A DNA stretch of 64,000 nt, taken from assembly GCF_007858435.1 (NCBI RefSeq), contig NZ_VIGW01000002.1:124001-188000 (forward strand). The letters are read 5' to 3'. Position 1 is the stretch's first letter; each line of letters begins with the position of its first letter. Made by a program: the position numbers and the translations under genes. Source of the stretch: Tsukamurella asaccharolytica. Lineage in GTDB: Bacteria > Actinomycetota > Actinomycetes > Mycobacteriales > Mycobacteriaceae. Below are positions 1-64,000 of this stretch, piece after piece. Under the pieces are notes generated by a model, which had not been told where the DNA came from, did no database searches, and saw nothing but the letters and a program-made list of their open reading frames with translations.

Positions 1-1
1 T

Positions 2-934
2 GGTGAAGCGCGGCTCGAAGCCGAGCTCCGCCCGCATCCGGGTGGTGTCGAAGGCGTTGCCGAAGCTGAGATACGCGAGCTGCACCTTGTCGGTGGTGCC
101 GCGGCCCCGGCCGCGGATCGCCGCGACGGCCGGGCCGAAGGCGGGATTCGTGACCGGCAGCGGCACGCGCCCCGCAAGGCGGATGGCCTGCGACATCGAG
201 ATCGCACCGTCGCCCGCGATGTTGTAGGTGCCGGGCTTTCCCGCCACCACCGCGTGCTCGAGGGCGCCCAGGGCGTCGTCCTGGTGCAACAGTTGCAGCC
301 GCGCGTCACGGCCGATGATCGACGGCACGACGGGCCGCTCGAACAGCGAGCCGAGCAGCGTCTCGATGTTGGGGCCGAGGATGGGCGCGAGACGCAGAAT
401 CGTGAGGTCGATGTCGCTGCGGCGGCGGGCCATGCTGCGGGCGTACGCCTCGGCGTCGAGCAGATCACGCGGGTGTCCGCTGGCCGCGCTGCCGCTCACC
501 AGATCCTCGGTGACGAGGGCGGGGTTGCGCGAGCGGGAGCCGTACACCTGGGTCGACGAGCGCATCACGACCAGCTTCACCGTCTCCGACTTCTGGCACG
601 CGGCGAACACCCGCATGGAGCCGAAGACGATCGCGTCCTTGGTGGACGCGGACGGGAAGTGGTTATCGGTGACCGATGTCGAGCAGTGCACGACGGTGTC
701 GACCTCATTGGTCGCCATGATCTTGCCGAAGATGTGACTGCGGTAGTCGACACGGATGAATTCCGCGGGCTCCATCCGCCGGTGCATCGCCTTTGTCGGC
801 GGGACGGCGTCCACGCCGATCACGCGCTCGATGTCGGGACGCTGCGCGAGCCGGCGCACGAGGTAGCCGCCCACGAAGGTCGACGCGCCCGTCACCATGA
901 CGACGCGCGGCGCTGTGACCACCGACTCACTCAT
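2..934 (-). CDS. NAD-dependent epimerase/dehydratase, GalE2-like (3' end cut by window)
   Basis: An extended short-chain dehydrogenase reads leftward from the ATG at 934 and leaves the window without a stop, so the C-terminus is missing. The N-terminal Rossmann motif reads VMVTGASTFVGGYLVRRLA, followed by a VDTVVHCS strand and an STQVYGS segment where the family's active-site serine lies. The central glycine of the usual GxxGxxG motif is a Thr, as I recall also being non-Gly in mycobacterial Rv0501 (GalE2). It lies downstream of bS22, as Rv0501 does relative to Rv0500B. The sugar substrate is unknown; a UDP-sugar epimerase role is family inference only. Confidence 0.85.
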   Translation of the reverse strand, partial: MSESVVTAPRVVMVTGASTFVGGYLVRRLAQRPDIERVIGVDAVPPTKAMHRRMEPAEFIRVDYRSHIFGKIMATNEVDTVVHCSTSVTDNHFPSASTKDAIVFGSMRVFAACQKSETVKLVVMRSSTQVYGSRSRNPALVTEDLVSGSAASGHPRDLLDAEAYARSMARRRSDIDLTILRLAPILGPNIETLLGSLFERPVVPSIIGRDARLQLLHQDDALGALEHAVVAGKPGTYNIAGDGAISMSQAIRLAGRVPLPVTNPAFGPAVAAIRGRGRGTTDKVQLAYLSFGNAFDTTRMRAELGFEPRFT

Positions 935-957
935 TACTGAAGAGTAACCGGAAACAC

Positions 958-988
958 GAGAGCCCGCCCAGATCCTGGGCGGGCTCTC
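958..988 (-). terminator. Intrinsic terminator hairpin after bS22
   Basis: A perfect 14-bp inverted repeat (958-971 with 975-988) surrounds a 3-nt loop. It lies between the bS22 stop and the epimerase start. Read on the minus strand it is followed by GTGTTTCC, so it probably separates the two transcripts. Confidence 0.75.
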
Positions 989-1009
989 ATGAAAGTGTGA
1001 CCAGAAGGC

Positions 1010-1111
1010 CTACTTGCCGAGTTTTCTACGCTGCACTCGAGTGCGGCGGAGCAGCTTGCGGTGCTTCTTCTTCGACATGCGCTTGCGGCGCTTCTTGATC
1101 ACTGAACCCAT
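1010..1111 (-). CDS. Small ribosomal protein bS22 (AURKAIP1/COX24 domain), 33 aa
   Basis: The frame encodes 33 residues beginning [19 protein letters not shown], almost entirely Lys/Arg, and ends in TAG. The sequence and length match the actinobacterial AURKAIP1/COX24-domain protein (Rv0500B in M. tuberculosis), which has been seen in mycobacterial 30S ribosome structures as bS22, an rRNA-binding peptide. The neighbours, a BldC-like HTH gene upstream and a GalE2-like gene downstream, are the same as in mycobacteria. It is too short for ordinary gene callers but the call is secure. Confidence 0.93.
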
Positions 1112-1272
1112 GGGTTCCTCACGTCTCTCTATCGAATTGCCATGTCCGGTGCGCGGCGGCCGGGTACCGATGAGCCCCCGCGTCCACGCAGCAGGCTTCT
1201 ACTTTACCCGTCGCGGTGGCCCAGGCGAAATCCGCCCGTGCCGCCACTGCCGCTGGAGCTGTCCGACGTGGC

Positions 1273-1518
1273 CTAGCCGGCGTCGAAGAACGAGGTCTGC
1301 AGGTAGTCGTGGACGGCCTTCTCGTGAACCCGGAAGGACCGGCCCACGCGGACCGCGGGGAGCTCCCCGTTGTGCACCAGGCGGTAGACCGTCATCTTCG
1401 ACACCCGCATGAGGGTGGCGACCTCGGCCACCGTCAGGAACGACGAGCCGGCGGCCTGGGGAGCCTGGGCCCCGGCACCGATCTCGGCGGGCTTCGTGTT
1501 CTTATTTGCAGACGCCAT
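1273..1518 (-). CDS. BldC-like helix-turn-helix DNA-binding protein (Rv0500A-like)
   Basis: An 81-residue protein from the ATG at 1518, with GGAGG about 11 nt upstream; an extension to 1578 is possible but lacks that support. After a disordered Ala/Gly-rich N-terminus it carries one MerR/excisionase-type winged HTH (about residues 26-75): FLTVAEVATLMRVSKMTVYRL, then a basic wing RVGRSFRVHEKAVHDYL. Length and position next to proC match Rv0500A. Relatives such as Streptomyces BldC are developmental regulators that bind DNA as multimers. The target genes here are unknown. Confidence 0.9.
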   Translation of the reverse strand: MASANKNTKPAEIGAGAQAPQAAGSSFLTVAEVATLMRVSKMTVYRLVHNGELPAVRVGRSFRVHEKAVHDYLQTSFFDAG

Positions 1519-1646
1519 GTAATCCCTAACCTCCGGCACGTGTCGCGCCGCCGGCTTCCCCTCCGGCGGACCTGACACGCACGTGCTTCGAGCAGCTTAG
1601 CGGTACCAATGGGAATAATGCGACGGGAGTGAGCTAACCGAACCTT

Positions 1647-2456
1647 CTACGCGAGGCGACCGAGCTCAGCCGATCGCTCGGCGCACGCCCTCGTCGCTGC
1701 GTAAAACGCAGTTCGGAGGCCATTTTTCTCCAGCTCGCGGATCGCGGCCGCCGTCGTGCCGCCCGGAGAAGTCACCGCCGCCCGGAGCTCCACGGGCGAC
1801 GAGGAAGTCTCAACCATTAGTGCACCCGCACCCGCGATCGTCTGCGTCGCGAGGGTCGTCGCCTGGTCCCGGGTGAGCCCCAGATCCACACCGGCGTCGA
1901 TCAGCGCCTCGGCGACGAGGAAGGCATAGGCGGGCCCGGAGCCGGACAACGCCGTGAGCGCGTCGAGCTTCGCCTCGGGCACGACGAGGGTCTGGCCCAC
2001 CGCGTCCATGACCTCCCGCACCTGCGTCACGTGCGCCTCGGTCGCGTCCCGCCCGCCCGAGATCCCGCTCATCGACCTGCCGACGAGCATCGCCGTGTTG
2101 GGCATGACGCGCACGACGGGCGTCCCGGCGGGCAGAGCGGCCTCGTAGACGGCCGTGGGCACGCCCGCGGCCACCGAGGCCACCACGGCACCCGGACGCA
2201 GCGTGGTGGCGATCTGAGGCAGGATCGCGGTCACCACGTCGGGCTTGACGGCGATCACTACGAGGTCCGCGCCGTCGACCGCTTCGCCGACGGTCGTCAC
2301 CGTCGACACCCCGTACCGCTCGACCAGTTCGCCGCCGCGGCCCTCGTGGGGCTCGGCCACCGTCAGCGCGCCGGGCTCGTGCCCGGCGGCGATCAGGCCG
2401 CCCAGCAGGGCCTCGCCGATCCGTCCGCCGCCGATCAGCGTGATCCGACCATCCAT
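1647..2456 (-). CDS. proC: Pyrroline-5-carboxylate reductase
   Basis: A 269-residue enzyme of proline synthesis that reduces pyrroline-5-carboxylate with NAD(P)H in the cytoplasm. The N-terminal Rossmann loop is GGGRIGEALLGGL. RVMPNTAMLVGRSMSGIS follows mid-protein, and the C-terminal dimerisation and active-site helix contains LTALSGSGPAYAFLVAEAL, the P5CR signature. Length is normal. A GAGGAG ribosome site precedes the ATG. It sits between the Rv0499-like gene and the BldC-like gene exactly as in mycobacteria. Confidence 0.96.
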   Translation of the reverse strand: MDGRITLIGGGRIGEALLGGLIAAGHEPGALTVAEPHEGRGGELVERYGVSTVTTVGEAVDGADLVVIAVKPDVVTAILPQIATTLRPGAVVASVAAGVPTAVYEAALPAGTPVVRVMPNTAMLVGRSMSGISGGRDATEAHVTQVREVMDAVGQTLVVPEAKLDALTALSGSGPAYAFLVAEALIDAGVDLGLTRDQATTLATQTIAGAGALMVETSSSPVELRAAVTSPGGTTAAAIRELEKNGLRTAFYAATRACAERSAELGRLA

Positions 2457-2502
2457 CTTCGTACTCCTCGCTCGGTTCTTCAGGGCTCGGTGACCTCGGG
2501 GC

Positions 2503-3330
2503 TCAGGATTCCGGCGGCCGCGGCGCCGGCACCATCGCCAGCTGCCGGGACGTCGCGACGACGTGCCCGGACTCGTCGACCAGCACGTGATCCTCCTCGA
2601 ACCACCGCTGCCCGACGACGGGCGCGGACGCCCGGAACCGCAGCCAGCCGTCCACGGGCTCGCGTCGCACCGACGCGGTCAGCGTGATCGTGGGCGCCCA
2701 GCCGATGCCGCCGAGGTTCGCGACCACCGGCAGCGAGATATCGGTGGCCAGCAGTGCGAACAGGCCCGAGAGGGGCTCTTCGCGCAGCCGCACCCAGCCG
2801 CGGGTCTCGGCGGGGCCGGTGCGCCCCTCGATCACGGGCAGCGTCGACGCGTCGTACCGCACCTCGGCGACGCGCCCGACCTTGAAGATTTTGGCCGCCG
2901 GATGCTCCGGATCCCACGCGAGCGCATCCGCGGGCGGCGTGGGCGGCATCGCGTCCACCGGGAGGGGCTCGGCGTAGCGCTCCTCGCCCGCGTCGCGGCG
3001 CGCGAGGGTCACTGCGGCCTGCACGTAGACGCGGTCGCCCTGCACGGCCTCGACGGTGACGAAGGAGGTGGTGCGGCCGCGTTTACGCACGTCGGTGCGC
3101 AGCTCGATGTGGCCGGGGTCGGGCGCGCCGAGGTACTCCGCGGAGATCACCACGGGCGCGGCGTCGGGTTCTCCCCCGTCGTCGAGGTAGGCGGTTCGCG
3201 CCGCCGAGGCGAGGACGGCGAGGAGCGCGCCGCCATGCACCTTGCTGCCCACCGTCCAGGTGGGATCGATGTCGGCGGTGTACCCGCCGGCGGCTTTCGC
3301 GACGGAGACGAGGTCCGCGAACGAGGCCAT
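2503..3330 (-). CDS. Thioesterase-family protein (Rv0499-like)
   Basis: A 275-residue cytosolic protein starting at the ATG MASFADLVSVAKAAGG, preceded by AAGGAG; the longer frame to 3438 has no such support. It looks like a double hot-dog acyl-CoA thioesterase. The first repeat holds VGSKVHGGALLAVLASAA (about 25-45) with RTTSFVTVEAVQGDRVYVQA. The second starts near residue 160 (WVRLREEPLSGLFALLATD) and has GQRWFEEDHVLVDESGHVVATSRQ. It is encoded 46 bp upstream of proC in the same direction. The acyl substrate is unknown. Confidence 0.82.
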   Translation of the reverse strand: MASFADLVSVAKAAGGYTADIDPTWTVGSKVHGGALLAVLASAARTAYLDDGGEPDAAPVVISAEYLGAPDPGHIELRTDVRKRGRTTSFVTVEAVQGDRVYVQAAVTLARRDAGEERYAEPLPVDAMPPTPPADALAWDPEHPAAKIFKVGRVAEVRYDASTLPVIEGRTGPAETRGWVRLREEPLSGLFALLATDISLPVVANLGGIGWAPTITLTASVRREPVDGWLRFRASAPVVGQRWFEEDHVLVDESGHVVATSRQLAMVPAPRPPES

Positions 3331-3373
3331 CTGTGCGCTCTCCTTACCCGGGCACCCGCGCGGGCGCTCGACG

Positions 3374-4225
3374 TCAGGCGACCGGGTCGGCGCGCAGGTG
3401 CTCCCGCGCGAATTCCAGCGCCTCCGTGAGCATCGCACGTCGCTCCTCCGGCGTCTTCGCCGAGCCCGTCGCGATCTCCAGAATCACATGCCCGTCGAAG
3501 CCCGACGCGGCGAGCCGACGGCACACCTCCGCGGCCGGTTGGGTGCCGCGGCCGGGCACGAGATGCTCGTCGACGGCCGCGCCGAGGCCGTCCGTGAGGT
3601 GCAGGTGCCGCAGCCCGTCACCCATCCGATCCATGAGCTCGAGGGCGTCGACCCCCGCGGTCGCGGTATGCGAGAGGTCCAGGGTGTAATTCGCGTAGCC
3701 CACGTCCGTCGGGTCGATCGACGGTGCGAACGCCGAGACGGCGGTGCCCGGGTGACCGCGCCGCTTGAGCCGCTCGGCAGCCTCGCCGCGGCGCCCGAAG
3801 AAGGCGTCGAGCCGCATCGGGAACATGTTCTCCACGGCGACCGCGACGTGGCTGCCGTCCTCGAGCTCACTGACGAGGTCGATGAAGTTCTCGGCGTAGC
3901 GCCGCTGCCAGCGGAAGGGCGGGTGCACCACGACGGTGTCGGCGCCCAGGTCCTCCGCCGCCGTCACCGCGCGACCGAGCTTCGCCATGGGGTCGGGGCC
4001 CCACACGCGCTGGCTGATGAGCAGGCAGGGCGCGTGGACGGACAGCACCGGAACGTCGTAGCGCATCGACAGGCCGGCGACGTTCGCGATGTCCTGGCTC
4101 GCCGACTCGTGCCAGACCATGAGCTCGACCCCGTCGTAGCCGGTCTCCGCGGCGTACCGGAAGGCGTCCTCGAGCTTCTCGGGATAGACCGAGGCCGTCG
4201 ACAGTCCGACCGGAATCCCGCTCAC
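3374..4225 (-). CDS. Sugar phosphate isomerase/epimerase, TIM barrel (Rv0498-like)
   Basis: A 283-residue AP-endonuclease-2/xylose-isomerase-type TIM barrel. I start it at the GTG (VSGIPVGLSTASVYP), 14 bp after the preceding gene's stop, because upstream codons overlap that gene and look like non-homologous Arg/His-rich sequence. Strand-end motifs carry the usual metal-binding acidic residues and histidines: GYDGVELMVW, LSVHAPCLL, DTVVVHPPF, VAVENMFP, NYTLDLSHTATAG, HLHLTDG and GHVILEIATG. The substrate is unknown. Gene order matches Rv0499-Rv0498-Rv0497. Confidence 0.85.
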   Translation of the reverse strand: MSGIPVGLSTASVYPEKLEDAFRYAAETGYDGVELMVWHESASQDIANVAGLSMRYDVPVLSVHAPCLLISQRVWGPDPMAKLGRAVTAAEDLGADTVVVHPPFRWQRRYAENFIDLVSELEDGSHVAVAVENMFPMRLDAFFGRRGEAAERLKRRGHPGTAVSAFAPSIDPTDVGYANYTLDLSHTATAGVDALELMDRMGDGLRHLHLTDGLGAAVDEHLVPGRGTQPAAEVCRRLAASGFDGHVILEIATGSAKTPEERRAMLTEALEFAREHLRADPVA

Positions 4226-4239
4226 GCCGCTGAGCGTAC

Positions 4240-5490
4240 TCAGCTCGAGCCGAGCGCCATCAGCAGCGGGCCGAAAGTGATCACCAGGCCCACGAACAGC
4301 GCGAGTCCTAGGGTGAGGTAATCGGTGGTCTTGCGCAGGTAGTGCGTGAAGGTGACGATGCCGATGATCACGATGAACGCCAGCACGACGGTCAGCGCGA
4401 TGGTCGGCCAGCCGCCGCCCCAGTTCCACAGCTTGAAGAAGCCGAAGAACAAGCCGGCACCGGCCACCAGGCCGAGCACGACCTCGGCGACGAGGGCGAG
4501 CCAGCCGCGGCCCTTGCCCTTCGGCTCGACCTGCTCGTCGGAGTCCTCGTCGGTGTCCTCGGCGTCGCCCGGCTTCGTGAGGAAGTCGGGGGTGGTGGAT
4601 CCGGCGGGCCCGTCGTCGAACCGCTGGGCGCTCAGCGCCGCGGTATCGGGCGTCGCGGGCACTGCGGCGGCCTCGCGTACGTCCGGGTCCGGCCCGGGGA
4701 CGGGCTTGACGTCGACGGTGTCCTCGGACTCGACCTCGGCGAACCGGGACTGCCGCTCGCGGACCTGAGCGGTGTTGAAGTCGGCGGTCGCCATGATCGG
4801 GGCGTCGGCCTGATCCCAGCGCGACCAGGCGAAGTCCTGGTCCTGCTGCGACTGTGCGGCTTGGGCGGGCGCGACGTCGGCCGCGTCGGCCGACTCGGCC
4901 GGGGCGGCGAAGTCGTCGGCCTGCGGCGTGGCCTCCGGCTCCTGCGACGCCGCAGGAGCCTGCGCGCCCCGTCCGCGGCGGAACAGCCCGCGGCGCGGTG
5001 CGGGCGCCTGGGCGCCGTCGGCGGCCTCGTCAGCGGCGGAAGCCTCGGGCTCCGGCTGCGCGGGCGCGGCGGAGGCACCGGCATCGGCGACGGCCGCGGC
5101 CAGGAAGGACGAGGTGACCGGCTCGTCGTCCTGCTCCTGCTGCGGCGCTGGATCGGGCTCGACAGCCGGGGCCGCGGGCGCCGCGGCCTCGGGCTGAGGC
5201 TCGACGGTGTCGGCGACCTGCTGGTACGCCGCCGGCTGCACCGGGGCGGCCGGCCGCTGCGGGGCCTCCTGCGCTGCCTGCTCGACGGGGGCCGCCTGCT
5301 CAGCGGCGTCGACGGCGTCCGGCGGAGGCGTGTCGTCGCGGACGACCGGGATCTCGCCGGTCAGCTCGGCGACGGTGATCGAGTTCTCGCCGCCGCGATG
5401 ACGTCGGCGGCGTCCGCCCGCCGGCGGGGGCGGGGTGTCGCCGTCTCTGGCGAGCAGCTCCGCCAGCGAAATCCTTCGCTCCTCGCTCAT
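4240..5490 (-). CDS. Conserved membrane protein with long acidic/proline-rich N-terminus (Rv0497-like)
   Basis: A 416-residue protein from [17 protein letters not shown]; a longer start at 5559 is unsupported. The N-terminus holds two short related motifs (ISLAELLAR, then [14 protein letters not shown]) separated by an Arg-rich patch. About 250 residues of Ala/Pro/Glu/Gln low-complexity sequence follow. The last 90 residues contain three probable membrane helices ([55 protein letters not shown]). The function is unknown. Synteny with Rv0497 is clear. Confidence 0.8.
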
Positions 5491-5638
5491 GCACGTCACC
5501 GTCCTATGGCTCGTCGCCCTCGTGGGCGCTGCGCGTGGCGGAGTTGTCACATCCGCCACTCACGCCCTGTGTGGTCTCAGAAGATTCTACTTGTACACCG
5601 TGGCGCATCCGTGGCGGCACGCGCGGCGGTCCATTATG

Positions 5639-6610
5639 TTACTTCGCGCCTTTATTGAGCTTAACCACTGCTCTCGGCGTGAAGCCGGCCTGGGTATCCA
5701 GATACCGCAGGATCACGCCCTCGCGCAGGGCCCACGGGCAGATGTCGAGCTCCTCGACCTTCATCGCCCGCATCGCGGCCTCGGCGATCAGCGCGCCGGC
5801 GACGATCTGTCCCGCACGGTCGGAGCTGAGCCCGTCCAGCTCGCGACGGTCGGCCTCCGTCATCCGGCTGATGAAGGCGATGAGCTGGCTCAGTCCGCGC
5901 GCGGTCAGCGTGCGCTTGACCCGCGGTCCGGCCGACGAGGGCGCCGAGCCCGTGAGGCGGGCGAGTGTGCGCATCGTCTTCGACGTTCCCGCGACGAGGT
6001 CGGGGGTGCCGGCGGCCTGCAGTTGGGCAGCGGCGGGGGCGATCTCGGCGTCGAGCCAGTCGCGCATCATGGCGACGCGGCGGCGCCCGGGCGGATCGTC
6101 GGGCAGCCATTCGCGGGTGATCCGGCCGGCGCCCAGCGGCAGCGAGAGCGCGACGTCCGGCTCCTCGTCGACACCGTTGCTCATCTCGAGCGAGCCGCCG
6201 CCGATGTCGATGTTGAGCACGCGGCCCACGCTCCAGCCGTACCAGCGGCGCACCGCGAGCGCGGTAAGTCGGGACTCGTCGGCGCCGGAGAGCACCTCGA
6301 CGACGACGCCGGTGGCCTCCCTGACGTGCGCCAACACGGTGTCGGTGTTGCTGGCGTCGCGGACCGCGGAGGTCGCGAAGGCCATCACCTCGGAGCAGCC
6401 GGAGCTGCGCGCGATCCTGGTGAACTCCTCGACGGAGTCGACGAGGGCGTCCTCGCCGGCCTGGCTGAGCCGGCCGCTGGGCTCGATCTTCTCGGCGAGC
6501 CGTAACGTGGCCTTCGTCGAGCTCATCGGCGTCGGATGCGCGCCCCAGTGGGCGTCGACCACGAGTAGGTGCACCGTATTGGACCCGATGTCGAGGACTC
6601 CCAATCTCAC
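5639..6610 (-). CDS. ppx: Exopolyphosphatase, Ppx/GppA family (Rv0496-like)
   Basis: A 323-residue, short-form Ppx/GppA enzyme with the ASKHA fold only and no C-terminal HD domain, like mycobacterial Rv0496, which degrades short-chain polyphosphate. Phosphate-1 loop: [19 protein letters not shown]. The second loop is [14 protein letters not shown] (about residue 133), preceded by [12 protein letters not shown]. It sits next to the senX3-regX3 phosphate-response genes as in M. tuberculosis, which fits a role in phosphate or polyphosphate balance. Its start is 33 bp from the divergent Rv0495c-like gene. Confidence 0.9.
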
Positions 6611-6630
6611 CCCGCCAATCTAGACCCGAC

Positions 6631-6636
6631 TACGGT
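6631..6636 (+). promoter_or_regulatory. -10 hexamer for a probable leaderless transcript
   Basis: TACGGT (TANNNT pattern) lies exactly 7 nt before the GTG at 6644, with no Shine-Dalgarno sequence between. It lies in the 33-bp gap between divergent genes, so it can only serve the plus-strand gene. Confidence 0.5.
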
Positions 6637-6643
6637 GGCCCCT

Positions 6644-7474
6644 GTGACCGACCTTCCGATGCCCGGCGTGCGGCGTCCCGTCCCGGAAGTCCCCCTGGAC
6701 TTCCCGCGCGAGTGGCTGGAATTCATCGATCCCGCCGATCCCCGGCACCTGATCGCCGCGGACCTGACGTGGCTGCTCTCCTACTGGACGTGCATGTTCG
6801 GCACCGCGTCGTGCCACGGGATCGAGCCGGGCCGCGACACGGACGGCTGCTGCAGCCACGGCGCGTTCCTCTCCGACACCGACGACCGCAAGCGCCTGAA
6901 GAAGGCCGTCGCCGAGCTCACCGACGACGATTGGCAGTTCCGCGGTAAGGGACTGGGGAAGAAGGGCTACCTCGAGGAGGACGACCTCGACGACGAGCCC
7001 GCCCTGCGGACGCGCCGGTACGACGGTGCCTGCATCTTCCTGAACCGGCCGGGGTTCCCGGGCGGGGAGGGATGCGCCCTGCACGCCATGGCCCTGCGGA
7101 CCGGCGTGGAGCCGCTGACCGTCAAGCCCGATGTCTGCTGGCAGCTGCCCGTCCGGCGCACCCAGGAGTGGATCGAGCGGCCCGACGGGGAGCAGATCCT
7201 GCGCACGACGATCGGCGAGTACGACCGGCGCGGCTGGGGCGCCGGCGGCCTCGACCTGCAGTGGTACTGCACGGGCTCACCCGAGGCGCACGTCGGCGCG
7301 CAGCAGGTGTGGCAGAGCTACGCTCCCGAGCTCACCGAGCTGCTCGGCGAGGAGGCGTACGCCGCGTTGGCCCGCGAGTGCGCGGCGCGCCAGGACCGCC
7401 TGGTCGCCGTGCACCCCGCTACCGCCGCCGCGACGGAGCGGCAGTCCTTCGACATGAAGTACGTGGAGCTGTAG
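6644..7474 (+). CDS. Conserved protein of unknown function (Rv0495c-like)
   Basis: A 276-residue protein. I choose the GTG ([16 protein letters not shown]) because it follows a -10 hexamer by 7 nt; the ATG five codons later is also possible, and the longest frame runs into ppx. It is Cys-rich: [52 protein letters not shown] and LQWYCTGS. This cysteine spacing suggests a metal or Fe-S site (inference). M. tuberculosis has the homologue Rv0495c divergent from the ppx homologue Rv0496, as here. No function is established that I know of. Confidence 0.82.
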
Positions 7475-7490
7475 CCCGCCTTTATCGGCT

Positions 7491-8735
7491 CTACGCCATC
7501 CTGGTCATGGCCAGGCGCGCCTGCACCCCGCCCTGGATCGGCCCACCGACGGCAATGGAGCGGGGTCCGGAATGGATGAGACTCAGGAAGATCCGCTGGC
7601 CAGCAGTGAGTGGAACGAGGCCGGAGATGACGCTGACGTTCTCCCACGTCATGGCGATATTCGTTGACTCCAGGATCTGCATCCCCTCGGCGTACACCTT
7701 GCACATGAGGCTCTCGCCCCCAGAGGCGCCCTCCCACGGCATCTGTGCGGTGACGAGGTACATCCCGGTAACCCGAACCGTCAGCCCCGCGCGAGTGGCC
7801 TGGGCCTCACCGTTGGGCGCATTCAGATCCGTCTCGACGGACCACGTCGGCATCCACGCGCTCAGCCCGTTCAGATGGTGCACCCCGCATGTGACAGACG
7901 CGGTCGGCCTCAGGTCAGCGGACGGGCTCGCCCCATCAGGCGCGCCCGGCGCATCGCGCGACTCGGCGGAAGCGGGCGGACCACTCTCCTCGAGCTCGGC
8001 GATCGAGGCCGTCAGATCCGCCTCATATGCGCCGAGCCCGGCGAACAGCACAGGGTCATCTTCGAATTCGGTGCGGGCTCGGCCCAGCCAGGCGAGAATC
8101 TCCTCGTCCGAGTGCTGCCGTCCGAAGCCTTCGGCGGCAAGCCCGTCCGCATGCGACTGCCAGCGCATGCCGCGCGTGGCGAGGAAACGGTCGACTGCGG
8201 CGAGCGCCTTCAGCTCGGAGCTCGGTGCCCCACCCCCGCAGCCGTACAGCGCACGCGGCAACGCCCCGTCGCCGAAGACCTCGATGAAGGCGCGGTCGAG
8301 GTCGATCGCCCCCTGACCGTCATCGACGATCGCATCCCACACGGGGCGGGCGATGAGAGCGAAGACGAGCGGTACGCCGTCGAACGTCGTGCCGGAATCC
8401 GAGGCCGGCTCAGCCTCCTCGTAGAGCCCTAGCCAATCGGACATGTTGCGAACCAGGTTGCTGATGACGTCGTGGATGGACGGATCCCAGCCGCCGGACG
8501 GCCACCCGTCGTCCGTCCAGTACCTCCCGGACTTCGTCGCCTGCGCGATTCCGGCCGCAATCAGCTCGGTGTTCCGGCTGTCGTCCGGAGTGATGCCACC
8601 GTAGTAGTCGTAGTCTCCGACGATCGGCAGCGCCGCAGGACGATAGACGCCGCCCGGCTCCCGGCTGAGGACTACCATCGCGGCCTCGGTGTACGTCAGG
8701 CTCACCCCGGTGATGGCGCAGTTCACGTCGTACAT
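7491..8735 (-). CDS. Two-domain protein of unknown function: N-terminal 'NCAITG' domain and C-terminal C1q/TNF-like domain
   Basis: A 414-residue protein starting MYDVNCAITGVSLTYTEAA; a longer start at 8795 is possible. Residues 1 to about 250 form a globular region with Y-rich PIVGDYDYYGGITPDDS, a pattern I recall from uncharacterised bacterial and phage-linked proteins. An Ala/Ser/Pro linker follows (about 268-300). The last 110 residues look like a C1q/TNF-type jelly roll: GLTVRVTGMYLVTAQMPW, then a central strand with E-G-M-Q-I-L-E, then GLVPLTAGQRIFLSLIHSG and a final hydrophobic strand. There is no signal peptide or membrane segment. It interrupts an otherwise conserved core block between the Rv0495c-like gene and regX3, so it is probably acquired. 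Confidence 0.75.
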   Translation of the reverse strand: MYDVNCAITGVSLTYTEAAMVVLSREPGGVYRPAALPIVGDYDYYGGITPDDSRNTELIAAGIAQATKSGRYWTDDGWPSGGWDPSIHDVISNLVRNMSDWLGLYEEAEPASDSGTTFDGVPLVFALIARPVWDAIVDDGQGAIDLDRAFIEVFGDGALPRALYGCGGGAPSSELKALAAVDRFLATRGMRWQSHADGLAAEGFGRQHSDEEILAWLGRARTEFEDDPVLFAGLGAYEADLTASIAELEESGPPASAESRDAPGAPDGASPSADLRPTASVTCGVHHLNGLSAWMPTWSVETDLNAPNGEAQATRAGLTVRVTGMYLVTAQMPWEGASGGESLMCKVYAEGMQILESTNIAMTWENVSVISGLVPLTAGQRIFLSLIHSGPRSIAVGGPIQGGVQARLAMTRMA

Positions 8736-8932
8736 GCCCACGCCGGGATCGTACCGATGTGCCCGCCGCACTGGCCTGCCGGAACTTAACAGCACTAGCC
8801 CATAACGCGTCCTGCGGAAACATGTGCATCGAATGCTTGCTACTCACGGGTAACTGCATCCGCTGCTACCTACTCATCGGTAGGACCTCATCGCAGAATC
8901 TCACCGCACGCGGGTACTAATGCCAGCGGCGA

Positions 8933-9622
8933 CTAGGGCTCGAGCTTGTAGCCGAGGCCGCGGACGGTGACCAGGTGCTTCGGGTTGGCCGGATCCGCCT
9001 CGATCTTGCCGCGCAGGCGCTTGACGTGAACGTCGAGCGTCTTGGTGTCGCCCACGTAGTCGGCGCCCCAGACGCGGTCGATGAGCTGCCCGCGAGTGAG
9101 CACGCGGCCACTGTTGCGCAGGAGGTACTCGAGCAGGTCGAACTCCTTGAGCGGCAGAGTCACGGCCTCGCCACCGACGGTCACCACGTGCCGCTCGACG
9201 TCCATGCGGACGGGGCCGCCCTCAAGCACCCCGTCGTCCAGGCCGTCGGCCGCCGCGGTGTCGGCGCCGCGGCGCAGCACCGCGCGGATGCGGGCGATGA
9301 GCTCCCGGGCCGAGTAGGGCTTGGTGACGTAGTCGTCGGCGCCCAGTTCGAGACCCACGACCTTGTCGATCTCGCTGTCGCGCGCGGTCACCATGATGAC
9401 CGGCACGGACGAGCGGGCCCGCAGCTGCTTGCACACGTCGGTGCCGCTCATGCCGGGCAGCATGAGGTCGAGCAGGACGATGTCGGCGCCGGCGGAGTCG
9501 AAATGCCGCAGGGCCTCGGCACCGTCGGTCACGACGGTGGTCTCGAACCCCTCCTTGCGGAGCAGGAACGCCAGAGGGTCGGCCAGCGACTCCTCGTCCT
9601 CGACGATCAGTACGTGTGTCAC
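8933..9622 (-). CDS. regX3: Response regulator RegX3 (OmpR/PhoB family)
   Basis: A 229-residue two-component regulator. The receiver domain (1-120) has acidic residues E8/D9, phospho-acceptor D52 in VLLDLMLPG and Lys101 in DDYVTKP. The C-terminal winged helix (about 130-229) contains LPLKEFDLLEYLLRN and TLDVHVKRLRGKIE. The GTG start overlaps the senX3 stop (GTGA), so the two are translationally coupled. In mycobacteria RegX3 drives the phosphate-starvation response with SenX3. Neighbouring ppx and gpmA match mycobacterial order. Confidence 0.96.
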   Translation of the reverse strand: MTHVLIVEDEESLADPLAFLLRKEGFETTVVTDGAEALRHFDSAGADIVLLDLMLPGMSGTDVCKQLRARSSVPVIMVTARDSEIDKVVGLELGADDYVTKPYSARELIARIRAVLRRGADTAAADGLDDGVLEGGPVRMDVERHVVTVGGEAVTLPLKEFDLLEYLLRNSGRVLTRGQLIDRVWGADYVGDTKTLDVHVKRLRGKIEADPANPKHLVTVRGLGYKLEP

Positions 9623-10815
9623 CGCAGTACATCCTCACTGTGGTCATTGCGCTCTGCAGGTACCGCGCCCGGCTCGACCGGCGCCGGCAGCACCAGCGTG
9701 AAGGTCGAACCCATGCCCGGCTTGCTCCAGAGCCTAATGGTGCCGCCGTGGTTCGCGGCGACGTGTTTGACGATGGCGAGACCGAGTCCGGTCCCGCCCG
9801 TCATCCTGGACCGCGCCTTGTCGACGCGGAAGAAGCGCTCGAAGACGCGCTCCTGATCGTCGGCGGCGATGCCGATCCCCCGGTCGGTGACCGCGATCTC
9901 GACCGATGCGGCGTCGTCGGGCCCGGCGGCGGGGCGCAGGCGACGACTGATCGAGACCTGGGTGTGCTGCGGCGAGTACGCGATCGCATTGGAGATGAGG
10001 TTCGACAGCGCAGTGAGCAGCAGCGTGTCGTCGCCGCGAACCTCCAGCCCGGAGGGCTCGTCGACGATGAGGGAGATGTTGTTCGCCTCGGCGGAGACCT
10101 GGGCGCGGGCCACGGCCTCGCCGACCACGTCGTCGACCTCGACGCTCCCGAGGTCGGGCAGCTTCTCCGCGCCCTGCAAGCGGGAGAGCGCGATCAGCTC
10201 GTTGACCATGTTGCCCATGCGCGTCGATTCGACGAGGACACGGGAGCCGAAGTGCCGCACCGCCTCCGGGTCGTCGTCGGATTCCAGCAACGCCTCGGCG
10301 AGCAGGCCGATCGCGCCGACAGGGGTCTTGAGCTCGTGCGAGACGTTGGCCACGAAATCGCGGCGGGTGGCCTCCATGCGCTGGTTCTCGGTGTCGTCGT
10401 CGGCGTAGACCACGGCGTACCGCTCGTCGGGCTCGGCACCTTCGATGAGGTCCACCTGGCAGCGCACCGCGATGCTCGCCCGGTCGGACCGGCGCGAGAC
10501 CGTCAGTTCGACGGTGCGCGGCGCCCCGGTCTCCAGTACCAGGGAGGCGGCCTGCCAGACGCGGTCGTCGAGGAGCTGCTCGCGGATTAGCGAGAACTCC
10601 TCGGCGCGGGGATTGAAGGCGATGACGTCGCGGAAGCGGTCGACGACCACGAGCCCGGTGGGCGACTCCCGGATCACCGCCCGCTGCAGCTCGGCCACCG
10701 TCATGCGGGTCGGGCTCTCCGGGGCGGCGGTCGTCACCCGCTGCCGGAGGCGCTGCGCGAACCATCCGATGAGGGCGCCCGCCAGGGCGAACACCACACA
10801 GAGGGCCACAGTCAC
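9619..10815 (-). CDS. senX3: Sensor histidine kinase SenX3
   Basis: A 398-residue membrane kinase. One N-terminal membrane segment (about 3-20) is followed by a PAS-like region (about 45-145) and a HisKA domain with phospho-acceptor H160 in FVANVSHELKTPVGAIG. The catalytic domain has N-box LISNAIAYS, DRGIGI and GTGLGLAIVKH. It has only one clear membrane helix and no large extracellular sensor, like mycobacterial SenX3, which is thought to be governed through the phosphate transporter and PhoU. It starts with GTG, 6 nt after a -10 hexamer. Confidence 0.95.
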   Translation of the reverse strand: MTVALCVVFALAGALIGWFAQRLRQRVTTAAPESPTRMTVAELQRAVIRESPTGLVVVDRFRDVIAFNPRAEEFSLIREQLLDDRVWQAASLVLETGAPRTVELTVSRRSDRASIAVRCQVDLIEGAEPDERYAVVYADDDTENQRMEATRRDFVANVSHELKTPVGAIGLLAEALLESDDDPEAVRHFGSRVLVESTRMGNMVNELIALSRLQGAEKLPDLGSVEVDDVVGEAVARAQVSAEANNISLIVDEPSGLEVRGDDTLLLTALSNLISNAIAYSPQHTQVSISRRLRPAAGPDDAASVEIAVTDRGIGIAADDQERVFERFFRVDKARSRMTGGTGLGLAIVKHVAANHGGTIRLWSKPGMGSTFTLVLPAPVEPGAVPAERNDHSEDVLR

Positions 10816-10821
10816 GCGGTC

Positions 10822-10827
10822 AGTGTA
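10822..10827 (-). promoter_or_regulatory. -10 hexamer for senX3-regX3, probable leaderless start
   Basis: On the minus strand TACACT is followed after 6 nt by the senX3 GTG. There is no ribosome-binding site upstream of that GTG, which fits a leaderless message. Confidence 0.5.
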
Positions 10828-10878
10828 CCCAGGTTCTCCACCGATTCTTCACATCGGGAACGGTTGGTGAACAACGAG

Positions 10879-11175
10879 TTACCGGTCGGCGTCCACCTCG
10901 ACAACGGAGGCGTACTCGGGGTGCGTGGCCACGTAATTCGCAACGTACGAGCACACGGCGCGGCCCTGCTTACCCGACGCGACGATGTCGTCGAGAGCGG
11001 TCTTGGTCAGCACGGCCGCATAGCCGTTGCCGCCGTATTCGGCGTCGACCACCGTATGGGTGAGCAGTCGCACGTCCACCTCGTCGACGTAGTCGAGGAA
11101 GCCCGCTTGCTCGCCGTCGACGGTGAGCACGTAGCGCTCCTGCTCCGGGGATTTGGTCACAGTCACCTCAGCCAT
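10879..11175 (-). CDS. Small GNAT-type N-acetyltransferase (YjdJ-like)
   Basis: A 98-residue single-domain protein. It starts at the ATG MAEVTVTKSPEQE, 7 nt after a -10 hexamer; a TTG three codons upstream is less likely. The GNAT fold is recognisable: VDGEQAGFLDYVDEVDVRLLTH, then VDAEYGGNGYAAVLTKTALDD, where the GGNGYA loop is the acetyl-CoA pyrophosphate site, then GRAVCSYVANYVATHPEY. This is the truncated 'GCN5-related' class also found in eukaryotic NATD1. The substrate is unknown. Confidence 0.85.
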   Translation of the reverse strand: MAEVTVTKSPEQERYVLTVDGEQAGFLDYVDEVDVRLLTHTVVDAEYGGNGYAAVLTKTALDDIVASGKQGRAVCSYVANYVATHPEYASVVEVDADR

Positions 11176-11182
11176 GTAGTCC

Positions 11183-11188
11183 AAACTA
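11183..11188 (-). promoter_or_regulatory. -10 hexamer for the GNAT gene, probable leaderless start
   Basis: On the minus strand TAGTTT is followed by 7 nt (GGACTAC) and the ATG at 11175. There is no Shine-Dalgarno sequence. Confidence 0.45.
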
Positions 11189-11225
11189 TCGCCTGGGCGC
11201 CACCGGGGCCTGAGGAATAACTTAA

Positions 11226-11256
11226 GGGGCGGTACCGATTTTGTCGGTACCGCCCC
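11226..11256 (-). terminator. Intrinsic terminator after gpmA
   Basis: A perfect 13-bp inverted repeat (11226-11238 with 11244-11256) with a 5-nt loop lies 16 bp beyond the gpmA stop. On the minus strand the stem is followed by TTAAG. Confidence 0.8.
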
Positions 11257-11272
11257 GTCGTCGATCGTGGGA

Positions 11273-12019
11273 CTACTTGGCGCCCTGATTGGCGACCGCG
11301 GCGGCGCCCGCGGCGGCGGCCTCCGGGTCGAGGTAGGTGCCGCCCGGGTTGGCCACGGCGCCGTCCTCGGTGAACGAGTAGGTCAGGGGAATGCCGGTGG
11401 GGATGTTGAGCGCGGCGATGTCGGCGTCGGAGATGCCGTCGAGGTGCTTGACCAGCGCGCGCAGCGAGTTGCCGTGCGCGGCGACCAGCACCGTCTTCCC
11501 CTGCGCGACCTGCGGCTCGATGACGGCCTGGTAGTACGGGATGAAGCGCTTGACCACGTCGAGCAGGCACTCGGTGAGCGGGACCTGCGGCAGGTGCGCG
11601 TACCGCGGATCGCCGGTCTGGCTGTACTCGTTCTCCGGGTCGATCGCGGGCGGCGGGGTGTCGTAGCTGCGGCGCCACAGCATGAACTGCTCGTCGCCGT
11701 ACTTCTCCTTGGTCTCGGCCTTGTTCAGGCCCTGCAGCGCCCCGTAGTGGCGCTCGTTGAGGCGCCAGTCGCGGATCACGGGGATCCAGTGCCGGTCGGC
11801 GGCGTCGAGGGCGAGGTTCGCGGTGGTGATCGCGCGGCGCAGGAGCGAGGTGTAGAGGACATCCGGCAGCAGGCCGGCCTCCTTGAGCAACTCGCCGCCG
11901 CGGACGGCCTCGCCGCGCCCCTTCTCCGTCAGCGCCACATCGACCCAGCCGGTGAACTGGTTGGACGCGTTCCACTCGCTCTCGCCGTGGCGGAGCAGGA
12001 TCAGGGTGCCGTAGGTCAT
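11273..12019 (-). CDS. gpmA: 2,3-bisphosphoglycerate-dependent phosphoglycerate mutase
   Basis: A 248-residue glycolytic enzyme interconverting 3- and 2-phosphoglycerate. The catalytic histidine is H11 in [20 protein letters not shown]. The second histidine is in [16 protein letters not shown], and the loop [14 protein letters not shown] matches the dPGM family. Length is standard. It corresponds to Rv0489 (gpm1) upstream of senX3-regX3 in mycobacteria. Its ATG overlaps the stop of a degraded TetR frame (ATGA). Confidence 0.96.
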
Positions 12020-12195
12020 GCGCCGTAGTTTAACGCCCGCCGGATCGGCCCACGCAGGTCCGCGACGCTGCCCTCCGGCGTGCGCGGCGGAGCCAGCGAC
12101 CGGGCGCCGTGGAGTCGGTCGAAGAGGAGCCCCTCAAGCAGGCTGACCAGGTCGGCCGCGGCCCGGCCGGGGTCGACGGTGCCGACTCTGCTCAC
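12016..12195 (-). pseudogene. C-terminal remnant of a TetR-family regulator
   Basis: About 55 residues resemble only the last helices of a TetR protein: [22 protein letters not shown], then a tail ending RRALNYGA, with the stop overlapping the gpmA start. No DNA-binding HTH domain is present upstream; similarity ends near 12190, where a plus-strand methyltransferase fragment begins. I read this as a gene whose 5' two-thirds was deleted. It could still be a short non-functional ORF in another annotation. Confidence 0.55.
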
Positions 12196-12197
12196 GA

Positions 12198-12590
12198 CCA
12201 CCGCGCACGGTTCTGGTCCTGTCTGAGGGCCTGATCATGTACCTCTCCCCCGACGAGGCCGACGCCCTCGCGGACACCCTGCTGGCCGCGGGCGTCGGCC
12301 GCTGGTGCCTGGACCTCAGCGCCGCGGGCGTGGGCTCGGTGATGGCCGAGCGGAACCGCGGCATCCTGCGGCACGCGCCGTGGCGGTTCCTGCCCGCGGA
12401 CGGCGTCGCCCACATCGAGGCTCGTGGGTGGCACGCGGATCAGATCTCACCACTGTTCCCCGCCGCTGTGGCCCTCGGCCGCCTGGACTGGACGGAGGCC
12501 CACCGTCTGGCCGCGGGGCCGCAGCCCGACCCGCGCGATCCGGGCCACGCCCCGTGGAGCGGCGTCGTGACGTACTCGCCTCGGGCGTGA
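12198..12590 (+). pseudogene. C-terminal half of a SAM-dependent methyltransferase (leucine carboxyl methyltransferase family)
   Basis: The frame reads TVLVLSEGLIMYLSPDEADA, the region after the SAM site in the LCM/PPM methyltransferase family common in mycobacteria. It continues with RHAPWRFLPADGVAHIEARGW and ends at a normal-looking C-terminus. The family is usually about 270-310 residues, and the N-terminal SAM-binding half is absent. Translation from the ATG at 12237 would give 117 residues without a SAM site, so it is probably inactive. It is joined head to head with the TetR remnant. Confidence 0.6.
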
Positions 12591-12636
12591 TCGGACCAAC
12601 ACTCCACGGAGTGGATCGATCCCAGCAGTCCGGTAG

Positions 12637-13413
12637 CTACTGCGAATTCCGCCAGCGCAGCAGGGCCTCGATGACCGTGTAGTCGAAGCCGGGTGCAGAC
12701 AGCTCGGCGGTGAACTCCGTCGCGCCCTCCGCGACGAGCTGGTCGGCGAAGGTGAGCGCCTCGTCGACGCCGACACCGCGCGGGATGGCCACGTTGTGCG
12801 CGATCTCCTTCGGGTCGCGGCCGATCTTCGCGCACGCCTCCGCGAGCACCGCCGACTTGTGCCGATAGGTCTCCAGGTCCACGAAGTAGTGCCACACCGA
12901 GGCGTACTGCGCCACCAGTGGGAGGGTCTTCTTCTCGCCGCCACCGCCGATGAGGATCGGGATATCACGGGTGGGAGCGGGATTGAGCTTGCTCCACCGC
13001 TCGGTGATCCGCGGCAGGGCCGCCCCCAGGTCGTCGAGGCGCGAGCCGGCGGTGCCGAATTCGAATCCGTACTCGTCGTAGTCGCGCTGGAACCAGCCGG
13101 AGCCGATGCCCAGGATCAGGCGACCTTTCGAGATGTGGTCGACGGTGCGCGCCATGTCGGCGAGAAGATCGGGGTTGCGGTAGCTGTTGCAGGTGACCAG
13201 CGCGCCGATCTCGATCCGCGAGGTCTGCTCCGCCCACGCGGCCAGCATCGTCCAGCATTCGAGGTGGGTCCCGTCGGGGTCGCCCGAGAGCGGGAAGAAA
13301 TGGTCCCAGTTGTAGACGACGTCGACGCCCAGTTCCTCGAGCTTGGCGACGGCGTCGCGGAACTGCTGGTACTCGGTGAAATGCTGGGGCTGAAGTTGGA
13401 CTCCGATGCGCAT
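12637..13413 (-). CDS. LLM-class F420-dependent oxidoreductase
   Basis: A 258-residue luciferase-like monooxygenase-fold protein starting MRIGVQLQPQHFTEYQQFRD. Family marks are VDVVYNWDHFFPLSGDP near the N-terminus, RIEIGALVTCNSYRNPDLLA, the nitrogen-face loop GRLILGIGSGWFQRDYDEYG and DIPILIGGGGEKKTLPLVA. Actinobacterial members mostly use coenzyme F420 rather than FMN. The substrate is unknown. It runs in the same direction as the MFS pump 14 bp upstream, so the two probably share a transcript. Confidence 0.87.
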   Translation of the reverse strand: MRIGVQLQPQHFTEYQQFRDAVAKLEELGVDVVYNWDHFFPLSGDPDGTHLECWTMLAAWAEQTSRIEIGALVTCNSYRNPDLLADMARTVDHISKGRLILGIGSGWFQRDYDEYGFEFGTAGSRLDDLGAALPRITERWSKLNPAPTRDIPILIGGGGEKKTLPLVAQYASVWHYFVDLETYRHKSAVLAEACAKIGRDPKEIAHNVAIPRGVGVDEALTFADQLVAEGATEFTAELSAPGFDYTVIEALLRWRNSQ

Positions 13414-13427
13414 GGAGTCGACGCTAC

Positions 13428-14654
13428 TCAGCGGACAGCGGGCGCGCTGGCCGAACCGGGGAGAACCACGATGACCAGAGCGAATGCGGCGGCGATGGCG
13501 ACCGACACCGCGACCACCAGCCCCGTCCACCCGAGCGCGGCGAACGCCGCGCCGCCCGATGCCCCGAGCACCGAGGAGCCGGCGTAGTAGCAGAACAGGT
13601 ACCCCGACGAGGCCTCCGCCCGGTGCTCGGTCGCGAGCCGGCCGACCCAGCCGCTGGCCACGCTGTGCGCCGCGAAGAAGCCCGCGGTGAAGACGACCAT
13701 CCCCGCGAGTACGGAGGGCGTCGAGTCCGGCAGCGTGCCCACCAGGCCGGCACCCATCGTCGCGATGGACGCGAGCAGCACGCGGCGCCGGCCGTGGCGG
13801 TCCGCGAGCCGGCCCGCCGCCCCGGACGAGACGGTGCCCGCGAGGTAGATCAGGAAGACCAGCCCGACGACGCTCGGCGCGAGCGCGAAGGGCTCGGCCA
13901 GCAGCCGGAATCCGAGGAAGTTGTAGACGCTGACGAAGCCGCCCATCAGCAGGAAGGCGAGCACGAACAGTGTTACGAGCTCGGGCCTGCGGAGGTGACC
14001 GACCATGCCGCGCATCGTCGTTCCCACCGAGACCGGCTTCGGCACATGGTATCTCGATGCGGGCAGGGTGCGGATCATCACCACGGTCAGCGCCGCGGCG
14101 GCCACCGCGAAGAGCTCCATGGCGCCGCGCCAGGCCATCACGTCGAGCCCGACCGCCGTGACCACGCGGCCGAGCAGACCGCCGATCGTCGTGCCCGCGA
14201 CGTACCGCCCCATCGCCCCGCCCAGGTCGCGCCCGTCGACCTCCTCCGCCAGGTAGGCCATGGCGACGGCGGGGACGCCGGCGAGCGCGATCCCCTGCAG
14301 CCCTCGGAGGATGAGCAGAACGGGCAAGGTCGGCGCGAGCGGGATCACCAGGCCGAGCAGGACGGCGGCGACGGCCGACGCCGTCATCACCCGGGTGCGG
14401 CCGAAGCGCTCGGAGAGCGCACTGACGGGGATGATCGCGATCGCCAGCAGACCGGTGGTGACGGAGACCGCGAGCGCGGAGACGGCGGGTGCGGAGCCGA
14501 ACACCCGGGTCAACTCCGGGAGCACCGCCTGGGTCGAGTACATCGAGCCGAAGGTCGTCAGGCCCGCGACGAACAACGCGAGGGTCGTCCGACGGTACGC
14601 GGGCGTCCCTGCGCGGAGCGGCGCGGTCCCGGTGCTCTCGACAGCGGCGGTCAT
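13428..14654 (-). CDS. MFS transporter
   Basis: A 408-residue major facilitator protein with about 12 membrane helices, from MTAAVESTGTAPLRAG. It carries TFGSMYSTQAVLPELTRVFG in TM1, the loop SERFGRTRVMTASAVAA (motif A), and RLADRHGRRRVLLASIATM between TM6-7 and TM8. The YnfM/arabinose-efflux type is the closest resemblance I can name. It is divergent from a LysR regulator 71 bp away, which probably controls it and the downstream F420-type oxidoreductase. Confidence 0.88.
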   Translation of the reverse strand: MTAAVESTGTAPLRAGTPAYRRTTLALFVAGLTTFGSMYSTQAVLPELTRVFGSAPAVSALAVSVTTGLLAIAIIPVSALSERFGRTRVMTASAVAAVLLGLVIPLAPTLPVLLILRGLQGIALAGVPAVAMAYLAEEVDGRDLGGAMGRYVAGTTIGGLLGRVVTAVGLDVMAWRGAMELFAVAAAALTVVMIRTLPASRYHVPKPVSVGTTMRGMVGHLRRPELVTLFVLAFLLMGGFVSVYNFLGFRLLAEPFALAPSVVGLVFLIYLAGTVSSGAAGRLADRHGRRRVLLASIATMGAGLVGTLPDSTPSVLAGMVVFTAGFFAAHSVASGWVGRLATEHRAEASSGYLFCYYAGSSVLGASGGAAFAALGWTGLVVAVSVAIAAAFALVIVVLPGSASAPAVR

Positions 14655-14725
14655 AGCGCCCACGGTGCCCCCGAAGCACCGATGTGAAAAATGCATGGAT
14701 ACGACCACAGTGATAGAAAGAACGC

Positions 14726-15625
14726 ATGCCCCCAGGTGACAGGCCCGCGCCCAGTACGTTGGACGACCTCGTGCGGTTCATCACACTGGCCGAGACCCAG
14801 CACATGACCGACGCGGCGGCGACGCTGCGGATCACTCAGCCCACGCTCTCGCGCACCCTCGCCCGCCTCGAAGCGGAGATCGGGGAGCCGCTCTTCGACC
14901 GGCGGCACGGACGCCTCGTGCTCAACGCGAGCGGCGAGATCTACCTCGATCACGCCCGGCGGGCGCACGCCGAGTTGGAAGCGGCGCGGGCGCAGATCGC
15001 GGACCTGCGGAACCCGTCGCAGGGCACGATCCGGCTCTCCTTCCTGCACTCCTTCGGCGTCGCACTGGTGCCGCGGCTCGTCTCCGGCTTCCGCGCGCGG
15101 GAGCCGCGCGTGAGCTTCGAGCTGTCGCAGTTCGCCGCCGGGACGGTCACCGAGCGGGTGCTCGCCGACGAGGCCGACCTCGCGATCGTCTCGCCCCGAC
15201 CGGCTACGAGCGCCGTCGCCTTCGGCCTGCTCGCGGTGCAGCGCCTGGCGCTCGCGGTCCCCGACGGGCATCCCCTGGCGGAGCGCCCGTCGGTGCACCT
15301 CTCCGAGGCCGCCGACGCAGACTTCATCACGATGCACCCCGAGTTCGGCCTGCGGCGCATTCTCGAGGAACGCTGTGCCGCGGCAGGTTTCCGGCCGCGG
15401 ATCGCCTTCGAATCGTCCGAGTCCTTCACCGTGGCGGGCCTGGTCGCGGCTGGGCTCGGGGTGGCCCTGCTGCCGGTCGACGAGGATCCGCTGTGGCCGC
15501 CGGGCCTCGTGCTGGTGCCCATGTCCGGGCCCGCACCCACCCGCGAGGTGGGACTCATCTGGCGGCCCGACACCGCCCTCCCCCGAGCCGTGCGCGCCTT
15601 CCGCGACTACGCGTTCGAATCCTGA
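14726..15625 (+). CDS. LysR-family transcriptional regulator
   Basis: A 299-residue LysR protein. The N-terminal winged HTH has LVRFITLAETQHMTDAAATL and ITQPTLSRTLARLEAEIGEP. The effector-binding domain starts near residue 95 (TIRLSFLHSFGVALVPRLVS). It is divergent from the MFS transporter gene; the 71-bp gap contains an AT-rich ATGCAT centre typical of LysR sites. The layout suggests it controls the pump and its own gene in response to the pump's substrate (inference). Confidence 0.9.
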   Translation: MPPGDRPAPSTLDDLVRFITLAETQHMTDAAATLRITQPTLSRTLARLEAEIGEPLFDRRHGRLVLNASGEIYLDHARRAHAELEAARAQIADLRNPSQGTIRLSFLHSFGVALVPRLVSGFRAREPRVSFELSQFAAGTVTERVLADEADLAIVSPRPATSAVAFGLLAVQRLALAVPDGHPLAERPSVHLSEAADADFITMHPEFGLRRILEERCAAAGFRPRIAFESSESFTVAGLVAAGLGVALLPVDEDPLWPPGLVLVPMSGPAPTREVGLIWRPDTALPRAVRAFRDYAFES

Positions 15626-16380
15626 TCACGGCGGGCGACGGCGAAGATCCGGCGGAAAGGTAGGACCGTCCCGAAATCCTGTGGCGGGTAAGCGATGTTC
15701 AGCTCCGCCTTGTACCGGACGACGAAGTCCTCGCGCGCGGCACCGTCGAGCCGCGCGAGCACGGGACGCGCACCCGTGCCCGAGATCCACTCGAAGACGG
15801 CGTCGGGCCCCTGCAGGACGTGCAGGTAGGTGGTCTCCCAGACATCCACCTGCCAGCCCGGGCGCTGCAGCGCTGCAAGATACTCGGCCGGCTCGCGCAC
15901 GTCGATGCGGCGGAAGTCGGTGACGCCGTGCTCTGCGGCGAGGCGCCACAACAGCGCGTGCGAGGGCGCGTCCTGGTTGCCCGGCACCTGGAAGGCGAAC
16001 GCGCGGCCGGCACCGTCGGCGGTAGCGGGCAGCAGGTCGATGTGCCGGTCGACCCACTGGTACATGGCGTTCGAGACGATCACGTCGGGCCGCTCGCCAT
16101 CGGGCCGCCACGCGGCGGCGTCCCCGGTCTCGAAGGTGACCCTCGAGTCCGTCACGTCGGCGCGGGCGCGCTGGATCATCTCCTCGCTGGAGTCCACCCC
16201 GTGGATCGCCGCCTCCGGCCAGCGGGCGCGCAGCGGCGCGACGTCGTTGCCCGGGCCGCACCCGAGATCGACGACGGTGCGCGCGTCGCCGGGGATGCGC
16301 GCGAGCAGGTCGGAGAACGGCCGGGTGCGCTCGTCGCCGTAACGGAGGTACTGGGACGGATCCCACCGGTGGGAAGGCAT
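15607..16380 (-). CDS. tam: Trans-aconitate 2-methyltransferase
   Basis: A 257-residue class I SAM methyltransferase from MPSHRWDPSQYLRYGDERTR. Marks of the Tam family are RPFSDLLARIP, SAM motif I VVDLGCGPGNDVAPLRARWP, GVDSSEEMIQRAR, and VSNAMYQWVDRH (the W-V-D-H block), then FAFQVPGNQDAPSH. Tam methylates trans-aconitate, which otherwise inhibits aconitase. It is convergent with the LysR gene, their ends overlapping by 19 bp. Confidence 0.88.
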   Translation of the reverse strand: MPSHRWDPSQYLRYGDERTRPFSDLLARIPGDARTVVDLGCGPGNDVAPLRARWPEAAIHGVDSSEEMIQRARADVTDSRVTFETGDAAAWRPDGERPDVIVSNAMYQWVDRHIDLLPATADGAGRAFAFQVPGNQDAPSHALLWRLAAEHGVTDFRRIDVREPAEYLAALQRPGWQVDVWETTYLHVLQGPDAVFEWISGTGARPVLARLDGAAREDFVVRYKAELNIAYPPQDFGTVLPFRRIFAVARRDQDSNA

Positions 16381-16392
16381 AGTGCTATCCAA

Positions 16393-17388
16393 TCAGCTCG
16401 GCGGCAGAGGTGGGCCGTGGACGTTCCTCATCGAGACGACGCCGGGCTGCAGTGTCGGTCCGGGGAGCGGAGAGTGTGCCCGGAAGGCGCGCAATGTCTC
16501 ATTCCACCCCGGCCCCGGATCGAGCGGGCCACCGTGTCCGCCGGACGGTAATCTGACGACGTTCACCGGGGTGCCACGCTGCCGGGCGACGTCGGCGTAC
16601 TCGGTCACGACCGAGTAGTGGATGATCCGGTCGTCCGCCGCGTGCACGATCGTGATCGGCACGCTCGCGTTGATCCGCTCGATGGGGTTGACGAGCTCGT
16701 ACCGGCGGGGAACGACGCTGCGCTCACCGCCGAGGACGTCGCGCGCGTTGGTGGTGATCCGTCCGGTCGCGGCCATGTTGAGTGCAGCGCCGAGCGCGAC
16801 CACGGCGCGCGGGACCACGCGCGGAGGCGGGCCCGGTCCGGCGGACGGATCCACAGCCCGCGACGCGGTCCAGGCCGCGAGTTGTCCACCGGCCGAATGC
16901 CCGCCCGCGATCACGTCGTGAACGCGCACCTGAGTCGTTCTCCTGGCCAATGAGGAGACGAAGTCGACCGCCGCGGCGACGTCCGAGAAGGTCGTCGGCC
17001 AACCGCCACCGCTGCCGACCCTGCGGTATTCGATGTTCCACACCGGATGCCCACGGGACTGGAGCGCCCGCGCCAGCGGCTCGAGAAGGTCCGCGCTGGA
17101 CCACGCCTTCCAGCCTCCCCCGTGAATGAGGACGACCGTCGATCGGAGGGGCACCGTGCTTGTGGGCAAATAGAGCGTGCCCTGTGTTTGATCGTCCGCC
17201 CCGACACGGAGATACGGGATAGTGGTCACGGAGCCCGGGGGTAGTAGCCGAGTTGCGAGCGGATCCACCGCAGGCTGGGGCGGAGCGGATCCGGCGGTCG
17301 CCGCAATGACGACGAGCGCGAGCAGGATCGACCACGGCGTGCGGGCGCTCCGACGAAGGCGACGGAGGATGTCTCTCTCGGAGGGCAC
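16393..17388 (-). CDS. Alpha/beta hydrolase (esterase/lipase), membrane-anchored or exported
   Basis: A 331-residue protein with an N-terminal hydrophobic segment after Arg-rich residues (TPWSILLALVVIAATAG, about 18-34), so it is anchored or secreted. The catalytic domain has the HGGG oxyanion motif in VVLIHGGGWKAWSSADLLEP, nucleophile elbow GGHSAGGQLAAW, Asp in IVHAADDRIIHY and His in LPSGGHGGPLDPG. It belongs to the hormone-sensitive-lipase/BD-FAE-like class. It is divergent from the NarL-type regulator. The substrate is unknown. Confidence 0.85.
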   Translation of the reverse strand: MPSERDILRRLRRSARTPWSILLALVVIAATAGSAPPQPAVDPLATRLLPPGSVTTIPYLRVGADDQTQGTLYLPTSTVPLRSTVVLIHGGGWKAWSSADLLEPLARALQSRGHPVWNIEYRRVGSGGGWPTTFSDVAAAVDFVSSLARRTTQVRVHDVIAGGHSAGGQLAAWTASRAVDPSAGPGPPPRVVPRAVVALGAALNMAATGRITTNARDVLGGERSVVPRRYELVNPIERINASVPITIVHAADDRIIHYSVVTEYADVARQRGTPVNVVRLPSGGHGGPLDPGPGWNETLRAFRAHSPLPGPTLQPGVVSMRNVHGPPLPPS

Positions 17389-17619
17389 GTTCGGGTCCTT
17401 CGTTCGCTGGGGTAGCCGACCGCCGCGTCAGCACCCCGTCGATCGAACCGCCGGATGGCGCCGGGCGGTACCTGCGGTCCGGCTGGACCTCCTGCCGATC
17501 GGCGGAGATGCACCGGCCACCAGGCCGACGTATCGGGCACCCGTTCGGATTCACTGGAATCGCAGCTGAGATCGGGGCACACTGAGAGTTCACAGACCGG
17601 TGGCATTTGGGGGGTACGC

Positions 17620-18288
17620 ATGATCCGCGTCGTGGTCATCGATGATGAGGAACTGGTGCGGTCGGGCTTCCAGCTCATCCTCGATGCCGCTGCCGACATC
17701 GAGGTGGTCGCCACCGCGGTGGGGGCGCAGGGCGTACGGGCGGCCAGCATGCACCGCCCGGATGTGGTTCTGCTCGACATTCGCATGCCGGACGTGGACG
17801 GTCTGACCGTCTTGCGCCAACTGCGGGCGCTGAAGTCTCCCCCGACGGTGGCCATGCTGACCACCTTCGACTCGGACGAGTACATCGCCACCGCTCTGCG
17901 CAGCGGGGCAGCGGGATTCATCCTGAAGGACACCGGCCCGGAGCAGCTGGCGCAGCTGGTGCGCACGCTGGCCCACGGCGGGGTGGTGCTGTCGCCGCAG
18001 GTCTCCCAGACCGTCGTCGACAGGTACCTCGGGGCCGGGGCAGGTTCCCATTCCGCCCATCAGGTGAGCCGCTTGACCGACCGCGAACGCGCCGTGCTGG
18101 TTCTCATCGCCGAGGGGCTTTCCAATGCTGAAATCGGTAAGCGGATCCACGTCAGTGTCGGCACCGTCAAAGATCACATCAGTGCGATCTTCGCGAAACT
18201 CTCCGTCGGGAGCAGAGTCCAAGCCGCAATCATCGCGCAGCAAGCGGGCATGCTGTCGGGCAACTCCGTAGGCAACCAGAAATCGTGA
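17620..18288 (+). CDS. NarL/FixJ-family response regulator
   Basis: A 222-residue regulator starting MIRVVVIDDEELVRSGF; the longer frame upstream is non-homologous. The receiver has D8/D9, phospho-acceptor D53 in VVLLDIRMPDVDG and Lys in AAGFILKDTGPEQL. A LuxR-type HTH (about 150-215) follows: LTDRERAVLVLIAEGLSN and EIGKRIHVSVGTVKDHIS. The stop overlaps the start of the kinase (GTGA). It forms a two-component pair with the next gene. Confidence 0.93.
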   Translation: MIRVVVIDDEELVRSGFQLILDAAADIEVVATAVGAQGVRAASMHRPDVVLLDIRMPDVDGLTVLRQLRALKSPPTVAMLTTFDSDEYIATALRSGAAGFILKDTGPEQLAQLVRTLAHGGVVLSPQVSQTVVDRYLGAGAGSHSAHQVSRLTDRERAVLVLIAEGLSNAEIGKRIHVSVGTVKDHISAIFAKLSVGSRVQAAIIAQQAGMLSGNSVGNQKS

Positions 18289-19517
18289 CGATCGTTCCCG
18301 CGGGCGCCTCCTCCTCCACGAAGAGGAAACTACTCACGGAGGGGGTGCTCATCACGGCAGCGGGTGCGGACGCCGCACTCACTCCAGCCTCCGCAGTGCA
18401 CCTGTGGTTCGCCGTATCCGTGGCAGTCATCGCTGTCGCCGTTCGCAGGCGATGGCCGATCGCCGCATTCCTGGGGAGCATTTTCGCGCTTTTCGCGTCG
18501 AGCGCGATGATCGCTGTCGTCATCACTCTTTTCAACGTGGCAACCAGGTTCGATCAGCGAAGACTACTCGGCAGTTTCGCTGCGATAGCTGCAATCGGAT
18601 ACATCTGGACCACCCTTCAGATCACCGAGACAGCCATTGATTTCTCCGTCTATACGGCGTCGGACGCCGTCATCGTGGGGCTGTACGCGACGATGACCGC
18701 AGTCGCACCGATCGTCATGGGCAGGCTCGTCCGCACCCGCGAGGAATTGCGCGAACGGCTGATCGACATCGAGCAGGTCCGCGAGCACGAACGGCAACTC
18801 GACGCGCAGGCGATACTGGCGAAGGAACGGAATCAGCTCGCGCGAGAAATGCACGATGTGGTTTCGCACCAGGTCAGCCTGATCGCGGTTCAGGCCGCGG
18901 CATTACAAGTCAGTTCACCGGACCCTGCCGCCAAAGAGACTGCCGGCACGCTTCGACGCCTCGCGGTGAACACCCTCGAGGAACTGCGCCACATGGTGAA
19001 CCTGCTCCGCGCCTCGGGGGGCACCGGTTCCGGCCTTCACCCTCAGCCGACACTGACCGACCTCGAGCGCCTGATCGACACGAGCGGAATCGAGACGCGT
19101 CTCGACGACAATGCAGCACGATCAGACCTCGATCCGGCATTGCAGCGCGCCGTCTATCGCACCGTTCAAGAAGCGCTGACCAATGTGAGGAAGCACGCTC
19201 CAGGCAGTTCAGCCGTGGTGAAGATCGACCACACGGCGACTGCACTCAACGTCACGATCACCAATACGCGGCCGACTCGGCCCGTACTCGCTCTGCCCAG
19301 TGCTCGGCATGGCCTGATCGGTCTCCAGGAGCGAGCCGCACTGCTCGGTGGTGTGATGTCGACCGAGGAGACGTCCGACGGCGGCTTCCGCCTCAGCGTG
19401 TCACTGCCCACCCGGACCAGCACGCAGGAGACTACAGCCGCGCCGGGTGCCGACGGAGACCGTCGGCCGTTGTCCGAGCAACGGCGTCGGAGCGATTCGA
19501 GCCAGGAACAACTCTGA
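18285..19517 (+). CDS. Sensor histidine kinase (HisKA_3 family)
   Basis: A 410-residue kinase starting with GTG inside the regulator's stop. Four to five membrane helices span about residues 35-150 with no large periplasmic domain. The dimerisation/phospho-acceptor helix has H190 in QLAREMHDVVSHQVSLIA. The ATPase domain has VQEALTNVRKHAPGSS (N box) and HGLIGLQERAALLGGV (G box). The C-terminal 35 residues are disordered. Intramembrane-sensing kinases of this type often respond to envelope stress. It lies between two membrane esterase genes. Confidence 0.9.
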   Translation: MTIVPAGASSSTKRKLLTEGVLITAAGADAALTPASAVHLWFAVSVAVIAVAVRRRWPIAAFLGSIFALFASSAMIAVVITLFNVATRFDQRRLLGSFAAIAAIGYIWTTLQITETAIDFSVYTASDAVIVGLYATMTAVAPIVMGRLVRTREELRERLIDIEQVREHERQLDAQAILAKERNQLAREMHDVVSHQVSLIAVQAAALQVSSPDPAAKETAGTLRRLAVNTLEELRHMVNLLRASGGTGSGLHPQPTLTDLERLIDTSGIETRLDDNAARSDLDPALQRAVYRTVQEALTNVRKHAPGSSAVVKIDHTATALNVTITNTRPTRPVLALPSARHGLIGLQERAALLGGVMSTEETSDGGFRLSVSLPTRTSTQETTAAPGADGDRRPLSEQRRRSDSSQEQL

Positions 19518-19662
19518 CATCCGGTCGGCGAAGGGATTCCAGCCGGATGGATGCGGACCTCCCGCCAGGAGCCCGTGTACAGTCCGGCCGGCCCGACCGA
19601 CCATTGAGTGGTGGGCGTGCATGAAGGACCGCGGCGGGTACGGCACCTGACGAGCCAGTTCG

Positions 19663-20961
19663 ATGCTTGACTGGTCGCTGCTGCGCGGACCGCTACCGCT
19701 CACCGCGCTCGTGCTGGGCGGCCTCTGCGGGCTGTATCTGCTGTACGGCCGGGGTCGTCGCTGGTGGTTACGAGCGCTTCCCCTCGTCGGCGTATTCGCC
19801 GCTACCGGCGCCATCGTCGTCAACAGGCTGATCGACTACCACCTGTACACACCCACACCCATCCTGGTTGTCGTATGGATCGGCGTCGGACTCGGATCGA
19901 TCGGCCTCGGCGTCCTTCGAGCGCGGAGAGCGCCGTGGAAACGCTGGATCGCCTCGGCGGTGTCGGTGTTGATCGTTCTCACCGTGGCAGCGGGCGAGGT
20001 CAACCGGTACTACGGTCATTATCCCACTCTTCGATTCGCGCTCTCTCTCCCGATCTCCGGCGAAAGCGACTTCACGTCGATCGGGGGGCCGGTCCGCGAT
20101 CCGCAGCGCGCGATCGCGGGCCGCAGCCTTCACGAGAACTGGACCCCCACGAAGCGGCCGAGTGTCCACGGCACGCTGGCGCAGGCGGACATTCCCGGAA
20201 GGCTTTCCTCTTTCCCTGTGACTCGACGCGCCTTCATCTACCTGCCGCCCGCCTACCTGGATCCCCGCCGCCCGCTACTGCCCGTTCTGGTGTTACTCCA
20301 CGGCCACCCGGGGACGCCCTACGACTGGGTGAGCGGGGGCGAGATCGCCGCGGTGATGGATCGTTTCGCGGCGGCGCACAACGGACTGGCCCCCGTCGTC
20401 GTCATGCCTGATTCGACGGGGGCAGCGTTGCGCAATCCTCTCTGCGTCAACTCCCGCCTGGGCAACAGCGAGACGTACCTCGCAGACGATGTGCCGGCGT
20501 GGATCCGGAGCAACTTGCAGGTCGACACGAACCCGCGCCGTTGGGCGGTCGCCGGACTGTCGTACGGCGGGACCTGCGCGCTGCAACTGGCTCTCCGCAG
20601 GCCCTCTGCGTACCCGACGTTCGTCGACATCTCAGGCGAGGCTGAGCCGTCGCTCGGAAGTCGCGACAAGACCGTCCGTGCAGCGTTCAACGGCGACACC
20701 AAGTCCTACAAAAAGGTGAACCCCCTCGAGATTTTGGCCAATGACCCCGCGCCGGCTGGTGTGGCCGGTGTGCTGACCGTGGGCCGCGACGACACCGAGT
20801 TCATCCCCCAGCAGCGGACGGTTCTCGCGGCGACGCGGCGGGCCGGGATGGATGTCCGGCTGCTCGAGGTTTCAGGAGCGCACAATTGGGAAGCCTGGGC
20901 CGGCGGTCTACGGCAATCCTTGCCCTGGCTCGTTGCCCGCCTGGGCATCACGGCACCCTGA
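19663..20961 (+). CDS. Membrane-anchored alpha/beta hydrolase-fold esterase (Esterase D-like)
   Basis: A 432-residue protein. The first 115 residues have four membrane helices (PLPLTALVLGGLCGLYLLYG, ALPLVGVFAATGAIVV, ILVVVWIGVGLGSIGLGVL, WIASAVSVLIVLTVAAGEV). An esterase domain outside the membrane follows: VTRRAFIYLPPAYLD, LPVLVLLHGHPGTPYDWVSG, nucleophile in WAVAGLSYGGTCALQLALR, Asp in TVGRDDTEF and His in SGAHNWEAW. It is related to the esterase/mycolyltransferase superfamily. A role in envelope lipid chemistry is inference. It follows the kinase by 145 bp. Confidence 0.85.
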   Translation: MLDWSLLRGPLPLTALVLGGLCGLYLLYGRGRRWWLRALPLVGVFAATGAIVVNRLIDYHLYTPTPILVVVWIGVGLGSIGLGVLRARRAPWKRWIASAVSVLIVLTVAAGEVNRYYGHYPTLRFALSLPISGESDFTSIGGPVRDPQRAIAGRSLHENWTPTKRPSVHGTLAQADIPGRLSSFPVTRRAFIYLPPAYLDPRRPLLPVLVLLHGHPGTPYDWVSGGEIAAVMDRFAAAHNGLAPVVVMPDSTGAALRNPLCVNSRLGNSETYLADDVPAWIRSNLQVDTNPRRWAVAGLSYGGTCALQLALRRPSAYPTFVDISGEAEPSLGSRDKTVRAAFNGDTKSYKKVNPLEILANDPAPAGVAGVLTVGRDDTEFIPQQRTVLAATRRAGMDVRLLEVSGAHNWEAWAGGLRQSLPWLVARLGITAP

Positions 20962-20990
20962 CGCACACGGTCCTTCAGGGGCAACGGGGT

Positions 20991-22202
20991 TCATCGTGGC
21001 ACTGTGGGCGCGGCGGGCCCTTCTCTCGCCAGGAAGTTGTACATGACGTGCCAGAGCCACTCGGCGGGCCCTCGGTCGAAGTGGCGCAGCCACAGCCACG
21101 AGAACGCGATCAGTATTGCCGAGATCGAGACCATGGCCACGGTGGTGGCCGCGAGATGGGGCAGCTGCGCGAACCAGGGCTGATCGAAGAATGTCCGCGA
21201 CCCGAGCACACCGAGAATGTTCTGCAAGAGATAGCAACTCAACGCCATTCGCCCGACATGCGACACGGTGCGCCCGACTCGGCCGAACTCTCGCCGGACG
21301 GCGTATTCGGCGACCAGGGCGAGCAGACCGAACGACACGCCCCACGCGAAGAAGTAGCGCGCCCAGTGGCCGTGCTCGGGAGCGAGGAAGTACGTGGTCA
21401 CGAAGTCCAACGGGAGTGCGAGACCGAAGCCTGCGACCATGAGGACGTAGCGCAACTTGCGCCGGTGCGGCTCGAACACCCCATGCCGGTAGAGCAGACC
21501 ACCCACCAGGAAGAGCGCCCCAGCCATGAACACCACCGTGGTGAACTCTGCATTCACAATGAGGGGTTCAGGGAAGCTACGCAGGTTGCTCAGCACGAGG
21601 TCCCACCACGTCCCCGTCGCCGGATCAGCGTGGCCCATCGCCTCCGGTTCCGGATTCGGTGTCCGACTCGGGCGGGCGCTCCCGTCGGACGCCGAATCCT
21701 GCGACGACAGGCTGAGGTGCGCCATGTACCCGTCATGAATCACCATGAACAACAGGGCGAACCAGATCTGAAAGCGGTCGGCGAACAGGACCAGGAATGC
21801 CACCACGAAGGCGACCACGGCGTACGCGCGCAAGACGTCGAACTGCACGACGAGGATGTAGTTCAGAAGACCGTCGATGAACAGCAGCAGGCAGCGGATG
21901 GGGTACTTGCCCGGCCACCGCTTGCCCCGACGCACCGCAGATCGATGCTGGATCGCCAGACCGATGCCGAACATGATGGTCAGCAGCCCTAGGAATTTTC
22001 CATTAGGGAACCACTGCGCGAGCCCCGCGAGATCAGGTCCGTGATCCGAAGGGTCGCGCGCAGCGGTGGTGAAGATCCAGATATTCGACGCCAGGGTGCC
22101 CAGGATCGCAATGCCACGCAGGACATCCAGTGCTGCCAGGCGGCGCCCGGGATCCGACGATCGCTCTTCAGCGGCGGGGTCGAGCAGAGGCGGGGAACTC
22201 AT
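20991..22202 (-). CDS. DUF418 membrane protein (YeiB-like)
   Basis: A 403-residue polytopic protein. The N-terminal acyltransferase-like part is LAALDVLRGIAILGTLASNI. The C-terminal DUF418 region has VAEYAVRREFGRVGRTVSHVG, then MALSCYLLQNILG and FDRGPAEWLWH, the typical ending of the family. It has about 9-10 membrane helices. The function of DUF418 proteins is unknown. It is convergent with the esterase gene, 29 bp apart. Confidence 0.88.
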   Translation of the reverse strand: MSSPPLLDPAAEERSSDPGRRLAALDVLRGIAILGTLASNIWIFTTAARDPSDHGPDLAGLAQWFPNGKFLGLLTIMFGIGLAIQHRSAVRRGKRWPGKYPIRCLLLFIDGLLNYILVVQFDVLRAYAVVAFVVAFLVLFADRFQIWFALLFMVIHDGYMAHLSLSSQDSASDGSARPSRTPNPEPEAMGHADPATGTWWDLVLSNLRSFPEPLIVNAEFTTVVFMAGALFLVGGLLYRHGVFEPHRRKLRYVLMVAGFGLALPLDFVTTYFLAPEHGHWARYFFAWGVSFGLLALVAEYAVRREFGRVGRTVSHVGRMALSCYLLQNILGVLGSRTFFDQPWFAQLPHLAATTVAMVSISAILIAFSWLWLRHFDRGPAEWLWHVMYNFLAREGPAAPTVPR

Positions 22203-22339
22203 ACCTCAAGACTCGGCGGACCGCCGGCCGCCCGGTACTGGCGACCTCGCTGAAATCACCAGCCGAGCGGCTGGAATCCCGCCTCGATCGCGGCAGCGAG
22301 GTGATCAACCCCCTGGCTCAGGGGCGGGCGGTGGAGGGA

Positions 22340-22379
22340 CTGCTGCACCCCCGGAAAGGATTACGGATCCGTGCAGCAG
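22340..22379 (-). terminator. Possible terminator after gdx
   Basis: CTGCTGCAC (22340-22348) pairs with GTGCAGCAG (22371-22379) around a 22-nt loop, 13 bp beyond the gdx stop. There is no T-tract, so this is a weak call. Confidence 0.35.
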
Positions 22380-22391
22380 CCCCGCCTCCTT

Positions 22392-22706
22392 CTAGTGAGC
22401 GAGCTTCAGTCCGACGACCCCGCCGATGATCGCGACGATGCAGAGAATCTTTGCTATCGAGGCAGTTTCCGCGCCCGTCGCCATCGCGTAGATCACCGTG
22501 AGGGTCGCACCAATGCCCACCCACACCGCGTACGCAGTGCCAGTCGGAAGGTCGCGCATTGCGAGGGCGAGACCGACCATGCTTACTACGAGGGCCACGA
22601 CAAAGACGACCGTAGGAGTAAGTTTGGAGAATCCTTCCGACTTGCCCAGTGCCGTGGCCCACACGGCCTCAATGATTCCGGAAGCGATCAGGATGATCCA
22701 CGCCAT
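22392..22706 (-). CDS. gdx: Guanidinium exporter, SMR family (Gdx/SugE)
   Basis: A 104-residue small multidrug resistance protein from MAWIILIASGIIEAVWATAL, with GGAGG upstream. It has four membrane helices. The essential membrane glutamate is E13 in TM1, and the GTAYAVWVGIGATLTVIYAM signature is in TM3. SMR proteins of the SugE/Gdx class export guanidinium in exchange for protons. The substrate call rests mainly on the guanidine-III riboswitch directly upstream; without it the protein could be called only an SMR transporter. Confidence 0.9.
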   Translation of the reverse strand: MAWIILIASGIIEAVWATALGKSEGFSKLTPTVVFVVALVVSMVGLALAMRDLPTGTAYAVWVGIGATLTVIYAMATGAETASIAKILCIVAIIGGVVGLKLAH

Positions 22707-22727
22707 GGTGAGTACCCTCCTCAGGTA

Positions 22728-22770
22728 CACACCGTCTTTTCGCTGGCCGGGTACGGTGTGCCTCGTCCGG
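22728..22770 (-). promoter_or_regulatory. Guanidine-III riboswitch (ykkC-III class)
   Basis: In the gdx leader the minus strand reads CCGGACGAGGCACACCGTAC, then CCGGCCAGCGAAAAGACGGT and GTG. This matches the guanidine-III aptamer: CCGGACGAGG, then CCGUACCCGG, then AAGACGG. CACACCGT pairs perfectly with ACGGTGTG; in the published Thermobifida example, as I recall it, the same helix is GCGCCGU with ACGGCGC, so the bases changed in compensated pairs. The aptamer ends about 13 nt before the GGAGG of gdx, so it probably controls translation. Confidence 0.9.
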
Positions 22771-22854
22771 GATGTCACTAGCGACGCTTAGAACCATACA
22801 CGGAAAGGGTGAACTCGCAAGACGGAGTGACCGCCAATAGAGGCTTGGGCGAAC

Positions 22855-23106
22855 TCAGCCGCGACGCTCCTCCGTGACTACCGACAGATCGCGACGCAAC
22901 GAGCGCTTCCTGTGCGTGACGTAGAGAACGGTCCATCGTGTGGTCAAGTTCGGCAACAGTTCCTTGTCCCGCAACTTGACGCGGACGGCCACCAGATTGC
23001 TCAGCCGATCCTCTCGCGCGATCACATGCTCGGCATACGCTGTCACCGATTCACGGTCCCACCCCGTCGGCGCGACAACACTGCGCACTCGCGGCAATCC
23101 ATCCAC
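22855..23106 (-). CDS. Small protein of unknown function, 83 aa
   Basis: The frame opens at a GTG exactly 6 nt after TAGAAT, with TTGGCC 18 bp further upstream: a complete promoter placed for a leaderless mRNA. The product (MDGLPRVRSVVAPTGWDRES...) is basic and has no membrane segment or known motif. Third codon positions are mostly G/C but less so than in core genes. I recognise no family. The promoter fit is the main reason to keep it. Confidence 0.5.
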   Translation of the reverse strand: MDGLPRVRSVVAPTGWDRESVTAYAEHVIAREDRLSNLVAVRVKLRDKELLPNLTTRWTVLYVTHRKRSLRRDLSVVTEERRG

Positions 23107-23112
23107 GTCAGA

Positions 23113-23142
23113 ATTCTAGACCGGCACCATTCGACAGGCCAA
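23113..23142 (-). promoter_or_regulatory. Sigma-70-type promoter for the 83-aa gene
   Basis: On the minus strand TTGGCC (-35) is followed by an 18-bp spacer and TAGAAT (-10). The GTG start comes 6 nt later. Confidence 0.5.
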
Positions 23143-23951
23143 AATGCGCCGCGTCAGGGCCGATCCGCTTCAGGGGAGCGCGTTTTCACAGCCCGAAACC
23201 TCGCCACAGGGCGCCGATCACAGATCTCATGCTGAACAGGAGCTTGACGGTTTTCCCAGCAGGTGAACTGAACACTGTAAGACAATTGCCACAAACGGTC
23301 CTCGCGGCGCACTGAACGGGCTCCGCGTTCCACCCCTTCGCATCCGACCAGCAGCTGCCTGCGATACCCCCGGCGTACCGGCCGCGGATTCGCAGAAGCA
23401 TTGAATCTGGCTGTGCAACAGGGCATTCTGAAATGCCCAACCGGTCGGTCCGCGGTCCGCGCGGCTCAGCGCAGATCGCCGCGCGGCCGCCCGAGTCGAA
23501 CATTCGGCACCAGGCGATGACGTTGCGCTCGGATAGTCGGCGACGGGACAGAAAAGGCCGAAATGCGACTATTTCGCTATCTCGCTCGACATAGTCGCTG
23601 AGTTTGACTTCATCCCGAATCGTCAGACTTTCCACTCTTCGGTTGACGACTACAACCGAGACCACTCACCACGCCCCGCGGGGCAAGAAGGAGCAGCGCA
23701 CCTACCGTCAGCAGCGCCCCTGGCAGGACCTGTCAACCGGAGAAGCGGCGGGTCCAAACTCAACCCTGATGCACTTCAGGATGAGTTCGCGAGAACCCCC
23801 TGGTTATCAGAGCTTTGCAACCGGCGCAAGCGCTTGCCGAAATTGATTGTTTTTACAGCTAACCAGAGCTCGGCTTGGTAGCGTCCACGGCGCGGGTCAC
23901 ATCAGACACCGCTTTCGAATGACTGACCAGTCAAATCAATGGAGGCGCACC
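23143..23951 (+). other. About 0.8 kb without a convincing gene
   Basis: The open frames here (for example 23186-23665 minus and 23604-23846 plus) have no recognisable domain, no ribosome site and codon use unlike the flanking genes. The stretch is visibly richer in A/T than the core genes. It contains a 12-bp palindrome at 23826-23837. I see no tRNA, integrase or transposase. Confidence 0.5.
23826..23837. promoter_or_regulatory. Perfect 12-bp palindrome upstream of the DUF1269 gene
   Basis: GCAAGCGCTTGC reads the same on both strands and lies 114 bp before the GTG of the DUF1269 gene. It looks like an operator half-site pair of the LacI/GntR type (inference). No regulator gene is adjacent. 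Confidence 0.35.
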
Positions 23952-24551
23952 GTGGGATCGAAAAACATCATCCTCATCAGCTGGCCCGAGTCGGGACCGG
24001 CGTACGAGGCGTTCAGCAAGTTCAAGGACCTGGATTCGGGCTCGATCACCATCGACGGCTCGGCTGTCGTCGAACGCCAGGACGATGGCCAGCTCAAGGT
24101 CACCGACGGTCAGGACAACGTGATCGGGCTCGGCACCCTCGGGGGCGCCGGACTGGGCACGCTGATCGGAATTCTCGGCGGACCCCTCGGCGTGCTGCTG
24201 GGCCTGGCGGGCGGTTCCCTCGTCGGAGCGGGATTCGATGTGGCACGCGGCGGTGACAGCGACGATGTGATCTCGCATCTGAGCAGCGCACTGCCGGCGG
24301 GAACGACGGCGATCATCGCCGAGGTCGAGGAGAGCGATCAGTCGGCCCTCGATGATTTCGCTCTGCGCAGCGGAGGTGCGTTGATTCGCCGCGACGAGGA
24401 CGAGGTTCTCGGCGAGATCTCCGCAGCTGAGGATGCCGCTGACGCGGCGGCGGACGCGGCGCGGCAGAAGGCTCACGAGGCCAAGAAGGAAGAGCGCAAG
24501 GAGAAGCGCGACGAGCGCGTGGCCAAGCTCAAGGCCAAGCTCAAGGGATAA
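23952..24551 (+). CDS. DUF1269-family protein
   Basis: A 199-residue protein starting at GTG (VGSKNIILISWPESGPAYEA), with GGAGG 6 nt upstream; the upstream extension lacks support. An N-terminal alpha/beta region ends near residue 65. A glycine-rich hydrophobic hairpin follows (GLGTLGGAGLGTLIGILGG, then GVLLGLAGGSLVGAGFDVA). Next come a small domain with a GTTAIIAEVEES strand and a Lys/Glu/Ala-rich coiled tail. This is the DUF1269 pattern, whose function is unknown and which is often found with general-stress genes. Confidence 0.8.
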   Translation: MGSKNIILISWPESGPAYEAFSKFKDLDSGSITIDGSAVVERQDDGQLKVTDGQDNVIGLGTLGGAGLGTLIGILGGPLGVLLGLAGGSLVGAGFDVARGGDSDDVISHLSSALPAGTTAIIAEVEESDQSALDDFALRSGGALIRRDEDEVLGEISAAEDAADAAADAARQKAHEAKKEERKEKRDERVAKLKAKLKG

Positions 24552-24566
24552 CAGCCCACCACTGCT

Positions 24567-24611
24567 GCGGCAGTAGTCGCGCCCGCGCTGAGGGCACGAC
24601 TACTGCCGCAC
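24567..24611 (+). terminator. Intrinsic terminator after the DUF1269 gene
   Basis: A 14-bp perfect stem (24567-24580 with 24598-24611) continues after one mismatch into GCCC/GGGC, with a 7-nt loop. It begins 16 bp after the stop and is followed by CCAGTCCCTTTCT. Confidence 0.75.
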
Positions 24612-24690
24612 CAGTCCCTTTCTGCCCGTCAGTCGTGACAAGCTGCTCCACATGCCGCTTCCACAATGAGAGATTGAATTGGTCTCTAGA

Positions 24691-25371
24691 ATGTACCGAA
24701 GATGGCTGCTACCGGGTGCGACCCGGATTGGAGTGTCGCTCGTCGGCGCTGTCGTCTTTTCCTTCCTTCTCCTGTGGTTCACCCGTAATCGCGCGAACGC
24801 CCTCACGCTCCACGATGCGAGCGTCGTGCTCTTCGGCTTCTTTCTGGTGACATACCTGCTGACAACTCTGATCGTCTTCTCGACAACTCGTCTCGACACT
24901 GTCGCCGACTGGACCCGATCGTTTCCCCCGGCCGACTCGTTCCGGCGCAGCCTGAGAACCGAGATGCCGGCCCTGGTCTCGATATTCGTAGTGTCTTTCG
25001 CCTCACTGCTCGTCGCGTCGGTGTGGATTCCGGGGTCATCAGAGAGCGCGTTCTCGATGCTGACGAGGAAGATCATCGGTGGTGGCCTGATTGGCATTGC
25101 TTGGGCCTGCATCGCGCTAGCGTTCGCTGTCAAGTTTCTCGTGGACGATGTCTCGAGCAACTACTCCTCGCTCACATTCAGCGGAAGCGAAGTCAAGCGC
25201 TCATGGAGTGACTACTGCTATTTCGCGGTGAGCGTGATGGCGACATTCGGAACAACCGACACCACTGTCAATACGCGGTCGGCCCGGAACTCGGTCGCGG
25301 TCAACGGCTGCATCGCCTTCTTGTTCAACACCGTCACCGTCGCCGTAGCCGTAGCCTCACTGACCGCATAG
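24691..25371 (+). CDS. DUF1345 membrane protein
   Basis: A 226-residue membrane protein starting at the ATG MYRRWLLPGATRIG; a TTG four codons earlier is also possible. It has about five membrane helices (SLVGAVVFSFLLLWF, VVLFGFFLVTYLLTTLIVF, ALVSIFVVSFASLLVASV, IIGGGLIGIAWACIALAF). The C-terminal DUF1345 signature is DYCYFAVSVMATFGTTDTTV and an Arg-rich turn, then FLFNTVTVAVAVASL. The function is unknown. Confidence 0.83.
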   Translation: MYRRWLLPGATRIGVSLVGAVVFSFLLLWFTRNRANALTLHDASVVLFGFFLVTYLLTTLIVFSTTRLDTVADWTRSFPPADSFRRSLRTEMPALVSIFVVSFASLLVASVWIPGSSESAFSMLTRKIIGGGLIGIAWACIALAFAVKFLVDDVSSNYSSLTFSGSEVKRSWSDYCYFAVSVMATFGTTDTTVNTRSARNSVAVNGCIAFLFNTVTVAVAVASLTA

Positions 25372-25417
25372 CCGCGCTCCGACCGTCATCGGCGAGCTGG
25401 CAGTTCCGTGGCGCAGA

Positions 25418-26665
25418 TCATCGACGGTTCTTGACGATTCGCCCGTTCTGGATGACAAGTCGCACCGCGGCCGGGTCACCGAACACCTCGGGACGCTCGA
25501 TCGGATCGCCGAAGAATCCCGCCAGGTCGGCCTGCTTGCCGGCCTCGATGGTGCCGACCCGATCGCCGATACCCAGGATGTCGGCGTTGATCTGGGTGGC
25601 GGATCGCAGTGCGAGCAGCGGCGTCTCGATCGATGACCGCAGCTGCAGCTCGAACCCCCGGTTACGCTGGTCCGGGCCGATCAGGTCCGAGCCGGAGCCG
25701 ACGCGCACGCCCGCGGCGCGCGCGGCGAGTAGTCCGTCGATCTGCCCCTGCATGACGCTGCCCAGGCGCTCGCCGATCGATTCGGGCAATCCGGATCGCT
25801 CTACGCCGTTCGCGAGAGCATGCGTCACCGAGAGGGTGGGCACGAGGGCCACTGCGTTGTCCGCCATCACAGCGGCAGTGGCTTCGTCGATGTCGGAGCC
25901 GTGCTCAACGCATGTGACGCCGGCGGCCACAGCACGCCGGATTCCGTCGTTGTTGTGGGCGTGCACCGTCACGTAAGTGGCGCGATCCTTCGCCTCCGCT
26001 ACCGCGGCGGCGATCTCGTCCTGGCTGAATTGCACGTCGGTCAGCTTGTCGTGCATCGAGACCACGCCGCCGGTGACGCAGAGCTTGAGGAACTGGGCGC
26101 CACGGCGGAACGCCTCGCGGACGTTCTTGCGCATTTCGTCGACGCCGTCCGACAGCATGGAGAGGTCTCGCAGCCCGGGGATCGCCCGCCGGTGCCACTC
26201 GTCGGCGGGCTCCCACCCCGGTGCGAAATGACCGTGGCCACCGGTCTGACATTGGATCGGTCCGCACTGCAGGATCCTTGGCCCGCGGACCTTCCCTGCT
26301 GCCACGACGTTCGCCAGGCCCGCGTCGATTCCGCCGGTATCGCGCACCGTCGTGAAGCCGGAATCCAGTGTCTGAGAGCAATTATCGAACATGTCGGCCG
26401 CGATTTCGGCCACCGAGAGCTGCCCCATGCTCGCGGCGATGTCACTACTGAGCCCCAGATGCACGTGTGCGTCGATCAGACCGGGGGTGAGCGTCAGGCC
26501 TGACGCATCCAGGGTGGCGCCGCGGCTCGGCGCGCGACCCACTTCCGTGATGGTCCCGTTCTCGACGTGCACGGCACACCCGTCCACGGGTTCGGCGCCC
26601 GTGCCGTCCACGATTCGTGCGCCCACGATCCAGTAGTCGGTATCGGCGGGATCTGCAATGGTCAT
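25418..26665 (-). CDS. Metal-dependent amidohydrolase (imidazolonepropionase/prolidase-like)
   Basis: A 415-residue amidohydrolase with a complete binuclear metal site: H67 and H69 in TPGLIDAHVHLGLSSD, carbamylatable K194 in AQFLKLCVTGG, H235 in YVTVHAHNNDG, H255 in TCVEHGSDID and D327 in RVGSGSDLIGP. This set matches the Xaa-Pro/acyl-amino-acid dipeptidase branch. There is no signal peptide. It lies 38 bp downstream of the serine hydrolase gene and is probably co-transcribed with it. The substrate is unknown; a peptide or cyclic amide is a reasonable guess. Confidence 0.85.
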   Translation of the reverse strand: MTIADPADTDYWIVGARIVDGTGAEPVDGCAVHVENGTITEVGRAPSRGATLDASGLTLTPGLIDAHVHLGLSSDIAASMGQLSVAEIAADMFDNCSQTLDSGFTTVRDTGGIDAGLANVVAAGKVRGPRILQCGPIQCQTGGHGHFAPGWEPADEWHRRAIPGLRDLSMLSDGVDEMRKNVREAFRRGAQFLKLCVTGGVVSMHDKLTDVQFSQDEIAAAVAEAKDRATYVTVHAHNNDGIRRAVAAGVTCVEHGSDIDEATAAVMADNAVALVPTLSVTHALANGVERSGLPESIGERLGSVMQGQIDGLLAARAAGVRVGSGSDLIGPDQRNRGFELQLRSSIETPLLALRSATQINADILGIGDRVGTIEAGKQADLAGFFGDPIERPEVFGDPAAVRLVIQNGRIVKNRR

Positions 26666-26703
26666 TGAGGTTCCTCGATCTCAGTTGCGGTCGGTAGTGC
26701 CGG

Positions 26704-28143
26704 TCAGGTGGTGCGCCGCACTCGCGGCTCGAAGCGCAGCCGTTGAAAGATCCCCGCAGGCCTGCCTGCAGCGGGGGCGAGGAGGCCGAGGATCGCGAAC
26801 CGGCCGTAGAAGCCCTCGAGCGCGGAGTCGGGAGCAGCGGCGGGGGTGAACAATCCCGGCCCGGCGCTGCGGTAGGTGATCGGCGGTAGATCGGGCTCTC
26901 CCCCGACGAATCCGCGCAGCGTGCGCGAGTGCTCCTCGTCGTGGGGCAGGAACCGAGTCCTCTGCACCAATCGCTCTTCGAGAACCTCTAGGTTGGTCTC
27001 GAACTGGAACTGCCGGTAGGTACCGGCTGCATTCGGGTCGATACCGGCTGATCTGTCGAATTCGGGCGACAGCGCACGACCACGCACGGTGCGCTCGATC
27101 ACCGTGTTGTGCAGCCGGTCGTGCAGGAGCTTATCGGGGCCGCTCACGTAACTCACGATGGCGGTATCGTGTTCGGGCAGTACGGTGAAGCTGGACGTAC
27201 CGCCCGGCGAACCGCCGCCGTGCCACAGTGCCACGGTGTCCGCGATCGGCACGCGCCACCAACCGAGGCCTACCGAAGGCAAGTGCGGGACGGCGAGGCT
27301 GTAGGACTCCTCCTGGGCGTGCACAACGGACGTGGTCGACAGGATTCGCTCTCCGGTACAGGCGATTCCGCGATTCAGTATCACCTGGCCGAAGGCCAGC
27401 ATGTCTGCGAGCGTGACCAGCGTCGTAGCGCCAGCGCCGGCGCAGGAATCCGGCATGGCGAAGGACGTGCTCGCGCGCATCCGGCCCGTACTGTCCGGGT
27501 AGGAACCGATGGCCGTGCCCGCAGTAGGGTGCCGTGCGCTGGTAGCGGTCGCCATCCCGGCTGGTCCGAAGAGCTCCCGGTCCATCGCCTGCTCGAAATC
27601 GAGGCCCGTCTGCGACTCGATCAGCCGGGCAGCCAGCACGAAACCCGGGTTGGAGTAGTGGATTCCGCATCCTGGGTCGAACAGGACGCTTCGAGCGACG
27701 AGGGCGTCTACGTACGACCGATGCGCTTGCGGTCCGCTCACGGACGCAGGCACGAAGGTATCGGCATCGATTCCGTTGGTGTGATTCAAGAGCATTCGCA
27801 CGGTGATGGAATCGGCGGCTGCGGAATCGACGAGGCCGAACTCTGGAAGGTACCGCCGCACAGGGGCGTCGAGCGCGATCGCGCCGCGCTCGACCAGCCG
27901 GAGGACGACCGTGGTCACGAGGACCTTGGTCACCGAGCCCAGCAGCCACGCGGTGTCGGTTCGGAAGGCCTCGCCGGTGTTGATGTTCGCGATGCCGTGA
28001 GCGAGTTCGAACGTCTCGTCGCCGGATCGCACAGCCACCGCCGCACCGGTCACGCCCGGATTCGACTTCTGCTCGGCGAGCAGGAGTTCGAGTTCGTTTC
28101 GGATATCGGCTAAGGCCACGCTGGGACTCCCCGTCTCGACCAC
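26704..28143 (-). CDS. Serine hydrolase of the beta-lactamase/D-aminopeptidase (S12) family
   Basis: A 479-residue penicillin-binding-fold hydrolase. Catalytic S70 and K73 lie in AWLLGSVTKVLVTTV, Y163-S164-N165 in GIHYSNPGFVLAARL, and the third motif is HGGG in VALWHGGGSPGG. A C-terminal extension of about 150 residues follows, as in esterase EstB or D-aminopeptidase relatives. No signal peptide is visible, so it probably acts in the cytosol on small esters or amides rather than on cell wall. It pairs with the amidohydrolase downstream. Confidence 0.85.
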   Translation of the reverse strand: MVETGSPSVALADIRNELELLLAEQKSNPGVTGAAVAVRSGDETFELAHGIANINTGEAFRTDTAWLLGSVTKVLVTTVVLRLVERGAIALDAPVRRYLPEFGLVDSAAADSITVRMLLNHTNGIDADTFVPASVSGPQAHRSYVDALVARSVLFDPGCGIHYSNPGFVLAARLIESQTGLDFEQAMDRELFGPAGMATATSARHPTAGTAIGSYPDSTGRMRASTSFAMPDSCAGAGATTLVTLADMLAFGQVILNRGIACTGERILSTTSVVHAQEESYSLAVPHLPSVGLGWWRVPIADTVALWHGGGSPGGTSSFTVLPEHDTAIVSYVSGPDKLLHDRLHNTVIERTVRGRALSPEFDRSAGIDPNAAGTYRQFQFETNLEVLEERLVQRTRFLPHDEEHSRTLRGFVGGEPDLPPITYRSAGPGLFTPAAAPDSALEGFYGRFAILGLLAPAAGRPAGIFQRLRFEPRVRRTT

Positions 28144-28354
28144 TGTGAAGTCCCGACTCTAGTTCGCCTCACCGACGGCGGTCTTCATACAAGTGTCGAA
28201 TAGCCGGTCGCAGATCTTCGAGAAAGGTATCGCCCGACAGCGCACGGCTCCGGGTCTGCGCGCCGATAGAATCGTAGAGCAGATAGCACTGCGCCACCCG
28301 GGAAAGGATACGGGGAGCCCGAGGCGAATACGCCTCTTATTCCTCTAGAATTCG

Positions 28355-30040
28355 ATGAATAATACACTGAACGATCTCGCCACCCGCGTATCGGAACACC
28401 TCATGGAATCCGACGCCTCGTACCAGCTGCGGAACCGCGGGAGGATCTCGCGATTCCGTACTCGGAGTGCGGCGGACTTCTCAGAGGACGCGCGCCTCGG
28501 CCGGGAAGTCCTGCGCGGGCTGCGCGAGACCGACACGCGTACGCTCACCACCGATCAGCGCAACACCGCCGGCTACCTGAGGCATCTGGCGACCGGCTGG
28601 ATCGATACGGACGAGTACCGGCTCCTGAACTTCTCGATCACCCCGTATGCCAGGCTGTTCCGCTTCGCCCCCTTGTACGAGGCACTGAAAGCCCACGCTC
28701 TGGAGGGGCCCGACGATGCCGACCGGTACCTGCTTCTCGTTTCGGACTACCGGGCCGCTGTCGATCAGCTGCGGGTCGACCTGCGCGAGCAGGCCGACAA
28801 CGGGATCTTCCTGCCGCGCCCGGCGATCACGGGGGTGCGATCGGCATTGCTCGCGGCGGCTGAGACCGCGTTCGACCGGGTGTCGTGCAAGCGCGACGGC
28901 GACACGCTGTCCAGTGCGTTCGGCACTCAGTTGGAGCCACTCGCCGAAGAGATTCGCGACGCCTACGTCTCCGCGGCTTCGGCATTCGACGAGCGCTACG
29001 AGAGCGCGGCTCCGGATCGGGTCGGTCTGGGACAGTACGAGCGCGGCGCGGAGAACTACCGAGCTCTGATCGGGCGGTTGACCACGAGCTCGCTCGGTCC
29101 GAGCGAAATCCACGAAATCGGGCTGGCGCAGGTGGCGGACCTGGGCGAACGTATGGAAGAGCTGGAATCGCGGCTGGTCAGTGAGTCGGGCCGGGTGAGC
29201 CTGCGGGAAGCCCTTGCCACTGAGTCACGCTTCTACGCACGGAGTCCCGAGGAGGTCGAAGCTCTGTACCTGCGCCACATGGAGGCGTTGGCCCCGCATC
29301 TGAGCGAATACTTCTCGGTGCTGCCGGCGGCGCCCTACGGTGTTGCTCGCGTTGCGCCCGAGTTGGAGCCGACTCTCACGTTCGGCTTCTACGAATGGCC
29401 GACTGCGACGGATCCCGTCGGGCGCTACCGGTACAACGGCTCGGAACTCGACAAGCGTTCCTTGCTGTCTGCGGCAGCGCTGATCTTCCACGAGCTGGCT
29501 CCTGGCCATCACTTCCACATCGCCCGGCAACTCGAGAATCCGGATCTGCCTGAGCTCAGGCGTGATCCCTCGGCGCTCTGGGCGTTCGCCGAGGGGTGGG
29601 CGGAGTACGCGTCGGGGCTGTGCTCAGAATTGGGCCTGTACTCCGACCCGTACGACGCGTACGGCCGCCTCGTGCAGGAGCGCTTCACCGCCGTCAGGAT
29701 GGTCGTCGACACCGGGATGAACGACCTCGGGTGGAGTCTCGATCAGGCGCGGGACTACATGCGAGTGAACACGATGGACTCCGACGTGCAGATCGCCAGC
29801 GAGACGCTGCGCTATTCGACCGACATCCCGGCGCACGCCCTTGCCTACCGGCTGGGCTGGATCGAGTTCGAAAGGCTGCGCACGCTGGCGAAGAACCAGC
29901 TGGGTGCGAGATTCGACATCAAGGAGTTCCACGAGGTGCTGCTCGCCCCGGGATCACTTCCGTTCGGGATCGTGGCGGAGAACGTCGACGATTGGATCGC
30001 GGGGGTGCTCGGCGGCACCGTCGCGCCGGATCACGGGTGA
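28355..30040 (+). CDS. DUF885-family putative metallopeptidase
   Basis: A 561-residue protein from MNNTLNDLATRVSEHLMESD. It belongs to DUF885, a helical family thought to be zinc peptidases. The motif is H379-E380 with H385/H386 in LIFHELAPGHHFHIARQ, then ALWAFAEGWAEYASGL, where the glutamate is a likely third ligand. There is no signal peptide. It is divergent from the serine hydrolase gene and overlaps the 3' end of the PucR gene by 10 bp. The substrate is unknown. Confidence 0.85.
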   Translation: MNNTLNDLATRVSEHLMESDASYQLRNRGRISRFRTRSAADFSEDARLGREVLRGLRETDTRTLTTDQRNTAGYLRHLATGWIDTDEYRLLNFSITPYARLFRFAPLYEALKAHALEGPDDADRYLLLVSDYRAAVDQLRVDLREQADNGIFLPRPAITGVRSALLAAAETAFDRVSCKRDGDTLSSAFGTQLEPLAEEIRDAYVSAASAFDERYESAAPDRVGLGQYERGAENYRALIGRLTTSSLGPSEIHEIGLAQVADLGERMEELESRLVSESGRVSLREALATESRFYARSPEEVEALYLRHMEALAPHLSEYFSVLPAAPYGVARVAPELEPTLTFGFYEWPTATDPVGRYRYNGSELDKRSLLSAAALIFHELAPGHHFHIARQLENPDLPELRRDPSALWAFAEGWAEYASGLCSELGLYSDPYDAYGRLVQERFTAVRMVVDTGMNDLGWSLDQARDYMRVNTMDSDVQIASETLRYSTDIPAHALAYRLGWIEFERLRTLAKNQLGARFDIKEFHEVLLAPGSLPFGIVAENVDDWIAGVLGGTVAPDHG

Positions 30041-31362
30041 TCCGGGCCGCTGAACAGAAGCGCGAGTTTCAGGCTCAGGTGCGCCGACAGCCGGTCGTTC
30101 CCGTCGGATAGGTCGAGCCCCGTGATCTCCTCGACTCGTTTGAGCCGGTAGTAGAGCGTCGCGCGATGGATATGGAGTTGCTGCGCTGTGCGCTGCACGT
30201 CTGCGGCGTTGTCCAGATACGCGCGAATCGTGACGACGAGCTCATCGTGCTTCGCCGCCGGATCGAGGAGCAGCTGTACGCCGGGATGGAGGCATTCGGC
30301 GAGCTCGGCGCGCGGGATTTTCGCCAGCAACGCGTAAACCCCCAGTTGGGAGTAGGCGACGGTGTTGCCGAGCGATCCGGTGATGTTCCCGGTTGTGGCG
30401 GCCTGCCGTGCCTCGGTATAGCTGTGACCCGCGTCGGATAGACGTTCCTGCGTGGTGCCGATGCCGACACATGCCCTCGCGAACCCGACGGCGGGGGCCT
30501 CGACTGCGAGCCGGTCGTACATCGCGGAGGCGAGTTCGCAAACCGAATGGTCGATGCTCGACTGCCGACCCGGCGGGAAGACCGCGAGCAACAGCGAGTG
30601 ATCGGGCCGGTCAAGGGTCAAGGTGCGGCCCGGTGGAAGGCGTCGCCGCGCATACTCGATCGTCGTACGAAGCGCCTGGCGCGTCTCGTCCCCCAACGGG
30701 GTCCCGTACTCGTGGTCGACGGTGACGACCAGCGCCGTGACCGTGCCCGCCGTCACGAGCTCCTCCTCGATCAGGGCGTCCGCTGCTTCGAACCGCAGGG
30801 CTTCTTCGCTCGCCACCAGGTCGCGGACCAGTTCGCGTTCTCTCGCCCGGATCCCCTCCCCGAAGTTGCTGCCCCGGTGAAGGAGCAGCGCCGCCTGGCA
30901 CGACGCCTCGCGCAGGACGGCCACGTTCCGATCGCTCACCGGCCCGTCGGAACCCAACAGCCACAGATATCCGTGCAGATTGCGTCCGTGCCTGATCGGC
31001 ATGCCGATGCGGTCCACCGACATCCCGTACTCGTGCCGGGCCGGCACGGTGAAGACGTCGTGGGCGCGCGACGCCCCGTGGTCGACGACGTGGTTGTACA
31101 GGTCGGTCGGCACGGTGCGACACAGGATGGAACTGGTTCGTGCGGTGTCGACTTCGTCGACGTGAGCACTGTAGGCAAGGATGCGGATGTGCGCGTCGTC
31201 GATCGCGACGGATCGGCCCAATCGCTGCGCGAGGGAGTCGACCAGCCTTTGCAATTCCGATGCCACGTACGTGGGTGTTGCAGAGTCATTGCGGTCGTTG
31301 TCGACGATCGTCGGATTCGCCACCCTGTTACTTTTTCTACCTTTTGTTCTCACTGTAGACAT
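30031..31362 (-). CDS. PucR-family transcriptional regulator
   Basis: About 443 residues. I start it at the ATG MSTVRTKGRKSNR; an ATG eight codons earlier (31386) is equally plausible. The middle has a GGDEF-like sensory region typical of PucR/CdaR proteins (TAGTVTALVVTVDHEYGTPL, ACVGIGTTQERLSDAGHSYT). The C-terminal HTH_30 domain is LVVTIRAYLDNAADVQRTAQ and LHIHRATLYYRLKRVEEI. PucR regulators usually control nearby catabolic genes, so the hydrolase cluster at 25418-30040 is the likely target (inference). Confidence 0.88.
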   Translation of the reverse strand: MSTVRTKGRKSNRVANPTIVDNDRNDSATPTYVASELQRLVDSLAQRLGRSVAIDDAHIRILAYSAHVDEVDTARTSSILCRTVPTDLYNHVVDHGASRAHDVFTVPARHEYGMSVDRIGMPIRHGRNLHGYLWLLGSDGPVSDRNVAVLREASCQAALLLHRGSNFGEGIRARERELVRDLVASEEALRFEAADALIEEELVTAGTVTALVVTVDHEYGTPLGDETRQALRTTIEYARRRLPPGRTLTLDRPDHSLLLAVFPPGRQSSIDHSVCELASAMYDRLAVEAPAVGFARACVGIGTTQERLSDAGHSYTEARQAATTGNITGSLGNTVAYSQLGVYALLAKIPRAELAECLHPGVQLLLDPAAKHDELVVTIRAYLDNAADVQRTAQQLHIHRATLYYRLKRVEEITGLDLSDGNDRLSAHLSLKLALLFSGPDHP

Positions 31363-31688
31363 ATCAGTGTTCACCGCGCCGCCCATCTCGAACCCGTCTC
31401 TGCCGCAACGTCGGCCAGGATGGCACACCCGCTGCGATACGCAGGCTTTCACAGATGACGGGGGCGTGAGGTCGATTCGGGAGAACCCAGGTGGCCGAGT
31501 TCTCAACGATCGCCGATGTTTTCACTCGTTCGCACCATTCGATTGCACGGTTGCTTCGCTGTGTATTCTCAGTGCGAATTGTTATTCAGTGGTGCGGAGT
31601 CTTCACGTTTCTCTTGGCAGAGGGATAGCCGGTGATTCGCCCCGGACGAAATCGACGGCGCCCGGCCCGGACGCTCGCCCGGCGGGAC
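31363..31688 (-). other. Intergenic stretch upstream of the PucR gene, no gene seen
   Basis: About 0.33 kb with relatively high A/T content, including TTTTCTACCTTTTGTTCTC near the PucR start. I find no convincing ORF or hairpin. It presumably holds the PucR promoter. Confidence 0.4.
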
Positions 31689-31874
31689 TTACCGGACGCG
31701 TTTGACGGGCTCGGGGCGCAACTGGTGCACGGCGTCGAGAGGAGCAGTGATGGCCCGACCGTCATCGAGGCGGATCGACGCCGCGCCCTTCACGACTGAG
31801 AGAACAACACCGAAGGAGGCCATTTCCCGTGTGTATCTGACCCGGTCTCCGGGATGGAGAGGATAGTTCGTCAT
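31689..31874 (-). CDS. Small KOW/SH3-like protein, 61 aa
   Basis: From the ATG, with AGAAGGA about 11 nt upstream, the protein starts MTNYPLHPGDRVRYTREMAS and continues with GVVLSVVKGAASIRLDDGR and APLDAVHQLRPEPVKRVR. The spacing of short beta strands around HPGDRVRYT, GVVLSV and IRLDDGR resembles a small beta-barrel of KOW or SH3 type. No family is recognised with confidence. An N-terminal extension to 31958 is possible but looks non-coding. Confidence 0.5.
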   Translation of the reverse strand: MTNYPLHPGDRVRYTREMASFGVVLSVVKGAASIRLDDGRAITAPLDAVHQLRPEPVKRVR

Positions 31875-32038
31875 GGACCGGCTTGCGTCCTTCTCTTGGT
31901 CGAATCGGGACTGTCGCGCTTCTTCGGAACCACGGCTTCCACGCAACCACTCTGGCAACGTCCCCCACCCACGGCGGCGCGCACCAGAGCCACTTATAGC
32001 CTAGCTCACTAATGTGGAACTGCAACGCCCGGGACGGC

Positions 32039-32074
32039 GGCGGCCCCTCGACGCTTCCGCATCGAGGGGCCGCC
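32039..32074 (-). terminator. Intrinsic terminator after the CsbD gene
   Basis: A perfect 13-bp stem (32039-32051 with 32062-32074) with a 10-nt loop lies 15 bp downstream of the CsbD stop on the minus strand. Confidence 0.75.
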
Positions 32075-32089
32075 CGGTCCTGCTAGGAA

Positions 32090-32299
32090 CTACTTGCCGG
32101 TGAGCTTGTCCTTGATCTCGTTGACGCCGTCCTTGACCTTGTCGGCGACTTCGGAGACCTTCTGCTTCACCTCGGCCTGGGCCTGGTCGGCCTTACCCTC
32201 GCCCTTGAGCTCATCGTTACCGGTGGCAGCTCCCGCCGCCTCCTTTGCCTGCCCCTTGAGCTCCTCGGCCTTGTTCCGTGCGTCGTCAGCTAGCCCCAT
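32090..32299 (-). CDS. CsbD-family stress protein
   Basis: A 69-residue hydrophilic protein from MGLADDARNKAEELKGQAKE, with AAGGAG upstream. The CsbD repeat pattern is clear (NKAEELKGQAKEAAG, DELKGEGKADQAQAEVKQ), with a helical Lys/Asp/Val tail. CsbD proteins are general-stress proteins under alternative sigma factors in Bacillus; the molecular role is unknown. It has its own terminator. Confidence 0.9.
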   Translation of the reverse strand: MGLADDARNKAEELKGQAKEAAGAATGNDELKGEGKADQAQAEVKQKVSEVADKVKDGVNEIKDKLTGK

Positions 32300-32460
32300 G
32301 GTCACTCCTTGGTTGTGCGAAAGGTTTGCATCACGAAGCTACCCGTTCCGCGCGACGCCTGCCACGCCAAGCTCCGCGCGCTCGACCACTCCCCGCCACG
32401 GCCGGGACGGCGGATTCCGTCAGTTGACGCGATCAGGAACGGAAACGGCAACTGAGACAC

Positions 32461-32495
32461 CGGAGTCCCGGTGCCGACAGGGCACCGGGACTCCG
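32461..32495 (-). terminator. Intrinsic terminator after the LGFP lipoprotein gene
   Basis: A perfect 15-bp stem (32461-32475 with 32481-32495) with a 5-nt loop lies 30 bp beyond the stop. Confidence 0.8.
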
Positions 32496-32525
32496 TTCAC
32501 GTGCGAGCCCGTAGGCGGTGACGTG

Positions 32526-33176
32526 CTAGCTGGCCGGGACGACCTTGCCGTTCACCGTGACCTCGACCTTGTCGGTCGTGGAGTCGAAGGTGATCTTGCC
32601 GTGCTCGAACGTGCTCGTCTTGATCGCGCCCTGGGTGGTCTCGTCGCTGGTCGGGACGCCGAGCGGTCCCGCCGAGCCGTTGGTTCCGCCCGCAGCCGGG
32701 TTGCCCGCGGCATCGCGGTCAACGTTCCACGCGTCGCGGATCTTGCCCCAGGTGATGTACGCAGGAGTGCCGGCATCGTCGTTCTTGGCGACGATCACAC
32801 CGCCCTTGAACTGCTGGAAGACCACTCCGTTGTCACGCTTACCCGCGTTGCGATCGCCGGTGAGCGCTGCGCCCAGGTCGGTGCGCTGCGCCTCGGTGGC
32901 AGCCGAGTACTTGGCTGCGATCGCGCCCGTCAGGGTGATCTCCTTGCCATCGGCGTCCTTGACCTTGACCTCGTTCGACGCTCCTGCGACAGCCGAGGAG
33001 GCGCTCGCTGCACCGCTTCCGACGGCGGCGGTCGCATCCGACGCCGCGCTGCCGACAGCACTGGTCACGGAGGAAGCGGTATCGCTGCCGCTGTCGCTGC
33101 AGCCGGTCGCGATCATCGCAGCGGCCCCCAGGCCTGCAACCGCACCAGCGATGCGGCGGTGTGCGTTCGTCATCAT
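32526..33176 (-). CDS. LGFP-repeat lipoprotein
   Basis: A 216-residue protein from MMTNAHRRIAGAVAGLGAAA, with GAGGAG upstream. The signal peptide ends in the lipobox MIATGC, so the mature protein should be lipid-anchored at Cys. A Ser/Ala/Val low-complexity linker follows (about 28-65). A region with LGFP-type repeats comes next: NGVVFQQFKGGVIVAKNDDA and AYITWGKIRDAW, then SAGPLGVPTSDETT with a second GKITFDS. LGFP repeats occur in mycolyltransferases and bind the mycolyl-arabinogalactan wall. It may be a cell-wall adaptor (inference). Confidence 0.85.
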   Translation of the reverse strand: MMTNAHRRIAGAVAGLGAAAMIATGCSDSGSDTASSVTSAVGSAASDATAAVGSGAASASSAVAGASNEVKVKDADGKEITLTGAIAAKYSAATEAQRTDLGAALTGDRNAGKRDNGVVFQQFKGGVIVAKNDDAGTPAYITWGKIRDAWNVDRDAAGNPAAGGTNGSAGPLGVPTSDETTQGAIKTSTFEHGKITFDSTTDKVEVTVNGKVVPAS

Positions 33177-33417
33177 GAGACACTCCTCAAAATTGCGCTT
33201 GTTGAATCGGACCATCAAACATTAGCTGATGGCAACATTCTCTGGGTGAGGAACACCCCGGACGCCTCTGTGGGGGCCATCTGCACAGAATCCCGGGATC
33301 GGCCTTGACTTCGAGGGTGGTCGAAGCCTTAGCGTTGCTCACGTGGTGGATCACCGAAGACCTGCACCCGCGGAGCGGTCGGCTCCGTCCAGCCCCACCA
33401 CTCCCAGGAGGTTCGAC

Positions 33418-34401
<984 letters not shown>

Positions 34402-34678
34402 GCCACGGCGGGACGGCCCGCTCGGCCGCGTGCGGGCCAACCGCCGGGCAAGGCGACACCAAGGGGTCGCGGCAATCGTGGAGGTCGGCAAGAAGATCCG
34501 TGCCGACCACCGGGAGAATCGATGCATCCCTATCCGACGAAGAGCGCCCTCTGCTTCGTTCCGGCCTGACGCCAGCTTTCACCTGCGGAGCGGCGGACCT
34601 CGGCGGACCCACTGACCCGTGTCCCCCAGTAGCGGGACACCCCGCGGAATCGCAGGGGTGCGCCGCTGGCCGGACACG

Positions 34679-35809
34679 TCAGCGGACGCCAGGGGTGGCG
34701 GCCCGGTCCGGCGCCGTCCAGCGGGCGACCGCGGCTAGCGCAGCGGAGGCGACGAGCACGCCCCCGGCGGTGAGGAACGCGGCGTCGTAGCCGTCGCCGA
34801 GCATCGGCGCGACGACGAGCGGGCCCACGATCTGACCGATGCCGTAGGCCGCGGTGAGTACGGCGGCCGCGCGCGGGATGCCGATTCGCGCGCCCGCCTC
34901 CATCGACAGCATCACCACACCGATGAACGTGCCGCCGAACAGCACCGCCGAGACGGCGGCCGCCGACGGACCGCGCACTAGCGCGGGCGATACCGCCGAG
35001 ACCACCTGTAGCAGCAGCGCGATCACCAGCAGGCTCTCGGCGGAGCGGTGCCGCCGCAGGCGCGTCCAGAGCAGCGGCGAGATCGCGGCGGCGAGGCCGA
35101 CGATCACCCACGCGGCCGGGCCCTCCCAGGACTCGCCGCCCGCCGCGACTGCGGCCACGAGGAACGTGCCGAGCACGATGTAGCCGACGCCCTCAAGGAA
35201 GTAGCTGGTCCCGAGCGCCCAGCCGGCGATGCCGGGCCGGGGCGGGGCGGCACCGTCGGGCCGCGGCGCGGCGGTCGCAGCACTGGGCGGCAATCGCCAC
35301 GCGACGAGGCCGAACAGCGCCGTCGCCAGGGCGGACACCCACCACAGGGCTCGCCACCCCACCACCTCGCCGAGCCCGACCACGAGCACCCCCGACGCGG
35401 CGATCCCGACGCCGACGCCGCAGAAGGCGGTCCCGGCGGCCGCGGTACCCGCGACTGCGTTCGCGCAGTACACGAAGACCACCGCGCTGGCGAGTCCCGC
35501 GATGAGTCGCACCACCGACCAGAGAGGCACGTTCACGGCGAGCACCATCGCGATCTCGCTGGCCACGAGGGCCAGCAGCGAGGCCCGCAGCAACACCGTG
35601 CTGCGGGCCAGGCGCGGCCAGATCGCCAGCGCGATCGCGCCGAGGAAGTACCCGAGGTAGTTGAACGTGGCGACGATCGCGGTGGAACCGGGCGAGATGC
35701 CGGCCTGCTCCTGCATGAGCGGCAGGATCGGCGTGTAGGCGAAACGGCCGAGCCCCATCGCCGCCGCGAGCCCGGCGAGGGCGCCGAAGCCGATCCGCCG
35801 CGTATTCAC
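34679..35809 (-). CDS. MFS transporter, YbfB/YjiJ family
   Basis: A 376-residue membrane protein with about 12 helices. The start GALAGLAAAMGLGRFAYTPI with LPLMQEQAGIS is characteristic of the YbfB/YjiJ group, and TFNYLGYFLGAIALAIW follows. The C-terminal half contains AAAVLTAAYGIGQIVGPLVV. The substrate is unknown. It lies 42 bp beyond the nagB stop in the same direction and may be co-transcribed. Confidence 0.87.
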   Translation of the reverse strand: MNTRRIGFGALAGLAAAMGLGRFAYTPILPLMQEQAGISPGSTAIVATFNYLGYFLGAIALAIWPRLARSTVLLRASLLALVASEIAMVLAVNVPLWSVVRLIAGLASAVVFVYCANAVAGTAAAGTAFCGVGVGIAASGVLVVGLGEVVGWRALWWVSALATALFGLVAWRLPPSAATAAPRPDGAAPPRPGIAGWALGTSYFLEGVGYIVLGTFLVAAVAAGGESWEGPAAWVIVGLAAAISPLLWTRLRRHRSAESLLVIALLLQVVSAVSPALVRGPSAAAVSAVLFGGTFIGVVMLSMEAGARIGIPRAAAVLTAAYGIGQIVGPLVVAPMLGDGYDAAFLTAGGVLVASAALAAVARWTAPDRAATPGVR

Positions 35810-35851
35810 TACGTCATTCTAACGAGCTGGCCTGGATCCCAGGTAGAACGG

Positions 35852-36631
35852 CTAGAAGGGCTGGTCCGCCGGCTTGTTGGCGAGCACGTGCACGTAGTAG
35901 TCCCGCAGGCGCAGCTGCGACGCGGCGGCCTCGTCGATCACGACGGTGACGTGCGGGTGGAACTGGAGCACCGACGCGGGGTTGATCGCGGCGACCGGCC
36001 CCTCGACCGTGGCGGCGATCGCCTCGGCCTTCCCCTCGCCCGTGGCGAGCAGCACCAGGTGCGCGGCGTCGGAGATGGTGCCCAGGCCCTGCGTGAGCAC
36101 GTGGATCGGCACCTCGTCGATGGAGTCGAAGAAGCGGGCGTTGTCCTCGCGGGTCTGCGCAGTAAGGGTCTTGATCCGGGTGCGCGAGGCCAGCGACGAG
36201 ACGGGCTCGTTGAAGCCGATGTGGCCGTCGGTGCCGATGCCCAGCAACTGCACGTCGATGCCGCCCGCGGCCTTGATCGCGTCCTCGTAACGCTGCGCCT
36301 CGGCCGGGATGTCCGTGGCCGTCCCGTCGGGACCTTCGACCTTGGCGTCGGGAATGTCGATGTGCGAGGTGAATTCCTTGCGGATCACTTCGCGGTAGCT
36401 CTCGGGGTGGCCCTTCGGCAGCCCGATGTACTCGTCGAGGTTGAAGGACGCGCAGTCGGCGAAGCTCAGGCCCTCGTCGCGGTGGCGGCGGATGAGCTCC
36501 TGGTAGGTGGCGAGCGGGGTGGAACCGGTGGCCAGCCCCAGTACGGCGGGACCGCGCCGCACGTGCTCGGCCACGATGTCGGCGGCGGTCACGGCGACGT
36601 CGCCGGGAGTCCGGCGGATCACGATTTCCAT
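35852..36631 (-). CDS. nagB: Glucosamine-6-phosphate deaminase
   Basis: A 259-residue enzyme converting glucosamine-6-phosphate to fructose-6-phosphate and ammonia. Phosphate loop [32 protein letters not shown]; the signature [14 protein letters not shown] with catalytic Asp and His; then [11 protein letters not shown]. Length is normal. No nagA or PTS gene is adjacent, so it may serve amino-sugar recycling. Confidence 0.95.
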
Positions 36632-36695
36632 GCAACCAGTCTATGCGCGGCGTGCACCGAATAGCTGCAGATCATCGGAACTGGTCATGACCAAT

Positions 36696-37196
36696 TCAGA
36701 TCGCTCGTGAGCGCCCGCGCAGGCCGCCGACGAGCAGAATCAGGCCCGCGCCACCCACCAGCAGCGCGAAGCCGAAGGCGCCGAAGATTCCGCCGAGGAG
36801 CCGCGTCATATCGGGCCGCTTCCCGAGCACGACCTCCGTATAACCCGGCGTCGGCGGGCACGTCGCCGTGACCGCACCGGAGTCGGTGTCGAAGACCCGC
36901 AGCACCATTCGATTCTCCACAGTGACACTCCCGGAGACCTCTCGCAGCGGAATCGGCGCACCGTCGGGACCGGTCAGCACGCACGACGGCGCGCCCTCCT
37001 TGGTCCGCGTCGCCGCGAGGACCGCGTATTCGGCGTCGGCCGGCAGCTCGACGGCGTGCGGCGCACCGTCGAGCGGGACGACCTGCGCGCCGAGCCGGAA
37101 CTGCGGCAGCGTGAGCAGAAGGATCAGCAGGATCGGCACCACGACCGCCGCAACGATCATTGCGGCGCCGACTCGGAGCTTCGTCGCAGGGTTCAC
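36696..37196 (-). CDS. Membrane protein of unknown function, two membrane segments
   Basis: A 166-residue protein starting at GTG (VNPATKLRVGAAMIVAAVVV), 7 nt after a TAGGGT hexamer. A first helix (about 9-30) is followed by an extracytoplasmic domain of about 85 residues. This domain is a small beta-rich unit with a Cys pair (APSCVLTGPDG, VTATCPPTPGY). A second helix (LLGGIFGAFGFALLVGGAGL) and an Arg tail follow. Similar mycobacterial proteins are annotated only as membrane proteins. The function is unknown. Confidence 0.72.
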   Translation of the reverse strand: MNPATKLRVGAAMIVAAVVVPILLILLLTLPQFRLGAQVVPLDGAPHAVELPADAEYAVLAATRTKEGAPSCVLTGPDGAPIPLREVSGSVTVENRMVLRVFDTDSGAVTATCPPTPGYTEVVLGKRPDMTRLLGGIFGAFGFALLVGGAGLILLVGGLRGRSRAI

Positions 37197-37203
37197 TCCG
37201 CCG

Positions 37204-37209
37204 ACCCTA
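37204..37209 (-). promoter_or_regulatory. -10 hexamer, probable leaderless start
   Basis: On the minus strand TAGGGT is followed by 7 nt (CGGCGGA) and the GTG at 37196. Confidence 0.5.
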
Positions 37210-37307
37210 CGGGCGGAGAGTCCCGCGTCGGGCGGTTCGCGGCGCCACATTAACGCACGTCACAGTACCCCCGGCGGTGGTGATGCCCGACGCATCCGGT
37301 TGCGTAG

Positions 37308-37324
37308 AGTTGTAACTTGCAACT
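37308..37324. promoter_or_regulatory. Inverted-repeat operator at the MFS promoter
   Basis: AGTTGTAACTTGCAACT has outer arms AGTTG/CAACT and an inner GTTGTAAC palindrome. It ends on the first base of TACGGT (37324-37329), a likely -10 that lies 8 nt before the ATG at 37338. A repressor bound here would block the polymerase. No regulator gene is adjacent. Confidence 0.5.
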
Positions 37325-37337
37325 ACGGTCTGACGGC

Positions 37338-38825
37338 ATGACAGACATGCTCCGAAAGACCCGTGCCGGGGCCCCGTCGGACGGGATCCTCATCGCCGTC
37401 CTGTGCCTCGGCGGACTCCTCGCCTCCCTCATGCAGTCGCTGGTGGTGCCGCTCGTCGGCCAGCTACCGCACCTGCTGAACACCTCCGCCGACAACGCCT
37501 CGTGGGTCATCACCTCCACGCTGCTCGCGTCGTCGGTCGCGATGCCGATCGCCGGCCGCCTCGGCGACATGTACGGCAAGCGGCTCATCCTGCTCACCAG
37601 CCTGCTGAGCCTCATCGCGGGCTCGCTGATCTGCGCGCTCTCGCACACGCTGCTGCTCACCGTGGTGGGACGCTCGTTCCAGGGCTTCGCGATGGGCCTG
37701 GTGCCCGTGGGCATCTCGCTCATGCGCGACGAGCTGCACGCGCGCAAGATCCCCGGCGCCGTCGCGCTCATGTCCGCGATGCTCGGCGTGGGCGGCGCGA
37801 TCGGTATTCCGTTCGGCGCCTACATCTCCGAGCACTTCGACTACCACACCCTGTTCTGGTTCTCGCTCGCGCTGGGCGTCATCACCCTCGGCCTGGTGTA
37901 CGTCGTGGTCCCGGAATCGACCAACCTCAACCCGGGTAGGTTCGACGTGGTCGGCACCGTCGGGCTCAGCATCGGCCTCGTCTCCGTGCTGCTCTCGATC
38001 ACCAAGGGGCAGAACTGGGGCTGGACCTCGGCGGCCACGCTCGGCTGCGCCCTGGGCGGAGCCGGCGTCCTGATCCTGTGGGGATGGTGGGAGCTGCGCA
38101 CCCGTGAATCCCTGGTGGACCTGCGGATCTCGGCGCGCCGCCCGATCCTGCTGACCAACCTCGCTTCAGTCATGGTCGGCTTCGCGATGTTCTCGCTCAT
38201 GCTGACGATGCCGCAACTGCTGCAGATCCCCGAGGCCACCGGCTACGGGCTGGGCCTGACGATGCTGAACGCCGGGCTGTGGATGGTGCCGGGCGGTCTG
38301 GTGATGATGGCTCTCTCCCCTGTTTCCGCGCTGCTCACCAAGCGGATCGGCGCGCGACTCACACTGGCGATCGGTGCCACCCTGTCGGCCGTTGGCTACT
38401 TCGCGCTGCTCGGCCTCACCGACGCGACGTGGAAGATGTCGCTCGGCTCCATGATCGTCTTCGGCGGTGTGGGCGTGGCGTACTCGGCGATGCCGGCGCT
38501 CATCATGGGCAACGTTCCCGAGACCGAGTCCGCTGCCGCGAACGGCCTCAACTCGCTCATGCGCTCCATGGGCACCGCGGTCGCCTCCGCCGTCATGGCG
38601 ACGGTGCTCACCCGCACCACCATCACCGTGGGCGCCGGGACCCCGCGCGCCGTCGAGCTGCCCGCCGAGTCCGCGTTCACCAGCTCGTTCGTCATCGCCG
38701 GGGTCGTCGCCGCGGTCGCCGCCGCGGTGGCCCTGGCCATCCCGCGCGCTCGCGCCGGAGCGAGCGGAACCGCTACTGCGGAAGATCTTCCGGAAACTCC
38801 GGAAGTAGGTGCTCGAAAGGCTTGA
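37338..38825 (+). CDS. MFS drug transporter, DHA2 (14-helix) type
   Basis: A 495-residue multidrug efflux-type protein from MTDMLRKTRAGAPSDGILIA. TM1 region LGGLLASLMQSLVVPLVGQL, WVITSTLLASSVAMPIAGRL and motif A GRLGDMYGKRLILLTS; motif C region MLGVGGAIGIPFGAYISEHF. Length fits the 14-TM EmrB/QacA group. A short repeat operator overlaps its promoter. Its 3' end overlaps the convergent YbjN gene by 53 bp. Confidence 0.9.
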   Translation: MTDMLRKTRAGAPSDGILIAVLCLGGLLASLMQSLVVPLVGQLPHLLNTSADNASWVITSTLLASSVAMPIAGRLGDMYGKRLILLTSLLSLIAGSLICALSHTLLLTVVGRSFQGFAMGLVPVGISLMRDELHARKIPGAVALMSAMLGVGGAIGIPFGAYISEHFDYHTLFWFSLALGVITLGLVYVVVPESTNLNPGRFDVVGTVGLSIGLVSVLLSITKGQNWGWTSAATLGCALGGAGVLILWGWWELRTRESLVDLRISARRPILLTNLASVMVGFAMFSLMLTMPQLLQIPEATGYGLGLTMLNAGLWMVPGGLVMMALSPVSALLTKRIGARLTLAIGATLSAVGYFALLGLTDATWKMSLGSMIVFGGVGVAYSAMPALIMGNVPETESAAANGLNSLMRSMGTAVASAVMATVLTRTTITVGAGTPRAVELPAESAFTSSFVIAGVVAAVAAAVALAIPRARAGASGTATAEDLPETPEVGARKA

Positions 38826-39288
38826 GGTTCCACAGCGGTTCGCCGCGGGAGACGCGCCAGTCGAACTCGCGGCGGATCGCGGTGGAGAAGCCCATCTCCA
38901 GCAGGGTGTTGAAGTCGCCGTCGGCGGCCTCGAGAACCTGCCCGAGGATCCGGTCCAACTCCTCCTCCGTCAGCTCGGCGAACTTACCGGTCAGGTAGAT
39001 GTCACCCGCCTTGTCAAGGGTGTACGCCACCCCGTACAGGCGCCGATTGCGCTGCAGCAGATAGCGATACACGCCCTCGAAGTTCTCGTCGACGTGCCTG
39101 CAAACGAAGGCCTCCACTCGCGCGCCGTGCGCACCCAGCGTCAGCAGGGTGGTGGTCTTGAGTTTCTTCTCGCCGGGCAGCTCGATGACGAAGTGCGCGA
39201 CGTCCTTGCCCGCCTCCTCCTTGCGCGTGAACTCGATCTCCCGCTCGGTGAGCGCATTCTCGATCTGCTCGGGGGTCATTCTGGTCAT
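38773..39288 (-). CDS. YbjN-domain protein (Rv0487-like)
   Basis: A 171-residue protein starting [20 protein letters not shown], overlapping the mshA stop (ATGA). The YbjN/type-III-chaperone-like fold is suggested by [59 protein letters not shown] and [19 protein letters not shown]. In M. tuberculosis Rv0487 follows mshA (Rv0486) in the same way. The function is unknown; a link to mycothiol synthesis is inferred from conserved linkage. Confidence 0.85.
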
Positions 39289-40598
39289 ACCCTCGCTCCC
39301 GTCCTGCGCCGGCGCCGGCGCACTGTCCGCACTGCGACGTTCCGTGCCGCGATGGCCTTCCCGTAACTGTCGAGCAGGCCGTCGGCCGTGCGCGCCCACG
39401 AGAACCGCTGGGCGTGCGCGGCGGCACCGTCGGAAAGCCGCTGCCGCAGACCGGGATCCGCGGTGATCTCGTCGAGGACAGCGGTCCACACCTGCGGCTC
39501 GTGCCCGTCGACGAGCCGCCCCGAGACACCGTCGGCGACGGCGACCGGGAGCCCGCCGACCCGCGCGGCCACGACGGGCGTGCCGCACGCCTGCGCCTCG
39601 ACGGCGACGAGGCCGAAGGACTCGGAGTAACTGGGCACGACGACCACGTCGGAGGCGCGGTAGACCTCGGCGAGGCCCGCGGGCGGGCGCGGCGGCCCGA
39701 AAGTGACCGCGTGCTCGATGCCGAGTTCGCGAGCCAGCGCGATCAGCGCGTCGGGGCGTTCGAGGCCCGTGCCCGACGGTCCGCCGACGACCAGCACGCG
39801 GATGCGGCGCTCAGGATGCGCGTGGATCAGTGGCGCGGCGGCGCGGAGCAGCAAGTCGGGCGCCTTGTGCGGCTGGATGCGCCCGACGAAGGTGAGCACC
39901 AGCTCGTCGGGGGAGATGCCGAGCTCGGCGCGGGTCGCGGCGCCGTCGCCGGGGGTGTAGGTGCCCAGGTCGGCGCCCGGGTGGACGATGTCGATGCGGC
40001 CGGGTGGCACGCCGTGGATCCGCGTCAGCTGACCGGCCTCGACCTCGGTGTTGACGATGAGCCGGTCCGCCTCGTCGGAGACCTGTTGCTCGCCGATGAG
40101 GCGGGCCTGCGGCTCCGCGGTGTCGCCGACCGCGAGGGCGTCGTTCTTCACGGCGGCGAGAGTGTGCGCGGTGTGCACCAGCGGCACCCCCCAGCGGTCG
40201 CGGGCGAGCCAGCCGACCTGCCCCGAGAGCCAGTAGTGCGAGTGGATGAGGTCGAAATAACCGGGTTGCTCGCGCGCCTCGGCGCGCTGCACGCCCGCCG
40301 CGAAGGCGCACAACTGCGCGGGCAGGTCCGTTTTGTCCAGGCCCTCGAAGGGTCCCGCGACGATGTTGCGCACTCGGATCCCCGGCGCGGCCTCCACGAC
40401 CGGCTGATCGGCGGACGACGTGGCGCGAGTGAAGATCTCGACCTCGATGCCGCGCTTCGCGAGCTCGAGGGAGGTCTGCCAGATGTAGACGTTCATTCCG
40501 CCCGCGTCGCCCGTACCCGGCTGGGCCAGGGGCGACGTGTGCACCGATAGCACCGCGATCCGGCGCGGCACGGAGGCCGCGGACTTCCCAGTAGGCAC
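39285..40598 (-). CDS. mshA: D-inositol-3-phosphate glycosyltransferase (mycothiol synthesis)
   Basis: A 437-residue GT-B enzyme that transfers N-acetylglucosamine from UDP-GlcNAc to 1-L-inositol-3-phosphate, the first step of mycothiol synthesis. N-terminal acceptor site: [20 protein letters not shown]. Also [19 protein letters not shown]; donor domain [20 protein letters not shown] and the E-x7-E region [20 protein letters not shown]. The start and length agree with mycobacterial MshA. It is encoded upstream of YbjN with overlapping codons. Confidence 0.96.
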
Positions 40599-40608
40599 GT
40601 CGTCCAGC

Positions 40609-41478
40609 TTAACCCCGTCGCGAAGCGGCCAGGGCCAGGAGTTCGCGGGCGCTGCGGGCCGGGTCCACGACGAAGGGGGCGTGCCCGCCGCCGTCCCACC
40701 AGGACAGGGTCGCGTTCGGCAGGATGCGCGCGTGGTGCTCAGCGGTCGACGGCGCCACCACCTCGTCGTCGCGGCCGTGCTGCACCAGGACGGGGAAGGT
40801 CCAGGCCGCCAGGTCCGCGTCGTGGTCGACGGTGCGCCGGAACAGGCCGCCGCGCACGGCCGGGGCGGTGGCCAGGGCGATGCCGAACTGCTGCTGGGCG
40901 ACGGGGCCGAGCGCGTCCTGGTCGAAGCCGCGCGGCAGCATCCGCAGCTTCGCGAGCGCGGTGATGGCTTTGCCGGGGTGCGCGGACAGGGCGGCCGGGA
41001 GGGCCGCGTTCATGCCCTCGCCGGTGACGCCGCCGGCGAAGGGCCCGGTCTCCTGGGAGCCGCCGATGGAGGTGATGGCGCCGATGAGGCCGACGGCGCG
41101 CACACCGTCGGTGCCGTGGGTCGCAAGGTGGTCGGCGATGATCAGGCCGCCGTAGGACCAGCCCACCGGGATCACGTCGGACAGGTCCAGATCGCGACGG
41201 ATCACCGCGAGGTCGTCGGCGAACCGCTCGGTGGAATAGGGATGCTCGGAGTCCGGGACCGAGCTGCGACCGTGGCCGCGGTTGTCCACGGCCACCACGC
41301 GGTGCCCGGCGGCGGTCAGCGCACCGATGAACGGCGCACCCCACGAATCCGAGCTCGCCGACCAGCCGTGGACCAGCAGGAACGCCGGCTTCGACGGGTC
41401 GTCGCCGTTCGGCGCGTAGTCGGCGTAGAAGATCTCCGTACCGTCGTACGAGACGGCCAAGCCCACTGATCGAGTCAC
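40609..41478 (-). CDS. Alpha/beta hydrolase
   Basis: A 289-residue hydrolase starting at GTG ([20 protein letters not shown]), 7 nt after a TAGGGT hexamer. It has [33 protein letters not shown], nucleophile elbow [16 protein letters not shown], Asp in [15 protein letters not shown] and His in [13 protein letters not shown]. This is a haloperoxidase/epoxide-hydrolase-like soluble enzyme. The substrate is unknown. It ends upstream of mshA with a 10-bp gap, so it may be co-transcribed with mshA and YbjN. Confidence 0.87.
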
Positions 41479-41485
41479 GGCTCCG

Positions 41486-41491
41486 ACCCTA
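41486..41491 (-). promoter_or_regulatory. -10 hexamer for the hydrolase (and perhaps mshA), probable leaderless start
   Basis: On the minus strand TAGGGT is followed by 7 nt (CGGAGCC) and GTG, the same layout as at 37204-37209. Confidence 0.5.
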
Positions 41492-41682
41492 GCGCCCACA
41501 TCCCGCCCGAGGGACGGCCACAGCGGCGCCGCACTTCGGTCATTGTTATTCCAACGGCTCTCGGATTCTGACCGAGATGGACGCGCTGTCCGACTCGGAC
41601 AGGATTCGAGAGTGCATCGAACGGCGACCCGCCGCATTGCCGCGCGGCGGCGGAACCGGCCGTACGCCCCGCGTCCGGAATT

Positions 41683-41702
41683 AATCGGACTGCAGTCCGG
41701 TT
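41683..41702. promoter_or_regulatory. Palindromic operator upstream of pirin
   Basis: CGGACTGCAGTCCG (41686-41699) is a perfect 14-bp palindrome; with flanks AAT and GTT it extends to 20 bp with one mismatched pair. It lies just before TATTGT and 42 bp before the pirin ATG. Size and symmetry fit a TetR-family site. Confidence 0.6.
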
Positions 41703-41743
41703 GATGGTATTGTCAGCGCCACCAGCCAACCGAGGAGGACGAC

Positions 41744-42715
41744 ATGCCCGCCGTCACCGCAGACACTCTGACCCTGCCGCGGATCGCCGCGGCGGCACCG
41801 TCGGACACCCAGCGCCCGGTCCGGAGGATCACCACCGGCCCCCGCGGCTACGAGGGCGAGGGCTTCCCCGTCGTCCGCGCCTTCGCCGGGGTGCACCCCC
41901 GCGACCTCGACCCGTTCATCCACATGGACCAGATGGGCGAGGTCGAGTACGAGCCGGGCGAACCCAAGGGCACCAGCTGGCACCCGCACCGCGGCTTCGA
42001 GACCGTGACCTACATGATCGACGGCCTGTTCCAGCACCAGGACAGCCACGGAGGCGGAGGCCTCATCCAGGACGGCGCCACCCAGTGGATGACCGCCGGC
42101 TCCGGCATTCTGCACATCGAGACCCCGCCGGCCGAGTTGGTCGAATCGGGCGGCACCTTCCACGGCATCCAGCTATGGGTGAACCTGCCCGCCGCGGAGA
42201 AGTTCACGACGCCCGCCTACCAGAACCTCGAGGGCGGCCAGACCACGCTCGTGACCACCCCGGACGGCGGCGCGCTGCTCCGCATCGTCGCAGGGGAGGT
42301 CGACGGTCACGCCGGCCCCGGATCCACCCGCACGCCGATCAACTTCGTACACGCGACCATCGCGCCCGGCGCCGAGGCCTCAGTGCCCTGGAACCGCGAC
42401 TTCAACGCACTCGTGTACGTCCTCAGCGGCAAGGGCTCCGTCGGGCCCGCGGGGCACCCGATCCACCAGGGGCAGCTCGCGCAGCTCGGCCCCGGCGACC
42501 GGATCACCGTGGCCGCCGACGAGTCGCAGGACTCGCGCCGGCCCGCGATGGAGGTGCTGATCCTCGGCGGCCGACCGATCCGTGAGACCGTCGCGCAGTA
42601 CGGCCCGTTCGTCATGAACACCAAGGCCGAGCTGATCCAGGCGCTCGAGGACTACAACGCCGGCGCGTTCGGTGTGATCCCGCCCGACGCCCTCATGCCG
42701 CACGTCGTGCGCTGA
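41744..42715 (+). CDS. Pirin-family protein (bicupin)
   Basis: A 323-residue pirin with GAGGAGG upstream of the ATG. N-terminal cupin metal ligands: DPFIHMDQMGEVEYEPG, then GTSWHPHRGFETVTYMIDG (His-x-His) and the distal ligand region ILHIETPPAEL. PFVMNTKAELIQALEDY near the end is a typical pirin C-terminal block. Bacterial pirins include quercetinases and redox-linked regulators. The role here is not known. A palindromic operator precedes it. Confidence 0.92.
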   Translation: MPAVTADTLTLPRIAAAAPSDTQRPVRRITTGPRGYEGEGFPVVRAFAGVHPRDLDPFIHMDQMGEVEYEPGEPKGTSWHPHRGFETVTYMIDGLFQHQDSHGGGGLIQDGATQWMTAGSGILHIETPPAELVESGGTFHGIQLWVNLPAAEKFTTPAYQNLEGGQTTLVTTPDGGALLRIVAGEVDGHAGPGSTRTPINFVHATIAPGAEASVPWNRDFNALVYVLSGKGSVGPAGHPIHQGQLAQLGPGDRITVAADESQDSRRPAMEVLILGGRPIRETVAQYGPFVMNTKAELIQALEDYNAGAFGVIPPDALMPHVVR

Positions 42716-42834
42716 TCGAGAATTCGGCGATCTGCGGGCGTCACCGCCCGGCGCGGGCGCGCAGCAGGGTCAGGTAGGGCCCGCCGCCGGGTCATACTTG
42801 GCTCATTTACTCAACTAGTTCACTAGGAGATGCC

Positions 42835-43245
42835 ATGCGTGAGTTCCGTGCCGCCGTCGAGGCCCGCGACGACGCGGCCTTCGACGGCCTGCTCGCCGAC
42901 GACGTGACCTTCACCAGCCCCGTCGCCTTCAAGCCCTACGAGGGCCGGCACATCACCGCGGCGATCCTGCGCGGCGTGCTGCGCGTCTTCGAGGACTTCC
43001 GCTACGTCCGCGAGATCAACGACGGCGACGACCACGCGCTCGTCTTCGAAGCGGTCGTCGACGGGAAGACGATCACCGGCTGCGACTTCATCCACGTCAA
43101 CGCCGAGGGCAAGATCGACGACTTCATGGTGATGGTCCGCCCACTCTCCGCCGCGCAGGCACTCGCCGCTGCGATGGGCGCGCGGTTCGCCGCCATCGCC
43201 GAGGAGGCCGCGGCGACCGCGCAGGCCGAGGCCGCCGGGGCCTGA
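42835..43245 (+). CDS. NTF2/SnoaL-like fold protein
   Basis: A 136-residue small protein: REFRAAVEARDDAAFDGLLA, DDVTFTSPVAFKPYEGRHIT, EDFRYVREINDGDDHALVF and GKTITGCDFIHVNAEGKIDD, the alternating pattern of the NTF2-like (SnoaL-2) cone fold. The last 30 residues are Ala-rich. It has AGGAG upstream. The upstream region holds the 8-bp palindrome AACTAGTT. The function is unknown; such proteins are isomerases, hydratases or ligand binders. Confidence 0.85.
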   Translation: MREFRAAVEARDDAAFDGLLADDVTFTSPVAFKPYEGRHITAAILRGVLRVFEDFRYVREINDGDDHALVFEAVVDGKTITGCDFIHVNAEGKIDDFMVMVRPLSAAQALAAAMGARFAAIAEEAAATAQAEAAGA

Positions 43246-43310
43246 GACTGATGCGCCGATACATGCGCATTCACCTATTCGACATCCGCAGGACCTCGCC
43301 GCTACTCTAA

Positions 43311-43335
43311 ATGACAACGATTCCCATTGCTGTCA
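43311..43335. promoter_or_regulatory. Zur-like zinc repressor site
   Basis: The 25-bp imperfect palindrome starts ATGACAACGATTCCCATT and ends GCTGTCA, with outer TGACA/TGTCA arms. Its centre resembles Fur/Zur boxes (AACGATT-CATT). It lies 13 bp before the GTG of the zinc-binding protein, overlapping the expected transcription start, which fits zinc repression. Confidence 0.7.
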
Positions 43336-43348
43336 GAGGAGCTCCGTC

Positions 43349-44245
43349 GTGCGCAACCGCCTTCGTCTCGCCCGGGCCGCCGGCGCCGTCGCCGTCGCCG
43401 CCCTCGCGCTCACCGCGTGCGGGACGGCCTCGTCGGGGTCCGGCGACGGCAAGCCCGCGGTCGTGGCGTCGACCGACGTTTACGGCGCGATCGCGCAGGC
43501 CGTCGCAGGCAGCGATGCCACGGTGACCTCGCTGTTCGCCAACCCGACGGGCGACCCGCACGAGTTCGAGCCCTCCGCACAGGACACCCTCAAGGTCAAG
43601 AAGGCCGCGGTGCTCGTCTACAACGGCGGCCACTACGACGCCTACATGGAGCAGGCCGCCGAGGGCACCTCCGCGGCCAAGGTCGACGCCGTCTCACTGC
43701 AGTCACCGAAGGCGGAGAACGAGCACGTCTTCTACGACCTGCCCACCGTGCAGAAGGTCGCCGCCGCCGTGGCCAAGGCGCTCGCCGAGAAGGACGCCGC
43801 TCACCGCGAGGGATACGAGAGTCGCGCCACCGCTTTCGCCACCAAGCTCGACACCGTCATCGGGCAGGCCCGGGCGATCGGCCAGGCCAACCCGGGCGCG
43901 AAGGTCGCCGCGACCGAGCCCGTCGCCGGGTACCTGCTGACCCTCGCGGGCCTCACCGACGTCGCGCCGGCCCGCTACACGGCCGCCATCGAGTCGGGCA
44001 CCGACCCGGCGCCCGCCGACATCGCCGCCGCGAACGCGCTGGTCAGCGAAAAGCAGGTGCGGGCCGTGGTGCTCAACGCGCAGACCGAGAGCCCCGTGAC
44101 CTCCGCCCTGGCGAAGACCGCGGAGACCGCCGGCGTGCCCGTCGTCCGGGTCACCGAGTCGCTGCCCGCGGGCGTCGACGACTACATCGCCTGGCAGGGC
44201 GGCAACGTCAAGGCGCTCTCCGACGCGCTCGCGCCGCGCCCGTGA
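43349..44245 (+). CDS. znuA: Zinc ABC transporter, substrate-binding lipoprotein
   Basis: A 298-residue cluster-9 (ZnuA/AztC-like) binding protein starting with GTG. The signal peptide ends in lipobox ALTAC. Metal-binding histidines are expected in NPTGDPHEFEPSAQD, YNGGHYDAYM and AENEHVFYDLP; the family's last acidic ligand would lie in VRVTESLP. It lacks the His-rich loop of E. coli ZnuA, as many actinobacterial members do. It is first in a three-gene transporter unit behind a Zur-like site. Manganese is an alternative substrate, but the site argues for zinc. Confidence 0.9.
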   Translation: MRNRLRLARAAGAVAVAALALTACGTASSGSGDGKPAVVASTDVYGAIAQAVAGSDATVTSLFANPTGDPHEFEPSAQDTLKVKKAAVLVYNGGHYDAYMEQAAEGTSAAKVDAVSLQSPKAENEHVFYDLPTVQKVAAAVAKALAEKDAAHREGYESRATAFATKLDTVIGQARAIGQANPGAKVAATEPVAGYLLTLAGLTDVAPARYTAAIESGTDPAPADIAAANALVSEKQVRAVVLNAQTESPVTSALAKTAETAGVPVVRVTESLPAGVDDYIAWQGGNVKALSDALAPRP

Positions 44246-45012
44246 CCCCGCACGACGCACCGTCGGACAGCGCCCCCGTCATCCGCTTGCACGACGCGGC
44301 CCTGCGTTACACCGACCGCACCCTCTGGGACGGCCTGGACCTCGACATCATGCCCGGCGAGTTCGTCGCCGTGCTCGGCCCGAACGGCGCCGGCAAGACC
44401 TCGCTCCTGCGCATCCTGCTGGGCCAGAGCCGTCTGTCCGCCGGCACCGTCGAGGTCAACGGGCGCATCGGCTACATCCCGCAGCAGCGCGCGCTCGACG
44501 GCGCGGTGCCCCTGCGCGGGCGCGACCTCGTGGGCCTGGGCTTCGACGGCGCATCCTGGGGACTCGGCGTCCGCAACCGCGCGGCCCGACGCTCCGCCGT
44601 GGATGCCGCGCTGCGGCAGGTGGACGCCGAGGCCTTCGCCGACGCCCCCGTCGGCTCCCTCTCCGGCGGCGAGCAGCAGCGGCTGCGGGTAGCGCAGGCC
44701 CTGGCCTCGGACCCGACGATCCTCCTGTGCGATGAGCCGCTGCTCTCGCTCGACCCGGGCCACCAGCAGCTGGCCGTCTCGCTCATCGAGCGCCGCCGCC
44801 GCGAGCACGGCACCGCCGTACTCTTCGTCACGCACGAGATCAATCCGGTGCTCCCCTACTGCGACCGCGTCCTGTACCTGGTGGACGGGCGGTTCGAGGT
44901 GGGGCCGACCGCCGAGGTGATGACCTCGGAGCGGCTGAGCCGGCTGTACCGCACCCCCGTCGACGTGCTGCACGTGCGCGACCGGTTGGTCGTGGTGGGA
45001 GGGGACCACTGA
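44242..45012 (+). CDS. znuC: Zinc ABC transporter, ATPase
   Basis: A 256-residue ABC ATPase. It begins with GTG inside the stop of znuA (GTGA). Walker A AVLGPNGAGKTSLLRIL, Q-loop GYIPQQRALD, signature VGSLSGGEQQRLRVAQALAS, Walker B ILLCDEPLLSLDP and H-loop LFVTHEINPVLPYC. Overlapping codons on both sides show strict translational coupling with binding protein and permease. Confidence 0.92.
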   Translation: MTPHDAPSDSAPVIRLHDAALRYTDRTLWDGLDLDIMPGEFVAVLGPNGAGKTSLLRILLGQSRLSAGTVEVNGRIGYIPQQRALDGAVPLRGRDLVGLGFDGASWGLGVRNRAARRSAVDAALRQVDAEAFADAPVGSLSGGEQQRLRVAQALASDPTILLCDEPLLSLDPGHQQLAVSLIERRRREHGTAVLFVTHEINPVLPYCDRVLYLVDGRFEVGPTAEVMTSERLSRLYRTPVDVLHVRDRLVVVGGDH

Positions 45013-45914
45013 TGGACCGGCTCGAGAACCTGACGAACTTCTCCCTCACCTGGGAGCTGCTGCAGCAGCCCTTCGTACAGCAGGCGCTGCTCGCCGCGGC
45101 GCTGCTCGGCGTCCTCGCCGGGGTGATGGGTCCGCTCATCGTCTCCCGGCAGATGGCTTTCAGCGTGCACGGCACGTCCGAGCTGTCGCTGACCGGCGCC
45201 GCCTTCGCCCTGCTCATGGGGTGGAGCGTGGGCTCGGGCGCGCTGCTCGGTGCCCTGGTCGCGGGCCTGCTCTTCGGCCTGCTCGGCGTTTACGCGCGCG
45301 AGCGGGACTCGGTGATCGGCGTCATCATGGCCTTCGGCCTCGGCCTGTCCGTCCTGTTCCTGGCGCTGCATGAGGGCCGGCAGGGCACCGCGTTCGCCCT
45401 GCTCACGGGGCAGATCGTCGCGGTCGGGATGAGCGGGCTGACGCTCATGGCGATCACCACCGTCGTGGTGCTGCTGATCCTCGCCTTCATCTACCGGCCG
45501 CTGCTGTTCCTCTCGACCGACCCCGACGTGGCCGCCGCGCACGGCGTCCCGGTGAAGACGCTGTCGGTGGTCTTCGCGATGCTGGTCGGCGCCGCGGCCG
45601 CGCAGGGCGTGCAGATCGTCGGGGCGCTGCTGGTCATGAGCCTGCTCATCACGCCGGCCGCCGCGGCCGCTCGGGTCACCAGCTCCCCTGGCAGGGCCAC
45701 GGTGTTGTCGCTGATCTTCGCGCTGGTCGCGGCCGTCGGCGGCATCATCCTCTCGCTCGCGCCCGCGCTGCCGGTCTCGGTGTTCGTGACGTCGATCTCT
45801 TTCCTCATCTACATGGTGTGCCGCCTCCTCGGGCAGCGGGGCCGCCGCGGCACCGTCGCGACCGTCGACGCCCCCGCACACGACTGCCGGCACCCGCTAC
45901 CGTCAAGGTCGTGA
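45012..45914 (+). CDS. znuB: Zinc ABC transporter, permease
   Basis: A 300-residue ABC-3 family permease with eight to nine membrane helices. Family marks are GVLAGVMGPLIVSRQMAFSV, HGTSELSLTGAAFALLMGW, RDSVIGVIMAFGLGLSVLFL, HGVPVKTLSVVFAMLVGAAA and VQIVGALLVMSLLITPAAAA. Its ATG shares a base with the znuC stop (TGATG). Its own stop is overlapped by pxpA (GTGA). Confidence 0.92.
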   Translation: MDRLENLTNFSLTWELLQQPFVQQALLAAALLGVLAGVMGPLIVSRQMAFSVHGTSELSLTGAAFALLMGWSVGSGALLGALVAGLLFGLLGVYARERDSVIGVIMAFGLGLSVLFLALHEGRQGTAFALLTGQIVAVGMSGLTLMAITTVVVLLILAFIYRPLLFLSTDPDVAAAHGVPVKTLSVVFAMLVGAAAAQGVQIVGALLVMSLLITPAAAAARVTSSPGRATVLSLIFALVAAVGGIILSLAPALPVSVFVTSISFLIYMVCRLLGQRGRRGTVATVDAPAHDCRHPLPSRS

Positions 45915-46666
45915 GAATCGACCTCAACGCGGACTGCGGCGAGTCCTACGGCGCCTGGCGTCTCGGCGACGACGCGGCGCTTCTCGGCGTGGTGACCTCT
46001 GCCAACGTGGCGTGCGGGTTCCACGCAGGCGACCCGACAACTCTCCGCGAGACCTGTGCCGCGGCGGTGGCCGCCGGGGTCGCGATCGGCGCACAGGTCG
46101 GCTACGCGGACCTGCGCGGCTTCGGCCGCCGCCCCATGGACGTCCCCACCGCCGACCTCACCGCCGACGTGATCTATCAGATCGGCGCGCTCCGAGCGAT
46201 CGCGCGGAGCGTCGGCGGCACCGTCGCGTACGTCAAACCGCACGGCGCGCTGTACAACCGGATCGTCGCCGACGAGGTGCAGGCGGCGGCCGTCGTCGAC
46301 GGCGTGCTCGCCGCCGCGCCGGGCCTGCCGGTGCTCGGCCTCCCCGGATCCGCGTTCCTCCGCATCGCCGCGGAGCGCGGGCTCGCCGTGATACGCGAGG
46401 CCTTCGCCGACCGCGCCTATCTGCCCGACGGTGCGCTCGTCCCCCGGTCGCGGGAGGGCTCCGTGCTGCACGACCCCGACGAGATCGCCGCGCGGGTGCT
46501 GCGCATGGTCGGCGACGGCACCGTCGAGGCGATCGACGGAACCGAGGTGCATATCGCGCCCGATTCCGTGTGCGTGCACGGCGACAACCCGTCGGCGGTG
46601 GCGGTGGCGCGGCGCTTGCGCACCGTGCTCGACGGTGCCGGCGTGACGGTCGCGCGGTTCAGCTAA
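45911..46666 (+). CDS. pxpA: 5-oxoprolinase subunit A (LamB/YcsF family)
   Basis: A 251-residue protein starting at GTG (VRIDLNADCGESYGAWRLGD), within the znuB stop. It has NVACGFHAGDPTTLRETCA and GGTVAYVKPHGALYNRIV, the YcsF signatures. Together with PxpB and PxpC it cleaves 5-oxoproline using ATP in bacteria. No pxpB or pxpC is adjacent. Coupling to the zinc transporter is unusual; it may be fortuitous or reflect a metal need (inference). It overlaps the convergent TetR gene by 4 bp. Confidence 0.9.
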   Translation: MRIDLNADCGESYGAWRLGDDAALLGVVTSANVACGFHAGDPTTLRETCAAAVAAGVAIGAQVGYADLRGFGRRPMDVPTADLTADVIYQIGALRAIARSVGGTVAYVKPHGALYNRIVADEVQAAAVVDGVLAAAPGLPVLGLPGSAFLRIAAERGLAVIREAFADRAYLPDGALVPRSREGSVLHDPDEIAARVLRMVGDGTVEAIDGTEVHIAPDSVCVHGDNPSAVAVARRLRTVLDGAGVTVARFS

Positions 46667-47271
46667 TCGCGGAACCGCCGCGGGGCGGTGAGGACGAGGC
46701 GGACGCAGTGGTCGACGAGGTGCTCGCGCGTGACACCGAGGCGGCCTTCGATGTACTCGGTGAACAGCGTGGTGAGCGCGCCGACGAGGCCCGTCGCGAC
46801 GAGGCGGCGCGTGATCGCGTCGACCGAGTCGGGCAGCGATGCGGCGACCACGTCGAAGAATCCCGGCATTCCGGCGAGACCCCGCTCCGCGAGAACGGGC
46901 TCGCGGTAGGGGCCGAGCAGCAGCACCCGCCCGATGTCCGGCTGGTCGACGACGAACTCGACGAATCCGCTGACCGCGCCCTGGGCGACCGCGAGCGCAT
47001 CGGGCGCCGCGCCCTGCGGGATGCCCTCGGCGGCCTCGCGGACGCCGCGGACCAGCGCGTCCTGGGCGCGGCTGAGGACATCGTCGTAGACGGCGTGCGC
47101 GAAGCCATCGCGCGTACTGAACGCCTCGTAGAAGTAGCGCTCGGTGATGCCGGTGGTGCGACAGACGGCCCGCACGCCGAGCGCCCCGGCCTCAGGGTCG
47201 CCGAGGAGCGCGATGCCCGCGTCCAGCATCTGGCGACGCCGAGTCTCCCGACGCTCCTCGAGTGAGGTCAT
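46663..47271 (-). CDS. TetR-family transcriptional regulator
   Basis: A 202-residue regulator: MTSLEERRETRRRQMLDAGI, then the HTH VRAVCRTTGITERYFYEAFS. The ligand domain has VYDDVLSRAQDALVRGVREA and LVGALTTLFTEYIEGRLG. The RYFYEAF recognition helix is of the actinobacterial AcnR/KstR-like type. The likely -10 (TAGAAT at 47278-47283, minus strand) is 6 nt before the ATG. The target is unknown. Confidence 0.87.
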   Translation of the reverse strand: MTSLEERRETRRRQMLDAGIALLGDPEAGALGVRAVCRTTGITERYFYEAFSTRDGFAHAVYDDVLSRAQDALVRGVREAAEGIPQGAAPDALAVAQGAVSGFVEFVVDQPDIGRVLLLGPYREPVLAERGLAGMPGFFDVVAASLPDSVDAITRRLVATGLVGALTTLFTEYIEGRLGVTREHLVDHCVRLVLTAPRRFRD

Positions 47272-47277
47272 TCGTTC

Positions 47278-47283
47278 ATTCTA
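47278..47283 (-). promoter_or_regulatory. -10 hexamer for TetR, probable leaderless start
   Basis: On the minus strand TAGAAT is followed by 6 nt (GAACGA) and the ATG at 47271. Confidence 0.45.
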
Positions 47284-47296
47284 CCGCAGACGAAAT

Positions 47297-48261
47297 TTAC
47301 TGACGTCGCTGTCGGGCGAACTCGGCGAGGACGACGCCCGCCGCGACCGAGGCGTTGAGCGACTCCACCGACGAGGCGATCGGGATCGACAGGATCGAAT
47401 CGCAGTTCTCCCGCACCAGCCGCGAGAGCCCCTTGCCCTCGGAGCCCACGACCACGACCACGCCGGTGTCGGCGCGGTAGTCGTCCAGGTCCACGTCGCC
47501 ACCCGCGTCGAGGCCGACGACCTGGAGGCCCGCGGCCGCGTAGTCGGCCAGCGCGCGGTTGAGGTTCGGCGCCTGCGCCACCGGGAGTCGCGCAGCCGCG
47601 CCCGCGGAGGTACGCCACGTGACGGCGGTGACCGCCGCGGACCGTCGGCCCGGGATGACCACGCCGTGCCCGCCGAACGCGGCCGTCGACCGGATGACCG
47701 CGCCCAGGTTGCGGGGGTCGGTGATGTTGTCGAGCGCGACGATGAGCGGCGCCTCGCCGCGGTCCTGCGCGCGGGCGAGCAGGTCGTCGGGGTGCGCGTA
47801 GGTGTACGGCGGGATCTGCAGCGCGATGCCCTGGTGCAGGCCGTTGTCGCTCAGCCGGTCCAGCTCGCCGCGCTGCACTTCGAGGATCGCGATGCCCGTG
47901 TCGGCCGCGATCTGCACCGATTCGGTGAGCCGCTCGTCGTTCTGCGAGCCGATCGCGACGTACAGCGCCGTCGCGGGCACGCCCGCTCGGAGGCACTCGA
48001 CCACCGGGTTGCGGCCGAGCACGTACTCGGGGCCGTCGTCGGCGGCGCGGCCGGCGACCTTCGGCCGGCGCTGCGGCGTGGTCGCGGCCTTCGCCGCGGC
48101 CCGCGCCTTCTTATGCGCGGGGTGGTACGGGCGATCCTTGGCGGCCGGCGTCGCACCGCGCCCCTCGAGCCCGCGGCGACGCACGCCGCCCGAGCCCTGG
48201 ACCTGCCCCTTCTTGGTGCCCGCCTTGCGGACCGCGCCGCGGCGCTGCGAGTTGCCTGCCA

Positions 48262-48262
<1 letters not shown>
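47297..48262 (-). CDS. rlmB: 23S rRNA 2'-O-ribose methyltransferase, TrmH/RlmB family
   Basis: A 321-residue SPOUT methyltransferase from [21 protein letters not shown] Lys/Arg-rich tail (about 1-75) is followed by the substrate-binding domain ([20 protein letters not shown]). The knotted SAM domain has [37 protein letters not shown] and [18 protein letters not shown]. The RlmB target (G2251 in E. coli) is by homology. It corresponds to Rv3579c. Its ATG shares a base with the cysS stop. Confidence 0.9.
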
Positions 48263-49674
<1,412 letters not shown>

Positions 49675-49682
49675 GTCGACTG

Positions 49683-49688
49683 ATTCTA
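49683..49688 (-). promoter_or_regulatory. -10 hexamer for cysS, probable leaderless start
   Basis: On the minus strand TAGAAT is followed by 8 nt (CAGTCGAC) and the GTG at 49674. Confidence 0.5.
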
Positions 49689-49747
49689 CGGTGCCGTGCA
49701 TCCCCGACCGCGGCTGCCGCGGCGTAGCCCGGCGTTGCTTCACGAAG

Positions 49748-49765
49748 CCATGCGCGCAGTGCATA
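49748..49765 (-). repeat. 18-bp palindromic repeat, copy A
   Basis: Read on the minus strand: TATGCACTGCGCGCATGG. It is the most divergent of four copies of a TATGCGCgCC(A/G)CGCATGG element, here between cysS and ispF. Confidence 0.55.
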
Positions 49766-49780
49766 CCCTTGATGGCGTCC

Positions 49781-49824
49781 GGCGGGGGACCGAACGCCGC
49801 GCAGGGGGCGGCCGATCCCCCGCC
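49781..49824. repeat. Inverted repeat between ispF and cysS
   Basis: GGCGGGGGA (49781-49789) pairs with TCCCCCGCC (49816-49824) around a GC-rich 26-nt loop. It may end the ispF transcript or be part of the intergenic repeat region; there is no T-tract. Confidence 0.4.
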
Positions 49825-49912
49825 AGAAGCGCGACTTCGGGTGGGGGTTCGAACGCGGGGCGGGCGGATCGGCGCCGCGCGGGGGACGACCCGCGCCGAG
49901 ACGACAGTGGGG

Positions 49913-49930
49913 CATGCGCGCCACGCATGG
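49913..49930 (+). repeat. 18-bp palindromic repeat, copy B
   Basis: CATGCGCGCCACGCATGG on the plus strand, opposite in orientation to copy A and 147 bp from it. Arms are ATGCG/CGCAT, the latter followed by GG. Confidence 0.65.
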
Positions 49931-49958
49931 CAGGCGTCCGCGACCTTCCGTGCCGGAG

Positions 49959-50432
49959 TCAGCTCGGGGCGTAGACCAGCGCCGTGGCCATCGCGGCCAC
50001 GCCCTCGCCGCGGCCGGTGAGCCCCAGGCCGTCGGTGGTGGTGGCGGAGACGGAGACCGGGGCGCCGAGCAGCCCGCTCAGCACCTCCTGCGCCTCGGCT
50101 CGTCGCGGCCCGACCTTGGGCCGGTTGCCGATCAGCTGCACCGCGGCGTTGCCGACCACGAACCCGGCGTCGGACAGCAGCGATCGCACGTGGCTCAGCA
50201 TCTGCGCACCGGTGATGCCCTCGTTGTCGGAACGCCCCACGCCGAAGACGCCGCCGAGATCCCCGAGTCCGCCGGCGGAGAGCAGCGCGTCGCAGAGCGC
50301 GTGCACCGCGACGTCGCCGTCGGAGTGGCCGGAGCAGCCGTCGCCGTCGAAGAGGAGCCCGAGCATCCAGCACTCCCGGCCCGGCTCGAACGGATGGACA
50401 TCGGTGCCGATCCCGACGCGGGGAACGATCAT
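49959..50432 (-). CDS. ispF: 2-C-methyl-D-erythritol 2,4-cyclodiphosphate synthase
   Basis: A 157-residue enzyme of the MEP isoprenoid pathway. Metal site D-x-H in [37 protein letters not shown] with the third metal histidine; [17 protein letters not shown]; and [19 protein letters not shown] at the C-terminus. Length is standard. Its start overlaps the ispD stop by 4 bp, so the two consecutive pathway enzymes are coupled. Confidence 0.96.
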
Positions 50433-51091
50433 TTCAACTCCTGCGCAAGAGCTTCCGCGACCCGCAGGTCGAAGGCTGTGGTGATCTTCATCGCGAGCGG
50501 ATCGCCCGCGACGGTGACGACGGCGCCGCCCGCCCGCTCGACGAGCCCGGCGTCGTCGGTGGCGACCGCGCCGGGTGCGGCATCGTAGGCGGCGCGGAGC
50601 GCCGCGGTGGTGAAGCCCTGGGGCGTCTGGACGGCCCGCAGGTCGGCCCGGTCGACGGTGGCCGCGACGGCACCGTCGGCGTCGACGCGCTTGATGGTGT
50701 CCACCACGGGAAGTACAGGCACGACGGCGGAGGCGCCGGCGCGCAGGGCGGCGACGACCCGTTCGATCACGGGGCCGGGCGTGAGCGGGCGGGCGGCGTC
50801 GTGCACCAGCACCAGCTCGGCGTCGCCCACGGCGGCGAGGCCGGCCCGGACGGTATCGGTCCGTTCCACTCCGCCCACCACGACGCGGGCGCGCGGGACC
50901 AGGGCTCGGGCGCCGTCGACCAGGTCGGCGGGAACCATGACGACCACCTCGTCGATCACCCCGGACGCGAAAAGGCCGTCCACCGCCCTTTCGAGCAGTG
51001 AACGGCCCTGCAGAGTCACGAAAGCCTTCGGACGGTTCAGGCCCAGGCGCGTCCCTTGCCCAGCGGCGGGAACCAGCGCGACGACGGTCAG
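50429..51091 (-). CDS. ispD: 2-C-methyl-D-erythritol 4-phosphate cytidylyltransferase, apparently CTG start
   Basis: About 220 residues. The CTP-binding N-terminus [20 protein letters not shown] is present, but no ATG, GTG or TTG lies in frame before it. The only upstream codon in a plausible position is a CTG at 51091 that overlaps the carD stop (CTGA). The first GTG (51019) would remove the active site. Other motifs: [45 protein letters not shown] and [12 protein letters not shown]. It makes CDP-methylerythritol. Start uncertain; identity secure. Confidence 0.88.
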
Positions 51092-51576
51092 GAGGCCGCC
51101 GCCAGCGCCTCGTCCAGGCGGGACTCGGCGTTGCCGTCGTCCGTCGCCTCTGCGAGCGCGAGCTCACCCACGAGGATCTGACGGGCCTTGGTCAGCATGC
51201 GCTTCTCGCCGGCCGACAGGCCGCGGTCCTGCTCGCGACGCCACAGGTCGCGGACGACCTCGGCCACCTTGTTCACATCACCCGACGCGAGCTTCTCGAG
51301 ATTCGCCTTGTAGCGGCGCGACCAGTTCGTGGGCTCCTCGGTGTGCGGCGCGCGCAGCACCTGGAAGACCTTGTCCAGGCCCTCCTGGCCGACCACGTCG
51401 CGAACGCCGACGACCTCGGCGTTCTCCGCGGGAACCTTGACCGTCAGATCACCCTGTGCGACCTTGAGCACCAGGTACTCGCGCTCACGGCCACCGATGG
51501 TCTTGATCTCGATTGCTTCGATCAGTGCGGCACCGTGATGGGGGTAGACAACGGTGTCTCCGACCTTGAAAATCAT
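51088..51576 (-). CDS. carD: RNA polymerase-binding transcription factor CarD
   Basis: A 162-residue protein, the same length as mycobacterial CarD, from [20 protein letters not shown]. The N-terminal Tudor-like RNA-polymerase interaction domain (1-60) includes [20 protein letters not shown]. The C-terminal helical DNA-binding domain has [20 protein letters not shown] and the promoter-wedge tryptophan in [15 protein letters not shown]. CarD stabilises open complexes at housekeeping promoters. It is first in the carD-ispD-ispF unit. Confidence 0.96.
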
Positions 51577-51858
51577 CTGATCCTTGCCCCTTTCGATATG
51601 ACCAGGATAACACGGGGCGAATTCGGGTTGCGAGGCAACATCGCAGGTCAGGACTCCTCCTGGGCTTGACAAACGACGTCGTGGATGCTCTCCGCCGGTT
51701 CCGGTGACCGACGGCGCGGGTCACGGCACGGAGCACTCACGCCGTAGATGCCGCCCGACGGCACGGCGCGACCCGCCTTCTACTACGCTGCGTGGTGACA
51801 TACTCAGCACCGTCCGCACGCGGGTGTCGCCGCGCACGGGGAGGAAACTGGAGGAACC

Positions 51859-52449
51859 GTGTCCGCACGCACCGTCTCGACCCGCCGCACCGCCACCACC
51901 GTCGCGGGCGCCCTGCTCGCCGCTGGCGCCCTGCTCTCGGTGTCCGCCTGCGGCGCGGGCCAGATCTCGCAGACCGCGAACCAGGTCGCCGCGATCAACG
52001 GCGCCAATCAGACCTTCGTGGATCAGAAGATCGCACTCAGTGACGTGCACGTGCTGTTCCCGGTCTCGGGCAGCCAGGGCCGGCTCGCCTTCGTGCTGAC
52101 GAACCTGAACCCGTACCAGGCCGATACCCTCAAGGGCATCTCGGACGAGAAGGGCCGCTTCGCCACCATCGGCGGCGACACCACCCTCGCCCCGAACGGT
52201 TCGCTGTACGGCACCGCCCCCCAGGGCAGCGACAGCAAGGCCCCCAGCATCACCCGCCTCACGGTCAGCGTGCCCGTCGACGCCACGTGGCGGCCGGGCC
52301 TGACCAACAAGCTCTGGTTCCACCTGGAGAAGGCCGGTTCGCTCCCGATCGACGTCCCCATCGACGCCGGCGCCGCCCCCGCTTCCGCCGCCGGGATCAC
52401 CCCCACCGCCGGCGAGCACGGTGCGGGCGAGGGCACCGGCGGCCACTAG
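51859..52449 (+). CDS. lpqE: LpqE-like lipoprotein
   Basis: A 196-residue lipoprotein with GTG start. Signal peptide TTVAGALLAAGALLSVSAC with lipobox Cys at about 31. The mature domain GANQTFVDQKIALSDVHVLF, GRLAFVLTNLNPYQADTLKG, TLAPNGSLYG and TRLTVSVPVDATWRPGLTNK has the beta-sandwich look of copper-chaperone-like (PCu(A)C/DUF461-related) proteins. Position between carD and radA matches Rv3584 (lpqE), which is copper-responsive in M. tuberculosis by my recollection. It is divergent from carD. Confidence 0.85.
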   Translation: MSARTVSTRRTATTVAGALLAAGALLSVSACGAGQISQTANQVAAINGANQTFVDQKIALSDVHVLFPVSGSQGRLAFVLTNLNPYQADTLKGISDEKGRFATIGGDTTLAPNGSLYGTAPQGSDSKAPSITRLTVSVPVDATWRPGLTNKLWFHLEKAGSLPIDVPIDAGAAPASAAGITPTAGEHGAGEGTGGH

Positions 52450-52470
52450 GCCCTCAGCTCTCGACAAGAT

Positions 52471-53874
52471 ATGGCGAAAGCCAAGGTGCAGTACACCTGC
52501 ACCGAGTGCGGCCACACCGTGGCCAAGTGGGTGGGGCGCTGCCCGGCGTGCGGCGCCTGGTCCACGATGGAGGAGGGCGCGCCCGCCCGCGCCGCCGGCT
52601 CGGGGCCCGCGGCGAACGTCGGCTTGACGCTGCCGAAGACCCGCGCGGTCCCGATTACGAAGATCGACCCGAACTCGACGCGCGCGCTGCCCGTCGGGAT
52701 CGGCGAGCTCGACCGCGTCCTCGGCGGCGGCATCGTCCCCGGCTCGGTGATCCTGCTGGCCGGCGAGCCGGGCGTGGGCAAGTCGACGCTGCTGCTCGAC
52801 GTCGTGCACCGCTGGGCCACGACGGGCCGCGGGAAGTCCCTGTACGTCACCGGCGAGGAGTCCGCGGGCCAGGTGCGGCTGCGCGCCGAGCGCACCGGCG
52901 CCCTCGACGACCGGCTCTACCTGGCCGCCGAGTCCGACCTCGGGACGGTGCTCGGCCACGTCGAGCAGATCTCCCCCACTCTCATGGTGGTCGACTCGGT
53001 GCAGACCCTCTCGGCGTCCGGGGTCGACGGGGTGCACGGCGGCGTCACGCAGGTCCGCGCGATCACGACGACCCTCACGTCGCTGGCGAAAGCCTCGTCG
53101 ATCGCGGTGATCCTCGTGGGCCATGTCACCAAGGACGGCGCCGTCGCCGGGCCGCGCTCCCTCGAGCACCTGGTGGACGTGGTGCTCAGCTTCGAGGGCG
53201 ACAAGCACTCCACGCTGCGCATGGTGCGCGGCATCAAGAACCGCTTCGGCGCGTCCGACGAGGTGGGCTGCTTCGAGCAGCGCGAGTCCGGCATCGTCGA
53301 GGTGACGGACCCATCGGGCTTGTTCCTGCACCACCGCGACCAGGCCGCGGCCGGGACCGCGGTCACCGTCGGCCTCGACGGCAAGCGGCCGATGCTCGGC
53401 GAGCTCCAGGCCCTCGTGACGCCGACGCCCCTGCCGTCCCCGCGGCGGGCGGTCTCGGGCCTCGATTCGGCCCGGGTGGCGATGATCCTCGCGGTGCTGA
53501 CGAAGCACGGCGGCATCGAGAGCCTGCCGCAGAAGGACGTCTACGCGGCGACCGTCGGCGGGATGAAGATCACCGAGCCGGCCGCCGACCTGGCGCTGGC
53601 GCTGGCCGTGGCGTCCGGCGCGGTGGAGAAGGCGCTGCGCCCGAACACCGTCGTGCTGGGCGAGGTGGGCCTGGCGGGCGAGGTGCGGCGAGTGACCGGC
53701 CTCGAGCGTCGGCTCGCGGAGGCCGCGCGGCTCGGCTTCACCCACGCGATCGTGCCGCCCTCGCCCGACGGGCAGCGCCTGAAGGTGGACGGCATCCACA
53801 TCGGGGAGGCCGCCACCCTGACCGATGCTCTGCGTCTGGGCTCCCTCGCGCCCACCCGCGAGCGGGACCGCTAA
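52471..53874 (+). CDS. radA: DNA repair protein RadA
   Basis: A 467-residue branch-migration ATPase of recombination. N-terminal C4 zinc finger: [20 protein letters not shown]. RecA-like domain with Walker [18 protein letters not shown], Walker B region [12 protein letters not shown] and the RadA-specific KNRFG in [19 protein letters not shown]. The C-terminal Lon-like domain has [20 protein letters not shown] and [20 protein letters not shown]. It is encoded just before disA, as in mycobacteria and Bacillus. Confidence 0.96.
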
Positions 53875-53883
53875 CCTACCGCT

Positions 53884-54957
53884 ATGGACCTCGAAGCCGC
53901 GTTCGTCGGGAACGCGCCGCTGCGTGACACCGTGATCCGGGTGGCCCCGGGCACCGGCCTGCGCGACGGGATCGAGCGGATCCTCCGTGGCCGCACGGGC
54001 GCGCTCATCGTGCTCGGCTACGACGACGGGGTCGAGGGCATCTGCGACGGCGGCTTCCACCTGGACGTCGAGTTCGCCCCCACCCGCCTGCGGGAACTGG
54101 CGAAGATGGACGGCGCGGTGGTGCTCTCGACCGACGGAAGCCGGATCGTGCGGGCGAACGTGCAGTTGGTGCCCGATCCCACGATCCCCACGCAGGAGTC
54201 GGGTACGCGGCACCGGTCGGCCGAGCGCGCCGCGATCCAGACCGGCTACCCGGTGATCTCGGTGAGCGCGTCGATGGCGATCGTGCACGCCTACGTGGGC
54301 GGCGTGCGGCACCTCGTCGACGATGCCGCGCCGATCCTCGCCCGCGCCAACCTCGCGATCGCCACGCTCGAGCGCTACGCGCACCGGCTCGACGAGGTGC
54401 TCGCCCACCTCTCCCGCGCCGAGATCGAGGACGTCGTGACGGTCCGCGAGGTCTCGCAGGTCGTGCAGCGGCTGGAACTGGTGCGGCGCTTGGCCGTCGA
54501 GATCGAGCAGTACGTGCTGGAGCTCGGCACGTCGGGCCGGCAGATCGCGCTGCAGCTCGAGGACCTTCTGGGCGAGTCGATCTCGCTTCGTGAGCCGGTG
54601 CTGCGCGACTACCTCCGTGACGGCGACTCCGTGCCCGCCGCCGTCACCCGCATCGACGCGCTCACCGACGCCGACCTGCTGGCCGCGACCACCATCGCTG
54701 CGGCGCTGGGCTTCTCGGAAACCGTCGAGGCGCAGGACGAGCCCGTCTCCCCGCGCGGCCACCGCCTGCTCGGCTCGATCCCGCGGCTGCGCGCCGCCCA
54801 GGTGGAGGCCCTGGTCGGTACGTTCGGCTCGCTGCAGACGCTGCTCGCCGCGTCCGCCGCCGACCTGCAGGCCGTCCCGGGTATCGGGACCGACGGTGCG
54901 CGGCAGGCCCGCGAGGGCCTCTCCCGCCTCGCCGAGGCCTCGGTCGAGCGGTTCTGA
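53884..54957 (+). CDS. disA: DNA integrity scanning protein DisA, diadenylate cyclase
   Basis: A 357-residue protein that makes c-di-AMP from two ATP and scans DNA for branched structures. DAC domain: [20 protein letters not shown], catalytic DGA in [18 protein letters not shown] and RHR in [18 protein letters not shown] helical spine follows, then C-terminal HhH DNA-binding motifs ([34 protein letters not shown]). TAACCT 6 nt before the ATG, overlapping the radA stop, may give disA its own promoter. Confidence 0.96.
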
Positions 54958-54970
54958 CCGGCGGCGAAGG

Positions 54971-55789
54971 CTAGTTGCCGGTGCCCGTCTCCGGGGCCGC
55001 GCCGCCCTCCGGCGCAGGCGCCGCCCGGACGATGTTGAAGGTCACCGGTGCACTGCGCTTCGCCCCGAGCTGCGCGACCACCTGGTACGCGCCGGGCGCG
55101 ACGGGGGCGCGCTGCGCCTGGCAGCCGGGCGCAGAGGTGGTGCCGGCCCACTGCAGCTTGTAGCGCAGCTGCTGGCCGGGCTGCAGCACCTCGTTCTTGA
55201 TGCCGGGCTGGAAGGTGCAGTCGAAGTTCGTCCACAGCTGCTTACTGCCGTCGAGGGTGAGCACGATCAGCTGCTGCTGTCCGGTGCCGACGTCGCGCGC
55301 GCACGGCACCGGTCCGGCGTTGGTGATGGTCGCCTCGAAGGTCGGCTGCTCGCCGAGCGTGTACGTCGCTTTGTCGGCGCCGACCACGACGGAGATGTTC
55401 GCGTCGGGGCAGGGCCCGCCGGCGACGACCGCGCCGGGCGTCGGGACGCCGCCGCCCGAGGGGCTCGCCGACGCCGACGCCGCACCCGAGGCACCCGAGG
55501 CGTTCGCACCGGACTGGGGCGCACCGGAGCCGCCAGCGCCGCCCGCGCCGCCGCCGCTGTTGTTCGCCGCCGAGGGGTCGCCGGAGGGCGCCTGCGACGG
55601 GGGCAGGCCGCTCGTGGTGACGGGCGTGGTCGACGAGGCGGTCGCGGCGTTCTGCGACGAGTCGTTGCCACCGCCGACGAAGACGATCAGGAGCACCACC
55701 ACGACCACGGCGAACAGCGCCACGACGGCGGCCAGCACGCGTCGGCGCCAGTAGATCTCGGGCGGCAGGGGTCCATGGGGTTCCAGCAC
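54971..55789 (-). CDS. Membrane-anchored protein (Rv3587c-like)
   Basis: A 272-residue protein starting with GTG 6 nt after TACGGT. One membrane helix (VVALFAVVVVVLLIVFVGGG, about 19-38) is followed by a Gly/Ser/Ala/Pro-rich stalk to about residue 130. A beta-sandwich domain outside the membrane follows, with two Cys pairs (GPCPDANISVVVGADKATY, VPCARDVGTG, NFDCTFQPG, APGCQAQRAPV). Position between disA and canB matches Rv3587c. The function is unknown; the domain looks like an immunoglobulin-like or DUF4232-type fold (inference). Confidence 0.82.
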   Translation of the reverse strand: MLEPHGPLPPEIYWRRRVLAAVVALFAVVVVVLLIVFVGGGNDSSQNAATASSTTPVTTSGLPPSQAPSGDPSAANNSGGGAGGAGGSGAPQSGANASGASGAASASASPSGGGVPTPGAVVAGGPCPDANISVVVGADKATYTLGEQPTFEATITNAGPVPCARDVGTGQQQLIVLTLDGSKQLWTNFDCTFQPGIKNEVLQPGQQLRYKLQWAGTTSAPGCQAQRAPVAPGAYQVVAQLGAKRSAPVTFNIVRAAPAPEGGAAPETGTGN

Positions 55790-55795
55790 GTCTCA

Positions 55796-55801
55796 ACCGT
55801 A
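55796..55801 (-). promoter_or_regulatory. -10 hexamer for the Rv3587c-like gene, probable leaderless start
   Basis: On the minus strand TACGGT is followed by 6 nt (TGAGAC) and the GTG at 55789. Confidence 0.45.
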
Positions 55802-55858
55802 ACGTTTCCGTCGCCTCACGCCGCTGACCTGCGGCGGCGTGTCACGAATCGGGACAGA

Positions 55859-56512
55859 TCACTCCGGCGCGACGGCCTGGAACGGCGAGGTGGCGGCCTC
55901 GCCGATATCGCCGACCGCGCTGCGCAGGTGCACCTTGCCCTCGGCGAGCTCGTACGTCAGGCCGACGATCGCGACCCGACCCTCGTCGACCCCCTGGGCG
56001 ATGATCCGCGAACGCTCCCGGAGCAGGCGCCCCGTCTCCATCACGTGCTGGGCGGTGATGTCGTTGACGTCCGTCAGCCCCTCGCGGCGGCCCGCCAGGA
56101 CCGACGGGGTGAGCCGCTCGACGATGTCGCGGATGTAGCCGGGCGGCATGGTTCCGGTGTCGATGGAGTTCACCGTGGCCGCGACGGCGCCGCAGCTGTC
56201 GTGGCCGAGGATCGCGATGAGCGGCACCTTGAGCACCTCGATGGCGTACTCGATGGAGCCGAGCACGGCGGCGTCGATGATGTGTCCGGCGGTGCGGACG
56301 ACGAACATGTCGCCGAGGCCCTGGTCGAAGATCACCTCGGCCGCGACGCGCGAATCGCCGCAGCCGAAGAGCACCGCGGTGGGCTGCTGGCCGGCGGCCA
56401 GTTCCGCCACCCGGCTCGCGCCCTGATTCGGATGCGCGGGCACTCCTTCGACGAAGCGCCGGTTGCCGTCACGGAGGGCGCGCCAGGCGCCGGGAGGAGT
56501 CGAGGTGGGCAT
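55859..56512 (-). CDS. canB: Beta-carbonic anhydrase
   Basis: A 217-residue zinc enzyme interconverting CO2 and bicarbonate. Zinc ligands and catalytic dyad: AVLFGCGDSRVAAEVIFDQG (Cys, Asp-Arg) and LIAILGHDSCGAVAATVNSI (His, Cys). Also FVVRTAGHIIDAAVLGSIEY. It corresponds to Rv3588c (canB). Its ATG is 9 bp from the divergent mutY ATG, so both promoters must lie inside the coding sequence or in this tiny gap. Confidence 0.94.
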   Translation of the reverse strand: MPTSTPPGAWRALRDGNRRFVEGVPAHPNQGASRVAELAAGQQPTAVLFGCGDSRVAAEVIFDQGLGDMFVVRTAGHIIDAAVLGSIEYAIEVLKVPLIAILGHDSCGAVAATVNSIDTGTMPPGYIRDIVERLTPSVLAGRREGLTDVNDITAQHVMETGRLLRERSRIIAQGVDEGRVAIVGLTYELAEGKVHLRSAVGDIGEAATSPFQAVAPE

Positions 56513-56521
56513 GGGTCCATA

Positions 56522-57442
56522 ATGCACGTCGTGACTTCCACGCGAGACGCCAGCGGCGATTCTGTCCCGGATTTCACTCCGGTGCTCTCCTGGTTCGACC
56601 TCGCGGAGCGCGACCTTCCGTGGCGAGCACCGGATGTCGGCGCGTGGGCGATCCTGGTCAGTGAGGTGATGCTGCAGCAGACACCCGTCGTGCGGGTCGA
56701 GCCCGTGTGGCGCGCGTGGATGGAACGCTGGCCCACCCCGGCCGACCTCGCCGCCGCCACCGGCGCCGATGCCGTGCGCGCCTGGGGCAAGCTCGGCTAC
56801 CCGCGCCGGGCGATGCGGCTGCACGCGTGCGCGCAGGCCCTCGTCGAGCGGTTCGACGGTTCCGTCCCCGCCGACGTCGACCAGCTCCTGTCGCTGCCGG
56901 GGGTGGGCGACTACACCGCCCGCGCGGTGGCGTGTTTCGCGTACGGCCGCGACGTCCCCGTGGTCGACATCAACGTGCGCCGGGTCCTCGCCCGCGCGGT
57001 GGCCGGCGACTCCGACGCGGCGGCACCGTCGACCACGCGCGACCTGGCGGCAGCGACGGCGGCCGTGACCACCGTTCCCGCCGACCGGCGACCGCGGCTG
57101 TCGGCAGGGTTGATGGAGCTGGGCGCGCTGGTCTGTACGGCGCGGTCGCCGCGGTGCGGCGAGTGCCCGCTGCACGCCGACTGCGCCTGGCTCGCTGCGG
57201 GGGCACCGTCGGGCACGGTGGCGCCGCGGAAGGCGCAGAAGTACGAGGGCACGGATCGGCAGGCGCGCGGGCGCCTACTCGACGTGCTGCGCGGCACCGA
57301 CGGCGCCGTTCCCCGGGCCGCGCTCGACCTGGCCTGGGAGCGCGATCCCGCGCAACGCGACCGAGCGCTGGACTCCCTGCTGGTGGACGGGCTGATCGAG
57401 CAGACGCGGGACGGCCGCTTCGCGCTCGCGGGCGAGACCTGA
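56522..57442 (+). CDS. mutY: Adenine DNA glycosylase MutY
   Basis: A 306-residue base-excision enzyme removing A opposite 8-oxoG. Catalytic Glu in AILVSEVMLQQTPVVRVEPV, HhH LPGVGDYTARAVACFAYG and catalytic Asp in VVDINVRRVLARAV. The 4Fe-4S cluster CTARSPRCGECPLHADC has the family's C-x6-C-x2-C-x5-C spacing. The C-terminal domain is short. The start may be this ATG or the GTG three codons on. It corresponds to Rv3589. Confidence 0.94.
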   Translation: MHVVTSTRDASGDSVPDFTPVLSWFDLAERDLPWRAPDVGAWAILVSEVMLQQTPVVRVEPVWRAWMERWPTPADLAAATGADAVRAWGKLGYPRRAMRLHACAQALVERFDGSVPADVDQLLSLPGVGDYTARAVACFAYGRDVPVVDINVRRVLARAVAGDSDAAAPSTTRDLAAATAAVTTVPADRRPRLSAGLMELGALVCTARSPRCGECPLHADCAWLAAGAPSGTVAPRKAQKYEGTDRQARGRLLDVLRGTDGAVPRAALDLAWERDPAQRDRALDSLLVDGLIEQTRDGRFALAGET

Positions 57443-57501
57443 CCACTCGACGCCGCGTGCTGGGAGCGCTGCGGCGGTGCGCGCGGCACGCGACCGCCTC
57501 G

Positions 57502-57507
57502 TAGGCT
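57502..57507 (+). promoter_or_regulatory. -10 hexamer for the SDR gene, probable leaderless start
   Basis: TAGGCT is followed by 7 nt (GGCCACC) and the ATG at 57515. Confidence 0.45.
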
Positions 57508-57514
57508 GGCCACC

Positions 57515-58354
57515 ATGACCACCTATGTAGTGACTGGCGCGAACGGCGGCCTCGGCGAGGTCGTGACGCGTCGCCTCGCCGCCACCGGCGGCCGTGTCGT
57601 GATGGCGTGCCGCGATGTCGCGGGCGCACAGCGCATCGCCGACGAGATCGACGGCGACGTGATCGTCGAGGCCCTGGACCTGGCCGACCTGGACTCGGTG
57701 CGTGCGTTCGCCGAGCGCACCGGCGAGGTGGACGTGCTCGTCAACAACGCCGGGCTGATGAACATCCCGCTGCGCCGCACGAAGCAGGGCTTCGAGATGC
57801 AGTTCGGGGTGAATCACCTGGGCCACTTCGCGCTCACCGGGCTGCTGCTGGACCGCCTGACGGACCGCGTCGTCGCGGTCTCCTCGGTCGCGCACCGGCA
57901 GAACTACCGCTGGCGCATGGACGACCCGAACTACGAGAACCGCACGTACCTGCGCACCGAGGCGTACGGGCAGAGCAAGCTCGCGAACATGATGTTCGCG
58001 CGCGAGCTGCAGCGCCGGTTCGAGGCCGCGGGCTCGCCTAAGAAGGCGTACTGCGTGCACCCGGGCGTCTCCCCGACCGGCCTGTTCGCCCGCACGGACA
58101 CCCCGCTGGACCTGGTGCTGAAGCCCGCCGTCGCGCTGTTGAACAACCCGCCGGAGAAGGCCGCGCAGTCGCTGATCCTCGCCGCGACCGACCCGGACCT
58201 CGACCCGCACCCGTGGTGGGGCCCGACGCAGCTCTTCCAGTCCCGCGGCCCCGTGGGCAAGTGCGCCAGCACCGCGGTCTCCAAGGATCAGGCCAAGTGG
58301 GCGGAGCTGTGGGCCGTCTCCGAGAAACTCACGGGTGTCAGTTACGCGCTTTGA
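57515..58354 (+). CDS. Short-chain dehydrogenase (retinol dehydrogenase-like)
   Basis: A 279-residue classical SDR. NADP site TYVVTGANGGLGEVVTRRLA; structural motif VLVNNAGLMNIPLRRTKQGF; VNHLGHFALTGLLLDRL; catalytic Ser in VVAVSSVAHRQNY and Tyr/Lys in TEAYGQSKLANMMFARELQR; C-terminal VHPGVSPTGLF. It resembles the retinol-dehydrogenase/WWOX-type group common in actinobacteria. The substrate is unknown. It is convergent with the epimerase gene, overlapping it by 17 bp. Confidence 0.9.
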   Translation: MTTYVVTGANGGLGEVVTRRLAATGGRVVMACRDVAGAQRIADEIDGDVIVEALDLADLDSVRAFAERTGEVDVLVNNAGLMNIPLRRTKQGFEMQFGVNHLGHFALTGLLLDRLTDRVVAVSSVAHRQNYRWRMDDPNYENRTYLRTEAYGQSKLANMMFARELQRRFEAAGSPKKAYCVHPGVSPTGLFARTDTPLDLVLKPAVALLNNPPEKAAQSLILAATDPDLDPHPWWGPTQLFQSRGPVGKCASTAVSKDQAKWAELWAVSEKLTGVSYAL

Positions 58355-59345
58355 GGTCCAGCAGGCTCTCGGCGGAGGCGGTCACCGCGTCCTGCCAGGC
58401 GCGGGGCCGCCAGCCGAGCTCGTCGCGGGCCCGCGCGCTCGACGCGGAGCGTGTCTGTCCGAGGAGCGGCACGAGGTCGCCGACCTCGGGATCGAACCGC
58501 CCGACGATGCGCAGCACCACGTCGGGGATCGCGCGGGTCGGCACCCGCTTCGCGCGATCGCCGAGGCGAGCACGCAGCTCGTGGGCGATGTCGAGCATGG
58601 AGATCACGCCGTCCGTCGCGGCGATGTAGCGACGGTTCGCGGCCAGGTCAGCGTCGGCGGCCCGCAGGTGCAGGTCGACGACGTCGCGCACGTCCACGAT
58701 GTTCAGCCTCACGTTGGGGACGGCCGGCGGGCGACCGGACAGCAGCCCGTCGATAAGCCGCAGCGACGAGGTCGCGTCGGCAGAGCGGGCCGGTCCGAAG
58801 ATGCCGGTCGGACAGATCGTCGTGAGTGCGAGGTCGCCGCCCTCGCGGTCCATGAAATCCCACGCGGCGCGCTCGGCGAGCGCCTTGGACTTCACGTACG
58901 CGCTCATCGACTCGCCGTCGACGTCGGTCCAGTCCGATTCGTCGAACGGCTCCGCCTGCGGCGGGTGGCCGTAGTACACGGCGCCGCACGACGAGGTCGC
59001 CACCACGCGCGGCACGCCGGAATCCCGTGCGGCCCGGAGCACCCGGAGCACCCCGTCGACCGCGGGGCGGATCACCTGCTCCTCGTCTCGCGTCGCGGTG
59101 AGCGGCGAGGCGACGTGGTGCACGACGTCGCACCCGGCGGTCGCCTCGGCCCAACCCTCGTTGCCGAGTAGGTCCGCCTGGACGACCGTGAGCCGCCCGT
59201 CGGCATCCGGGAACCGCGCGAGAACAGCGTCCGCCTTCGCCGCGTCGCGCACCGTCGTGCGCACGGTGTCGCCGCGGTCGAGCAGCGCCGCGATCGTCCA
59301 TCCACCGACGAAGCCGGTGCCACCGGTGACGAGTGCTGTGGCCAT
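58338..59345 (-). CDS. NAD-dependent epimerase/dehydratase (dihydroflavonol reductase-like)
   Basis: A 335-residue extended SDR starting MATALVTGGTGFVGGWTIAA, with GAGGAG upstream. Active-site VVATSSCGAVYYGHPPQAEP and the Tyr/Lys pair in SMSAYVKSKALAERAAWDFM; LALTTICPTGIFGPA. It groups with dihydroflavonol-4-reductase-like enzymes that reduce aldehydes or ketones. A 28-bp palindrome between it and a divergent TetR gene suggests repression by that regulator. Confidence 0.9.
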   Translation of the reverse strand: MATALVTGGTGFVGGWTIAALLDRGDTVRTTVRDAAKADAVLARFPDADGRLTVVQADLLGNEGWAEATAGCDVVHHVASPLTATRDEEQVIRPAVDGVLRVLRAARDSGVPRVVATSSCGAVYYGHPPQAEPFDESDWTDVDGESMSAYVKSKALAERAAWDFMDREGGDLALTTICPTGIFGPARSADATSSLRLIDGLLSGRPPAVPNVRLNIVDVRDVVDLHLRAADADLAANRRYIAATDGVISMLDIAHELRARLGDRAKRVPTRAIPDVVLRIVGRFDPEVGDLVPLLGQTRSASSARARDELGWRPRAWQDAVTASAESLLDLKARN

Positions 59346-59355
59346 GGTCTCTCCT

Positions 59356-59383
59356 CTTTGGTTAGCCGATCGGCTAACCAAAG
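59356..59383. promoter_or_regulatory. 28-bp perfect palindrome, TetR operator
   Basis: The half-site CTTTGGTTAGCCGA is followed immediately by its exact reverse complement, with no spacer or mismatch over 28 bp. It lies 10 bp from the epimerase ATG and 13 bp from the TetR GTG, overlapping both promoters. Confidence 0.88.
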
Positions 59384-59384
59384 G

Positions 59385-59390
59385 TAGCAT
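59385..59390 (+). promoter_or_regulatory. -10 hexamer for TetR, probable leaderless start
   Basis: TAGCAT directly follows the palindrome and is 6 nt (GGGAGC) before the GTG at 59397. Repressor on the palindrome would cover it. Confidence 0.45.
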
Positions 59391-59396
59391 GGGAGC

Positions 59397-59951
59397 GTGA
59401 GCAGGCGAGCGGAGCAGGCGGAGCGGACCCGGACGGCCATCCTGGCGGCCGCCGAGGCGCTGATCGCGGAGCAGGGCTTCGACCGCACCTCCCTGCAGCA
59501 GGTCGCGGACCGCGCCGGCGTGACGAAGGCGAACGTCTACTACTACTTCCGCACAAAGGAGGCCCTGCTCGGCGGCGTCGTCGCGCCGCACGCGCAGGCG
59601 CTGCGCGCACTCGTGGACGACGCCGCGGCACTGCCCGACCCCGCCGCGCGCCGCAGCGCGCTCATCGCGGGCTACGTCAACCAGTCAGTCCGCGCCTTCC
59701 GGCGCATCGGCGCCGTCGGCATCGGGGGCGACCCCGCGCTCCGGCGCGCGATGGCGGGAACCGCAGACCTCGACGCTATCGCGGCCGACGCCCTTCCGCT
59801 CCTCCTCGGCCCTGAGCCTTCGCCGCGACAACTCGCGGGCTGGCTGCAACTGAGCGACCTGGGCCCCGCGCTGCGCGGCCTGGGCCATCTGCCCGATCCC
59901 GAGCTGCGGGACGCGCTCGTCGACCTCTGTGAGCGCGCTCTCGCGGCCTGA
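59397..59951 (+). CDS. TetR-family transcriptional regulator
   Basis: A 184-residue regulator with GTG start: RRAEQAERTRTAILAAAEAL, then HTH LQQVADRAGVTKANVYYYFR with TKEALLGGVV. The ligand domain follows to a short C-terminus. It is divergent from the epimerase gene with a 28-bp operator between them, so it probably represses both. The genes downstream on the same strand (DsbA-like) may be co-controlled. Confidence 0.92.
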   Translation: MSRRAEQAERTRTAILAAAEALIAEQGFDRTSLQQVADRAGVTKANVYYYFRTKEALLGGVVAPHAQALRALVDDAAALPDPAARRSALIAGYVNQSVRAFRRIGAVGIGGDPALRRAMAGTADLDAIAADALPLLLGPEPSPRQLAGWLQLSDLGPALRGLGHLPDPELRDALVDLCERALAA

Positions 59952-59992
59952 CCATTCGGAATGCCGGCGGGCCACGGACTGTTGCACCGTCC

Positions 59993-60700
59993 ATGCGCGT
60001 GGACGTCTGGACCGATATCAACTGCCCCTTCTGCTACATCGGGAAGGCCCGCTTCGAGGAGGCACTGGCCGCGTTCCCGCAGCGTGATCAGGTCGAGGTG
60101 ATCCATCGATCCTTCGAGCTCGACCCCACCGCCGGCCCTTCCGAGCCCGTCATCCCTCGGATCGCGGCCAAGTACGGCATCAGCGAGGCGCAGGCCGCCG
60201 CCAACGAGCGGGGCCTCGGCGCGCAGGCGCAGCAGCTGGGCCTGCCCTACCAGGTCGACGGCCGCGACAGCGGCAACAGCTTCGACATGCATCGGCTGCT
60301 GCACTGGGCCCTCGAGCTGGGCCGCCAGGAGGCGCTACTCGACGCGCTCTACGCCGCCAACTTCGCCGAGTCCGAGACAGCTTTCGGCAGCATCGACCGC
60401 CTCGTCGGAATCGCCGAGTCCGCCGGGTTCGACGGTGCCGCCGCCCGCGCGGTCCTCGACGATCCGACGGCGTACGCGGATGCGGTGCGCGCTGACGAGG
60501 AGACCGCCAAGCGGATCGGCATCGGCGGTGTCCCGTTCTTCGTCTTCGACGGCAAGTACGCCGTCTCTGGCGCACAACCGCCCGAGGTCTTCACCGAGGC
60601 GCTGACCAAGGCCCGCGGCGACGAGCCGCTCACCGTCATCGGCGGCGACGACGCGGAGGCGTGCGGTCCGGACGGCTGCGAGCTGCCGCCGCGCGACTGA
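59993..60700 (+). CDS. DsbA-family oxidoreductase (FrnE-like)
   Basis: A 235-residue cytosolic thioredoxin-fold protein with no signal peptide. Active-site CPFC in VDVWTDINCPFCYIGKARFE, helical insert with GNSFDMHRLLHWALELGRQE, and cis-proline loop IGIGGVPFFVFDGKYAVSG. The tail has two Cys (EACGPDGCELPP). FrnE-like proteins are disulfide oxidoreductases or polyketide-type isomerases. It follows the TetR gene by 41 bp in the same direction. Confidence 0.9.
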   Translation: MRVDVWTDINCPFCYIGKARFEEALAAFPQRDQVEVIHRSFELDPTAGPSEPVIPRIAAKYGISEAQAAANERGLGAQAQQLGLPYQVDGRDSGNSFDMHRLLHWALELGRQEALLDALYAANFAESETAFGSIDRLVGIAESAGFDGAAARAVLDDPTAYADAVRADEETAKRIGIGGVPFFVFDGKYAVSGAQPPEVFTEALTKARGDEPLTVIGGDDAEACGPDGCELPPRD

Positions 60701-60722
60701 CCACGGCACGCGGTAGCGGCGG

Positions 60723-61517
60723 CTATGCGGCAGGCGGTCTGGGTTGGCAGCGCGGACACCACCAGATCGCCCGCTCTGCGTCTGTCGCACCGCCGAGGGA
60801 GCCCGCGACGATCGTCGTCCCGCAGCGCAGGCAGGGACGCCGCGCGCGTCCGTAGACGAAGGCCCGCATGCCGTTCCGATCGACACCCGTCGTCACCCTG
60901 CGCGTGCGCCCGAGGTTGGCGCGCAGCAGCCGTGCGGCGCCGTCGGCCCAGGCCAGCGGGTCGCCGCACTCCCCGACCGGCGTCGTCGGATGCGTGCCCC
61001 GCAGGAAGCAGAGCTCGTTGCGATAGACGTTGCCCACCCCGGCGAGGTTGCGCTGGTCGAGCAGTGCGAGCCCGACGGGGCGGTCCGGCTCGGCGGCGAG
61101 GTTCGCCGCGGCGCGGCCGGCGTCCCAGTCGAGTCCGAGCGGATCGGGACCGAGGCGGGCGAGGGCACCGTCGGCCTCGGCGGCCGTGAGAACCTCGAGG
61201 GTGCCGAGCGAGAATCCCACGACCTGCGCCCCGTCGACGGCGAGCACGGCGCGGGCGGTGTGCGCGGGCCGCCGCCAGCGCTGGCCGGGACGGTACACGT
61301 GCCACTCGCCCTCCATCTTGAGATGACTGTGGATCACCGCGCCGCCGACGTCCATGAGCAGGTGCTTGCCGCGCGCAGTCACCGAATCGACGGTGCCACC
61401 CGACAAGTCCACGCTCGCGAACCGCGGCACGCGGATGTCGCAGCCGGTGAGCACCTTGCCCGCGAGCACCGGCCGCAGTCGTGCGGCCAGGTTGTGGACG
61501 GTGTCTCCCTCGGGCAC
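60723..61517 (-). CDS. nei: Fpg/Nei-family DNA glycosylase (endonuclease VIII type)
   Basis: A 264-residue repair glycosylase/AP lyase. The GTG start gives V/M-P-E-G-D-T-V, placing the catalytic Pro2 and Glu3 correctly, which fixes the start. H2TH region: ALLDQRNLAGVGNVYRNELC. C-terminal zinc finger: PCLRCGTTIVAGSLGG with WWCPRC (C-x2-C...C-x2-C). Pro-Glu-Gly-Asp-Thr at the N-terminus points to Nei rather than Fpg. It ends a two-gene unit after the hydrolase. Confidence 0.93.
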   Translation of the reverse strand: MPEGDTVHNLAARLRPVLAGKVLTGCDIRVPRFASVDLSGGTVDSVTARGKHLLMDVGGAVIHSHLKMEGEWHVYRPGQRWRRPAHTARAVLAVDGAQVVGFSLGTLEVLTAAEADGALARLGPDPLGLDWDAGRAAANLAAEPDRPVGLALLDQRNLAGVGNVYRNELCFLRGTHPTTPVGECGDPLAWADGAARLLRANLGRTRRVTTGVDRNGMRAFVYGRARRPCLRCGTTIVAGSLGGATDAERAIWWCPRCQPRPPAA

Positions 61518-61519
61518 GG

Positions 61520-62290
61520 CTAGTCCAGCCCGGAGAGGAAGGCCTCGACCGCCCCGCGGTACACGCCCGGGGCGTCGTCGTGGACGAGGTGGCCGGCACC
61601 GTCGACCTTGAGGTACCGAAGGTCGGGCCCCGCGTAGGCGCGAATCATCCGCTCCCCCACGCCGGGCGGCACGACGGTGAATTCGGCCTCGAGCAGCAGC
61701 GTCGGCGCCTGCACCGCGCGCCACTGCGCCCAGTGATCGCGCGGGCCCCAGTGGTCGGCGATGGCGCGGAAGACGTCGATGTCACCGTGCAGGGCGCCGT
61801 CGTCGAAGGCCTCGTAGAAGTACCGCCCGGCGACGGGGCCGAACAGCGCCTCGCACTCGGCCTGCGAGGCGAAGCGCTCCGGCCAGCTGGCGAACCACGG
61901 CGCCCAGGTGTCGGTCGACTGGCCCGTGAACTCGGGCGACATGTCCTCGACGACAAGGGCGCGCACCAGTTCGGGGTATTCGGCGGCGGTGCACCAGGCG
62001 TGCAGGCCGCCCATCGAGTGACCGACCAGCGTGGCCGGGCCCTGGTCGAGGTAGGTGAGGATCTCGGCGACGTCGGCGACGAAGCGTTCCGTGGTGATGT
62101 CGTCGGGGGGTACGGGAAAGTCTGGCCCGCGGTGGAATTCGGCGTCGAAGGTGAAGACGCGGCCGTACCGGCGCAGCCACGGGATCTGCCTGCGCCACGT
62201 GCGGCCGCGGCCCATGAGCCCGTGCAGCAACACGATCGGCCCGCCCTCGTCGCGGCCGCCCCAATCTCTCAGGCCCACACACTCATCCAC
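61520..62290 (-). CDS. Alpha/beta hydrolase (Rv3591c-like)
   Basis: A 256-residue soluble hydrolase. I start it at GTG (VDECVGLRDWGGRDEGGP), 7 nt after TAGGTT; a TTG three codons earlier is also in frame. Oxyanion region GPIVLLHGLMGRGRTWRRQI; nucleophile in ATLVGHSMGGLHAWCTAAEY; LVVEDMSPEFTGQ; His in VDGAGHLVHDDAPG. The usual acid position falls in LLLEAEFTVVPP, where Glu replaces Asp. Divergent from mhuD as Rv3591c is from Rv3592. Confidence 0.87.
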   Translation of the reverse strand: MDECVGLRDWGGRDEGGPIVLLHGLMGRGRTWRRQIPWLRRYGRVFTFDAEFHRGPDFPVPPDDITTERFVADVAEILTYLDQGPATLVGHSMGGLHAWCTAAEYPELVRALVVEDMSPEFTGQSTDTWAPWFASWPERFASQAECEALFGPVAGRYFYEAFDDGALHGDIDVFRAIADHWGPRDHWAQWRAVQAPTLLLEAEFTVVPPGVGERMIRAYAGPDLRYLKVDGAGHLVHDDAPGVYRGAVEAFLSGLD

Positions 62291-62297
62291 GCGGCCC

Positions 62298-62325
62298 AAC
62301 CTACCGGGTCGGGCGACTGTATCGT
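62298..62325. promoter_or_regulatory. Divergent promoter pair for the hydrolase and mhuD
   Basis: On the minus strand TAGGTT (62298-62303) is 7 nt before the hydrolase GTG. On the plus strand TATCGT (62320-62325) is 6 nt before the mhuD ATG. Both genes lack Shine-Dalgarno sequences, so both look leaderless. Confidence 0.5.
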
Positions 62326-62331
62326 CGGAGC

Positions 62332-62667
62332 ATGTCGGTAGTGAAGATCAACGCCATCCGCATCCCCGAAGGCGCGGGCCCGGAGCTCGAGACGCGGTTC
62401 GCGCAGCGCGCGCACGCCGTCGAGAACTCCCCCGGCTTCCTCGGCTTCCAACTACTGCGCCCGGTGAAGGGCGACGACCGCTACTTCGTGGTCACGCAGT
62501 GGGAGTCGGAGGAGGCGTTCGCCGCGTGGCGCGACGGCCAGGCCCGCGAGGCCCACGCCGGCCAGCGCACCCCCGAGGGCGGCGACGCTCGCAAGCCCGT
62601 CGCCTCGGGCGCCGACCTGTTGGAGTTCGAGGTCGTCCTCGACGTGCAGGGCAAGGCCGCGCAGTAG
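62332..62667 (+). CDS. mhuD: Haem-degrading monooxygenase MhuD
   Basis: A 111-residue antibiotic-biosynthesis-monooxygenase-fold enzyme. It is close to M. tuberculosis Rv3592: VVKINAIRIPEGAGPELETR, HAVENSPGFLGFQLLRPVKG, DRYFVVTQWESEEAFAAWRD and LLEFEVVLDV. Catalytic Asn7, the Trp in AAWRDGQ and haem-ligand His in EAHAGQR are all conserved. MhuD opens haem to mycobilin and frees iron in the cytosol. Compared with Rv3592 it has about 7 extra residues in the loop after the haem histidine. Confidence 0.94.
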   Translation: MSVVKINAIRIPEGAGPELETRFAQRAHAVENSPGFLGFQLLRPVKGDDRYFVVTQWESEEAFAAWRDGQAREAHAGQRTPEGGDARKPVASGADLLEFEVVLDVQGKAAQ

Positions 62668-62720
62668 CTCCGCGGGACTCGCACGAGCCCGACGCCGGCA
62701 CCACGCGCCGCTCGTCGGGG

Positions 62721-62738
62721 TATGCGCGCCGCGCATGG
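62721..62738 (+). repeat. 18-bp palindromic repeat, copy C
   Basis: TATGCGCGCCGCGCATGG on the plus strand, between mhuD and the flavin reductase gene. It differs from copy B at two positions. Confidence 0.65.
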
Positions 62739-62779
62739 CCGTCCCCGAAGAAATCAGGGCTGACGTGCGGTAATTCGAG

Positions 62780-62797
62780 CCATGCGTGTGGCGCATA
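62780..62797 (-). repeat. 18-bp palindromic repeat, copy D
   Basis: Read on the minus strand: TATGCGCCACACGCATGG. It lies 41 bp from copy C in the opposite orientation. Confidence 0.65.
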
Positions 62798-62838
62798 GCT
62801 TCGTCCAGCTACACCTGCCCGATCGACGCGCCTGAGCG

Positions 62839-63390
62839 TCACAGCCAGGCGCCCGAGTCCCAGGTGAGGAACGACTCCAGGCTGGACGCGGGGTGCTGCT
62901 GCGGGTGGTTGGTGGAGAGGTACGCGCCGCGGTAGAACAGCAGCGGCTTCGCGTCGTCGACGTCGCCGAGGTGGTGCACCCGGCCGATCGCGATGTGGTG
63001 ATCGCCGCCGTCGAGCACGTTCTCGAGGGTGCAGTCCATCCAGGTCAGCGAACCGTCGATGGTCGGATTGCCGAGCGGCGACGGCGTCCACCGCAGCCCC
63101 TCGAACTTGTCGTCCACCGACCGCCCGAACGCGGCGCTCACGGACTCCTGCTCCTGCCCCAGCACGGAGACCGCGAACTTCCCGGACGCCTCGATGTGCT
63201 TCCACGTGCGGGAGGTCTTCATGGGGCAGAACAGCACGAGCGGCGGGTCCAGCGACAGCGCGGCGAAGGACTGACAGGCGAAGCCCACCGGCTTCCCCTC
63301 GGCGTTGGACGTCGCGATGATCGTGACCCCGGTGCAGAACTGCCCCATCACATGTCGGAACGTGCGCTGGTCGAATCCGGCCTCGGTCAT
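62839..63390 (-). CDS. Flavin reductase, HsaB-like
   Basis: A 183-residue short-chain flavin reductase: DQRTFRHVMGQFCTGVTIIA, PVGFACQSFAALSLDPPLVL, FCPMKTSRTWKHIEASGKFA, DGGDHHIAIGRVHHLGDVDD and KPLLFYRGAYL. These closely follow HsaB, the reductase partner of the steroid hydroxylase HsaA, and related FMN reductases. No oxygenase gene is adjacent, so the partner is unknown. It reduces FMN/FAD with NAD(P)H for a two-component monooxygenase (family knowledge). Confidence 0.88.
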   Translation of the reverse strand: MTEAGFDQRTFRHVMGQFCTGVTIIATSNAEGKPVGFACQSFAALSLDPPLVLFCPMKTSRTWKHIEASGKFAVSVLGQEQESVSAAFGRSVDDKFEGLRWTPSPLGNPTIDGSLTWMDCTLENVLDGGDHHIAIGRVHHLGDVDDAKPLLFYRGAYLSTNHPQQHPASSLESFLTWDSGAWL

Positions 63391-63525
63391 GCTGTCAACC
63401 TACTCCCGCCGTTCCCGACGGTGCGCACCCGACCGCCGCCCGGTACGCCTCGCGGCCGGGTGCACCGAGCCTGCGCACGGACGACGCCCCGCGCCACCGA
63501 TTCGCTCGACATGATCCTTAACCGC

Positions 63526-63560
63526 GAGGAGCCGCCACCCCCGAAGGGTGACGGCTCCTC
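63526..63560 (-). terminator. Intrinsic terminator after clpC1
   Basis: GAGGAGCCG (63526-63534) pairs with CGGCTCCTC (63552-63560). After one mismatch the stem continues CACCC/GGGTG with a 5-nt loop. It is 24 bp beyond the clpC1 stop. On the minus strand it is followed by GCGGTTAAGGATC. Confidence 0.8.
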
Positions 63561-63584
63561 TGCCCCGACGGCGTCGGGTGTTCG

Positions 63585-64000
63585 CTACGCGGTCTCGCCG
63601 GGCGTCGTGCCCGACGAGGCGTCGGCCACCAGGGCCGGCACGGCGTCGTCGGACTTCTCCAGGTCGATCGCGGGCTTGGGCTTGCCGGTGAAGGTGAACT
63701 TCGCGTCCTCGCCCTTGCTCTCGCCGTCCCAGCCCTCAACGTCGACCTCGATGATCTGGCCCGCGGAGATCTCACCGAACAGGATCTTCTCGGACAGCGC
63801 GTCCTCGATCTCCCGCTGGATGGTGCGGCGCAGCGGCCGGGCGCCGAGGACCGGGTCGAAGCCGCGCTTGGCGAGCAGCGCCTTCGCCTGATCGCTGACC
63901 TCGAGGCCCATGTCCTTGTTCTTCAGCGCGCCGCCCACACGGTTGAGCATCAGGTCGACCATCTCGATGATCTGATCCCGCGTGAGCTGGTGGAACACGA
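63585..64000 (-). CDS. clpC1: ATP-dependent Clp protease ATPase subunit ClpC1 (5' part outside window)
   Basis: The frame is open to the window end, so only the last ~138 residues are seen: the end of the second AAA+ module and the D2-small domain. Motifs: QLTRDQIIEMVDLMLNRVGG, LLAKRGFDPVLGARPLRRTI (sensor-2 Gly-Ala-Arg) and QREIEDALSEKILFGEISAG, then an acidic tail ending in ASSGTTPGETA. ClpC1 unfolds substrates for ClpP1P2. It corresponds to Rv3596c. Confidence 0.95.
   Translation of the reverse strand, partial: VFHQLTRDQIIEMVDLMLNRVGGALKNKDMGLEVSDQAKALLAKRGFDPVLGARPLRRTIQREIEDALSEKILFGEISAGQIIEVDVEGWDGESKGEDAKFTFTGKPKPAIDLEKSDDAVPALVADASSGTTPGETA

Follow-up and report, generated by a model that had tools for sequence, protein, structure and literature searches.

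A Guanidine-III riboswitch ahead of a Gdx-type transporter gene in Tsukamurella asaccharolytica, and the complementarity of its P2 strand to the ribosome-binding site

The window, by which is meant the whole 64,000-nucleotide stretch of Tsukamurella asaccharolytica DNA analysed here, carries on its minus strand a short SMR transporter gene headed by a Guanidine-III aptamer. The features of this unit, in the order in which they would be transcribed, are as follows.

22793..22820 (-): promoter-like stretch, TTGCGA at 22820-22815 and TATGGT at 22798-22793 with 16 nt between them, read by eye
22726..22790 (-): Guanidine-III aptamer RF01763 with its short, variable hairpin on the 5' side (cmscan)
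22747..22770 (-): strands of the P1 pseudoknot, CCGG 22770-22767 and CCGG 22750-22747 (sequence and 151 leaders)
22765, 22764 and 22754 (-): pocket bases C6, G7 and G17 respectively, in T. fusca numbering (pocket from PMC5696562)
22728..22760 (-): P2 helix, CACACCGT 22760-22753 with ACGGTGTG 22735-22728 (two-sided changes, covariation)
22707..22733 (-): alternative hairpin masking the ribosome-binding site (RBS), 5' arm 22733-22723, loop 22722-22718, 3' arm 22717-22707 (-15.5 kcal/mol, shuffle p 0.0035)
22716..22721 (-): Shine-Dalgarno AGGAGG, 9 nt ahead of the start codon (sequence)
22392..22706 (-): gdx-type gene for an SMR transporter of 104 aa, starting with ATG (Pfam PF00893)
22330..22389 (-): strong GC-rich hairpin right after the gdx stop codon, with no T run (-36.7 kcal/mol, z -2.96)

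The covariance model that had been named as the check on the original prediction matches at 22790-22726 on the minus strand with 56.7 bits against a gathering score of 36 bits (RF01763, model positions 1-67 of 67, E 4.7e-9 as computed by cmscan for the 64 kb window), and this is the sole Rfam match above gathering in the whole window. A permissive rescan of 22300-23300 returned RF01763 again together with one weak microRNA match far under threshold. The conserved blocks that had been named are present, CCGGACGAGG at 22770-22761, CCGTACCCGG at 22756-22747 and AAGACGG at 22738-22732, all on the minus strand; the interval first given, 22392 to 22770, holds these blocks and the gene but stops at the first CCGG base, and the aptamer runs on to 22790. 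The match ends 19 nt from the SMR start codon. Helices are named here after the T. fusca crystal paper (PMC5696562), P1 being CCGG/CCGG and P2 the long helix. In that crystal RNA the guanidine pocket is formed by C6, G7 and G17, and these ligand-contact bases are all intact in the window; the aptamer would be expected to bind guanidinium. The Guanidine-III riboswitch upstream of the SMR gene is a genuine and ordinary member of its known class with its usual gene partner.

For comparison, 224 loci were collected, 18 of which were dropped for want of a motif-plus-SMR pair, and the remaining 206 gave 151 distinct leaders. The pocket bases are kept in 151/151 leaders, a count partly selected for by the search pattern. 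The earlier description of the long helix as fully paired is correct for the window, CACACCGT pairing with ACGGTGTG with zero mismatches, as is that of compensated changes relative to Thermobifida, P2 pairs 12 and 14 being A-U in the window and G-C in the T. fusca crystal RNA. In the helix as first drawn, an eighth pair (nt 11) also forms in the window but is not a conserved one, being present in 43/151 leaders against a shuffled mean of 54.4; in T. fusca nt 11 is one of the third-strand bases of the triplex (PMC5696562). The window's compensated changes belong to a broader covariation of P1 and P2 across the 151 leaders. With the register fixed, nt 14 is paired in 145 leaders (shuffled mean 98.6, maximum 111), nt 12 in 129 (111.0, 119) and nt 13 in 82 (63.1, 77), each count exceeding all 1000 shuffles; these statistics serve as a guide and not as probabilities, because the leaders are related and the rows non-independent. 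All four P1 pairs are kept in 146/151 leaders, the first pair occurring as C-G, T-A or G-C and the second as C-G or T-A.

The 104-aa protein matches PF00893 (Multi_Drug_Res) with 70.4 bits at a cut-off of 23.7. Its top PDB match is 6wk5, which is taken here to be Gdx-Clo, over the full length with 72.8 bits, compared with 39 for the best EmrE-type chain. E13, W16, S42, Y59 and W62 are all present, as they are in all 151 riboswitch-linked SMR proteins of the set; the first and the last three of these are functional positions conserved in SMR proteins, whose Gdx members also conserve W16, with Gly or Ala in its place in the Qac subtype (PMC7695847). The protein had been regarded as an otherwise generic SMR protein made into a confident Gdx by the riboswitch. 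"Generic" is not borne out by the Gdx marker W16 or by the PDB scores, and the protein is recognisable as Gdx without the riboswitch because the Gdx residues are present; the linkage strengthens the assignment but does not create it. The NCBIfam SugE equivalog NF008512 missed its cut-off (97.7 vs 126 bits), and the protein is therefore filed as Gdx by residues and linkage, outside that equivalog. An in-genus control used 10 Tsukamurella SMR loci lacking the upstream motif, position 16 being taken as the residue three places past the glutamate. The residue there is Ala or Gly in six and Ser in one; one locus combines Trp at position 16 with Phe at position 62. The remaining two overlap and show a single tandem pair of genes, in which position 16 is Tyr and Val. 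The tandem SMR genes at L223 and L212 (G153) have no Guanidine-III motif upstream and no W16, and possibly form a heterodimeric SMR. Judged by its residues, the window protein would act as a guanidinium/H+ antiporter.

A Guanidine-III match is present in 101 of the 151 family genomes sampled, in 99 of them above the cut-off. Among the best 80 of at least 531 confirmed relatives of the SMR protein the motif lies directly upstream in 77, 76 by pattern and one (L053) by Rfam; the loci lacking the pattern motif were L008, L051, L053 and L080, and the Rfam match to L053 leaves 3/80 without. Three of the dropped loci, L088, L167 and L168, have a downstream gene other than SMR. At L088, in another family genome (1279-1566 and 1577-2728), a Guanidine-I aptamer on the minus strand and a Guanidine-III aptamer on the plus strand stand back to back with some 120 bases between them, the latter heading an arginase-family gene that is a guanidinase candidate. 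At L167 an aptamer (613-680) lies upstream of an arginase-family gene (1-522, minus strand) with no SMR in its place, and at L168 a Guanidine-III aptamer occurs with no SMR gene.

Within the genus, at least one Guanidine-III is found in 15/16 Tsukamurella genomes, and two above threshold occur only in the window's genome (an 81-contig assembly of 4.12 Mb). The second Guanidine-III/Gdx unit (L185/L001) lies on contig C63 at 203236-203299 on the minus strand with its own SMR gene next to it. A weaker second match in another genome, G148, was taken as chance (31.2 bits, under gathering, no adjoining SMR gene). No Guanidine-I switch was found elsewhere in the window's genome at E<=0.001. A protein tree of 104 columns with many open forks places the window copy beside those of G113 and G053 (99/79 support) and apart from the C63 copy, which weakly favours within-genus transfer or an old duplication over a fresh duplicate. 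The neighbouring DUF418 and DUF1269 proteins match elsewhere in the genus at 64% or less, and for this reason the extra copy is not dateable by synteny.

A DUF418 membrane-protein gene adjoins gdx in both units, at 20991-22202 on the minus strand in the window (same strand) and at L185:3766-4917 on the plus strand in the C63 unit (facing), and it stands beside gdx in five further Tsukamurella genomes. A DUF418 profile derived solely from Tsukamurella sequences had a match near gdx in 0 of the best 80 loci, within flanks of 5 kb or less, and a general gdx-DUF418 association was dropped on this result. A defence-system scan of two proteins returned nothing.

The gdx gene is probably transcribed alone, behind a leader of some 80 nt. 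The TTG of the promoter-like stretch is at the same position in 14 of 17 other leaders compared by eye; a strict consensus scan found no promoter. The hairpin at 22330-22389 is a possible transcript end or non-canonical terminator. A scan for intrinsic terminators found none in 22300-22950 that would point to transcriptional control, and an intrinsic terminator was dropped as the expression platform.

Another expression platform is suggested by the leader, where a second helix could form that takes one of its strands from the aptamer and spans the RBS. UACCUGAGGAGGGUACUCACCAUG lies directly 3' of the P2 3' strand, and GGUG.GUACCU can pair with GGGUAC.CACC; the loop of this hairpin then holds GAGGA from the Shine-Dalgarno region, and its helix stops at the AUG. 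The hairpin's energy was compared with 2000 shuffles of the linker in which the P2 part and the Shine-Dalgarno were held in place, and these gave its p of 0.0035. From the P2 3' strand, counted at eight pairs, the hairpin takes up five bases, or six with a ninth G-U pair, and the full hairpin and P2 are mutually exclusive because these bases are shared; a residual hairpin of -4.8 kcal/mol is left once P2 has formed.

Excess complementarity of the P2 3' strand to the RBS region is seen in many leaders. Linker shuffles over the 151 leaders gave a mean z of -1.71, with p<=0.05 in 69 and p<=0.01 in 29; the excess is absent in 25/151 (shuffle p>=0.5), so the hairpin is not universal. Swapping the downstream arm between leaders raised the mean energy from -8.72 to -6.69 (sd 0.17, 200 permutations). 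When the swap was confined to 15 non-redundant leaders, 0/1000 permutations were as low in energy and 9/1000 reached the real number of cross pairs. Against a reversed linker the real arm had the lower energy in 120/151 leaders, the higher in 30 and a tie in one, and without the 15 Tsukamurella-type rows it was lower in 105 and higher in 30 of 136.

Individual base changes can be followed in a table of 14 Tsukamurella-type leaders, one of which is from Nocardia thailandica and from which L018 was omitted as having no homologous hairpin. All 14 have C or T at the centre of the shared strand, and seven of them have T. Opposite this T in P2, five rows carry A and two carry G; opposite it in the hairpin, three carry A, three carry G (a wobble) and the window row carries a mismatched T, at a place where the 13 other rows of the table form a standard or wobble pair. 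In Tsukamurella L142 and L144 the shared strand and both of its partners change jointly, from G-C-G to A-T-A. Only the window, among the 14 rows, has one hairpin pair flipped from A-T to T-A, and its hairpin has G-C pairs at the outer end. L018 (Tsukamurella sp. 8F) and L196 have a deviating leader and a weak masking hairpin (p 0.12). A literature search turned up no published announcement of the shared-strand hairpin, and because of the limited depth of that search the hairpin is not claimed as new.

A likely translational ON switch by RBS masking can be sketched from these elements. Without ligand, the P2 3' strand would pair with the bases around AGGAGG up to the AUG and hide the ribosome site. 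Guanidinium at C6, G7 and G17 would lock P1, P2 and the triplex, and the locked aptamer would withdraw the P2 3' strand, leaving the ribosome site free and turning translation on. A build-up of guanidine would thus lead to more of the Gdx-type guanidinium/H+ antiporter. The direction of the switch, as presumed here, and the general idea are already published, being stated in PMC5696562 and PMC12186494. The former puts forward that folding removes competing structures and uncovers the ribosome site, which is 16 nt off in T. fusca; the latter, a review, states that Guanidine-III frees the Shine-Dalgarno and shields the mRNA from RNase E. In-line probing reported in PMC5696562 had both stems paired without ligand and the third strand as what becomes ordered, so a disengagement of P2 counts as unsupported by that probing. 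Secondary-structure prediction, in programs that model neither the P1 pseudoknot nor the triplex, puts P2 in the minimum-energy fold of the window leader (z -0.39). In 15 segments of this leader the predicted ligand-free fold is dominated by the mask in 7 and by P2 in 8, depending on the RNA ends; in 15 segments of the C63 leader the mask dominates in 15/15, and the hairpin of the C63 unit is predicted to be the firmer of the two.

Taken together, the leader is most probably a real Guanidine-III riboswitch that raises the output of a Gdx-type guanidinium/H+ antiporter upon guanidine through masking of the RBS by the P2 strand, a reading drawn from sequence and held with good, though not full, confidence. 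A wider reading is put forward tentatively, at somewhat less than even confidence: the P2 strand may have a dual role, in the pocket and as an anti-RBS strand, with P2 and the RBS co-evolving as a three-strand system in actinobacteria, and the two units, with a weak mask in the window and a strong one on C63, may provide two guanidine set points for two Gdx pumps.

The same features of the window copy would also fit a paralogue that is leaky or in decay, with the window unit as a surplus one, largely expressed without guanidine, beside a regulated C63 copy. The T-T mismatch at a position paired in the 13 other rows of the table, the dominance of P2 over the mask in 8/15 segments where the C63 leader shows the mask in 15/15, and the rule of one above-threshold copy per genome in the genus all lean that way. 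On the other side stand the two-sided A-T to T-A flip and the G-C outer pairs of the hairpin, an intact aptamer and an intact reading frame that keeps all five Gdx residues. The paralogue explanation is regarded as rather unlikely. An effect exerted chiefly on mRNA stability, with the folded aptamer obstructing RNase E scanning and RBS masking secondary, is given slightly less credence and considered unlikely. Obstruction of RNase E is stated for Guanidine-III in the 2025 review PMC12186494, citing Richards and Belasco 2021, and, provided that the promoter-like stretch is a true promoter, the aptamer would lie close to the start of the transcript; such an effect does not account for the surplus pairing potential of the P2 3' strand with the RBS region, and RNase E protection and RBS masking may operate together.

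More remote is a change of ligand or substrate, with the aptamer now recognising a different ligand, or with quaternary ammonium compounds, in place of guanidinium, as what the SMR protein exports. Guanidine-III tolerates methyl-, amino- and ethylguanidine (PMC5696562), and the SMR protein is under the NCBIfam SugE cut-off. Against this, C6, G7, G17 and the core are unchanged, and W16 is present where the Qac type has Ala or Gly (PMC7695847), as do 6/10 of the motif-less Tsukamurella SMR loci. Such a shift appears very improbable. Chance co-occurrence of the conserved blocks has a negligible probability and is excluded by an E-value of 4.7e-9 at the expected site ahead of an SMR gene, together with the same arrangement in 77 of the best 80 relatives and matches in 101/151 family genomes.

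On the riboswitch reading, this organism would sense guanidine and takes its place among the numerous actinobacteria in which sensing and expulsion of guanidine are probable; the natural source of this metabolite is still an open question (PMC12186494). Computation shows the aptamer, its covariation, the Gdx markers and, in many leaders, more complementarity of the P2 3' strand to the RBS region than expected; the added value lies in the comparative evidence for the switch strand and in the two units of one genome. The set of 151 leaders makes concrete and testable what has been suggested in print, the freeing of the ribosome site by Guanidine-III, and the paired units would permit a direct comparison of switch set points.

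Among known systems the closest in RNA structure is the Guanidine-III riboswitch of Thermobifida fusca (PDB 5NWQ, PMC5696562), which has the blocks CCGGACGAGG, CCGUACCCGG and AAGACGG in common with the window, as well as the H-type pseudoknot and the pocket of C6, G7 and G17. Both have 7 P2 pairs, of which pairs 13 and 15-18 are identical; nt 11 is C in the window and U in T. fusca, and the loop preceding GACGG is one base longer in the window. The gap between the P2 3' strand and AGGAGG is six bases in the window, whereas the 3' end of the T. fusca riboswitch is 16 nt from the ribosome site (PMC5696562). Other Tsukamurella units (for example L005 of T. ocularis, L142 and L144) have the aptamer, Shine-Dalgarno, gene and RBS-masking hairpin in the same order; the window copy differs in being additional to the C63 unit and in a hairpin with one T-T mismatch and one flipped pair. 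On the protein side, the structure of the SMR guanidinium/H+ antiporter Gdx-Clo is described in PMC7695847. The window protein matches Gdx-Clo over its full length and has E13, W16, S42, Y59 and W62 in common with it; it differs as an actinobacterial sequence, at 72.8 bits, that is linked to Guanidine-III. Gdx-Clo is linked to Guanidine-I.
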